This document shows, piece after piece, positions 1 through 36,927 of a stretch of 36,927 nt of DNA. The notes under the pieces were generated by a model. That model had not been told where the DNA came from, made no database searches, and saw nothing but the letters and a program-made list of their open reading frames with translations. Every line of letters begins with the position of its first letter. The stretch's first letter is position 1. This DNA comes from an uncultured bacterium. GTDB lineage: Bacteria > Bacillota_I > Bacilli_A > RF39 > UBA660. The DNA lies in assembly GCA_949284575.1 (NCBI GenBank), contig CASDWO010000064.1:1-36927 (forward strand), written 5' to 3'. The translations under genes were made by a program, and so were the position numbers.

Positions 1-1
1 T

Positions 2-160
2 AGTCACTGTGGATATAAGAATAGTAAGTTAAAAGATTTAAGCATAAGAGAGTATGATTGTCCAAGCTGTGGAGTACATAATGATAGAGATATAAATGCA
101 AGTTTAAACATATTATTTGAAGGATTAAAGTTACACTATAACTTACAAAGCTTAGTTTAA
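2..160 (+). CDS. tnpB: TnpB C-terminal fragment (IS200/IS605 family), cut by window edge
   Basis: Reading from base 2, the frame gives 52 residues ending at TAA 158-160. It shows the C-terminal zinc ribbon (SHCGY then CPSCG) followed by the hallmark [13 protein letters not shown], whose second Asp belongs to the RuvC-III active site. This is the end of an OrfB/TnpB RNA-guided nuclease of the IS605 group. The 5' part lies outside the window, so whether the gene is intact cannot be judged. The sequence that follows looks like the matching right end and omega-RNA. Confidence 0.88.
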
Positions 161-194
161 ATAATGTTTGATATAATGAAAAAGAACAAGGATA

Positions 195-300
195 AATAGA
201 TTATTGAGTACGGTAGCAACTATCGGAATTTAAGCCTATGGAGAATAAGGGATACCTTATCAATGAAGTAGGAATCCTTGGAGGCAACGACAAGGTAAAA
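195..300 (+). ncRNA. Probable omega-RNA (reRNA) and right end of the TnpB element
   Basis: Directly after tnpB lies a run of small stems: CGGTAG/CTATCG (211-225, loop CAA, one wobble pair), ATAAGG/CCTTAT (245-260, loop GATA) and CCTTG/CAAGG (276-295). CCTA (235-238) could also pair with TAGG (269-272) as a pseudoknot. From memory, the layout and the tgaagtaggaatcc segment resemble omega-RNA scaffolds at the 3' end of IS605-type tnpB genes, where the scaffold ends at the transposon right end and the guide is copied from flanking DNA. The exact right boundary (about 295-345) is not resolved. Confidence 0.55.
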
Positions 301-348
301 ACAAACTTGTTTTATTTGTTCTATAATTGTTGTAAAAGAGGTGGAGAA

Positions 349-1104
349 ATGATAGATACACATTGTCATTTAAGTAAAGATGATTATGATGATATAGATT
401 TAGTAATTAAAGAAAATAAAGAAGCAGGTGTAAGTAAAATGATTGTATCTGCTTGTGATAAGAAAAGTATGTTAGAAATAATTTCTTTAAAAGATAAATA
501 TGATTTTTTATATGTTACTATGGGGTATCATCCTTCAGAAGCTTTATCAGTTATAGATAAAGATTTACAGGACTTAAAGAAAAACTTAAAACTTTCTAAA
601 GTTGTTGGAGTAGGAGAGATCGGTTTAGATTATTACTATTCTAAAGAATTTATTGAAAAACAGAAATGGCTTTTTGAAGAGCAATTAAAAATAGCTCAAG
701 AGTTAGATATGCCTGTTGTTATACATAGTCGAGATGCTACTTTAGATACAATAAACATTTTAAAAAAATATTCTGTTAGAGGGATTATTCATTGTTTTAG
801 TGGAAGTTTAGAAACTGCTAATATTTATATAAAAATGGGCTTTTATTTAGGAATAGGTGGAGTTTTAACTTTTAAAAATTCTAAATTAAAAGAGATAATT
901 AAATCTTTATCTTTAGATAATATTGTACTTGAGACTGATAGTCCTTATCTTACTCCTGTTCCTTATAGAGGGAAAAAGAATTCATCTAAATATTTAAAAT
1001 ATGTTGTTTTAGAACTTGCTTCTATAAAAGAAATGGATCCTAAAGATGTAATAGAAATAACTACTAGAAATGCTAATAGTTTGTTTGACTTTAATAATAA
1101 GTAG
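349..1104 (+). CDS. tatD: TatD-family metal-dependent DNase
   Basis: This 251-residue TIM-barrel hydrolase is of normal length for TatD/YabD 3'-5' DNases that use two metal ions. Visible ligands are the N-terminal THCH (His5, His7), Glu90 in GVGEIGLDYY, His126 in VVIHSRDA, His148 in GIIHCFSG and Asp197 in ETDSPYLTP. The ATG at 349 is chosen because GGTGGAG lies just upstream and the protein then opens with MIDTHCHL, as in the family. The frame stays open up to an ATG at 238, but that would translate the omega-RNA/right-end sequence. As in B. subtilis, it sits next to a yabE-like gene. Confidence 0.93.
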   Translation: MIDTHCHLSKDDYDDIDLVIKENKEAGVSKMIVSACDKKSMLEIISLKDKYDFLYVTMGYHPSEALSVIDKDLQDLKKNLKLSKVVGVGEIGLDYYYSKEFIEKQKWLFEEQLKIAQELDMPVVIHSRDATLDTINILKKYSVRGIIHCFSGSLETANIYIKMGFYLGIGGVLTFKNSKLKEIIKSLSLDNIVLETDSPYLTPVPYRGKKNSSKYLKYVVLELASIKEMDPKDVIEITTRNANSLFDFNNK

Positions 1105-1142
1105 TGCTATTCTTTTATTATAAGAAAATGAGGTAGATGCTA

Positions 1143-1730
1143 GTGGGAAGTAGATTTGTTAAATATTTAGGAACTGTTATTTTGGTTTTTGTTATGGGGT
1201 TTATTATATTATCTGGTAATAGTTTAACTGTTATAAATACATCAAATTTAAATAGTGTTAAATCTTTACAAGCAGTTCATATAGTTAATAAATATAATTC
1301 GATTAAAGAATCATTAAAAGAAAAAGAAATAGTTGTTTTTCCTACTTTTAACGAAGCAATGCAAGTTGCTAGTACATCACCTGTAGCTTTTATGGGTAAA
1401 CTTACAGCGTATGGTCCAGATTGTCCAGGATGTTCTGGTAATAGTGCTTGTCCGCCACGGCAAAATTTTAAAAATGGAAATATTTATTTTGAAGATCAAG
1501 ATTATGGTAAAGTAAGAGTAGTTGCTGCTGATCGTTCTATTCCTTGTGGTAGCATTGTAAGAATAAGTGGAATCAATATATATAGCGAGCCTATTCTTGC
1601 TATTGTTATGGATAGAGGTGGAGCGGTTAAAGGTAATCATATGGATTTACTTTTTACTAGTCAGTCTAATTTAGAAGGATTTGCTACTAGTAGTAATATA
1701 AAATTTGAATTAATTAGATATGGATGGTAA
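1143..1730 (+). CDS. Exported 3D-domain protein (YabE-like, cell-wall active)
   Basis: A 195-residue protein with an N-terminal membrane anchor or signal (about residues 7-25) and a C-terminal 3D domain. The three aspartates that name the domain lie in AADRSIPCGS (Asp130) and MDRGGAVKGNHMDLLF (Asp157, Asp168). 3D domains have a double-psi beta-barrel fold and occur in Gram-positive lytic transglycosylases and resuscitation factors such as YabE/YocH. The DUF348/G5 repeats of B. subtilis YabE are absent. A Cys-rich insert (CPGCSGNSACPP) precedes the barrel. GTG 1143 lies 9 nt from TGAGG, whereas ATG 1137 is only 3 nt away, so GTG is preferred. A terminator follows. Confidence 0.82.
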   Translation: MGSRFVKYLGTVILVFVMGFIILSGNSLTVINTSNLNSVKSLQAVHIVNKYNSIKESLKEKEIVVFPTFNEAMQVASTSPVAFMGKLTAYGPDCPGCSGNSACPPRQNFKNGNIYFEDQDYGKVRVVAADRSIPCGSIVRISGINIYSEPILAIVMDRGGAVKGNHMDLLFTSQSNLEGFATSSNIKFELIRYGW

Positions 1731-1735
1731 ATATT

Positions 1736-1771
1736 AATAATATGCATTTTATGTGTATTATTTTCTTTTTT
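1736..1771 (+). terminator. Rho-independent terminator after the 3D-domain gene
   Basis: Stem AATAATA/TATTATT (1736-1742 with 1756-1762), extended inward by GCAT/ATGT, then a T-rich tract (TTTTCTTTTTTT). It separates tatD and the 3D gene from the fibre locus. Confidence 0.7.
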
Positions 1772-1825
1772 TGAAGAATACTAATGTTAGACATAATAAA
1801 ATTTTGTTAACAAGAAAAAAATCTA

Positions 1826-1855
1826 TTGCTAAAGCAAAGTAAAATATGTTATAGT
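1826..1855 (+). promoter_or_regulatory. Sigma-A-type promoter of first TasA-like gene
   Basis: TTGCTA (1826-1831), 18-bp spacer, TATAGT (1850-1855). A strong AGGAGG Shine-Dalgarno follows at about 1866. The -10 region and leader (atgttatagtt...) recur almost unchanged before the second TasA-like gene. Confidence 0.6.
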
Positions 1856-1880
1856 TATATTGTAGAAGGAGGTCTAGCAT

Positions 1881-2492
1881 ATGGATCAAAATAATTCAAG
1901 ACAAATATTATTATCTGTATTGGGAGTTGCTATATTAGTAGTAGCTGTTATAGGAGTATCTTTTGCAGCTTTTCAATTCGGGCAAACCGGTGAAAAGGTT
2001 AATACAATTACTACAGGTACAATTACCATGAGTTATAGCGAACCTGTAAATGCTATTAACTTAGTAAATGCTTTACCTATGACTGATGAGCAAGGTAAAC
2101 AACTTACTGGAACTGGTAATACTTTCGATTTCTCAGTTAATGCAACAATTGATGGTGAAGATGTAACTATTAATTATGCTATTACTGCAGTTAAAGATGG
2201 TGGTAGTACATTACCTGATTCAGCTGTTAAAGTATATCTAACTGACTATACTAGTGGTAGTGAGTCAGATGTATTAGCACCTACAAAGGTAAGTGCTTTA
2301 ACAAAAACAACAGCTGGTGAATTATCAGGAGCTCCTGCAGATGAATATGAACTTACAACTGGTACTTTACAAGCTTCTAAGAATACAAGTTATCGTTTAA
2401 GAATGTGGGTAGCTGATGATTATAGTGATCTTGAAAGTTCTGGAACATATATGTTAAAAGTAAATGTATATGGAGCTGCAGCTGCTAAATAA
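1881..2492 (+). CDS. TasA/camelysin-like SipW-dependent exported protein 1
   Basis: A 203-residue protein. Its N-terminus is a hydrophobic signal (about residues 9-30, ending VIGVSFAAF) typical of SipW-processed TasA/CalY proteins. Next comes a conserved block TITTGTITMSYSE and, near the C-terminus, YRLRMWV (about 171-177) followed by a final beta-strand. TasA and camelysin form extracellular beta-rich fibres in biofilms; a signal peptidase of the matching ER type lies three genes downstream. It is Ala/Thr/Ser-rich and low in charge compared with its two neighbours, as a major subunit might be. It has its own promoter and its own terminator, so it is expressed as a single-gene unit. Confidence 0.82.
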   Translation: MDQNNSRQILLSVLGVAILVVAVIGVSFAAFQFGQTGEKVNTITTGTITMSYSEPVNAINLVNALPMTDEQGKQLTGTGNTFDFSVNATIDGEDVTINYAITAVKDGGSTLPDSAVKVYLTDYTSGSESDVLAPTKVSALTKTTAGELSGAPADEYELTTGTLQASKNTSYRLRMWVADDYSDLESSGTYMLKVNVYGAAAAK

Positions 2493-2518
2493 AAGAGCAT
2501 TAAAAATGCTTTTTTTTG
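2491..2518 (+). terminator. Terminator after TasA-like 1
   Basis: AGCAT/ATGCT stem (2496-2500 with 2506-2510), loop TAAAA, followed by seven T. It begins at the stop codon. Confidence 0.8.
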
Positions 2519-2548
2519 TAAATATATAATTTTATTTAATTTTAATTA

Positions 2549-2577
2549 TTGCTTAGAATTTGTAACTATGTTATAGT
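2549..2577 (+). promoter_or_regulatory. Sigma-A-type promoter of second TasA-like gene
   Basis: TTGCTT (2549-2554), 17-bp spacer, TATAGT (2572-2577). The sequence from the -10 to the Shine-Dalgarno closely matches the leader of the first TasA-like gene, suggesting the promoter was duplicated with the gene. Confidence 0.62.
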
Positions 2578-2602
2578 TTTATTATAGAGGAGATGGGCAG
2601 AA

Positions 2603-3214
2603 ATGAATAATGCGGAGAAAAAACGTAATTCTAATCAACTTATTTTAACAGTCTTAGCAATACTTATATTAATAATAGCAGTTATTGGTGTATCATATGC
2701 AGCTGTCTTTTATAGTAAAGATGGAGAGAAAGTAAATTCTGTGACTACTGGAAGTATGATGATGAGTTATAGTGAGTTAACTAATGGAATTAATCTTTAT
2801 GATGCTTATCCAATGACGGATGAAGAAGGTAAAGCTTTAAGTCAACCTAATGAGTATTTTGATTTTACAGTTAGTGCTACAACTAAAGAGAATAGTCCAA
2901 TTAGTTATGTTATATCTGTAAGTAAAGAAAGTGATAGTACATTACCTGATTCAGCTATTAAAGTATATTTAACTGATATTAGTGCTAACAATGAAATTGA
3001 AGTATTACCTCCTACAAATGTTTCAGCATTAAGTAAAACTGGTAATGAAAGTTATGCACCTAGTGGTCAATATATTTTAAAATCAGGTAGTTATACAAAA
3101 AATACTTCTAATACTTATCGTTTAAGAATGTGGATTGATAAGAATTATAATTTGGATGATAGTATTCAAAGTTATAAATTGCGTGTTAATGTTTATGGTG
3201 GTATTAACATATAG
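2603..3214 (+). CDS. TasA/camelysin-like SipW-dependent exported protein 2
   Basis: This 203-residue paralogue of the preceding protein shares the hydrophobic export signal (ending VIGVSYAAVFY), the TTGSMMMSYSE block, the GINLYDAYPMTDEEGKAL segment, a STLPDSA.KVYLTD segment and YRLRMWI near the C-terminus. It is slightly more charged than paralogue 1. It has its own promoter, Shine-Dalgarno and terminator, so its level can be set independently of paralogues 1 and 3. It is probably a secreted fibre subunit or minor pilin-like partner released by the SipW-type peptidase encoded at 3988. The fibre role is inferred from the family and neighbours. Confidence 0.82.
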   Translation: MNNAEKKRNSNQLILTVLAILILIIAVIGVSYAAVFYSKDGEKVNSVTTGSMMMSYSELTNGINLYDAYPMTDEEGKALSQPNEYFDFTVSATTKENSPISYVISVSKESDSTLPDSAIKVYLTDISANNEIEVLPPTNVSALSKTGNESYAPSGQYILKSGSYTKNTSNTYRLRMWIDKNYNLDDSIQSYKLRVNVYGGINI

Positions 3215-3218
3215 AAAA

Positions 3219-3246
3219 TAAGAGTGTATTTAATACACTTTTTTCT
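3219..3246 (+). terminator. Terminator after TasA-like 2
   Basis: Palindrome AGTGTATTTAATACACT (3223-3239) followed by a run of T. It overlaps the start of the next promoter. Confidence 0.78.
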
Positions 3247-3274
3247 TTACCAAAAAAAGTTCATGTGTTACAAT
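3246..3274 (+). promoter_or_regulatory. Candidate promoter of the TasA-like 3 / sipW operon
   Basis: TTTACC (3246-3251), 17-bp spacer, TACAAT (3269-3274), then a GAGGAG Shine-Dalgarno before ATG 3300. The -35 is weak, and the box abuts the preceding terminator T-tract. Confidence 0.5.
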
Positions 3275-3299
3275 TAAATTATGCTAGAGGAGTGTTATT

Positions 3300-3938
3300 A
3301 TGGATAATAATTATGCTAATCAAAATAATCAAAAAAATGAGAATGATTCAAAGCTCTTTATTATAGTTATATCATTATTGATATTTATAATAGCAGTTAT
3401 TGGTATTTCTGTTGCAACTTTTACTTATACTTATAATGAAGAACGCAAGAATGTTAATACTATTAGTACGGGTAGTGTTTATTTAAACTATACAGAAAAT
3501 ACGAATGGTATTAATATTACTGATGCTTTTCCTATAAATGATGAAGTAGGTAAAGTTTTAACAGATGAGAATCAATATTTTGATTTTACAGTTTCTGCTG
3601 ATTTTTCTCGTGGTCTTAGTGCTAATTATGAAATTGCGGCTGAAAAAGTAAATAGTTCTACTCTTTCTAATGATGAAGTAAGATTATATCTTGAGAGAAA
3701 AGTTGGTGATTCTTATGAAGAAGTTATGGCTCCTAGTAATTTTGTTCCATTAAAAGAAAAAACTGATTTAGGAACAGAAGCAGGTAAAATGTTATTAGAT
3801 AAAGGTACTTTTACAGAGACTTCAACAGTTAACTATCGTTTAAGAATGTGGGTAGCAGAAGGTACAGTTTTAGGAGAATTACCAAAGAATTTCGGTGTTA
3901 GAGTATCTGTTAAAGCTAAAGTTGATATAGCAAAATAA
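3300..3938 (+). CDS. TasA/camelysin-like SipW-dependent exported protein 3
   Basis: This 212-residue paralogue has a longer Asn-rich N-terminus before the hydrophobic signal (about residues 18-40), then NTISTGSVYLNYTE, GINITDAFPINDEVGKVL and the C-terminal YRLRMWV block. It is more diverged and more charged than paralogues 1 and 2. No terminator is visible between it and the signal peptidase gene 49 nt downstream, so it probably leads the operon that runs to 6362. It may be a minor or initiating subunit made together with the processing machinery; that is inference from operon position only. Confidence 0.8.
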   Translation: MDNNYANQNNQKNENDSKLFIIVISLLIFIIAVIGISVATFTYTYNEERKNVNTISTGSVYLNYTENTNGINITDAFPINDEVGKVLTDENQYFDFTVSADFSRGLSANYEIAAEKVNSSTLSNDEVRLYLERKVGDSYEEVMAPSNFVPLKEKTDLGTEAGKMLLDKGTFTETSTVNYRLRMWVAEGTVLGELPKNFGVRVSVKAKVDIAK

Positions 3939-3987
3939 ATATTTTGTTTCTTTTTGCTTTAAAATGGAATATTAAGAGGGTGAGAAC

Positions 3988-4692
3988 TTGAAAGATAAAT
4001 TTAAAGAGCTTGTGCCTAAAGTAAAGAAGGCTGTTCATTTTGCTTTAACAGTACTTATGTATTCAATATGTTTAATTATGATTATTGTTTTTTCAGTATT
4101 TGTAATTAACTTTATTGATAAAAGGCATAATGTAAAAGCTGGTAATAATAAAAAAGATCTTTTTTCTGCATATACAATAGTTAGTCCTAGTATGACACCA
4201 ACTATTAATGTACTTGATGTTATTGTTATTAAAAGAGCAGATGAACCTACAGACATTAAAAAAGGTGATATAATAACTTTTAATTCGACAGATTATAGAT
4301 ATTCAGGTGTTTTAGTTACTCATAGAGTTGTTGATGTAGAAAAAACTAGTAATGGTAAATATTTATATACAACTAAAGGAGATAATAATAATACACAGGA
4401 TTCATCAAGAATTAGTTTTGATGATGTTTATGGTAAAGTATTATTTAGAATACCTAAAATTGGTTATATTCAATATTATTTAGGTTCAATATTAGGTTGG
4501 GTAGCGATAGTGGTTGTGCCAGCTCTTCTAATTATTGGTTATGATATTTACAAATTAATTAAAACTTTACGTTCTTCAGCAAATGATAATAATAAGACTT
4601 TAGATAATAGAAAAAAATTGACTTATAAAAAGATTACTGATAAAAAGAAAAAATCAGGTAATAAAGATAGTAAAAGGAGATTTAATAAATGA
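3988..4692 (+). CDS. sipW: SipW-like ER-type signal peptidase I
   Basis: A 234-residue S26B peptidase with transmembrane segments at about 20-42 and 166-188 and a Lys-rich cytoplasmic tail. The catalytic Ser68 lies in VSPSMTPT. His112 in LVTHRVV takes the place of the Lys of ordinary bacterial SPase I, and Asp132 (TKGDNN) or Asp138 completes the site. This Ser-His-Asp arrangement defines the archaeal/ER-type SipW enzymes that process TasA-type proteins. The start is TTG 3988, behind AGAGGGTGAG. It overlaps the next gene by ATGA (4689-4692). The three TasA-like proteins upstream are its obvious substrates. Confidence 0.88.
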   Translation: MKDKFKELVPKVKKAVHFALTVLMYSICLIMIIVFSVFVINFIDKRHNVKAGNNKKDLFSAYTIVSPSMTPTINVLDVIVIKRADEPTDIKKGDIITFNSTDYRYSGVLVTHRVVDVEKTSNGKYLYTTKGDNNNTQDSSRISFDDVYGKVLFRIPKIGYIQYYLGSILGWVAIVVVPALLIIGYDIYKLIKTLRSSANDNNKTLDNRKKLTYKKITDKKKKSGNKDSKRRFNK

Positions 4693-5237
4693 AAAAAATG
4701 ATTTTGTTAATAGTAGCAGGAATTATATTGTTTGCTTTTATATTTGGAATGTCAGTTTTATGGTATGATTTCTTTTATAAGGAGCCTGTTGAAAATGAAC
4801 CATTAACAACAATAAAAATACAACTTGATGATAATAATAATACAATTAATGAAGGAGGATTAATTCCTATTAGTGAAGATGAAGTTGATAATTTAACTCC
4901 ATATAAATTCTCATTACAAAATACAAGTGATAAACAAAGTACGTATGAAGTATTAATAGAAGATGCAGTTATTAGTGATGATCCATCCTTTAGCAGTAAA
5001 GAATTGCTTAGTAGAGAGCAACTTGGTTATCAATTGATACTTAATGGACAAATTATAAAAACAGGGTTATTAAGTGAAATTGAAAATAATGTTTTAGATA
5101 AAAGAGTAATAATGGAAAATGCAATAAATAATTATCATTTAAGAGTTTATGTAAGTGAAAGTGCTATAAATACAGAATGGCAAAATAAATATTATCATTA
5201 TGATATTCAAATTAGAACTGTGGAGGATAACGAATGA
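4689..5237 (+). CDS. Membrane-anchored accessory protein, distantly TasA-like
   Basis: A 182-residue protein with one N-terminal membrane segment (about residues 4-26) followed by an acidic, Asn-rich extracellular part. Near the C-terminus YHLRVYVSESA...YHYDIQIRT matches the YRLRMWVAD...LKVNVYG pattern of the three fibre proteins, and an internal LTPYKFSLQNTSD stretch resembles the start of a beta-sandwich. I infer a diverged member of the same fold that serves as anchor, assembly factor or minor subunit, in the position TapA holds beside TasA in B. subtilis. No sequence similarity to TapA itself was seen. It overlaps both neighbours by 4 nt. Confidence 0.6.
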   Translation: MKKMILLIVAGIILFAFIFGMSVLWYDFFYKEPVENEPLTTIKIQLDDNNNTINEGGLIPISEDEVDNLTPYKFSLQNTSDKQSTYEVLIEDAVISDDPSFSSKELLSREQLGYQLILNGQIIKTGLLSEIENNVLDKRVIMENAINNYHLRVYVSESAINTEWQNKYYHYDIQIRTVEDNE

Positions 5238-5923
5238 AAAAGATATTGTTAGATTATATTAATATAATAGGGTATGCTTTTACGGGTTTAATATTTGGTC
5301 TTACCTTTTTCCTTTTATTTATTAATTTTTATCATTTTGAAGAGCTAAAATATGAAACTGATATGACTTCTTTTAATGCTACTACTAAAGCTGATATTGA
5401 AAGTAAATTACAAACTATAAAAAATAATATTAGTGTTTATGATCAAAGTACTTATACAGGTAATAATAATATTTATGGACTTAATAATGTTAAGATAAAA
5501 TTAGAGTCTTGTGTAGAAGCTATTGAAAGTGAAGAGATGATGAATTATTTTAATGATAATGAGATTAGTATTTTAGATACTTATAATCTTTTAAGAACTT
5601 ATAATAATAAAATTTTAAATAATTGTTTAGTAATGCAGGTAAAAGCAATGTTTAATTCTGCTGCGGTTGCTACTCTTCCTAATTATAATATAATTAAGCC
5701 TTATGTTGATTTAAATGCTGATATGTTAATTACTTCTTTAAGTTATGTAGAAAATAATTTAGAAAATTCAGATCATTTTTATTATACTACTTCTAATAAT
5801 AAGAATAATTTCTTTAATATAGTAGATGATAGTTATTATGAAATTATTGGTAATTATCAAGATACACTTGATTTATTAGTATTAATATCTGATTGGTATA
5901 GAACCGTAGTTACAGGAGGCTAA
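5234..5923 (+). CDS. Unknown exported or membrane-anchored protein of the fibre operon
   Basis: This 229-residue protein was not recognised. It has one N-terminal membrane segment (about residues 10-32) and then roughly 195 residues that look mainly helical and extracytoplasmic, rich in Asn, Tyr and Ile with few basic residues. Two cysteines (in ESCVEA and NNCLVM) could form a disulphide. The start ATG overlaps the stop of the previous gene (ATGA), implying translational coupling with the SipW operon. A role in fibre assembly or anchoring is suggested by operon membership alone. Confidence 0.6.
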   Translation: MKKILLDYINIIGYAFTGLIFGLTFFLLFINFYHFEELKYETDMTSFNATTKADIESKLQTIKNNISVYDQSTYTGNNNIYGLNNVKIKLESCVEAIESEEMMNYFNDNEISILDTYNLLRTYNNKILNNCLVMQVKAMFNSAAVATLPNYNIIKPYVDLNADMLITSLSYVENNLENSDHFYYTTSNNKNNFFNIVDDSYYEIIGNYQDTLDLLVLISDWYRTVVTGG

Positions 5924-5924
5924 A

Positions 5925-6362
5925 ATGAAAAAGATATTTAATGGTTTATTTTATATTTTAAAGTTTATATTATTAATTGCAGCTTTTGGACTAACTTTAT
6001 TCATTTTAATTAGAATGAATACTAGGTTGAGTAAGAGTATGGTGTCTATTATTCCTGAACTTATACCTTATGTATTATTATTAATTGTATTTATTATTAA
6101 TATGCTCTTTAAACAAGAAGGAGTTACAAAAAACTTATTTTATAATTTGACTTGTTCTTTAGCATTATTTACTATTGCTTTTGCTTGTTATAGAGCTATG
6201 TTTGATTCTAATTTGGTGTTAGCAACTAAGTATGGCTATAATATCGATTTTAATTTTTTTGATAATTTTATTGCATATATAAAAATTTTAATTTATGGTT
6301 TAATTTTTGTTAATATTTTATTTATGTTTAAATATAAAGAGAAAAAACAAGTGACTGATTAA
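5925..6362 (+). CDS. Unknown four-helix membrane protein, last gene of the fibre operon
   Basis: A 145-residue, very hydrophobic protein with about four predicted membrane segments (roughly 8-28, 43-60, 75-92 and 112-132) and short charged loops. No family was recognised. It begins one base after the preceding stop, with GGAGG upstream, and is followed by a clear terminator, so it closes the operon. It may form part of the export or anchoring platform of the TasA-like proteins. Confidence 0.6.
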   Translation: MKKIFNGLFYILKFILLIAAFGLTLFILIRMNTRLSKSMVSIIPELIPYVLLLIVFIINMLFKQEGVTKNLFYNLTCSLALFTIAFACYRAMFDSNLVLATKYGYNIDFNFFDNFIAYIKILIYGLIFVNILFMFKYKEKKQVTD

Positions 6363-6367
6363 TTTTT

Positions 6368-6399
6368 AAAGAGACAATTTTTAGAGTTGTCTTTTTTCT
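6368..6399 (+). terminator. Terminator of the fibre operon
   Basis: AGACAA/TTGTCT stem (6372-6377 with 6387-6392) followed by TTTTTT. Confidence 0.8.
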
Positions 6400-6436
6400 T
6401 AGATAATTATATGATATTTAACTAGAGGTGATATTG

Positions 6437-7237
6437 ATGGAGAATTTTACTTTTAAGAAAAGATTTGGACAAAATTTTTTAAATAATAAAGAGATTCTTA
6501 AAAAAATTGTATTCTGTGCTGAAGTTTATCCTAATTCTTTAATTATGGAAGTAGGGCCTGGAAGTGGAAATCTAACTTATTTTTTAGCTGATACTTATAA
6601 AGATAGTCAAGTTTTAGCATATGAGATAGATTATACTTTAAAAGATGTTTTAGAAGAACGTTTTAAGGACTTTAATAATGTTAAAATAGTTTTTGAAGAC
6701 TTTTTAAAGATAGATTTAGAAAAAGAATTAAGTTCTTCTTTTCATTATGAGAATTTGTATTTTGTAAGTAATATTCCATATTATATTACTACACCGATTA
6801 TTTTTAAACTTATAGAAAGTAAGTTAAAGTTTAAAAAGATTGTTTTGTTAGTTCAAAAAGAAGTTGGAGAGAGGTTTTGTAGTAAAACAGGATCAAAGAG
6901 TTATGGAGCTCTTACAGTTATTTTAAATTATTATTTTAATATAAAAAAAGATTTTTTAGTTGATAGGAATCAGTTTACTCCGCGTCCTAATGTTGATAGT
7001 GTTGTAGTTTCTTTTAGTTTAAAAGAGCATAAAGAACATTTAAATAATGAGAAAGAGTTTCTTAAATTAGTTCATGAGAGTTTTAAATTTAAAAGAAAGA
7101 TGTTAAGGAATAACTTAAAACAATATGATTTAGAAAAAATAGAAGAAGTTTTAAAGTTATATAACTATGATTTAACAGTTAGAGCAGAAGAGTTAGATTA
7201 TAAGATTTTTGTAGCAATAGCTAATAAATTATTTTAG
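6437..7237 (+). CDS. rsmA: 16S rRNA (A1518/A1519) dimethyltransferase RsmA/KsgA
   Basis: A 266-residue SAM-dependent methyltransferase that dimethylates two adjacent adenines in helix 45 of 16S rRNA. Motifs: KKRFGQNFLNN at the N-terminus, SAM loop EVGPGSGNLT (38-47), the catalytic NIPYYITTP (112-120), VQKEVGERFC and FTPRPNVDSVVVSF. ATG 6437 is chosen because AGAGGTG ends 6 nt upstream. The B. subtilis gene lies in the same order before yabG and veg; the rnmV gene that normally precedes it is missing, and the fibre locus occupies that position. Confidence 0.95.
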   Translation: MENFTFKKRFGQNFLNNKEILKKIVFCAEVYPNSLIMEVGPGSGNLTYFLADTYKDSQVLAYEIDYTLKDVLEERFKDFNNVKIVFEDFLKIDLEKELSSSFHYENLYFVSNIPYYITTPIIFKLIESKLKFKKIVLLVQKEVGERFCSKTGSKSYGALTVILNYYFNIKKDFLVDRNQFTPRPNVDSVVVSFSLKEHKEHLNNEKEFLKLVHESFKFKRKMLRNNLKQYDLEKIEEVLKLYNYDLTVRAEELDYKIFVAIANKLF

Positions 7238-7280
7238 TATATTTATATTGCTTTTTACATAATATTTATTGGGTGATTTT

Positions 7281-8060
7281 ATGTTTAAAGTAGGTGACTT
7301 TGTAACTAGAAAATCATATAATAATGATATTTTATTTGTCATTGTTGATATAAATGATTCTCTTGCTTATTTAAAAGGAAAAGATGTTAGACTTTATGCT
7401 GATAGTACTTTAGATGATTTAGTTTTAGTTGATGTTAATAATAGTAATAGTGATGATAGAAATGATATTTTAAAAGTTAAAACGATGCTTAGTTTAGATA
7501 GAAGTGAATATTTTTATTTACCTGGAAAGATTCTTCATATTGATGGTGATAAAGATTACTTAAAAAGATGTATTGATTTTTATAAAGAGATGCATTTAGA
7601 AGCTTATGGGGTTAATTTATTAGAAAGTGATATGGAAAAAGAGATATGTAATTGCTTAAATGAGTATAAACCAGATATTCTAGTTATTACAGGTCATGAT
7701 TCTTTTAAAAAGAATAAAGATAAGAATGAAATAAATAGTTATCAAAATTCGGAAAATTTTGTAAAAGCGACAATAAAAGCTAGAGAGTTTGAAAGAAATC
7801 AAGATAAGTTAATTATTATTGCAGGAGCTTGTCAATCTTTTTATGAGGATTTAATTAAAGCTGGTGCTAATTTTGCTTCAAGTCCTAAACGTATTAATAT
7901 TCATGCTCTTGATCCTGCTATTATTGCTAGCAGTATTGCTTTATCTCCTAAAAATAAAGAAATTGATTTACTTTCAGTAATTGAAAAGACACATTATGGT
8001 AGTGCAGGAGTTGGTGGTATTATTACACCAGGTGTTATGTATGTGGGGTATCCAAGATGA
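7281..8060 (+). CDS. yabG: Sporulation-specific protease YabG
   Basis: A 259-residue YabG-family protein. YabG is a cysteine protease that trims spore-coat and cortex-related proteins late in sporulation in Bacilli and Clostridia. Visible marks are the N-terminal GDFVTRKSYNND, LVITGHDSFKKNK, IIIAGACQSFYEDL (with the likely catalytic Cys) and the terminal GVGGIITPGVMYVGYP. ATG 7281 follows GGGTGAT, and the upstream TTG extension is unlikely. It overlaps veg by ATGA, so the two are translationally coupled, and it sits exactly where B. subtilis has it. Its presence argues for a sporulating lineage. Confidence 0.9.
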   Translation: MFKVGDFVTRKSYNNDILFVIVDINDSLAYLKGKDVRLYADSTLDDLVLVDVNNSNSDDRNDILKVKTMLSLDRSEYFYLPGKILHIDGDKDYLKRCIDFYKEMHLEAYGVNLLESDMEKEICNCLNEYKPDILVITGHDSFKKNKDKNEINSYQNSENFVKATIKAREFERNQDKLIIIAGACQSFYEDLIKAGANFASSPKRINIHALDPAIIASSIALSPKNKEIDLLSVIEKTHYGSAGVGGIITPGVMYVGYPR

Positions 8061-8275
8061 ATATTGATAAAATAAGAGAAGATGTAAAACTTAAAGAAGG
8101 GGAGATCTTGCATTTTAAATTTAATGGTAGTAGAAATCAAATTGTTGAGTTTGATGGAGAAATAATAGAAACTTATCCTGCTATTTTTTTAGTAAAATTA
8201 GTAGATGATGCTAATCATATAAAATCTTTTTCGTATAGTGACTTAGTTACCTCTAGTTTAGAAATAATTAAGTGA
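8057..8275 (+). CDS. veg: Veg family protein
   Basis: A 72-residue basic/acidic protein of the Veg family, slightly shorter than the roughly 86 residues of the B. subtilis protein. It shows the conserved IREDVKLKEGE start and GSRNQIVEFDGEI, followed by an ETYPAIFLVKL strand and an FSYSDLVTSSLEI end. In B. subtilis, Veg affects biofilm matrix gene expression through SinR/SlrR. That is notable here because TasA-like genes lie 2-6 kb upstream, although any link in this organism is inference. The family call also rests on its position directly after yabG. Confidence 0.85.
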   Translation: MNIDKIREDVKLKEGEILHFKFNGSRNQIVEFDGEIIETYPAIFLVKLVDDANHIKSFSYSDLVTSSLEIIK

Positions 8276-8281
8276 AAACTC

Positions 8282-8310
8282 TTGCAAAAGTTTAATAGTT
8301 ATTATAAAAT
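8282..8310 (+). promoter_or_regulatory. Candidate promoter of spoVG
   Basis: TTGCAA (8282-8287), 17-bp spacer, TAAAAT (8305-8310). No obvious SigH-type -35/-10 pair was seen, although B. subtilis spoVG uses one. Confidence 0.5.
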
Positions 8311-8351
8311 AATGTTATAAAGTAATAATTACTTAAAAGGAGGAGTCGACA

Positions 8352-8630
8352 ATGAAAATTACATCTGTAAATGTACGAAAAATTGAAAAAGAAGGAAGTC
8401 GTATGAAAGGAATAGCATCTGTTCTACTTGATGATTCTTTTGCTGTTCATGATATTAGAATTATAGAAGGAGATAATGGTCTTTTTATCGCTATGCCTAG
8501 TAAGAAGACACAAACTGGTGGATATCGTGATATAGCTCATCCAATTAATCCTGAAGTTAGAGCGATGTTTCAAGATAAAATTATTGAAGAATATAATAAA
8601 ATTAAAGATGAAACAAATGAAGAAGCTTAG
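8352..8630 (+). CDS. spoVG: SpoVG RNA/DNA-binding regulator
   Basis: A 92-residue SpoVG. Conserved segments: [15 protein letters not shown] at the start, [19 protein letters not shown], then [24 protein letters not shown] and a C-terminal helix. SpoVG is a small nucleic-acid-binding regulator that affects sporulation, capsule and other surface traits in Firmicutes. It has a strong AAAAGGAGGAG Shine-Dalgarno, its own promoter and its own terminator, so it is a single-gene unit that is probably highly expressed. Confidence 0.96.
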
Positions 8631-8641
8631 ACTTCTTTTTT
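8620..8641 (+). terminator. Terminator overlapping the spoVG stop
   Basis: AAGAAG/CTTCTT stem (8620-8625 with 8632-8637) followed by T residues. The 5' arm encodes the last codons of spoVG. Confidence 0.75.
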
Positions 8642-8686
8642 TAGTCTATATTTTTTTTACTTGCATATAATTAACTAGGTGATGAT

Positions 8687-8980
8687 ATGGAAACGAAAGA
8701 AGCAATTATAAATAATTATAATCATAGTATAACTTTAACAGAAAGAAAGAATTTGCTTATTACAGGAGTTAAAAAGATTGTTAATTTTGATAGTGAAGAA
8801 TTTTTACTTGAAACAATTATGGGTTTTTTAGTAGTTAAAGGAGAAGAATTAGAACTGGTTAAATTAGATACATTATCTGGTAATGTTTCTATTAAAGGAC
8901 TAATAAAAGGTTTTTCATATATGGATGATAATAAAAAAGAAAAAGAAGGAAATAGCGTCTTTAATCGCTTATTTAAATAA
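8687..8980 (+). CDS. yabP: Sporulation protein YabP
   Basis: A 97-residue YabP/YqfC-family protein: HSITLTERKNLLITGVKKI, then VNFDSEEFLLETIMGFLVVKG, ELELVKLDTLSGNVSIKG and LIKGFSYMDD. The repeated beta-strand pattern is characteristic of this spore-formation family. It overlaps the yabQ start by one base and lies before divIC as in B. subtilis, which supports the call. GGTGATG precedes the ATG. A CATATAAT box at 8664-8671 could be a -10 element, and it loosely resembles a SigE -10, but no convincing -35 was found. Confidence 0.87.
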   Translation: METKEAIINNYNHSITLTERKNLLITGVKKIVNFDSEEFLLETIMGFLVVKGEELELVKLDTLSGNVSIKGLIKGFSYMDDNKKEKEGNSVFNRLFK

Positions 8981-9306
8981 TGGATTTAAAGTTACAGTTT
9001 ATTGCTTTGTTATTTTCTTTTATTTTTGGAATTTTTTTAGCTTTCATCTATAATTTTAATTATAATTTGTTATTTAAAACTTCTATAGTTAATAGAATAA
9101 TAATAAATGTAGTTCTTGTAGTAGATTTAGTTTTGATCTATTTTATTGGGTTAAAAAAGATAAATAATGGTATTGTTCATCCATATTTTTATTTGTTAAT
9201 AATTTTAGGTTTTTTTCTTTTTTTTAATTTAACTAAAAAATTTAGAAAATTCTTTAAAATAGAGAAAAAGAAGGAGAAACTGCCTAAAAATGTAAAGAAA
9301 GACTAG
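8980..9306 (+). CDS. yabQ: Sporulation membrane protein YabQ
   Basis: A 108-residue membrane protein with about four hydrophobic segments (roughly 5-22, 33-55, 68-82, 84-90) and a basic Lys-rich C-terminus. YabQ is needed for cortex formation and sits in the forespore membranes of B. subtilis. The segment LQFIALLFSFIFGIFLAFIY fits the start of the family. Identification relies on topology, size and the yabP-yabQ-divIC order more than on invariant residues. Its start overlaps the yabP stop, so the pair is co-translated. Confidence 0.78.
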   Translation: MDLKLQFIALLFSFIFGIFLAFIYNFNYNLLFKTSIVNRIIINVVLVVDLVLIYFIGLKKINNGIVHPYFYLLIILGFFLFFNLTKKFRKFFKIEKKKEKLPKNVKKD

Positions 9307-9330
9307 TAATTATTGCTTAAGTCTTTTTTT
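9298..9330 (+). terminator. Terminator after yabQ
   Basis: AAGACT/AGTCTT stem (9299-9304 with 9320-9325) and seven T. The loop contains the -35 box of the next promoter. Confidence 0.65.
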
Positions 9331-9341
9331 AATACTATAAT
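9313..9341 (+). promoter_or_regulatory. Promoter of divIC (tilS-ftsH operon)
   Basis: TTGCTT (9313-9318), 17-bp spacer, TATAAT (9336-9341). It is embedded in the yabQ terminator. Confidence 0.65.
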
Positions 9342-9366
9342 ATATGTTAGGAAAGTGGGTGTTAAA

Positions 9367-9666
9367 ATGGCTAGGACAAAAAAGAAAAAGAAAAAGTTAG
9401 GACCTGTTATTTTACTTTCACTTTCTTTTGCTGTAATTACATTTACAACTTTCAATATTTTTAGATATTGGACGGAAATATATAGTAAATATCAAGAAAA
9501 GAAAGAACTAAAAAAAGAGTTAGCTGCTTTAAAAGATAAAGAAGAGGAATTGAAAGTAGATGTTAATAAATTACAGGATTCTGATTATGTAGCTAGATAT
9601 GCAAGAGAAAAATATTTTTATAGTAAAGATGGGGAATATATATTAAAGATTCCTGAAGATGATTAG
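9367..9666 (+). CDS. divIC: Septum formation initiator DivIC/FtsB family
   Basis: A 99-residue bitopic protein with a very basic cytoplasmic start (RTKKKKKKL), one membrane segment (about 13-33), a coiled coil rich in Glu/Lys/Leu (about 39-66) and the conserved end YVARYAREKYFYSKDGEYILKI-like block. DivIC partners with FtsL and DivIB in the divisome. ATG 9367 is preferred, because a longer frame from TTG 9313 would translate the promoter region. It is the first gene of a unit with tilS and probably ftsH. Confidence 0.9.
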   Translation: MARTKKKKKKLGPVILLSLSFAVITFTTFNIFRYWTEIYSKYQEKKELKKELAALKDKEEELKVDVNKLQDSDYVARYAREKYFYSKDGEYILKIPEDD

Positions 9667-9690
9667 AAATTAGGGGGCTTTGAAGTAGTC

Positions 9691-11007
9691 ATGGATATAG
9701 AAAAATTATATAAGGATATTAAAGTTTTAGATAATGATTTTTTAGTATTTGGGTGCTCTTATGGACCTGATTCAATGGCATTATTTAAGACTTTGCTAGA
9801 ATATAGAAAAAAACATAATGTAGTTTTAGTTTGTGCTCATGTTAATCATGCGAAAAGAAAAGAAAGTGAACGGGAAAAAGAAGAATTAGAAGCATTTTGT
9901 TTAAAACACAATGTTATTTTTGAATATATGAAAATAGAAAAATATGGTGATGATAATTTTCATAATGAAGCGAGAAATATAAGATATGGTTTTTTTGAAG
10001 AAGTTATTAAAAAATATAATGCTAAATACCTTTTAACTGCTCATCATGGTGATGATTTGATGGAAACAATACTTATGAGAATTGCTAGAGGATCTACTTT
10101 AAAAGGTTATAGTGGTTTTCAAAAATTAGTGAAGATGTCTTCATATTACATTTATAGACCTTTTATTGAATATACTAAAGATGAACTTGTTAATTATTGT
10201 CATAAAAATATGATTAGTTATGCTGTTGATAAAAGTAATTTTAGTGATGTTTATACACGTAATAGATATAGAAAAGTAGTATTACCTTTTTTGAAAAATG
10301 AAGATAAAGAGATTCATAAAAAATATTTAAAATTTAGTAAGATTTTAAGTGAAGCTGATGAATTTATAGAAGAGGAAGCTTTAAAAGCTATTTCTAAAGT
10401 AGTTAGTGATGATAAACTTTATATTGATAAATACTTAGAGATTAATAAATTCTTAAAAAGAATTGTATTAGAGAGATTTATTTCTAGTTTTTATCAAGAT
10501 GATTTAATACTAATAAATGATAGACATCTAGAATTAATAAAAAAACTTATTACTAGTAAAAAAAGTAATGCTAAAGTTAATCTTCCTAATGATGTAATAG
10601 TTGTTAAAAATTATAATATTTTAACAATAACACGTAATCCTGTTCTTTTAAGTAGTTATGAAATTGAAATTAGTGATGATGTTTTACTTCCTAATGGTCA
10701 TAAGTTAAAGGTTTTAAATGAAGTTAAAGGTAATAGTAATAATATTATTAAATTATCTAGTAAAGATGTATTGTTACCATTAATTGTTAGAACGAGAAAA
10801 CTTGGAGATGTTATGATTATTAAAGGAGGAGGACATAAAAAAATTAAAGATATTTTTATAGATTATAAAATATCTCCCGCTGAAAGGGATTTGTGGCCTA
10901 TAGTAGTTGATAGTCGCGGTCATATTGTTTTTGTACCAGGATTAAAAAAATCTAAATTTGATAAGACTAATGAAGAGTTTTATGATATAATACTGAAATA
11001 TGAATAG
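9691..11007 (+). CDS. tilS: tRNA(Ile) lysidine synthetase TilS
   Basis: A 438-residue TilS, which makes lysidine at C34 of the CAU-anticodon isoleucine tRNA. The PP-loop reads CSYGPDSMAL (residues 22-31), so the second Gly of the usual SGGxDS is Tyr. Other marks are CAHVNHAKR, EARNIRYGFF, TAHHGDDLMETILMRIARGS and the C-terminal TilS domain with VRTRKLGD and KKIKDIFIDYKIS. It lies between divIC and ftsH; the hprT gene often fused or adjacent in Bacilli is absent. The upstream AGGGGG is about 15 nt from ATG 9691, so the exact start is slightly uncertain. Confidence 0.93.
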   Translation: MDIEKLYKDIKVLDNDFLVFGCSYGPDSMALFKTLLEYRKKHNVVLVCAHVNHAKRKESEREKEELEAFCLKHNVIFEYMKIEKYGDDNFHNEARNIRYGFFEEVIKKYNAKYLLTAHHGDDLMETILMRIARGSTLKGYSGFQKLVKMSSYYIYRPFIEYTKDELVNYCHKNMISYAVDKSNFSDVYTRNRYRKVVLPFLKNEDKEIHKKYLKFSKILSEADEFIEEEALKAISKVVSDDKLYIDKYLEINKFLKRIVLERFISSFYQDDLILINDRHLELIKKLITSKKSNAKVNLPNDVIVVKNYNILTITRNPVLLSSYEIEISDDVLLPNGHKLKVLNEVKGNSNNIIKLSSKDVLLPLIVRTRKLGDVMIIKGGGHKKIKDIFIDYKISPAERDLWPIVVDSRGHIVFVPGLKKSKFDKTNEEFYDIILKYE

Positions 11008-11025
11008 TGAAAAGGAGAGATTTTA

Positions 11026-12993
11026 ATGAATATAAATAAAAAAACTGTAAAAAAAGGGTTACTTCCTTACGTTTTTTTACTATTAGTTATGCTTGGAATT
11101 ATTTATTTTGTCAGTGTAGCTAATCAAAAAGTTAATTTCTTAAACTATGATGAGTTTATGAATTATCTTGATGATAAAGAAGTAAAGAGTATAGAGGTAA
11201 CACCAAGAGATCGTGCTAAAGTTTATGAAATAACTGGTACTTTAGATGATTATGCTGAAAATGAGAGCTTCTTTGTAAGGGTTCCATTATCTGATCAAGT
11301 AATGAAACAATTAGTAGATGCAAGTAAGAAGGATGATTTTGAGTTTGTTACTAATACAGATCCAGAATCTAGTACTGTTCTTTTGGTAATTGTTAATATT
11401 TTACCTATTGCGATTTTAGCATTTTTTGCCTTTTGGTTTTTAAGTAAACAAATGGGTGGAGGTAAAAATTCATTTGATTTTGGTAAGAGTAAAGCTAAGT
11501 TATCAAGTGATAAAAATAAAGTTACATTTAAAGATGTAGCAGGACTTAATGAAGAAAAAGAAGAAGTTAAAGAATTAATAGACTTTTTAAAGAATCCTAA
11601 GAAGTTCCAAAAATTAGGAGCAAGAATTCCTAAAGGCGTACTTTTATATGGTCCTCCAGGAACAGGTAAAACATTACTTGCTCGTGCTGTAGCAGGAGAA
11701 GCTAATGTTCCATTCTACTATATTAGTGGATCTGATTTTGTGGAATTATTCGTAGGTGTTGGTGCAAGTCGTGTTCGTGATATGTTTCAACAAGCGAAAA
11801 GAACTGCTCCTTGTCTTATCTTTATAGATGAAATTGATGCTGTAGGTAGACAACGTGGTACTGGTATTGGTGGAGGACATGATGAAAGAGAACAAACATT
11901 AAACCAATTACTTACAGAGATGGATGGATTTGGAGAAAATGAGGGTATCATTATTATCGCTGCTACTAATAGACCTGATGTTTTAGACCCTGCACTTCTT
12001 CGTCCAGGTAGATTTGATAGACAAGTTACTGTTAATTTACCAGATGTTAAAGGACGTGAAGAAATCCTTAAAGTACATGCTCGTAATAAAGTATTAGCAG
12101 AAGGAGTTAATATTCCAGCTTTGGCTAAGAGAACTCCAGGATATTCTGGAGCTGACCTTGAAAACTTACTTAATGAAGCAGCACTTCTTGCCGTTAGACG
12201 AAATAAAGATGCTATTACGATGAGTGAGATTGATGAAGCAAGTGATAGAGTATTAATGGGACCTGCTAAGAATAGTGCTAATAGAAGTGAGAATGATAGA
12301 AGATTAGTTGCTTATCATGAATCAGGACATGCTGTTGTTGGTATTAAATTAAAAGGAGCTAGTGATGTTCAAAAAGTTACTATTATTCCACGTGGATCTG
12401 CTGGTGGCTATAATATGATGATTCCTAGTGAAGAGAAGATATGTAAGACTAAGACTGATTTACTTGAAGAAATTACAGGTTTACTTGCAGGGCGTGTTAG
12501 TGAAGAAGTTGTCTTTGGTGAAGTTACAACTGGTGCGCAAAATGACTTTGAAAAAGCTACTAAGATAGCAAGAGCAATGGTTACTGAATATGGTATGAGT
12601 GATTTAGGACCTATGCAATTAGAAGAAAGGGAAGGTAGTGCTTTCTTAGGAAGAGATTATGCTAAGACTCGTAACTTCTCTAATGAAGTAGCTCATGAAA
12701 TAGATCAAGAAATGCGTAAGATTATTGATAAATGTTATGATGAAGCAACTAAGATAATTAAAGAAAATAGAGATTTACTTGATTTACTTGCTAAGACATT
12801 ATTAGAGTATGAAACTTTAACTAAAGAGCAAATTGATTACTTAGTAGAACATAAAGAGATGCCTTTAGAAGATGGAGAGACTAGTTATGAAAATATGAGT
12901 TTAACTAGATTAAAAGAACTTGCTAAAGAAAAGGGTGTTAAAGGATACTCTAAGATGAATAAAGCAGAACTTATAAAAGAACTTGAAAAATAG
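11026..12993 (+). CDS. ftsH: ATP-dependent zinc metalloprotease FtsH with extra C-terminal Rho_N/SAP-like module
   Basis: A 655-residue membrane AAA+ protease with membrane segments at about 12-31 and 118-140, Walker A GPPGTGKT (209-216), Walker B IFIDE (265-269), the second region of homology with RPGRFDRQV, and the zinc site HESGH (431-435). It degrades membrane and regulatory proteins. The last 32 residues (about 624-655, [14 protein letters not shown], then [10 protein letters not shown]) form a two-helix Rho_N/SAP-like module that ordinary FtsH proteins lack. AAGGAG precedes the ATG, and a terminator overlaps its end. Confidence 0.97.
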
Positions 12994-13004
12994 TTCTTTT
13001 TTCT
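12976..13004 (+). terminator. Terminator at the end of ftsH
   Basis: AAAGAAC/GTTCTTT (12976-12982 with 12993-12999) followed by T residues. The 5' arm is within the last ftsH codons. Confidence 0.72.
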
Positions 13005-13011
13005 GTATTAT
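12983..13011 (+). promoter_or_regulatory. Candidate promoter of mscL
   Basis: TTGAAA (12983-12988), 17-bp spacer, TATTAT (13006-13011), overlapping the ftsH terminator. Confidence 0.5.
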
Positions 13012-13019
13012 AAAAACAG

Positions 13020-13041
13020 TTATCCACTGATTTGTGGAAAA
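13020..13041. promoter_or_regulatory. Inverted pair of DnaA-box-like sites (copy 1)
   Basis: TTATCCACT (13020-13028) and TGTGGAAAA (13033-13041, the complement of TTTTCCACA) face each other across 4 bp. Each is one mismatch from the DnaA box TTATCCACA. The same arrangement with the same spacing occurs at 22892-22913. This copy lies in the mscL leader. Binding by DnaA is inferred. Confidence 0.4.
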
Positions 13042-13060
13042 AAAGAATAGAGGTGTAGTA

Positions 13061-13498
13061 ATGAAAGCAAAGAAAGCTTTTGAAAAAGAGTTGGGGGAAT
13101 TTAGAAAATTCATTAGCAGAGGTGCTGTTTTAGATATGGCTATTGGTGTTATTATAGGAGGAGCTTTTTCTAAAATAGTTAGTAGTTTAGTAGATGATAT
13201 ATTTATGCCTTTACTTGGTGTTCTTTTAGGAGGACTTGACTTTAGTGGTTTATCTATTAAAATAGGTGATGCTTCTATTATGTATGGTTCTTTTATACAG
13301 AGTATTGTCGACTTTTTAATTATTTCTGTTTGTATATTTGTAATGGTTAAGATAGTTACTAATATAAGAGATAAGGCAGATAAAAAATTAGGAATAGAAC
13401 ATAAAAAAGAAGAGAAGAAAAGGGATGAACAAGTGGTGTTACTTGAAGAGATAAGAGATTTGTTAAAAGATAAAAGAGAAGTTGGAGGTAATAGATAA
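13061..13498 (+). CDS. mscL: Large-conductance mechanosensitive channel MscL
   Basis: A 145-residue MscL: N-terminal amphipathic helix (ELGEFRKFISRG), TM1 with the family signature VLDMAIGVIIGGAFSKIVSSLVDDI, a short periplasmic loop, TM2 (SIVDFLIISVCIFVMVKIV) and a charged cytoplasmic helix. It forms a pentameric pore that opens under hypo-osmotic shock. ATG 13061 follows AGAGGTG, so the nine-codon extension upstream is rejected. The stop overlaps the next gene start by one base. Confidence 0.95.
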   Translation: MKAKKAFEKELGEFRKFISRGAVLDMAIGVIIGGAFSKIVSSLVDDIFMPLLGVLLGGLDFSGLSIKIGDASIMYGSFIQSIVDFLIISVCIFVMVKIVTNIRDKADKKLGIEHKKEEKKRDEQVVLLEEIRDLLKDKREVGGNR

Positions 13499-14178
13499 TG
13501 GAATTATATGAATTTAATGAGGAAAGAACTAAATTATTGGTTTATGAATTAAAGGGGATAAAAGCAGAAATTAAAAAATATAAAGAAGAACATTTAAGAA
13601 GAAGATTTTATGAGTTGGAAACTGTTAATAAAGATTTAATTGACTCTTTGTTAAATGGTGGGGTAGTAGATGAGTGGAGATTAAAAAGTAAAAATAAAGA
13701 TTTTTATGCTAATTTAATAACTAGTAGTAGTGAAACTAGATACCAAATGGTAGTTAGAGATAATCTATTAAGAAAGTATTATAATAGTGAATGTTTAGAT
13801 TGTAATATAACACAGGTAAAGACGACAAATGATAAATTAGATGTATTTAGTCCATATGCATTATTACCACTTGATAATTATGAAAAGGCTTATTCGTATA
13901 CTGATGATATTGATTGGTATAGATTTCCTAACTTATTAGTTTTACATAATAAAGATTTGGTAGGTTTGCATTTCCTTGAGCAAGGTAATTATAAAAATAT
14001 TGTTTTAGATGATATAGTTAGTAGAGAAACACCTTTTCATCTTTATAATTTAGTTAAAAAAAATGAATATGACTGTTCAAGAGATATTTTTAATTTACAG
14101 GTTATGAAGGAAGCTAAGGAAAATATAGGGTATTCATCTAAAGTATTAACTTTATATCGTAATAGTGTTAAAAAATGA
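13498..14178 (+). CDS. Hypothetical protein coupled to mscL
   Basis: A 226-residue soluble protein, not recognised. It opens with a Lys/Glu-rich helical stretch (about 1-50, possibly coiled coil), has two nearby cysteines (SECLDCNIT) and a more hydrophobic beta-like middle (NLLVLHNKDLVGLHFL). There is no signal peptide or membrane segment. It overlaps the mscL stop by one base (TAATG), so it is probably translated together with mscL, but nothing points to a function in osmotic response. Confidence 0.65.
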   Translation: MELYEFNEERTKLLVYELKGIKAEIKKYKEEHLRRRFYELETVNKDLIDSLLNGGVVDEWRLKSKNKDFYANLITSSSETRYQMVVRDNLLRKYYNSECLDCNITQVKTTNDKLDVFSPYALLPLDNYEKAYSYTDDIDWYRFPNLLVLHNKDLVGLHFLEQGNYKNIVLDDIVSRETPFHLYNLVKKNEYDCSRDIFNLQVMKEAKENIGYSSKVLTLYRNSVKK

Positions 14179-14204
14179 AAGTATCTAATTTGTGTGAAAA
14201 ATAT

Positions 14205-14233
14205 TTGTATCAAGATTGTCTTTAGTATATACT
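14205..14233 (+). promoter_or_regulatory. Promoter of the structured 14239-14474 element
   Basis: TTGTAT (14205-14210), 17-bp spacer, TATACT (14228-14233). The predicted start at about 14239-14242 coincides with the beginning of the long inverted repeat. Confidence 0.62.
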
Positions 14234-14238
14234 GTGCG

Positions 14239-14474
14239 TAAGGGAACTTCAACAGTTGAGTGTCTACCTCCTTGAAAGGAGGTTTGATAGATATGAATAA
14301 ACGTATCTTTGTATTAAAAGTACTTAAGCATATCTCTATCATTTTATCTCTGGTTATCATATTGATAATAGTAATAAAAAAATGACACTTGATCTTTTTA
14401 AAGACCAAATGTCTATCACTAAAAAATAAATAATGAGGTAGACATTCAACAAGGCAATGTTGAACGTTCCCTTA
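14239..14474 (+). ncRNA. Highly structured RNA or MITE-like element with a small ORF (possible type I toxin mRNA)
   Basis: The two ends of this 236-bp segment are complementary in two blocks: TAAGGGAAC (14239-14247) with GTTCCCTTA (14466-14474), and TGTCTACCTC (14261-14270) with GAGGTAGACA (14435-14444). Between the blocks each side has its own palindrome (TCAA/TTGA at 14249-14259; TTCAACA/TGTTGAA at 14445-14464). Inside lie a Shine-Dalgarno hairpin (ACCTCCT/AGGAGGT, 14266-14283), a 30-codon ORF (14293-14385) and a 3' hairpin (14384-14413). The layout fits a type I toxin mRNA with 5'-3' long-range pairing. A peptide-bearing MITE is the main alternative. No T-tract terminator was seen; a hairpin without one lies near 14480-14500. 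Confidence 0.6.
14293..14385 (+). CDS. 30-residue hydrophobic peptide, possible membrane toxin
   Basis: The ORF runs from ATG 14293 to TGA 14383-14385. The peptide starts MNKRIFVLKVLKH, continues as an uninterrupted Ile/Leu/Val segment (about 14-28) and ends KK, so it would make one short membrane helix with basic ends. A perfect AAGGAGG lies 10 nt upstream but is locked in a 7-bp hairpin. Size, composition and the sequestered ribosome site match type I toxins such as Fst, TxpA/BsrG or Hok in style, although the sequence matches none that I recognise. Confidence 0.58.
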   Translation: MNKRIFVLKVLKHISIILSLVIILIIVIKK

Positions 14475-14548
14475 ATAGTTTATGTAAATTTCTTTTACAT
14501 ATTCATAGTAACATAAAAGTTTATATTTTACAAGTGTTAGGTGATTTT

Positions 14549-15535
14549 ATGTGGAAAATAGGTAATGTAGAAATAGATAATAGAGTTGTACTTGCTCCTA
14601 TGGCAGGTATTTGTAATAGTGCATATCGTAAGATTGTTAAAGAGATGGGCTGTGGTCTTATTTATGCTGAAATGGTTAGTGATAAGGCGATATGCTATGA
14701 TAATAAAAAGACTATTGATATGCTTTATATGGAAGATGTTGAGCGTCCTATTACACAACAGATATTTGGTAGTGATGTAGATAGTTTTGTATACTCAGCT
14801 AAGTATATAGAGAAAGAAATGAGACCTGATATTATTGATATTAATATGGGGTGTCCTGTTCCTAAAGTGGCTTTAAGAGCACAAGCAGGTAGTGCTTTAC
14901 TTAAAGATCCTAGTAAGGTAAAAGAAATAGTCAGTGCTGTTGTAAAAGCGGTTAAATGTCCTGTTACTGTTAAAATACGTAGTGGATGGGATAATAATCA
15001 TATTAATGCAGTTCATATTGCTAGAGTGTGTGAAGAAGCTGGTGCTAGTGCTATTTGTATACATGGGAGAACGAGAAGTCAAGGATATTCTGGTAAAGCA
15101 GATTGGGATATAATTAGAGATGTCAAAAATAACGTTAAAATTCCAGTAATTGGTAATGGTGATGTTACTAGTCCAGAGAAAGCTAAAGAGATGTTAGATT
15201 ATACAGGTTGTGATGCTATTATGATAGGAAGAGCTGCTTTAGGTAATCCATGGATTATTAGAAATACTGTTTTATACTTAGAGGGTAAGCCTTATACACA
15301 ACCTACAACTATTGATAAAATTGATATGTGTATTAGACATTTAAAACTTTTAAATGAGTTAAAAACTGAAAGACAAGCAGTATTAGAGATTAGAAGTCAT
15401 GTTGGTTGGTATTTAAAAAATGTTAAAGGAAGTAATGAAATTAAAAATAAAATTTATAAAATGACCTCAATCTATGATATACTACAAGTATTAGAAAAGT
15501 TTAAGGAGGAAATTAATGAAGAAAGATATTTATGA
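14549..15535 (+). CDS. dusB: tRNA-dihydrouridine synthase DusB
   Basis: A 328-residue FMN-dependent TIM-barrel enzyme that reduces uridines in tRNA. Motifs: VVLAPMAGICNSAYR, YAEMVSDKA, QQIFGSD, DINMGCPVPKV (with the catalytic-Cys neighbourhood), TVKIRSGWD, ICIHGRTRSQGYSGKADW, IPVIGNGDV and MIGRAALGNPW. ATG 14549 follows TTAGGTGAT, and the five upstream in-frame codons are rejected. It overlaps the next gene by 20 nt and lies two genes before lysS, matching the B. subtilis dusB-lysS order. Confidence 0.95.
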   Translation: MWKIGNVEIDNRVVLAPMAGICNSAYRKIVKEMGCGLIYAEMVSDKAICYDNKKTIDMLYMEDVERPITQQIFGSDVDSFVYSAKYIEKEMRPDIIDINMGCPVPKVALRAQAGSALLKDPSKVKEIVSAVVKAVKCPVTVKIRSGWDNNHINAVHIARVCEEAGASAICIHGRTRSQGYSGKADWDIIRDVKNNVKIPVIGNGDVTSPEKAKEMLDYTGCDAIMIGRAALGNPWIIRNTVLYLEGKPYTQPTTIDKIDMCIRHLKLLNELKTERQAVLEIRSHVGWYLKNVKGSNEIKNKIYKMTSIYDILQVLEKFKEEINEERYL

Positions 15536-16214
15536 TAAAATTAAAGATGAAGAATCTAAAGGTAAAAAAGTAAAGAAATCTTTAGAGATAAAAGCTATGT
15601 TTAGTCAAAGAATACTTGCTTTTTTAGTAGATTTAGTTCTTCTTAGTATGATAACTTCACTTATAACGATGTTTGTTCCTGTTAGTGATACTGCTACTAA
15701 ACTTTATGAAGAACAAAATAGAGTTTTAGAAGGATATGTTGATGGTAGTGTTTCGATGGAAGAATATGTTAATCAAATGGTTGATTTAAGTTATGATATA
15801 TCTAGACAAACCGTTATCGTTTCTATTGTTACAGTAGTTATAAGTTTACTTTACTATGTTGTTTATCCATGTTATAATAATGGGCAAACTCTTGGGAAGA
15901 AACTGTTTAAAATTAAAATTAAGAAAATTAATGATAAAGAGTTATCTATGAATGATTTACTTATAAGAAGTATGATTAATAACAGTATTTTAGTTAATAT
16001 AATTAATATTACTTTAGTTCTTTTCTTAAGTAAAGATTTATATTTAAGTACTAGTAGTTTAATTGGTGGTATTCAGTATTTAGTGCTTTTTATTAGTTTA
16101 ATGATGATAGCATTTACTAAGGATTCCCAAGGATTACATGATAAAGTTTGTAAGACTGAAGTAGTACAAGCTGATACAGTGAAGGAGGATGTTTTATGCG
16201 AGAGCGGAAGTTAA
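15516..16214 (+). CDS. RDD-family membrane protein
   Basis: A 232-residue protein with a charged N-terminus, membrane segments at about 30-50, 97-117, 147-170 and 178-198, and the RDD signature region (SQRILAFLVDLVLLSMI, then NGQTLGKKLFKIKIKK and GLHDKV near the end). RDD proteins are poorly understood membrane proteins sometimes linked to transport. AAGGAGG precedes the ATG. It overlaps dusB by 20 nt and lysS by 19 nt, so all three are translated from one transcript. No RDD gene occupies this slot in B. subtilis. Confidence 0.82.
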   Translation: MKKDIYDKIKDEESKGKKVKKSLEIKAMFSQRILAFLVDLVLLSMITSLITMFVPVSDTATKLYEEQNRVLEGYVDGSVSMEEYVNQMVDLSYDISRQTVIVSIVTVVISLLYYVVYPCYNNGQTLGKKLFKIKIKKINDKELSMNDLLIRSMINNSILVNIINITLVLFLSKDLYLSTSSLIGGIQYLVLFISLMMIAFTKDSQGLHDKVCKTEVVQADTVKEDVLCESGS

Positions 16215-17689
16215 GTGAACAAGAATTAGTTAGAAGAGAGAAGTTAGCATCTTTAAAAGAGTTAGGATATGATCCTTTTGGAAGTCGATATGATAGAGAA
16301 GATTATGCTAATGATATAAGAGAAAAATATGCAAATGTAGATCATGATGAATTTGAAAATATGACTGATACAGTTAAAGTTGCTGGTAGAATTATGTTTA
16401 TTAGAAAAATGGGGAAAGCTTCGTTTTTCTCTTTAAAAGATAAGACTGGTAATATACAAGTATATATATCTATTAACGATGTAGGAGAAGATATCTATAC
16501 CTTATTTAAAAGTGCTGATATTGGAGATATTGTTGGTGTTTATGGTAAAGTTATGAAGACAAGAACTGGGGAAGTTACTATTAAATGTTTAGAGTATACT
16601 CCTTTAGTTAAGGCTTTAAGACCCCTTCCTGAAAAGTTTCATGGACTTACTGATGTTGAAGAAAGATATAGAAGACGTTATGTTGATTTAATAATGAATG
16701 ATGAATCTAGAAGAGTTGCTTTCTTAAGACCTAAGATTATTCGTTCTATTCAAAACTTTTTAGATAATAAAGGGTTTGTAGAAGTAGAGACACCTGTTTT
16801 ATCAACATTATTAACAGGAGCTTCTGCTCGTCCTTTTGTTACCCATCATAATAGTCAAGATTTGGATATGTATCTTAGAATAGCTTTAGAATTACCTTTA
16901 AAAAGACTTTTAGTTGGAGGTATGGAAAAGGTTTATGAAATAGGACGTACTTTTAGAAATGAAGGTATGGATACAAGACATAATCCAGAGTTTACACTTA
17001 TGGAAGTTTATGAAGCTTATTCTGATTTAGAAGGTATGATGGATTTAACTGAGAAGATGTTTGTTAATATTGCAGAGAATGTTATTGGTAAAATGGATTA
17101 TCATTTTAATAACTATGATATTAATTTAAATGGACCATGGAAGAGAATTAGTATGGTTGATGCAATTAAAGAAAAGACAGGTATTGATTTTAAAAAGGAA
17201 ATTTCTTTAGAAGAGGCCCTTGAACTTGCTCGTGAACATAAAATAGAAGTTCAAGAACATGAAAAGGCAGTGGGACATATTATTAATTTATTCTTTGAAA
17301 AGTATGTGGAAGAAACTTTGATTCAACCAACATTCTTATATGGACATCCAGTAGAGATTTCTCCACTTACTAAAAGAAGTAAAGATGATCCAAGATTTGT
17401 TGATAGATTTGAACTTTTTATCGGTGGTAGAGAATTTGCAAATGCTTATACTGAACTTAATGATCCAATTGATCAGTTAGAAAGATTTGAAGACCAATTA
17501 AAAGAAAAAGATTTAGGTAATCAAGAAGCTAATGATATTGATATGGATTTTATTGAAGCTTTAGAGTATGGTATGCCTCCTGCTGGTGGTATTGGTTATG
17601 GAATAGATAGACTTATAATGTTCTTTACAGAACAAGAAAGTATTCGTGATGTTATATTATTTCCAACAATGAAACCTATAGATAAATAA
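16196..17689 (+). CDS. lysS: Lysyl-tRNA synthetase, class II
   Basis: A 497-residue LysRS of normal length. It has the N-terminal OB-fold anticodon domain (TVKVAGRIMFIRKMGKASFF), motif 1 around FLDNKGFVEVETPVL, motif 2 GRTFRNEGMDTRHNPEFT and motif 3 GIGYGIDRLIMFF close to the C-terminus. The substrate-site segment HPVEISPLTKRS is intact. AAGGAGG precedes ATG 16196. No T-box leader is visible; expression presumably comes from the dusB transcript. Confidence 0.97.
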   Translation: MRERKLSEQELVRREKLASLKELGYDPFGSRYDREDYANDIREKYANVDHDEFENMTDTVKVAGRIMFIRKMGKASFFSLKDKTGNIQVYISINDVGEDIYTLFKSADIGDIVGVYGKVMKTRTGEVTIKCLEYTPLVKALRPLPEKFHGLTDVEERYRRRYVDLIMNDESRRVAFLRPKIIRSIQNFLDNKGFVEVETPVLSTLLTGASARPFVTHHNSQDLDMYLRIALELPLKRLLVGGMEKVYEIGRTFRNEGMDTRHNPEFTLMEVYEAYSDLEGMMDLTEKMFVNIAENVIGKMDYHFNNYDINLNGPWKRISMVDAIKEKTGIDFKKEISLEEALELAREHKIEVQEHEKAVGHIINLFFEKYVEETLIQPTFLYGHPVEISPLTKRSKDDPRFVDRFELFIGGREFANAYTELNDPIDQLERFEDQLKEKDLGNQEANDIDMDFIEALEYGMPPAGGIGYGIDRLIMFFTEQESIRDVILFPTMKPIDK

Positions 17690-17708
17690 AATAACAAGGG
17701 GGTTTGCT

Positions 17709-18482
17709 ATGAATGTAAGTTATGAATGGTATTCTAGTTTAGAAAAGCTTTTTGATAGTCGAACGGCAGAATTTAAAAGAAATGGAAACTTTTTAATTAA
17801 ATATTATTATTATTTAAAAATAGGTACTAAAGAAAAACTTGAGTATTTATTAAATAAACCTTATATTTTGGGTAGTGGGTTACCTATTGATGAAGTGTTT
17901 TTATATGATTCTTTTAGAGGTATTGTTATTAATTATTTTGAAAATGCTGTTCCATTTTTGAAAACTAGTGATTTTTCTATTGAAGAGAAGATTAAAGCTT
18001 GTCTTGATATTTCTAGACAGTTAAATACTTTTCATGGGTATGAGATGTATTTTAATGATATTCAATGTGATAATTTATTGATTGATAAAGATGGAGGACA
18101 TTTAATTGATTTTGACAATGCTAGTTTTTTTGGAAGTTTTGATGCTAGTTCAAGATATAATCTTAGAGATGATTCAGGTAATATAATTTTAAGTAGTGTT
18201 AAAGTTGATTTATATAAAGCTTTAATTTGTTATCTTAGTTTATTTTATAATATAGATTTTTTAAAAAAAGTTTATAATTGTTCAAATAATAGTATATCTA
18301 ATTTCTTGTTGTTATTTGATAATACCTCTATTTTTCCTTTATTAAATCGTGCTACTAATAGTGTGAGTATTGATGATATACCTTTTCCTGATATAAAGGA
18401 ATTTATACCATTTTTACTTGATAAAGAAAGATTTAATTATGATTTAGATAAAGTTAAAGAAAAAGTGAAAATGTTAAGATAA
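17709..18482 (+). CDS. Small atypical kinase-like protein
   Basis: A 257-residue protein with a shortened kinase core. FNDIQCDNLLI has the Asp and Asn of the HxDxxxxN catalytic loop with correct spacing, and HLIDFDNASF matches the metal-binding DFG/DFD. The N-lobe lacks a clear Gly-rich loop; a Lys in FLIKYYYY could be the ATP-binding one. No membrane segment is visible. It could be a diverged Hanks-type, aminoglycoside-phosphotransferase-like or spore-coat CotS-like kinase. It follows lysS by 19 nt with a GGGGG Shine-Dalgarno and ends in its own terminator. The substrate is unknown. Confidence 0.6.
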   Translation: MNVSYEWYSSLEKLFDSRTAEFKRNGNFLIKYYYYLKIGTKEKLEYLLNKPYILGSGLPIDEVFLYDSFRGIVINYFENAVPFLKTSDFSIEEKIKACLDISRQLNTFHGYEMYFNDIQCDNLLIDKDGGHLIDFDNASFFGSFDASSRYNLRDDSGNIILSSVKVDLYKALICYLSLFYNIDFLKKVYNCSNNSISNFLLLFDNTSIFPLLNRATNSVSIDDIPFPDIKEFIPFLLDKERFNYDLDKVKEKVKMLR

Positions 18483-18507
18483 GAGTTAAATATTCTTATC
18501 TTTTTTC
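18478..18507 (+). terminator. Terminator after the kinase-like gene
   Basis: GATAAGA/TCTTATC (18478-18484 with 18494-18500) and six T. The stem starts within the last codons. Confidence 0.8.
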
Positions 18508-18522
18508 ATATCTTATTTTGAG

Positions 18523-19218
18523 GTGATTAAGATTAAACCTATTATTGGTATTGTAGGAAGGTTATATAGTGGGGATGATAATATTATTTGTGTTGAAGAA
18601 ATTAGACTTGCTGTTATAAAGATGGGAGGGATTCCATTATTAATATTACCTCTTGATAATATTGATATAAGTAAGAAAAGTCCTTGTAATGAGCCATTTT
18701 ATAGTGAAGAAGAGATTAAAGATTTAGAGAATATTCTTAATTTGTGTGACGGTTTTGTTTTACCTGGAGGTGATACTTGGTACTGCTTAGATGAAATAGT
18801 TATAGATTATGCTGTTAAGTGGGATAAGCCTTTACTTGGTATTTGTTTAGGGATGCAGGTTTTAAGTAAAGTATTAGGTAAAGATGAGAGAATAGCTTAT
18901 GATAATACTATTAAAAATAATACTTTTATTAATCATTTAGAACCTAATAAGGATTATGCTCATTCAGTTATTATTGATAATGATAGTAAACTATATTCTA
19001 TTATAAACGAGGAAAAAATATGGGTTAATTCTAGACATAGTTATCATGTTCCAAAACTAGATTATACTTTAGTCAGTGCTAGAAGTAGTGATGGATTAAT
19101 AGAGGGGGTGGAACTTAAAGATAAAAAATTCATTATAGGGGTACAGTGGCATCCTGAATCTAACTTAGAAGATAAATATTCTAAGAAATTATTTAGAGCT
19201 TTTTTCTCTAATTTTTAA
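18523..19218 (+). CDS. Class I glutamine amidotransferase-like hydrolase (peptidase C26, PuuD-type)
   Basis: About 230 residues with GFVLPGGDTWY, the nucleophile elbow LGICLGMQVL (Cys108), the substrate-side VNSRHSYHV and the catalytic VQWHPES (His210, Glu212), as in gamma-glutamyl-gamma-aminobutyrate hydrolases. The substrate is probably a gamma-glutamyl amide, not settled by sequence. The start is unusual: GTG 18523 lies inside the only Shine-Dalgarno (GAGGTG), so translation may begin at ATT 18532, where spacing is normal. The next gene is a transporter with its own promoter. Confidence 0.82.
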   Translation: MIKIKPIIGIVGRLYSGDDNIICVEEIRLAVIKMGGIPLLILPLDNIDISKKSPCNEPFYSEEEIKDLENILNLCDGFVLPGGDTWYCLDEIVIDYAVKWDKPLLGICLGMQVLSKVLGKDERIAYDNTIKNNTFINHLEPNKDYAHSVIIDNDSKLYSIINEEKIWVNSRHSYHVPKLDYTLVSARSSDGLIEGVELKDKKFIIGVQWHPESNLEDKYSKKLFRAFFSNF

Positions 19219-19255
19219 AATTCACAAAAGTTTCATAAAAAAAATCGTCAAAAAC

Positions 19256-19284
19256 TTGTAAACTAAAGGAATTATTCGTATAAT
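19256..19284 (+). promoter_or_regulatory. Promoter of the YfcC-type transporter
   Basis: TTGTAA (19256-19261), 17-bp spacer, TATAAT (19279-19284), with GGAGAG Shine-Dalgarno shortly after. Confidence 0.65.
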
Positions 19285-19306
19285 TATAGATGGAAGGAGA
19301 GATAAT

Positions 19307-20719
19307 ATGAAAAAGCATAATGCACTAAAGGTTGTTATTATAACTTTATTGTTCTTTGTTTTATTAACATGGATTTTACCTTGTGCAACTTATCAAACTG
19401 AATATACAGAAATAGGTAGATATCAAGTTGGTATTTTTGATCTTTTATCTTATCAATATCAATCTACAATATTTGGCTATTTTGGTTATATGGCAGTATT
19501 TGTTCTTGTTGTAGGAGGATTTTATGGTGTGTTATATAAAACAGGAGCTTACCGTAAACTTCTTGATAGCTTAACTAAAAAGTTTAAAGGTAAAGAAGCA
19601 ATATGTATTGTTGTAATTATGGCTTTATTAGCTATATTAACATCATTTGCAGGATTACAATTTGCCTTACTATTATTATTCCCATTCATTATTTCTTTAG
19701 TTTTAATGCTTGGATATAATAAAGTAGCAGCAGTTGCTGTAACTGCAGGTAGTGTAGCTGTTGGTTTAATGGGAACTACTTTTGCTTATAGTACAGTACA
19801 AGTATTACAACAATATTTATCTGTAGAACTTACAGATTTAATTATTGCTAAAGTTATCCTTTTAGTATTAGGAATAGCTTTACTTGCATTTAGTGTTTTA
19901 AAATTTGGAAAGAAAGAAAGTACTAAAAAATGCGAAGATAAAGATGACTTTATTCCTGAAGTTTTAAAAGCTAAAGATAAGGATAAGAAGAAAGTATGGC
20001 CATTAGTTGTAATTTTTGATTTAATCTTATTAGTAGTAATTTTAGGATTTATTTCTTGGAGTCCAGCATTTTCTATCAGCTTATTTGATGATATTACTGA
20101 AGCTGTTACAAATTTCGAATTATTTGGATTCCCTATATTTAGTAAGATTTTAGGTGCTAGTATTGCTCCATTTGGATATTTTAGTCTAGCTGAAATTACA
20201 ACTATTTTATTAGTAGCAATTATCTTATTAAAATTTGTTTACAAAATTAAATGGGATGATGTGCTTGATGGCTTTGGAAAAGGTATTAAAAAAGCTTTTA
20301 TACCTGCTGTAATTTTATTACTAATTTATACATGCTTAGTACTTACAACATATAATCCATATCAATTAGTTATTTATAAAGTTATTTTAGGCTTAACTAA
20401 AGGCTTTAATGTCTTTACAACAGGTTTAGTTGTTATTATTTCTAGTATCTTTAATGGTGATCCATTATATGCCTTTAATAGTGTACTACCTTATTTTGTA
20501 AGTGTAGTTACTGATACTTCTAATTATCAACTTATTGCTGTTATTTTCCAAACATTATATGGTATTGTTACTTTAGTTGCTCCTACTAGTATTCCACTTA
20601 TGTTAACATTAGCTTATACAAAAGTATCTTATAAAGATTGGTTAAAATATATTTGGAAACTATTAGTAGCATTACTTGTAGTAGCATTTATTACATTTAC
20701 CATTATATTATTAATCTAA
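19307..20719 (+). CDS. YfcC/DcuC-type multi-pass membrane transporter
   Basis: A 470-residue protein with about 12 hydrophobic segments. The opening (KVVIITLLFFVLLTWILPC, then YQVGIFDLLSYQYQ) and LVVGGFYGVLYKTGAYRKLL match the pattern of YfcC-family carriers related to C4-dicarboxylate/DcuC and amino-acid antiporters. A charged loop (about 203-228) divides the two halves. The substrate cannot be told; the neighbouring gamma-glutamyl hydrolase-like gene hints at an amino acid or amine product, but the two genes have separate promoters. A single-gene unit with its own promoter and terminator. Confidence 0.7.
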   Translation: MKKHNALKVVIITLLFFVLLTWILPCATYQTEYTEIGRYQVGIFDLLSYQYQSTIFGYFGYMAVFVLVVGGFYGVLYKTGAYRKLLDSLTKKFKGKEAICIVVIMALLAILTSFAGLQFALLLLFPFIISLVLMLGYNKVAAVAVTAGSVAVGLMGTTFAYSTVQVLQQYLSVELTDLIIAKVILLVLGIALLAFSVLKFGKKESTKKCEDKDDFIPEVLKAKDKDKKKVWPLVVIFDLILLVVILGFISWSPAFSISLFDDITEAVTNFELFGFPIFSKILGASIAPFGYFSLAEITTILLVAIILLKFVYKIKWDDVLDGFGKGIKKAFIPAVILLLIYTCLVLTTYNPYQLVIYKVILGLTKGFNVFTTGLVVIISSIFNGDPLYAFNSVLPYFVSVVTDTSNYQLIAVIFQTLYGIVTLVAPTSIPLMLTLAYTKVSYKDWLKYIWKLLVALLVVAFITFTIILLI

Positions 20720-20740
20720 AGACCTTTTGGTCTTTTTTTT
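20718..20740 (+). terminator. Terminator after the transporter
   Basis: AAAGACC/GGTCTTT (20718-20724 with 20729-20735), loop TTTT, followed by T residues. Confidence 0.85.
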
Positions 20741-20765
20741 GTCATTTTTTTGGGGCTTCTATTTC

Positions 20766-20795
20766 TTGATTACAATGGAGCTTTCTTACTAAAAT
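20766..20795 (+). promoter_or_regulatory. Candidate promoter of clpC
   Basis: TTGATT (20766-20771), 18-bp spacer, TAAAAT (20790-20795). No CtsR heptad repeat or CIRCE element is visible nearby. Confidence 0.5.
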
Positions 20796-20817
20796 ATAAA
20801 TAGATTGGAGGAAAAAT

Positions 20818-23112
20818 ATGTTTTCAAGATTTAGTGAAGAAGCACAGAAAGCTTTAATATTAGCGAAAGCAGAGATGAATAATTTAAGACATCCTTATGT
20901 AGGTAGTGAGCATTTGTTTTTAGCAATATTATCAATGAAAAATTTAGAAATAACTAAGGAATTTGCTAATTATAAAATAACTTATGATATTTTTAAGCAG
21001 GAATTAATTAAGATTGTAGGAATTGGAAAAGAAGCGAATGAATGGTTTTTGTATACGCCTCTTTTGAAAAGAGTTATTGAAACAGCAGTTTTAAATAGTA
21101 AAGAGAAATGTGAAACAGAAGTTAGTGTTACTGAGTTGTTGCTTGCTATTTTAGAAGAAGGGGAAGGAGTAGCGATCAGGCTTTTAATTGGTCTTAATCT
21201 TGATGTTGATGAAATTTATGATAATTTAGTTAAAGATAATAAGACTACGAAGAAATTAACTCATAAAAAGTTATTAGTTAATGAATTTGCAATTAATTTA
21301 AATAAGAAAGTTATTAATAATGAAGTTGATCCTGTTATTGGAAGAGATGAAGAGTTAAAGAGCCTTATTGAAATATTGTGTCGAAGGGGTAAGAATAATC
21401 CTTTATTAATTGGAGAAGCAGGAGTAGGGAAAACAGCAATTGTAGAAGAGTTAGCTAGAAAGATTGTTAATAATAGTGTTCCAAAAATGCTTAGAGGTAA
21501 GACTATTTTATCATTACCTATGGCTAATTTAGTTGCAGGTACAAAATATCGGGGTGAGTTTGAAGAGAGAATTTCTAAAATTCTTAAAGAACTTGAGGAT
21601 AATGAAGATATAATTATCTTTATAGATGAAATCCATACAATTGTAGGAGCAGGTGGAGCAGAAGGAGCGATTGATGCTTCAAATATCATTAAACCAGCTT
21701 TAGCAAGAGGAAAAATTCAATTAATTGGAGCGACTACTACTTCTGAGTATCATAATTTTATTGAGAAAGATAAAGCTCTTAATAGAAGGTTTCAGCTTAT
21801 TATGGTTGAAGAGCCTGATGTTAGTAAAACTAAGGAAATTTTAAAGAAATTAAAACCTTTATATGAAGCGTATCATTTTGTTAGTATTAGTGATGAAGTG
21901 ATAGATATAATTGTTGATTTAAGTAATACTTATATTTATGAATATTATCAACCTGATAAAGCGATTGATATTTTAGATGAAGTATGTACTAAAGCTTCTT
22001 TGTTAGAAGGAAAAGATGATGCTTTGTTAGTCTCTTTATCAAATGAATTACAAGATGTTATTAATAATAAAAAGAAAGCGATTATGAAACAAGATTTTAC
22101 TTTAGCTTCAACTTATAAAGAAAAAGAAAAAGAACTTCTTACTAAGAAAAATGAATTAGAACTTAAACTTTTAACTAAGAAAACACCTAAGAAAATAACT
22201 AAGGAAATGGTTGCAGAAGTTATTTACTTAAAAACAAAAATACCAGTTTATGAAATAACAAAAGGAAGTAGAGTAGTTCTTAATAATCTTGAGAAAAATT
22301 TATTAAATAGTGTTTTAGGTCAAGATGAAATAATTAAAGATCTTTGTAATATAGTTAAAAAAGTAAGATTAGGGTTTCAAGAAAAGCCAAATATACAATC
22401 ATTTTTATTCTGTGGAAAAACTGGAGTAGGGAAGACTTTATTAGTAAAAGAATTTGCTAGTAATTTATATGGAGTTAATAATTTTATTAGATTAGATATG
22501 AGTGAATATAAAGAAGCTCATTCTATTAGTAAAATTATTGGTTCACCTCCAGGATATGTTGGTTTTGATAATCATTTAACGGTTCTTGATACAATTAGGA
22601 TGCATCCTCATTCTGTTATTTTACTAGATGAAGTTGAAAAAGCTAGTAAAGAAGTAATTAAACTATTTTTACAAGTATTAGATGAAGGAGTTTTAACTGA
22701 TTCACGAGGAAGAAAAGTAAGATTTGATAATGTATTTTTGTTTATGACAACTAATTTAGGTACTACTTCTCTTGATATAGGGTTTATGATGAATAATGAG
22801 AAGGTAAATAGCGGTTTGGAAGAATTTTTTGGTTTAGAGTTTATTAATAGAATTGATAAGGTTTATTATTTTAATCAACTTGATAAAGAGGTTATCCACA
22901 AAATTGTGGAAAAAAAGTTAGATATGTTAAGAAATGCTTTTGCTAAAAAAGATCTTAAAGTTAAGGTTTCTAAAAATATAGTGAATAAAATTATAGAATT
23001 GTGTGATTATGAAAAGTTTGGGGCAAGACGTGTTGATAAAGTTATAGATGAAGTGGTTACTTCTATTATAGTTGATGCTTGGTATAATGGGAAGAAAGAG
23101 ATAATGGTCTGA
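20818..23112 (+). CDS. clpC: ATP-dependent Clp protease ATPase subunit ClpC
   Basis: A 764-residue Hsp100 unfoldase, a little shorter than the roughly 810 of B. subtilis ClpC. Order: Clp_N repeats (about 1-140), AAA-1 with Walker A GEAGVGKT (199-206) and FIDEIHTIVGAGG, a UVR-type middle segment (KKKAIMKQDFTLASTYKEKE), AAA-2 with GKTGVGKT (about 533-540), GSPPGYVGFD and LLDEVEKA, then the C-terminal D2-small domain. It works with ClpP in protein quality control. The usual ctsR-mcsA-mcsB genes are missing. The TGA stop (23110-23112) overlaps a direct repeat. Confidence 0.93.
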   Translation: MFSRFSEEAQKALILAKAEMNNLRHPYVGSEHLFLAILSMKNLEITKEFANYKITYDIFKQELIKIVGIGKEANEWFLYTPLLKRVIETAVLNSKEKCETEVSVTELLLAILEEGEGVAIRLLIGLNLDVDEIYDNLVKDNKTTKKLTHKKLLVNEFAINLNKKVINNEVDPVIGRDEELKSLIEILCRRGKNNPLLIGEAGVGKTAIVEELARKIVNNSVPKMLRGKTILSLPMANLVAGTKYRGEFEERISKILKELEDNEDIIIFIDEIHTIVGAGGAEGAIDASNIIKPALARGKIQLIGATTTSEYHNFIEKDKALNRRFQLIMVEEPDVSKTKEILKKLKPLYEAYHFVSISDEVIDIIVDLSNTYIYEYYQPDKAIDILDEVCTKASLLEGKDDALLVSLSNELQDVINNKKKAIMKQDFTLASTYKEKEKELLTKKNELELKLLTKKTPKKITKEMVAEVIYLKTKIPVYEITKGSRVVLNNLEKNLLNSVLGQDEIIKDLCNIVKKVRLGFQEKPNIQSFLFCGKTGVGKTLLVKEFASNLYGVNNFIRLDMSEYKEAHSISKIIGSPPGYVGFDNHLTVLDTIRMHPHSVILLDEVEKASKEVIKLFLQVLDEGVLTDSRGRKVRFDNVFLFMTTNLGTTSLDIGFMMNNEKVNSGLEEFFGLEFINRIDKVYYFNQLDKEVIHKIVEKKLDMLRNAFAKKDLKVKVSKNIVNKIIELCDYEKFGARRVDKVIDEVVTSIIVDAWYNGKKEIMV
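22892..22913. promoter_or_regulatory. Inverted pair of DnaA-box-like sites inside clpC (copy 2)
   Basis: A perfect DnaA box TTATCCACA (22892-22900) faces TGTGGAAAA (22905-22913) across 4 bp, the same geometry as at 13020-13041. It lies in codons for VIHKIVEK of clpC. Function as a DnaA-binding site is inferred. Confidence 0.35.
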
Positions 23113-23180
23113 CTAATTTAATATGATAGTATTGACTATTTTAACGTGACTATAGCGACTAATTTAATATAATAATATTG
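23111..23180 (+). repeat. Two 24-bp direct repeats, 46-bp period
   Basis: GACTAATTTAATAT followed by gATAgTATTG at 23111-23134 and by aATAaTATTG at 23157-23180: 22 of 24 positions match. The first copy overlaps the clpC stop codon. A shorter related stretch (TTGACTATATAATTTAG) follows at about 23193. The purpose is unknown; the repeats lie between clpC and a decayed gene. Confidence 0.7.
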
Positions 23181-23223
23181 GCTTTTGTAATATTTGACTA
23201 TATAATTTAGTTGAAAGGCAGTG

Positions 23224-23874
23224 ATGTTTATGTATTCTAGAGAAGCGAAAGAGATTATTGAAAATATTAGTAAAACTTTTAAAGCTTTGCTAGTTACATG
23301 ACCTAGACAAGTTGGTAAAACAACACTTTTACTTAGTTTAAAACCTGATAATATGGAATATATAACTTTAGATGATGAAGTTTTACGTGAACAGGTGAAG
23401 AGCGATCCAAAATTATTTTTAGAAGAACATCCTGCTCCTTTACTTATTGATGAAGTACAGTATGCTCCTAATTTATTTTCTTATATAAAAATAAATGTTG
23501 ATAAAGAAAATAAAAATGGTATGTATTGGTTAAAAGGATCACAACAATTTCATTTGATGAAAAATGTTAGTGAGATAATTAAAGCATATAATGCTAGAGG
23601 TATTACTCCTAATCTTTATTATTATCGCGATAAAGAGAAAAATGAAATAGATTTAATATTTTATAAGAATAATAAGTTATATCCTTTAGAGATAAAAAAG
23701 ACTGCTATTCCTAAAAAAGAAATGATTAAGAGTTTTAGTAAGTTAGAGAAAACTAAAAAAGAAATAGGTACTGGAGGAATAATTTGTTTTTACGATACTT
23801 TGACTAAGTTAGATGAAAAAGATTATATTATACCTGTTTCTAATGTTATTAATTATAGTGAACCTCAAGATTAA
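23224..23874 (+). pseudogene. Decayed AAA ATPase with DUF4143 end (nonsense mutation plus internal deletion)
   Basis: The frame opens at ATG 23224/23230 and stops at TGA 23299-23301, inside the P-loop. LLVT, the stop, then PRQVGKTTLL is the usual LxxGPRQVGKTT with the first Gly codon GGA turned to TGA. It continues with ITLDD, LLIDEVQYAPNLFSYIK (Walker B) and LKGSQQFHLMKNVSE, then jumps to the C-terminal YYYRDKEKNEIDLIFY and YPLEIKKTAIPKK. The middle (normally about 200 residues) is missing. Intact relatives have about 400 residues and may accompany mobile or toxin-like cassettes. The downstream piece is open from ATG 23353, but that product lacks the P-loop. Confidence 0.85.
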
Positions 23875-23967
23875 ATTAGGTTGAGTATAGAAAAAAGTAT
23901 ACAATAAAGTAGACTATAAAATGTAATAATATTATAAATAAAAGTATATAGCTAGACTTAATTGTTA

Positions 23968-23996
23968 TAGAAAAAACCATGATAATAAGATATAAT
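23968..23996 (+). promoter_or_regulatory. Candidate promoter of the 24028 gene
   Basis: TAGAAA (23968-23973), 17-bp spacer, consensus TATAAT (23991-23996). The -35 is weak. Confidence 0.45.
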
Positions 23997-24027
23997 ATAG
24001 ATAAATAAAAGCGAGGAGATATTTATT

Positions 24028-24759
24028 ATGGTTTATGGCAATAAAGAATTCTATCAATTAAGTGATGTTATATTTGGATTAAGAGTAGAATATCAAAAAG
24101 TTCAGAGAAAGTTAGAATCTTTGAAAGAGTATGCAAGAGTTGATAGTGAGTATGGAAATTTAACGTTTTCATTTAATCCACAAGCAAAGAGATTAATTTA
24201 TGAGTGTACTTTAAAACACAATAGATTAGATAGAATCTTTTCAAGCACTTTATTTGGTGCTAATGTTAAAAAGAAAAATGGAATTTACTGTTCCGATGAA
24301 GTTTTAACAATTATGGATAGTAAAAAGTTTGGTAATATAGCTAAAAATATATTGGATGATAATTTTAGTGATGGAATAGAGTTCTCTACAAAGTTTAGAA
24401 ATAGAGATGATAGTAATCAGGTGGTTGAAATGAATATTTATTCTGGTAGTATTCATATATATTTAGATAATTTGTCAAAACTAAAAAGTTCAATTACAAT
24501 GTCTTATTATGCTACTGGTGATATGATTAGTGTTAATAAAAAAATGGGAGTTTTAGCAAAAAGTGATATATATGATTTATTAAATGTTAAATTTCCGGGA
24601 GATATGTTATCTAATTATCATATAGATTTAATAGATTATGTAGATAATGATAAGTCTGTTGAATTAATGATGGGTAAAGGATTAAGGTCTAGTTGTGATT
24701 TAGATATCATAGAAGAAAGAAATAAATTCATTTTACAAAAGAAGAAAAGAAAACTATAA
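24028..24759 (+). CDS. Hypothetical protein, 243 residues
   Basis: Not recognised. The protein is soluble, with a helical, possibly coiled-coil start (about 10-45, VEYQKVQRKLESLKEYARV), a beta-rich middle (STKFRNRDD, VVEMNIYSGSIHIYLDN) and a Lys/Arg-rich end. There is no signal peptide or membrane segment, and two cysteines without a metal motif. It has its own -10 box, a GAGGAG Shine-Dalgarno and a terminator, so it is a stand-alone unit between the pseudogene and cysS. It is not part of the yab/yac core and is probably lineage-specific. Confidence 0.62.
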   Translation: MVYGNKEFYQLSDVIFGLRVEYQKVQRKLESLKEYARVDSEYGNLTFSFNPQAKRLIYECTLKHNRLDRIFSSTLFGANVKKKNGIYCSDEVLTIMDSKKFGNIAKNILDDNFSDGIEFSTKFRNRDDSNQVVEMNIYSGSIHIYLDNLSKLKSSITMSYYATGDMISVNKKMGVLAKSDIYDLLNVKFPGDMLSNYHIDLIDYVDNDKSVELMMGKGLRSSCDLDIIEERNKFILQKKKRKL

Positions 24760-24775
24760 AATATTCATATAATAC

Positions 24776-24813
24776 AATAAGGGATTATTATCTAGTCTCT
24801 TATTTTCTTTTAT
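24776..24813 (+). terminator. Terminator before cysS
   Basis: AATAAGGGA/TCTCTTATT (24776-24784 with 24796-24804, one G-T pair) followed by a T-rich tract. Confidence 0.75.
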
Positions 24814-24822
24814 ATCTTTTAA

Positions 24823-24831
24823 TGATATAAT
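24823..24831 (+). promoter_or_regulatory. Extended -10 promoter of cysS
   Basis: TGATATAAT (24823-24831) is an extended -10 element; no clear -35. The leader to ATG 24858 is too short to hold a T-box. Confidence 0.5.
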
Positions 24832-24857
24832 ATATTCAATTAGAAAGAGGTGACGTT

Positions 24858-26240
24858 ATGAAATTATATAATACTCTTACAAGAAGTGTAGAAGAGTTTG
24901 TGCCAATAGATAAAAATGAAGTTAAGATGTATACTTGTGGTCCTACTGTTTATCATTATGCTCATATTGGTAATTTAAGGACTTATATAATGGAAGACGT
25001 GTTAGAGAAAACTTTAAATATGTTAGGTTATAATGTTAAGCGTTGTATGAATATTACTGATGTTGGGCACTTGTCAAGTGATTCTGATAGTGGTGATGAT
25101 AAAATGCTTAAAAGTGCGAAGAGAGAACATAAATCAGTATTAGATATCGCTAAGTTTTACACTGATGAGTTTAAAAAAGATACAGAGAAACTTAATATTA
25201 AGTGGCCTAGTATCGTTAGTCCTGCTACTAGTAATATAGATTCTTATATAAAGATGATAGAAAAATTACTTGATGAAGGTTATGCTTATAAAGCAGGTGG
25301 TAATGTTTATTTTGATACATCTAAACTTAGTGATTACTATATTCTAACTAATCATAAAATTGATGATATGGTAGTGGGGGTACGTGAAGGTGTGGAGTTT
25401 GATAGTAATAAGAAAAATCAAGCTGACTTTGTTTTATGGTTTACTAAGTCTAAGTTTGATTCACAAGAGTTAAAATGGGATAGTCCTTTTGGTGTGGGTT
25501 ATCCTGGGTGGCATATAGAATGTTCATGTATTGCTATTAAAAATTTAGGAGAATATCTTGATATTCACTGTGGTGGTGTTGATAATATCTTTCCGCATCA
25601 TACTAATGAAATCGCTCAGAGTGAAGCATATCTTGGGCATAAATGGTGTAATTACTGGGTACATGGAGAACACTTAAATGATAAAAGTGGCAAGATGAGT
25701 AAATCTAAAGGGGATATACTTACTATTAGTACTTTAGAAAAAGAAGGTTATAATCCTTTAAGTTATCGTTATATGTGTTTAGAGTCTCATTATCGTAAAC
25801 CATTACTTTTTACTTATGAAGCTTTAGGGCAAGCTGAAAATGCTTATAAGAAACTTAAAAATAGGGTATCTCTACTTAAAGATGAAGGTGAGCTTGATCA
25901 AGATGTTTATAATACATATTTAGATAAATTTAAAGCTGCTTTATCCGATGATATGAATACTGCAATGGCTTTAACAGTACTTTATGAAGTGTTGAAACTA
26001 GATACTAGTGATGAGACTAAGAAACAATTAGTTTTAGAATTTGATAAAGTTTTAAGTTTAGATTTGCTAAAAGATGATATAATAGATATTGATGATGAGA
26101 TAAATAGTTTAATAGAAAAAAGAAAAATTGCTAAACAAAATAAAGATTATGCTGAATCGGATAGAATTCGTGATTATTTAGAAAGTATTGGGTTTAGATT
26201 AATAGATAGTAGAGAAGGTACTACTATAGAGAAGATATAG
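24858..26240 (+). CDS. cysS: Cysteinyl-tRNA synthetase, class I
   Basis: A 460-residue CysRS of normal length. Visible: zinc-ligand Cys27 and the HIGN signature (36-39) in YTCGPTVYHYAHIGNLRTY, GWHIECSCIA (second zinc Cys), HHTNEIAQSEA (zinc His region), KMSKSKGD and a C-terminal DALR-like helical part ending with an IxxRxxAKxxKDYxxSDxIRDYL pattern. GAGGTGACG precedes the ATG. It heads a run with the YugP-type, mrnC, rlmB and sigH genes, as in the B. subtilis cysS-mrnC-rlmB-yacP-sigH cluster. Confidence 0.97.
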   Translation: MKLYNTLTRSVEEFVPIDKNEVKMYTCGPTVYHYAHIGNLRTYIMEDVLEKTLNMLGYNVKRCMNITDVGHLSSDSDSGDDKMLKSAKREHKSVLDIAKFYTDEFKKDTEKLNIKWPSIVSPATSNIDSYIKMIEKLLDEGYAYKAGGNVYFDTSKLSDYYILTNHKIDDMVVGVREGVEFDSNKKNQADFVLWFTKSKFDSQELKWDSPFGVGYPGWHIECSCIAIKNLGEYLDIHCGGVDNIFPHHTNEIAQSEAYLGHKWCNYWVHGEHLNDKSGKMSKSKGDILTISTLEKEGYNPLSYRYMCLESHYRKPLLFTYEALGQAENAYKKLKNRVSLLKDEGELDQDVYNTYLDKFKAALSDDMNTAMALTVLYEVLKLDTSDETKKQLVLEFDKVLSLDLLKDDIIDIDDEINSLIEKRKIAKQNKDYAESDRIRDYLESIGFRLIDSREGTTIEKI

Positions 26241-26250
26241 GAGGTTTTAA

Positions 26251-26940
26251 ATGTTTTATTATATGTATTTTGGATATACACTTGTTATAATTGCTTTTCT
26301 TATAACACTTGTTGCAGATATTTATTTAAGAACAAGATATAGTAAATATAAGAAAGTTAAAGTTAAAAGTGGTATGACAGGAGCTGAAGTTGCTAGAGAA
26401 ATATTAAAAAGTAATGGACTTGAAGATGTTTATGTTGTAGAGACTAGGGGATATTTAACTGATCATTATGATCCTAGGGCGAAAGTAGTAAGACTTTCGA
26501 CTGATATATATCATGGTGACTCTATTGCAAGTGTTAGTGTAGCTGCACATGAATGTGGACATGCTGTTCAAGATAAAGAAGGATACTTTTTCTTGAAATT
26601 TAGATCTTTCTTAGTTCCTATTGTTAATTTTAGTACTAAGTTTGGCTATTTAGCTGTTTTGATTGGTCTTATCTTTGGAGCGATGAATCTTGCTTGGATT
26701 GGTATAATCCTTTTAGTGGCAATATTATTATTTCAATTAATTACCTTGCCTGTTGAGTTTAATGCATCTAGACGAGGAAAAATCTTTCTTAGTAAATTAA
26801 AAGTAGTTGATCAAAGTGAGAAATCTATGGCTAGTTCTATGTTAATGGCTGCTGCTATGACTTATGTTGCATCACTTATTTCTACACTTTTGGAACTACT
26901 AAGACTAGTTTTAGTTGTTATGAGTAATGATAGAGATTAG
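26251..26940 (+). CDS. YugP-type membrane zinc metallopeptidase
   Basis: A 229-residue DUF/peptidase-MA-like membrane protease (YugP, neutral zinc metallopeptidase family). It has an N-terminal membrane segment (about 7-27), then GMTGAEVAREIL, LTDHYDPRAKVVRLSTDIYHGDS split around the fold, zinc site AAHECGHAVQ (His100, Glu101, His104) and VEFNASRRG with the third ligand Glu, plus C-terminal membrane segments at about 120-140, 146-166 and 195-222. AGGAGG precedes the ATG. The gene is 10 nt after cysS, a position YugP does not have in B. subtilis. The substrate is unknown. Confidence 0.87.
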   Translation: MFYYMYFGYTLVIIAFLITLVADIYLRTRYSKYKKVKVKSGMTGAEVAREILKSNGLEDVYVVETRGYLTDHYDPRAKVVRLSTDIYHGDSIASVSVAAHECGHAVQDKEGYFFLKFRSFLVPIVNFSTKFGYLAVLIGLIFGAMNLAWIGIILLVAILLFQLITLPVEFNASRRGKIFLSKLKVVDQSEKSMASSMLMAAAMTYVASLISTLLELLRLVLVVMSNDRD

Positions 26941-26958
26941 ACTTTTTAGTCTTTTTTC
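26936..26958 (+). terminator. Terminator after the YugP-type gene
   Basis: AGACT/AGTCT (26939-26943 with 26948-26952), loop TTTT, then TTTTT. It starts in the stop codon and may be partial, since mrnC follows closely. Confidence 0.65.
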
Positions 26959-26974
26959 TTTAGGGGAGATGTTT

Positions 26975-27349
26975 ATGGATATTAGATGTGTTAATTCACT
27001 AGTACTTGCTTATTTAGGTGATGCAGTGTATGAAGAATATATTAGAAGGTATTTAATAGAGAAAAAAATAGGAAAAGTAAATGATTTACAGAGTGAGTCT
27101 ATTAATTATGTTAGTGCGAAAAGACAAGCTTATTTTTTAGATAAAATGTTAGATATTGATTTTTTTAATGAAGACGAGATTAATGTTATTAAAAGGGCTA
27201 GAAATGCTAAGAGTCATGCTAATCCTAAAGGATGTAGTGTGATAGAATATAAAAAGGCGACTGCTCTTGAAGCTTTAATTGGTTATTTAGAACTTGCTGA
27301 TAAAAAAATGCGAATAGATGAGATTATGAATTATATTGTGGAGGAATAA
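26975..27349 (+). CDS. mrnC: Mini-ribonuclease III (MrnC)
   Basis: A 124-residue RNase III-like domain without a dsRNA-binding domain. The catalytic helix reads LVLAYLGDAVYEEYIRRYL, and a second conserved part reads RNAKSHANPKG followed by KKATALEALIGYLEL. MrnC matures 23S rRNA in Gram-positives. ATG 26975 is 6 nt from AGGGGAG; longer in-frame starts would translate the terminator. It lies between cysS and rlmB as in B. subtilis, and its end is 1 nt before the rlmB start. Confidence 0.93.
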   Translation: MDIRCVNSLVLAYLGDAVYEEYIRRYLIEKKIGKVNDLQSESINYVSAKRQAYFLDKMLDIDFFNEDEINVIKRARNAKSHANPKGCSVIEYKKATALEALIGYLELADKKMRIDEIMNYIVEE

Positions 27350-27350
27350 T

Positions 27351-28055
27351 ATGTTAGTATATGGTAAAAATATTGCAGAAAGAATTTTAAGTGATAAAGA
27401 ATTAGTAAAGAAAATTAAATTTATTTATACTGATGAAGTTTTTTTACAAAAAAATGGAAATTTGTTTTTAGAAAATGTAAAATCTAAGATAAAAATTAAA
27501 CGAAATTACGAACTTGATAATTTGGTAAATGGTGTTCATCAAGGTATAATTATTGATATGGAGGACTATCAATATACATCTTTTTCCTCTTTACTTGAAA
27601 AGGATGTAAATTCTATTTTAATATTAGATCATATTCTTGATCCGCATAATTTAGGTGCTATTATTAGAACAGCTGTAGCTAGTGATTTCGATGCTATTAT
27701 TATTCCTAATGATAGGCAAGTACTTGTTAATCCTACTGTTATTAAAACTAGTGTGGGAGCAGTATTTGATATTGATATAGTTTTAGTTACTAATTTGAAT
27801 TCTACAATAAAAACTTTAAAGGATAAAGGTTTTTGGGTATATGGTACTGTTATGAATGGAGAAGATTATACTAAAGTGGATTATAGTGGAAAAGTAGCAC
27901 TTATTATTGGTAATGAGGAGAAAGGCATTAGTAAATTAGTTAAAGAAAGTTGTGATTTTTTAGTTACTATTCCAATTAGTTCTAAGATTGATAGCTTAAA
28001 TGCATCTGTTGCAGCAGGAATATTAATGTATGAGATAGTCCGAAATAGAAAGTAG
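27351..28055 (+). CDS. rlmB: 23S rRNA (guanosine-2'-O) methyltransferase RlmB (SpoU/TrmH family)
   Basis: A 234-residue SPOUT methyltransferase with a small N-terminal substrate-binding domain (LVYGKNIAERIL) and the knotted catalytic domain: motif 1 LDHILDPHNLGAIIRTA, motif 2 ALIIGNEEKGIS and motif 3 IDSLNASVAAGILMYE. RlmB makes Gm2251 in 23S rRNA; the specificity is inferred from gene order (yacO in B. subtilis). ATG 27351 follows GTGGAGG. Confidence 0.92.
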   Translation: MLVYGKNIAERILSDKELVKKIKFIYTDEVFLQKNGNLFLENVKSKIKIKRNYELDNLVNGVHQGIIIDMEDYQYTSFSSLLEKDVNSILILDHILDPHNLGAIIRTAVASDFDAIIIPNDRQVLVNPTVIKTSVGAVFDIDIVLVTNLNSTIKTLKDKGFWVYGTVMNGEDYTKVDYSGKVALIIGNEEKGISKLVKESCDFLVTIPISSKIDSLNASVAAGILMYEIVRNRK

Positions 28056-28060
28056 GATTT

Positions 28061-28630
28061 ATGGAGTATAATGATTATGAACTTTTAGATTTAATTTTTG
28101 AAAATGATGAAGTAGCATATAAAATTATGCTAGATAAATATATGCCTATTATTTATACTAAAGCAGTTGATTATTATACTTATTTAAAAAATAATGGCTA
28201 TGGAAGTATTTGTTTTTCTGATTTTATTGCTTTAGGAATGGAAACTTTTGATAATGCTGTTAGAAAATATGATTTAAATAAAGGGTATTTGTTTTATACT
28301 TTCTTTTTAGTTTGTCTAAAGATAGACTATAGTCTTTTTTTAAGAACAATGAAATCTAAAAAGAATAGACCTATTTTTCATTATCAAGAATTAGACTTTG
28401 AAATATGTGACTCTAGTCAAATAGATCCTTATTTAAAAATAGAAACAGAAGATTTAAAATATAAACTTAAAGACTATTTATATAGTTTAGATTTTGTAGA
28501 CAGTGCTATTTTAGAACTTAGAATTAATAATTTTAAGTATCGAGAAATTATCCAACTTTTACAAGTTCCTTCTTCACGGATTAATAGAGTTGTTATAAAA
28601 GCTAGAAATACTTTTAGTAGATGCTTGTAA
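28061..28630 (+). CDS. sigH: SigH-like alternative sigma factor (diverged)
   Basis: A 189-residue sigma-70-family protein. Region 2 is recognisable in the NDEVAYKIMLDKYMPIIYTKA start and FSDFIALGMETFDNAVRKYDLNKGYLFYTFFLVCLK; region 4 ends in FKYREIIQLLQVPSSRINRVVIKARNTF. Placement right after rlmB is the sigH position of B. subtilis, where SigH drives the entry into sporulation. The sequence is well diverged from B. subtilis SigH and the linker is shorter, so promoter specificity may differ. The Shine-Dalgarno is weak (GTAGG). Confidence 0.75.
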   Translation: MEYNDYELLDLIFENDEVAYKIMLDKYMPIIYTKAVDYYTYLKNNGYGSICFSDFIALGMETFDNAVRKYDLNKGYLFYTFFLVCLKIDYSLFLRTMKSKKNRPIFHYQELDFEICDSSQIDPYLKIETEDLKYKLKDYLYSLDFVDSAILELRINNFKYREIIQLLQVPSSRINRVVIKARNTFSRCL

Positions 28631-28653
28631 AATCTTAGAAATTACTATAAAAT
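28625..28653 (+). promoter_or_regulatory. Candidate promoter of the pseudokinase-like gene
   Basis: TTGTAA (28625-28630, overlapping the sigH stop), 17-bp spacer, TAAAAT (28648-28653). Confidence 0.5.
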
Positions 28654-28670
28654 TATACTAGGTGATGTCT

Positions 28671-29303
28671 ATGCAGTTAGAAGAATGGTATCAATTACAT
28701 CATAGTGATAATGATTGTATGAAACTTTTTGGAATAATGGATTTAACTATGAAATCACTACATCAACAAGAATATTATATTACAAATTTTAATTTAAAAA
28801 ATATTATTGTTAACGATAAAAATGGCTTAGTAGTTTTGTTTAAGTATGTTGATAAATTTAGTGATAATGTGCAACAAAAAATTAATGAAAATATTTATAA
28901 TGCGGCTTGTTTACATTTGGCTCTTTATATGGGAATAGAACCTCAAAATTTAAATATAGAGTATTTAAAAAGAAATTTTCAAGAGTTTAAAATCTTTATT
29001 CCAAAAGAAGTTTTGGGTTATTATGAGAGAGTTTTAAGTGGTAGAGGTAATTTTTATTTAACAGATTATATGCAAACAAAGAATGAACAAGAGTTAAAGA
29101 AATATATGAATAGTACAAGTAGTGATGGAGGTAGATCTTTAGTTAAAAGAACAGGACATTATGCTAATGAGGAGTTAGAAACTCCTAAGAAAAGTGAAAA
29201 TGATATTGCTGCTTTTGTTACTACTTATGCGTTATCTTTCTTTATTATTGCTGCTAGTGTATTAATTCCTATTATTTGTTTCTTATTAGGAGCTCGTAAA
29301 TAG
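28671..29303 (+). CDS. Tail-anchored pseudokinase-like membrane protein
   Basis: A 210-residue protein. The segment YYITNFNLKNIIVNDKNG resembles a kinase catalytic loop, but with the catalytic Asp replaced by Asn and the loop shortened, and the following VVLFKYVDKF does not keep the DFG. A helical C-lobe-like region (about 75-150) follows, then a low-complexity Ser/Arg linker and a C-terminal membrane segment (about 179-207, ending LGARK). No enzymatic activity is expected. It could be a regulator or scaffold; EssB/YukC-type pseudokinases are a loose structural parallel. ATG 28671 is preferred after AGGTGAT over the upstream GTG/ATG. Confidence 0.55.
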   Translation: MQLEEWYQLHHSDNDCMKLFGIMDLTMKSLHQQEYYITNFNLKNIIVNDKNGLVVLFKYVDKFSDNVQQKINENIYNAACLHLALYMGIEPQNLNIEYLKRNFQEFKIFIPKEVLGYYERVLSGRGNFYLTDYMQTKNEQELKKYMNSTSSDGGRSLVKRTGHYANEELETPKKSENDIAAFVTTYALSFFIIAASVLIPIICFLLGARK

Positions 29304-29361
29304 AATTTTATTTGAAAAAAATAAAGTGAATAGAAAAGTTATAAAAAGTTAGGACAATATA

Positions 29362-29391
29362 TTGACAAACGTATGTTTTATATAATATACT
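29362..29391 (+). promoter_or_regulatory. uvrA upstream promoter with LexA (DinR) box
   Basis: TTGACA (29362-29367), 18-bp spacer, TATACT (29386-29391). Between them CAAACGTATGTTTT (29366-29379) matches the Bacillus LexA consensus CGAACRNRYGTTYC at 12 of 14 positions, placing the operator within the promoter. This fits SOS control of uvrA. A second -10 (TATAAT, 29527-29532) lies nearer the gene, without a clear -35. Confidence 0.62.
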
Positions 29392-29397
29392 TGGATT

Positions 29398-29494
29398 ACT
29401 AAGGGATGTTTGGAGTATCTGAGTATATAAATTTAGACTATATCCAAATGTAAAAAATTAGAATATAAACTTTTTGGATATAGTCCTTTTATTT
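29398..29494 (+). ncRNA. uvrA leader or short RNA ending in an attenuator-like hairpin
   Basis: Transcription from the LexA-box promoter would run through a perfect 13-bp stem, GACTATATCCAAA (29436-29448) with TTTGGATATAGTC (29473-29485), 24-nt loop, then CTTTTATTTATTTT. This looks like a leader terminator, giving an RNA of about 95 nt unless read through into uvrA. A 15-codon ORF (ATG 29406) ends inside the loop start but lacks a spaced Shine-Dalgarno. Confidence 0.5.
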
Positions 29495-29559
29495 ATTTTA
29501 GTAGTGAAAAACAGTTTAGATTATGTTATAATAAGAAACGTTTTAAGGAAGTGGTAATT

Positions 29560-32367
29560 GTGGATAAAATAATAGTTAAAGGGGCTAGAGAAAATAATTT
29601 AAAGAATGTTTCAATAGAACTACCTAAGAATAAATTAATTGTAATGACAGGGGTTAGTGGTAGTGGTAAATCATCACTTGCTTTTGATACAATATATGCA
29701 GAAGGGCAAAGAAGATATGTAGAGAGTTTATCTGCTTATGCTAGACAGTTTTTAGGAGGAACTGAGAAACCTGATGTAGACTCTATAGAAGGACTAAGTC
29801 CAGCGATTAGTATTGATCAAAAGACTACTAGTAAGAATCCTCGTAGTACTGTTGGTACTGTTACAGAAATATATGATTATCTACGTCTTTTATTTGCTAG
29901 AGTTGGGGTTCCATATTGTCCTAATCATAATATTCCTATAACTAGTCAAAGTATTGAAGAGATGACTAATAAAATATTAGAGCATGAGGAAGGAACAAGA
30001 CTTGTTATTATGGCTCCTGTTGTTCATGGAGAGAAAGGTACTCATAAAGATTTACTAGATGATTTAAGGAAACAAGGATTTGTTAGAGTTAGAGTAAATG
30101 GAGAGATGCATGATTTAACAGAAGAGATTACTTTAGAAAAGAATAAAAAGTCTAATATTGAAGTAATTGTAGATAGAATTGTTTTAAAAGATGATATTAG
30201 AAGTAGACTTTTTGAATCTTTGGAAGTTGCAACAAAACTCAGTAAGGGTAAAGTAGTAGTTGATTTTCTTGGAAGTGGAGAAGTTGTTTATTCAGAAGAC
30301 TTTGCATGTCCTTATTGTGACTTTTCATTGCCTGAACTTGAACCTCGTCTATTTAGCTTTAATGCACCTTATGGAGCATGTCCTGAGTGTAAAGGGCTTG
30401 GTATAAAGTTAAAAATAGATCCTGATTTAGTTATTCCTGATAAGAATAAATCTTTAAAAGATGGAGCGATTGTTACTCTTGGTGATGATACTGATAATAT
30501 CTATTTTAAGAAATTAGAGTGTATGTGTAAACATTATAAGATAAGTCTTACTAAACCATTTAAAAAGCTTACGGAAAGAGAGAAAGAGTTAATTTTATAT
30601 GGTAGTGATGAATTAATTCATTTTAACTTTAAATCTAAAAGTGGTAATGTTACTAATCAAACTGATTATTATGAAGGAATTATTAATAATCTTGAGCGTC
30701 GTTATATGGAAACATCTAGTAGTTGGATTAGAGAATGGTTAGAGAAGTTTATGATAGAGACTACTTGTGAAGTATGTAATGGGGCAAGACTTGCAGATAA
30801 TGTTTTATCTGTTAAAGTAGGAGATAAAAATATTTATGAAGTAACCCTAATGAGTATAAAAGAACTTCTTACTTTCTTTGATAAATTAAAGCTTAGTGAA
30901 GAAAAGATGCAGATTGCAGACCTTATCTTAAAAGAAATTAAATCTCGTTTATCTTTCTTAAAGAATGTTGGTCTTGAATATTTAACACTTGCAAGAAGTG
31001 CAGGTACATTAAGTGGTGGAGAATCACAACGTATTAGACTTGCTACGCAAATTGGGTCTCGTTTAACTGGTGTTTTATATGTATTAGATGAACCTAGCAT
31101 TGGACTTCATCAAAGAGATAATGATAGACTTATTAATTCATTACTTGAAATGAGAGATTTGGGTAATACTTTAATAGTTGTAGAACATGATACTGATACT
31201 ATGCTTGCTGCTGACTATTTAGTTGATGTTGGTCCTGAAGCAGGAGATAGAGGTGGAAAAATAGTTGCAGCTGGTACACCTAGTGAGGTAATGGCAAATG
31301 ATAATAGTGTTACTGGGCGGTATTTAAGTGGAAAAGAATGTATTGAAATACCAAAAACTAGAAGAAAAGGTATTGGTAAATATATAACTATTAAAGGAGC
31401 AGAAGAGAACAATTTAAAAAATATCGATGTTAAAATTCCTCTTGGAACATTTACTTGTGTTACTGGTGTTAGTGGTAGTGGTAAGAGTAGTTTAATTAAT
31501 GAAATACTTGTTAAGGCTGCATCTAATACTTTATATAAATCTAAAGTTAAACCTGGTAAACATAAGAAGATACTTGGCCTTGAAAATATTGATAAACTTG
31601 TAGATATATCACAGTCACCTATTGGGAGAACTCCAAGAAGTAATCCTGCTACTTATACAGGAGTATTTGATGATATTAGAGAGTTGTTTACTAATACTAA
31701 AGAAGCGAAAATGTATGGATTTGAAAAAAATAGATTTTCTTTCAATGTAAAAGGTGGACGTTGTGAAGCATGTCATGGTGATGGTGTTAAGAAAATAGAA
31801 ATGCATTTCTTACCTGATGTTTATGTTCCTTGTGAAGTTTGTCATGGTACAAGGTATAATAGAGAGACTTTAAACATTTATTATAAAGAGAAGAACATTG
31901 CTGATGTTTTAGATATGCGAGTTAGTGAAGCGCTAGAGTTCTTTAGTAATGTTCCTAAAATAAAAAATAAACTTCAAGTATTAGAAGATGTAGGACTTGG
32001 TTATATTAAACTAGGTCAAAGTGCACCAACACTTTCTGGAGGAGAAGCTGAACGCGTTAAACTTGCTAAAGAGTTACAAAAGAAAGCGACTGGTAAGACC
32101 TTATTTGTTTTAGATGAACCAACTACAGGACTTCATTCTGCTGATATTAAGAAGCTACTTGCAATTTTACAGAAAATAGTCGATAATAAAGATACAGTGC
32201 TTGTTATAGAGCATAATCTAGATGTTATAAAATGTGCTGATTACATCATTGATTTAGGTCCTGAAGGAGGAGATGGTGGTGGTAGTATAGTTACTACTGG
32301 TACTCCAGAAGAAGTAAGTAAAGTTAAAGAATCTTATACAGGACAGTTCTTAAAGAAAATGTTATAA
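29560..32367 (+). CDS. uvrA: UvrABC system DNA-damage sensor UvrA
   Basis: A 935-residue ABC-type repair ATPase that loads UvrB at lesions. First Walker [10 protein letters not shown] (31-39), [19 protein letters not shown] zinc region, ABC signature [13 protein letters not shown] and [15 protein letters not shown]. Second half: [12 protein letters not shown] (about 637), the zinc finger CEACHGDG...[23 protein letters not shown] and [12 protein letters not shown] 29560 is preferred: AAGGAAG lies 8 nt upstream, and GTG 29551 overlaps it. No uvrB neighbour. It is SOS-controlled, judging by the LexA box upstream. Confidence 0.97.
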
Positions 32368-32383
32368 ATTTTAGGAGGAGACT

Positions 32384-32812
32384 ATGAAGATAATTGTAAA
32401 GACAAAAGAAAAAATCAGATTAAATAGATTTTTAGAATGGCTTTTGTATTTTGCTAGTTATTCATTAGTCTTCTTTTTAGTTTCTCGTTTTTTTGAAACA
32501 TTTTATATTGATCCATCGCATCCTCTTCTTTTTTCAATACTTGCATCATTTATCATTTATATTTTAAATCAAACAATTAAGCCTTTACTTGTTAGATTTA
32601 CAATACCAGTAACTGCTCTATCTCTTGGACTTTTTTATCCATTTATAAACTTATTTATTTTAAAACTTGCAGATTGGATACTTGGTAAGTACTTTAATCT
32701 AATGGACTTTTGGGTGGCTCTTGCTATATCTATATTAATTTCCGTAGTTAATTTTTTAATAGAAGAATTTGTTATTAAACCTATCATTAGAAAGGTAAAA
32801 CATCATGGATAG
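32384..32812 (+). CDS. YvlD-type four-helix membrane protein
   Basis: A 142-residue membrane protein with about four segments (roughly 18-38, 46-66, 76-98 and 106-126). The ILASFIIYILNQTIKPLLVRF and LSLGLFYPFINLFILKLADW segments match the pattern of YvlD-type proteins (often misnamed phage holin or mycobacterial 4TM). In B. subtilis, yvlD is near uvrA and lgt. An AGGAGG precedes the ATG. It overlaps lgt by 8 nt. The biochemical role is unknown; some relatives take part in antimicrobial-peptide or LiaRS-type envelope stress. Confidence 0.78.
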   Translation: MKIIVKTKEKIRLNRFLEWLLYFASYSLVFFLVSRFFETFYIDPSHPLLFSILASFIIYILNQTIKPLLVRFTIPVTALSLGLFYPFINLFILKLADWILGKYFNLMDFWVALAISILISVVNFLIEEFVIKPIIRKVKHHG

Positions 32813-33599
32813 AGTGCTTTTAGATTTAGGTTTTATAAAAATATATTATTATTCTATCTTTATTCTTTTAGGGGTAATAGTAGGTGGGGTTTGTGTTTAT
32901 TTAGAGCAAAAAAAAAATAGGGTTGATAAAGATGAACTCTTTGATATGTTTTTTTATACAATTATCTTTGCTTTTTTAGGAGCGAGACTTTATTATGTTT
33001 TATTTAATTTATCATATTACTTGTCTAATCCTATAGAAATATTTTATATATGGCATGGGGGACTTGCTATTCATGGGGGAATACTTGGAGGAATTTTATA
33101 TCTTTGGTATTATAGTAAGAAACATAAATTAAATCTTTTAAAACTTTTGGATATACTAGTAGTTGGTCTTATTATTGGACAAGCGATAGGTAGATGGGGT
33201 AATTTCTTTAATAGTGAAGCGTATGGATATGTTACATCTTATGGTTATTTAAAGAGTTTATATGTACCGGAATTTATTATTAGAGGAATGTATATTAGTG
33301 GAGATTACTATATGCCAACATTTTTCTTTGAGTCTGTTTGGAATGTAATTGGCTTTATAATACTTTTATTAATTAGAAAGTTTTATAAGAATCTTAAAAC
33401 TGGACAACTTATGGGAATTTATATGATGTGGTATTCTTTTATTAGGTTTATAATAGAAGGTATGAGACTTGATAGTTTAATGTTAGGTCCTATTAGAGTG
33501 GCTCAACTTGTATCAGTAGTCTTGTTTGTTGTTGGTATTTACTTTGTCTTTGTGAGAAGAAAAAATGTATTGTATAGAGAGGATGTGCTTTATGAATAA
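32805..33599 (+). CDS. lgt: Prolipoprotein diacylglyceryl transferase Lgt
   Basis: A 264-residue membrane enzyme that attaches diacylglycerol to the lipobox Cys of prelipoproteins. About seven membrane segments, the IWHGGLAIHGGILGGI motif (with the catalytic-site His) and the Lgt signature GQAIGRWGNFFNSEAYG are visible, followed by PTFFFESVWN and IEGMRLDSLMLGPIRVAQ. It overlaps the YvlD-type gene by 8 nt and trxB by 8 nt, forming a tight uvrA-yvlD-lgt-trxB-yvcK-whiA run. The hprK gene usually before lgt is absent. Confidence 0.95.
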   Translation: MDRVLLDLGFIKIYYYSIFILLGVIVGGVCVYLEQKKNRVDKDELFDMFFYTIIFAFLGARLYYVLFNLSYYLSNPIEIFYIWHGGLAIHGGILGGILYLWYYSKKHKLNLLKLLDILVVGLIIGQAIGRWGNFFNSEAYGYVTSYGYLKSLYVPEFIIRGMYISGDYYMPTFFFESVWNVIGFIILLLIRKFYKNLKTGQLMGIYMMWYSFIRFIIEGMRLDSLMLGPIRVAQLVSVVLFVVGIYFVFVRRKNVLYREDVLYE

Positions 33600-34470
33600 T
33601 AAATATAAAGTAGTAATTGTAGGTTGTGGTGTTGCAGGGATGACTGCAGCCTTATATTTAAATAGAGCAGGTATTGATTGTATTATTTTAGAAAAGTCTA
33701 TGCCTGGAGGACAGATAGTTGATAATGGTAATATTATGAACTTTCCCTCATATGAGTCTATTAGTGGAAGTGATTTAGCAATAAAAATGTTAAAACAAAT
33801 TACTGATTTAGGTGTTTTAGTTAAATATGAAGAAGTTACTGAGATAAAAGTAGATAAAGAAAAAAAGGTTATTACTAAAAATGGTGAGTATAATTGTGAC
33901 TATGTTATAATTGCTACTGGCCGTAAACCTAAATTACTTGGTGTTAAAGGTGAAAATGAACTTAGAACTAAAGGAATAAGTTACTGTGCTGTTTGTGATG
34001 GAGCTTTATATAAAAATAAAGATGTTGTAGTAGTGGGGGCAAGTGATGCAGCTTTTGAAGGAGCAATATATTTAAGTAAGTTAGCATCAACTGTTACTGT
34101 TTTATATCGTAACGAGTTTAGAGCGAAAGCTTATTTACAAGATATGATTAAAACTATAGATAATATATCTTTTGTAAAAGGAGAAGTAGAAGAATTTTTA
34201 AAAAATGAGAGAATTGTCATTAAAACCAAAGATAATAATAAAATAATTACTGATGGAGTCTTCATTTATATTGGACAGATTCCTAATGCTAGTTTTGTTT
34301 CTTCTCTTGGAATTTTAGATGATAAAGGTTATATTAGAACAGATAATAATTTAATGACATCTATAGATGGAATTTATGCTGTTGGGGATGCTTTAAATAA
34401 GTATGATTATCAAATAGTTATTGCCATGGGAGAAGCAGCTCGAGTAGCTTTAGAAATTTCAAGGAGATGA
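33592..34470 (+). CDS. trxB: Thioredoxin reductase-like flavoprotein, NADPH motifs degenerate
   Basis: A 292-residue FAD protein of the low-Mr thioredoxin reductase family. FAD site VVIVGCGVAGMTAALYL, PGGQI, the redox pair CAVC (132-135) and the second FAD motif YAVGDALNK are present. The NADPH site is altered: GASDAAF (149-155) in place of GGGDSA-type, and YRNEFRA (172-178) in place of HRRxxxR. It may therefore use another donor, as ferredoxin-dependent clostridial enzymes do. ATG 33592 follows GAGAGGATG and overlaps the lgt stop. Confidence 0.85.
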   Translation: MNNKYKVVIVGCGVAGMTAALYLNRAGIDCIILEKSMPGGQIVDNGNIMNFPSYESISGSDLAIKMLKQITDLGVLVKYEEVTEIKVDKEKKVITKNGEYNCDYVIIATGRKPKLLGVKGENELRTKGISYCAVCDGALYKNKDVVVVGASDAAFEGAIYLSKLASTVTVLYRNEFRAKAYLQDMIKTIDNISFVKGEVEEFLKNERIVIKTKDNNKIITDGVFIYIGQIPNASFVSSLGILDDKGYIRTDNNLMTSIDGIYAVGDALNKYDYQIVIAMGEAARVALEISRR

Positions 34471-34473
34471 ATA

Positions 34474-35430
34474 TTGGTGAATAATAAAAAAGTAGTTGTT
34501 TTTGGTGGAGGAACAGGTCTTTCCTATTTACTTAAGGGACTTAAAGAATTTCCAATAGACATTACAGCAGTTATTACAGTATCTGATGATGGGAGAAGTA
34601 CTGGTAAATTAAGAGAAGAATTTCATGTCCCTGCAGTTGGAGATATTAGAAAAGTACTTACTAGTTTATCTTCTACTAGTGATGATATTAAAGAAATGCT
34701 TGAATATCGATTTAAGACAACTAGTGATTTAGATGGTCATGCTTTGGGAAATTTAATGTTAATTTCTCTTTTAGATATTACAGGTAGCCTAAAAGAAACG
34801 ATTAATTCTTTATGTGTGCTTTTAGATATAAAAAATAAAGTTTTACCATTAACAGAAGATGCTAATGTAACTCTTATGGCACAAACTTTTGATGGAGAGA
34901 TAATAGAAGGACAGGTAGCAATTTCTACTAGTGAAAAGAAGATTAAAAAGCTTTTTTATAAAGAAGAACCAAAAGTATTAAATGAAGTTAAGAGTGCTCT
35001 AAAAGAAGCAGATTTAATTATTTTTAGTATGGGAAGTCTTTATACTAGTATACTTCCTCATCTTATCTCTAAAGATATAGTAAAAACTTTAGATAAAGTA
35101 AAGAGTCCTATTATGTATTTATGTAATATAGTAACACAACCTTTTGAAACTGATGATTTTACTGTAAGTGATCATGTTAATCTTTTAAATAGTTATTTAG
35201 GTAAACATAAAATTGATGTTGTTATTGCCTCAAACTCGAAAATTAGTGAAGAGATGGCTATGAAGTATGCTACTGAAGAGAGAAAAGATCCTGTTAAAAT
35301 AGATTATCCTGTGTTAGCAAAATTAGATTTAGAATTTATTGAAGCAGATCTTTTAACTATTGCAGATAATACTTTGAAACACCATAGTGGGAAACTTAGT
35401 GCTTTGATTTTCTCTTATTTAATGAAATGA
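34474..35430 (+). CDS. yvcK: YvcK-family gluconeogenesis factor / UDP-sugar-binding protein
   Basis: A 318-residue YvcK/CofD-like protein: VVVFGGGTGLSYLLKGLK, VITVSDDGRSTGKLREEF, PAVGDIRKVLTSLS, LDGHALGNLMLISL, and LIIFSMGSLYTSILPHL. In B. subtilis and Listeria it binds UDP-sugars and affects cell-wall precursor supply during growth on gluconeogenic carbon. The start could be TTG 34474 or GTG 34477 (AAGGAG is 7 or 10 nt upstream). The usual upstream partner rapZ (yvcJ) is absent; whiA follows as normal. Confidence 0.94.
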   Translation: MVNNKKVVVFGGGTGLSYLLKGLKEFPIDITAVITVSDDGRSTGKLREEFHVPAVGDIRKVLTSLSSTSDDIKEMLEYRFKTTSDLDGHALGNLMLISLLDITGSLKETINSLCVLLDIKNKVLPLTEDANVTLMAQTFDGEIIEGQVAISTSEKKIKKLFYKEEPKVLNEVKSALKEADLIIFSMGSLYTSILPHLISKDIVKTLDKVKSPIMYLCNIVTQPFETDDFTVSDHVNLLNSYLGKHKIDVVIASNSKISEEMAMKYATEERKDPVKIDYPVLAKLDLEFIEADLLTIADNTLKHHSGKLSALIFSYLMK

Positions 35431-35440
35431 GGTGATATAA

Positions 35441-36352
35441 ATGTTATCTTTTACTGCTAAAGTAAAAAACGAAATAACAGAATTAAAATTATCGGAACCT
35501 GCTAAAGTAGCATTAATTTCTGGTTTTTTTAGAAATAATTATCAAATATTAAAAGATTCTATTACAATTAGTAGTGAGAATCCTGTTATTATTTCCTATT
35601 TAAAAGAGCTTCTTGATAGTTATGAAGAAATAACTTATAAAGAGATGCTTATTGATAATAATAATTTTAGTAAAAATAAATTAATGGCTTTAATAATTAT
35701 TAATGGAACGGATTTTATAAAAGAAACATTTTGTCTTGATGATGATACTGTTCCTGATTATTTAGTAGGGCTTGATGATGAAATTAGAGGGTATTTACGA
35801 GGTGTTTTTCTAAGTAGTGGTAGTGTTAATGATCCAAAAACTAGTAGATATCATTTGGAACTTTTAATTAATAGTCCTAGTGAGGCAGTTTTTATTCAAA
35901 AATTATTAAATAATTATAATCTTAATGTTAAATTATTAAATAGAGATAAAGGGTTTATGTTATATATTAAAGAAGCCGATAAGATAAGCGATTTTTTAAA
36001 AATAATAGGTACTACGAAAGCTGTTTTGTATTATGAAGAAATAAGAGTTTATCGAGATAAAAAAAATAGGACTAATCGTCTTAATAATTGTGAACAAGCT
36101 AATACGGATAGAGTTGTTAAAACTGCTTTCGAACAGTTAGAATATATAAAAGTTTTAGAAGATAATTTAGCAGTACAATTATTAGATGAAAAGACAAAAG
36201 AAGCTTTAGAATATCGTAAGAAATATCAAGAGGCATCTTTAAAAGAGCTTAGTGAGATCATTAGTTTAGAGACTGGAAAAAAGATAACGAAATCAGGCTT
36301 AAATCATCGTTTTAGAAAAATAAAAGAATTAGCTTTGAAATTTTTAAATTAA
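35441..36352 (+). CDS. whiA: WhiA family DNA-binding regulator
   Basis: A 303-residue WhiA. The N-terminal homing-endonuclease-like part (SFTAKVKNEI, LRGVFLSSGSVNDP, YHLELLINSP) is followed by NRLNNCEQANTDRVV and a C-terminal HTH (LKELSEIISLETGKKITKSGLNHRFRKIKELA). WhiA binds DNA; in B. subtilis it affects cell division and chromosome segregation, in Streptomyces sporulation. AGGTGAT precedes the ATG. Its last 9 bases overlap the end of a minus-strand gene (convergent). Confidence 0.95.
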   Translation: MLSFTAKVKNEITELKLSEPAKVALISGFFRNNYQILKDSITISSENPVIISYLKELLDSYEEITYKEMLIDNNNFSKNKLMALIIINGTDFIKETFCLDDDTVPDYLVGLDDEIRGYLRGVFLSSGSVNDPKTSRYHLELLINSPSEAVFIQKLLNNYNLNVKLLNRDKGFMLYIKEADKISDFLKIIGTTKAVLYYEEIRVYRDKKNRTNRLNNCEQANTDRVVKTAFEQLEYIKVLEDNLAVQLLDEKTKEALEYRKKYQEASLKELSEIISLETGKKITKSGLNHRFRKIKELALKFLN

Positions 36353-36802
36353 AACTAAATCTTTATTATCGCTTCTACCTACTATATAATCAAAAGAAAC
36401 ATTATAAAAATTTACAATATAAAGTAATTTATAAGTAGTAGGTATTCTTACTCCTGTTTCAAAACTAGAGTAAGTAGTTTGATAAAAACCAATTTTGTCA
36501 CTTAACTTATTTTGAGTTAAGTGATTTTCTTTTCTTAGAGATAGTAATCTTTTACAGATTAGTTTATAATCTATTTTTAGATTTTGAGATTGTTCAATCT
36601 TATTAGATAATCCTAGTAAATAATCTAAATTGACATTATAAAAATTAGCAAGTTGATTTATTTTTTCTAAAGGTATATCATTAGATCCTTTTTCCCATTT
36701 AGAATAAGTATTTTCTTTGACGTTTAAAACTTTTGCTATATCTTTTTGTTTTAAATTATTTTCATGGCGTAATATTGCCATTCTATTTCCTAATTCTATC
36801 AA
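36344..36802 (-). CDS. Double-HTH XRE-family regulator
   Basis: A 152-residue protein with two XRE-type helix-turn-helix domains in tandem: LKQKDIAKVLNVKENTYSKWE (residues about 17-37, split here) followed by NVNLDYLLGLS, then LTQNKLSDKIGFYQTTYSSFE and NVSFDYIVGRS. The matching VxxDYxxGxS ends show a duplicated unit. It is the only minus-strand gene in the window. The TTG at 36802 is chosen because GGTGAT lies 4 nt upstream, as for other local genes; TTG 36814 or ATG 36781 are alternatives. Target and ligand are unknown. Confidence 0.72.
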   Translation of the reverse strand: MIELGNRMAILRHENNLKQKDIAKVLNVKENTYSKWEKGSNDIPLEKINQLANFYNVNLDYLLGLSNKIEQSQNLKIDYKLICKRLLSLRKENHLTQNKLSDKIGFYQTTYSSFETGVRIPTTYKLLYIVNFYNVSFDYIVGRSDNKDLVLI

Positions 36803-36927
36803 TTTAATCACCAAATTTATTGTAATTAGGAAAGTTTAATATTTGTTTATAATGGATTCTATGCGTTAAAAACACAAAACTATTAATTTTTAAATAGTAC
36901 ATATATTATTTTTTTTAAAATTAAATA

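Follow-up and report, generated by a model that had tools for sequence, protein, structure and literature searches.

The window (the whole stretch of DNA analysed, 36,927 nucleotides from an uncultured bacterium) carries, between a yabE-like gene and rsmA, a set of seven genes whose open reading frames were all found where a preliminary description of this DNA had placed them. The genes and the transcription signals around them are the following.

1826–1855, forward strand: promoter-like site (TTGCTA, 18 nt, TG-TATAGT) upstream of tasX1, a consensus match only.
1881–2492, forward strand: tasX1, 203 amino acids, SipW-type signal GVSFA|AF, single TasA-like beta-sandwich domain.
2491–2519, forward strand: hairpin AGCATT...AATGCT with T-run in the tasX1–tasX2 interval, likely terminator by direct reading.
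2603–3214, forward strand: tasX2, 203 amino acids, tasX1 paralogue.
3300–3938, forward strand: tasX3, 212 amino acids, tasX1 paralogue, immediately 5' of sipW.
3988–4692, forward strand: sipW, TTG start, ER/archaeal-type signal peptidase I.
4689–5237, forward strand: g4689, N-terminal membrane helix without A-x-A site, then TasA-like domain.
5234–5923, forward strand: g5234, membrane helix and outer domain of about 195 amino acids, no known family.
5925–6362, forward strand: g5925, small protein with several hydrophobic, membrane-like stretches; closes the sipW operon.
6369–6396, forward strand: weak hairpin GACAA...TTGTC then T-run, likely transcription terminator by direct reading.

Profile search of the window identified TatD, 3D-domain (yabE-like), RsmA, YabG, Veg and SpoVG proteins among the neighbours, and the YabP family is also present. 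The sipW, g4689 and g5234 genes overlap start-on-stop and g5925 begins 1 base downstream, so that sipW–g4689–g5234–g5925 look like one operon, while the tasX genes are each preceded or separated by a spacer of their own. Promoter-like matches such as the one upstream of tasX1 are common in the AT-rich DNA of the window (57 found for 37.7 expected). A terminator had been described at the end of the locus; a scan requiring at least three G-C pairs found none, either there or at the 2491–2519 hairpin, and what stands is the weak hairpin and T-run around 6369–6396.

The gene order is kept across the genus near Candidatus Onthousia, which argues that the locus is not a chance assembly, and 23 such loci were found in named MAGs, that of Candidatus Onthousia faecipullorum among them. 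Single-domain tasX copies number one to five per genome at the locus, in tandem beside sipW; tasX2 has the same position in relatives, and in a deeper branch (L091, L093–L096) tasX1-like and tasX3 matches are found there instead. Good g5234 matches exist in 31 of 35 genus genomes, and in the loci inspected they adjoin sipW, as do g4689 and g5925; the preliminary description had named relatives of these genes commonly found away from sipW as a refutation, and this was not observed. Four genus genomes have modules and no good match to the window sipW (G006, G008, G021, G031), probably because of assembly gaps.

The three tasX products are paralogues (tasX2 and tasX3 are 49% and 34% identical to tasX1), and the TTG...MSYSE-like block and YRLRMW motif first noticed in them proved to be conserved over an alignment of 51 family members. 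The profile proposed earlier for recognising them, TasA/camelysin PF12389, gave no match to the three paralogues at E ≤ 1, nor does it appear among the families listed for the 51 members; the NCBIfam TasA model NF046066 touches 5 of the 51 weakly (reaching 0.0033, under the curated cut-off). Searched against PDB sequences, the tasX profile returned nothing meaningful, and fold comparison alone gave matches. The resemblance of the paralogues to TasA was checked on the predicted structure of tasX1 (pLDDT 79.7, pTM 0.72, with low confidence at residues 27–48, just after the signal): the TasA fibre 8aur_A ranks first, over 136 residues at 4.2 Å, with a Z of 6.4 that is 0.4 above the next row and within the chance range for beta-sandwiches, as values near or below 8 can be.

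The same structure ranks first for g4689 (Z 8.1, 131 residues, 3.3 Å; a Z near 8 can likewise be chance). A Foldseek search with g4689 listed an archaeal bundling pilin, an archaeal thread and chaperone-usher pilins, and the g4689 profile found nothing meaningful among PDB sequences. In the structural check suggested at the outset TasA is the best PDB match of both models, with modest scores. Direct profile alignment (hhalign) places g4689 in the tasX family with a probability of 95.5 and an E of 1.4e-8. Judged by its profile, g4689 is a fourth, divergent member of the family with an apparently uncleaved membrane anchor, and it is a candidate for the membrane base, anchor or nucleator of the putative fibre. 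The earlier view of a TasA-type fibre locus of a small-genome lineage with a different gene set is supported, but its treatment of g4689 as an unrecognised, unrelated gene was wrong. No Pfam or NCBIfam family was found for g4689, g5234 or g5925, a USH1C_N match to g5234 being under cut-off. In agreement with the statement that the locus holds no TapA-like sequence, neither collection gave a TapA/YqxM match to these three proteins at E ≤ 1. The genus-specific g5234 product is possibly an assembly factor.

The sipW protein scores 101.9 bits against TIGR02228 (cut-off 51.85) and 2.8e-30 against the SipW model NF046067, below that model's own cut-off; the residues Ser68, His112 and Asp132 assigned to this ER-type signal peptidase were confirmed at those numbers. 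SipW-type signals and the adjoining peptidase lie together here and keep this adjacency in relatives. An aromatic residue occupies P2' in 20 of the 27 recognisable signals of the source genome, most signals following the A|AF pattern of TasA; mature TasA and TapA begin with AFNDI or AFHDI (PMC10151520). The TasA-type reading rests on the combination of these signals, the adjacent SipW and the first rank of 8aur for two separate models, and we conclude that the genes of the locus probably build surface protein fibres.

The tasX module is not confined to the window. Counted over its sequence stretches, the source genome has about 36 open reading frames or fragments that carry it, many at the N-terminus of longer proteins; the three paralogues originally described are real, yet they are only three of these copies. 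Sixteen module ORFs continue into DUF6273 (C-type-lectin-like) and two into DUF285 repeats, and the closest dispersed modules are 40–47% identical to tasX1 and retain the A|AF site. All 35 genus genomes have the module, with 2–35 matches each. The window locus thus forms the centre of a family spread over the genome, in which the remaining proteins end in lectin-like or leucine-rich domains and some are targets of diversity-generating retroelements (DGRs).

Many relatives have chromosomal DGRs in the order target–template (TR)–Avd–reverse transcriptase (RT), the targets being proteins with the module and DUF6273; 11 TR-linked targets in relatives combine a tasX-module match with a DUF6273 array. 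The RTs match RVT_1 above cut-off and have IGNMTSQ or IGNYTSQ in place of QGxxxSP, which we take as the mark of a DGR-type RT. An accessory protein matches bAvd PF22296 (44.2 bits, cut-off 40), and Avd-like ORFs occur in relatives too. In 24 variable regions (VRs) of targets compared with their local TR (selected by position, with the mismatch count uncapped), mismatches affect 286 of 563 A and 163 of 1165 non-A positions (Fisher 2e-57). On contig C109, where the target adjoins the TR and the cassette extends past the contig end, two VRs differ at 25 of 52 A and 1 of 92 non-A positions. The 3' flank of the TR was found in 20 of 35 genomes and in none with a reversed-pattern control. The DGR genes lie on contigs other than that of the window. 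A chromosomal site for them is located between thiI-like and ackA-like genes, and the copy at the ackA site is decayed. A prophage home was ruled out for the cassette of one relative (G024), surrounded by housekeeping genes. Service of all dispersed lectins by the template on contig C39 was rejected, since its backbone is unlike their VRs and the matching template adjoins the C109 target. For the 27 DUF6273 heads of the source genome, 2 VRs match an available TR, 10 resemble TRs of relatives and 15 do neither, which rules out that every head is now being diversified. The DGR anatomy is well supported; like the conservation of the operon, the shared module, the adenine bias and the chromosomal location, it is shown by sequence. 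The DGRs may still be active.

We propose that these elements belong to one system, with a probability of roughly 0.6: a SipW/TasA-type surface-fibre core, joined by module-lectins whose heads are rewritten by DGRs. TasX1–3 would leave the cell through Sec, and the adjoining SipW would cleave them after A-x-A, so that most members would begin with 'AF...'; this mature N-terminus would serve as a donor strand filling the groove of the neighbouring subunit, by analogy with TasA, whose donor strand is residues 28–38 (PMC9674648). In this scheme tasX1 is a candidate major subunit, g4689, with the same fold and a retained membrane helix, would anchor or start the fibre, and g5234 and g5925 would be genus-specific membrane helpers. 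About 20 longer module proteins would also be cut by SipW and may enter the same fibres or surface layer and show their C-terminal heads, either DUF6273 C-type-lectin-like domains or leucine-rich repeats; chromosomal DGRs would rewrite the ligand loops of some lectin heads by adenine-directed mutagenesis. That a donor-strand module polymerises plain and lectin-headed subunits alike, with a chromosomal RT system rewriting the heads, and does so genus-wide, is put forward more tentatively, at a little under even odds.

The window fibre and the dispersed module-lectins could instead be unconnected, the lectins perhaps being processed by another peptidase, attached otherwise and diversified independently. 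The source genome does encode a second ER-type signal peptidase, on contig C15 with neighbours of its own, so that the window SipW need not be the sole processor, and in many DGR targets the N-module has diverged further than it has among the core paralogues. We consider this separation unlikely, given that far fewer genus genomes retain the C15 type than the window sipW and that the nearest dispersed modules share both the 40–47% identity and the cleavage site. Somewhat less probable still is that TasX proteins are secreted monomers (camelysin-like, soluble matrix or signal-plus-spacer) and the module an export or stalk domain that does not polymerise. The very different proteins that the module heads across the genome, the low model confidence just after the signal and the lack of a TapA match are consistent with this idea; against it, fibre-form TasA ranks first for both models with other donor-strand pilins below, and tandem single-domain copies beside sipW are as expected of structural subunits. 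Fibres on the spore surface rather than on the growing cell, to which the YabG, SpoVG and YabP families nearby might point, are very improbable, as such neighbours are normal for the yab core without any functional connection, and the modules are scattered all over the genome.

TasA fibres form biofilm matrix, and DGRs diversify ligand sites. A lectin-headed fibre-subunit domain combined with apparent RT rewriting suggests that this bacterium may carry self-mutating adhesive fibres; our literature search found no text containing both SipW and diversity-generating retroelement. With tapA–sipW–tasA of Bacillus subtilis the locus has in common an ER-type signal peptidase beside the subunits, the A|AF site, predicted beta-sandwich subunits for which 8aur ranks first and a sipW gene that overlaps its partner start-on-stop. 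It differs by having more than one subunit gene in tandem, no match to TapA, a membrane-anchored protein of TasA-like fold, two genus-specific membrane genes and the fusion of the module to lectin and LRR heads genome-wide. Modular fusions and a membrane-anchored member would widen the TasA-like kind. Archaeal bundling pili (Pyrobaculum, 7ueg) and threads (7pnb), top Foldseek rows for g4689, are also TasA-related or donor-strand beta-sandwiches, but they are archaeal, and no sequence similarity to the locus proteins was detected.

DGRs that target C-type lectins are known from cells and from phages (Roux et al., PMC8144416), and DUF6273 has been described as a DGR target with a C-lectin fold in phages (PMC11792537, PMC10743442). 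The RT, the Avd, the TR, a DUF6273/C-lectin domain that ends in the VR and adenine-directed changes are shared with them, whereas here the DGRs are chromosomal beside housekeeping genes, the targets are fused to a SipW-type TasA-like module and there are often two VRs per target. The nearest analogue, as far as it is related in a citing article, is the type V pilus of Bacteroides, in which DGRs diversify the tip pilins (Macadangdang et al., cited in PMC12632263). Judging from that account, both would be donor-strand-type pili of gut bacteria in which DGRs vary the parts that bind ligands, but the present system is Gram-positive, of TasA/SipW type instead of lipoprotein pilins, has two VRs per target, and its fibre, like any tip position of the heads, is putative. 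If the two halves are indeed joined, a gut lineage that is still uncultured and has some 1.5 Mb of DNA devotes much of its surface repertoire to self-mutating lectins on TasA-like modules, the gut ligands of such bacteria become open to testing, and Gram-positive bacteria would have their own equivalent of the Bacteroides pili diversified by DGRs.

The seven ORFs claimed in the preliminary description are all present as described in an ORF reading of the window, and four of them, a paralogue family and the signal peptidase gene beside it, are as follows.

tasX1, position 1881: SipW-type signal followed by a domain of ~170 aa
tasX2, position 2603: SipW-type signal followed by the same domain
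tasX3, position 3300: SipW-type signal followed by the same domain
sipW, position 3988: ER/archaeal-type signal peptidase (profile search: TIGR02228 over cut-off, SipW model 2.8e-30)

The ~170 aa domain common to the three paralogues is hereafter called the module. N41, T45-G46, Y52, E54, Y171 and L173-W176 (of YRLRMW) are invariant among 51 aligned members of the tasX family, and a residue check bore out the proposed triad of the signal peptidase, Ser68, His112 and Asp132. Start-on-stop overlaps join sipW, g4689 (at 4689) and g5234, with g5925 directly next. The neighbours annotated in the window are TatD, a yabE-like gene with a 3D domain, RsmA, YabG, Veg, SpoVG and YabP, and therefore the gene set sits where rnmV lies in Bacillus subtilis, in agreement with the placement made earlier. 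The sporulation-related families YabG, SpoVG and YabP lie at 7269-8980 in this genome of ~1.5 Mb; judging by these families, the lineage may still be able to form spores.

The order tasX, sipW, g4689, g5234, g5925, rsmA, yabG is shared by the loci of relatives, within reach of each stretch, as a neighbourhood survey suggested in the preliminary description revealed. The same order is found in 23 loci from named MAGs, among them Candidatus Onthousia faecipullorum, with one to five tasX1-type copies per locus. A search for g5234 succeeded in 31 of 35 genus genomes and gave no match in 25 others. The module occurs in all 35 (2-35 matches each); four that retain modules lacked a good sipW match in our search of these 35 genomes, likely owing to assembly gaps.

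g4689, previously listed as unrecognised, proved to be related to tasX: the two profiles align along the full length of the domain, with an hhalign probability of 95.5 and an E-value of 1.4e-8, and the alignment takes in the region before L-I-P and N-Y-x-L-R-x-Y-V. The helix at residues 2-29 of its protein lacks an A-x-A site, and the protein would be retained in the membrane. Its predicted model (pLDDT 79.9) matches the folds of an archaeal bundling pilin, an archaeal thread and chaperone-usher pilins. Structure prediction, also suggested earlier, placed the TasA fibre first for both proteins modelled, with modest VIA scores (g4689: Z 8.1, 131 residues, 3.3 A; tasX1: Z 6.4, 136 residues, 4.2 A). 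We give weight to a TasA-like reading despite these modest scores because two separate models share the first rank and sipW adjoins.

The tasX1 protein query gave 34 matches in the 1.48 Mb source genome, and wider queries placed the module in 36 ORFs or fragments, four window genes included. Sixteen of the 36 extend into DUF6273, a C-type-lectin-like domain (three of the tested proteins exceed the Pfam cut-off), and two into DUF285 leucine-rich repeats, one of them (L024) assigned by similarity to the other (L023); some of the remainder have tails of no known family. With a module-DUF6273 query, matches in the class sample at E<=1e-10 were confined to the same family. An aromatic residue occupies P2' in 20 of 27 recognisable module signals, as in TasA; the mature N-termini of TasA and TapA are AFNDI and AFHDI (PMC10151520).

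Two of the reverse transcriptases (RTs) of the source genome are of the type found in diversity-generating retroelements (DGRs). Two others lie at L020 (C48) and L042 (C57); the C48 RT has a group II intron type motif and adjoins a broken module-DUF6273 gene. On contig C39 the order is a module-DUF6273 gene, bAvd (accessory protein, over cut-off), an RT and a template repeat. Contig C109, which ends shortly after a 100-aa ORF, carries a module gene that encodes two DUF6273 domains and has two variable regions, and ~100 bases downstream a template reading SSNVRNVNNNGNENNNNPSNANGV, from which the two regions differ at 25 of 52 adenines and 1 of 92 other bases. Of the source-genome variable regions, two match an available template, ten resemble ones produced from relatives' templates, and 15 fit neither. 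A DGR of a second kind (L045, G000:C74:6500-11500, at 561-3494), which adjoins ribosomal protein genes, has an RT of 354 aa, an Avd-like ORF of 121 aa and three short ORFs. The short ORFs have an RGGxYNxxxNAGVFNFN-like reading and are taken as template or variable-region remnants. RTs related to that of L045 are present in several genomes of the genus.

The template flank motif was found in 20 of 35 genus genomes (0 in a reversed-pattern control). Template repeats at L015 6080-6290 and in relatives are bounded by GGAAATTACC ... GGTAATTTCC; these flanks are complementary and could pair into a stem in the template RNA. Several relatives share the cassette order target, template, Avd, RT. The RT is ~316 aa long, and the one RT sequence read has the motif IGNYTSQ. 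Eleven template-linked targets start with a tasX module match. Across 24 variable regions picked by position, 286 of 563 adenines and 163 of 1165 other bases differ from the template (p 2e-57); four regions that have diverged from their local template account for most of the non-A differences. A decayed DGR in the source genome (L173, G000:C106:1-2400) comprises a truncated DUF6273 gene, a truncated template with inverted repeat and an RT fragment. Since the intact cassette of relative G024 is flanked by thiI-like and ackA-like genes, and the C106 copy also neighbours an ackA-like (acetate-kinase-like) gene, the cassette is chromosomal.

Beside a second ER-type signal peptidase gene (L040, G000:C15:1-7327, at 1819-2394) lie genes for a 403-aa protein that may have a SipW-type signal, for an AAA+ ATPase-like protein and for one of 675 aa whose N-terminal domain is S24/S26-like; similar matches occur in relatives. 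This set is possibly a separate system, and its peptidase could serve some substrates.

TasA subunits are linked via an N-terminal donor strand (PMC9674648), the first of which is supplied by TapA (PMC10151520). By analogy, the most likely reading of the locus is a fibre of TasX and module-lectins, in which SipW would release the AF... end of both, g4689 would retain the fibre base in the membrane, and lectin heads would be shown along the fibre or at its tip; DGRs would then vary the lectin loops. The closest analogue of the proposed fibres is the type V pilus of Bacteroides, for whose tip pilins DGR diversification is reported (PMC12632263).
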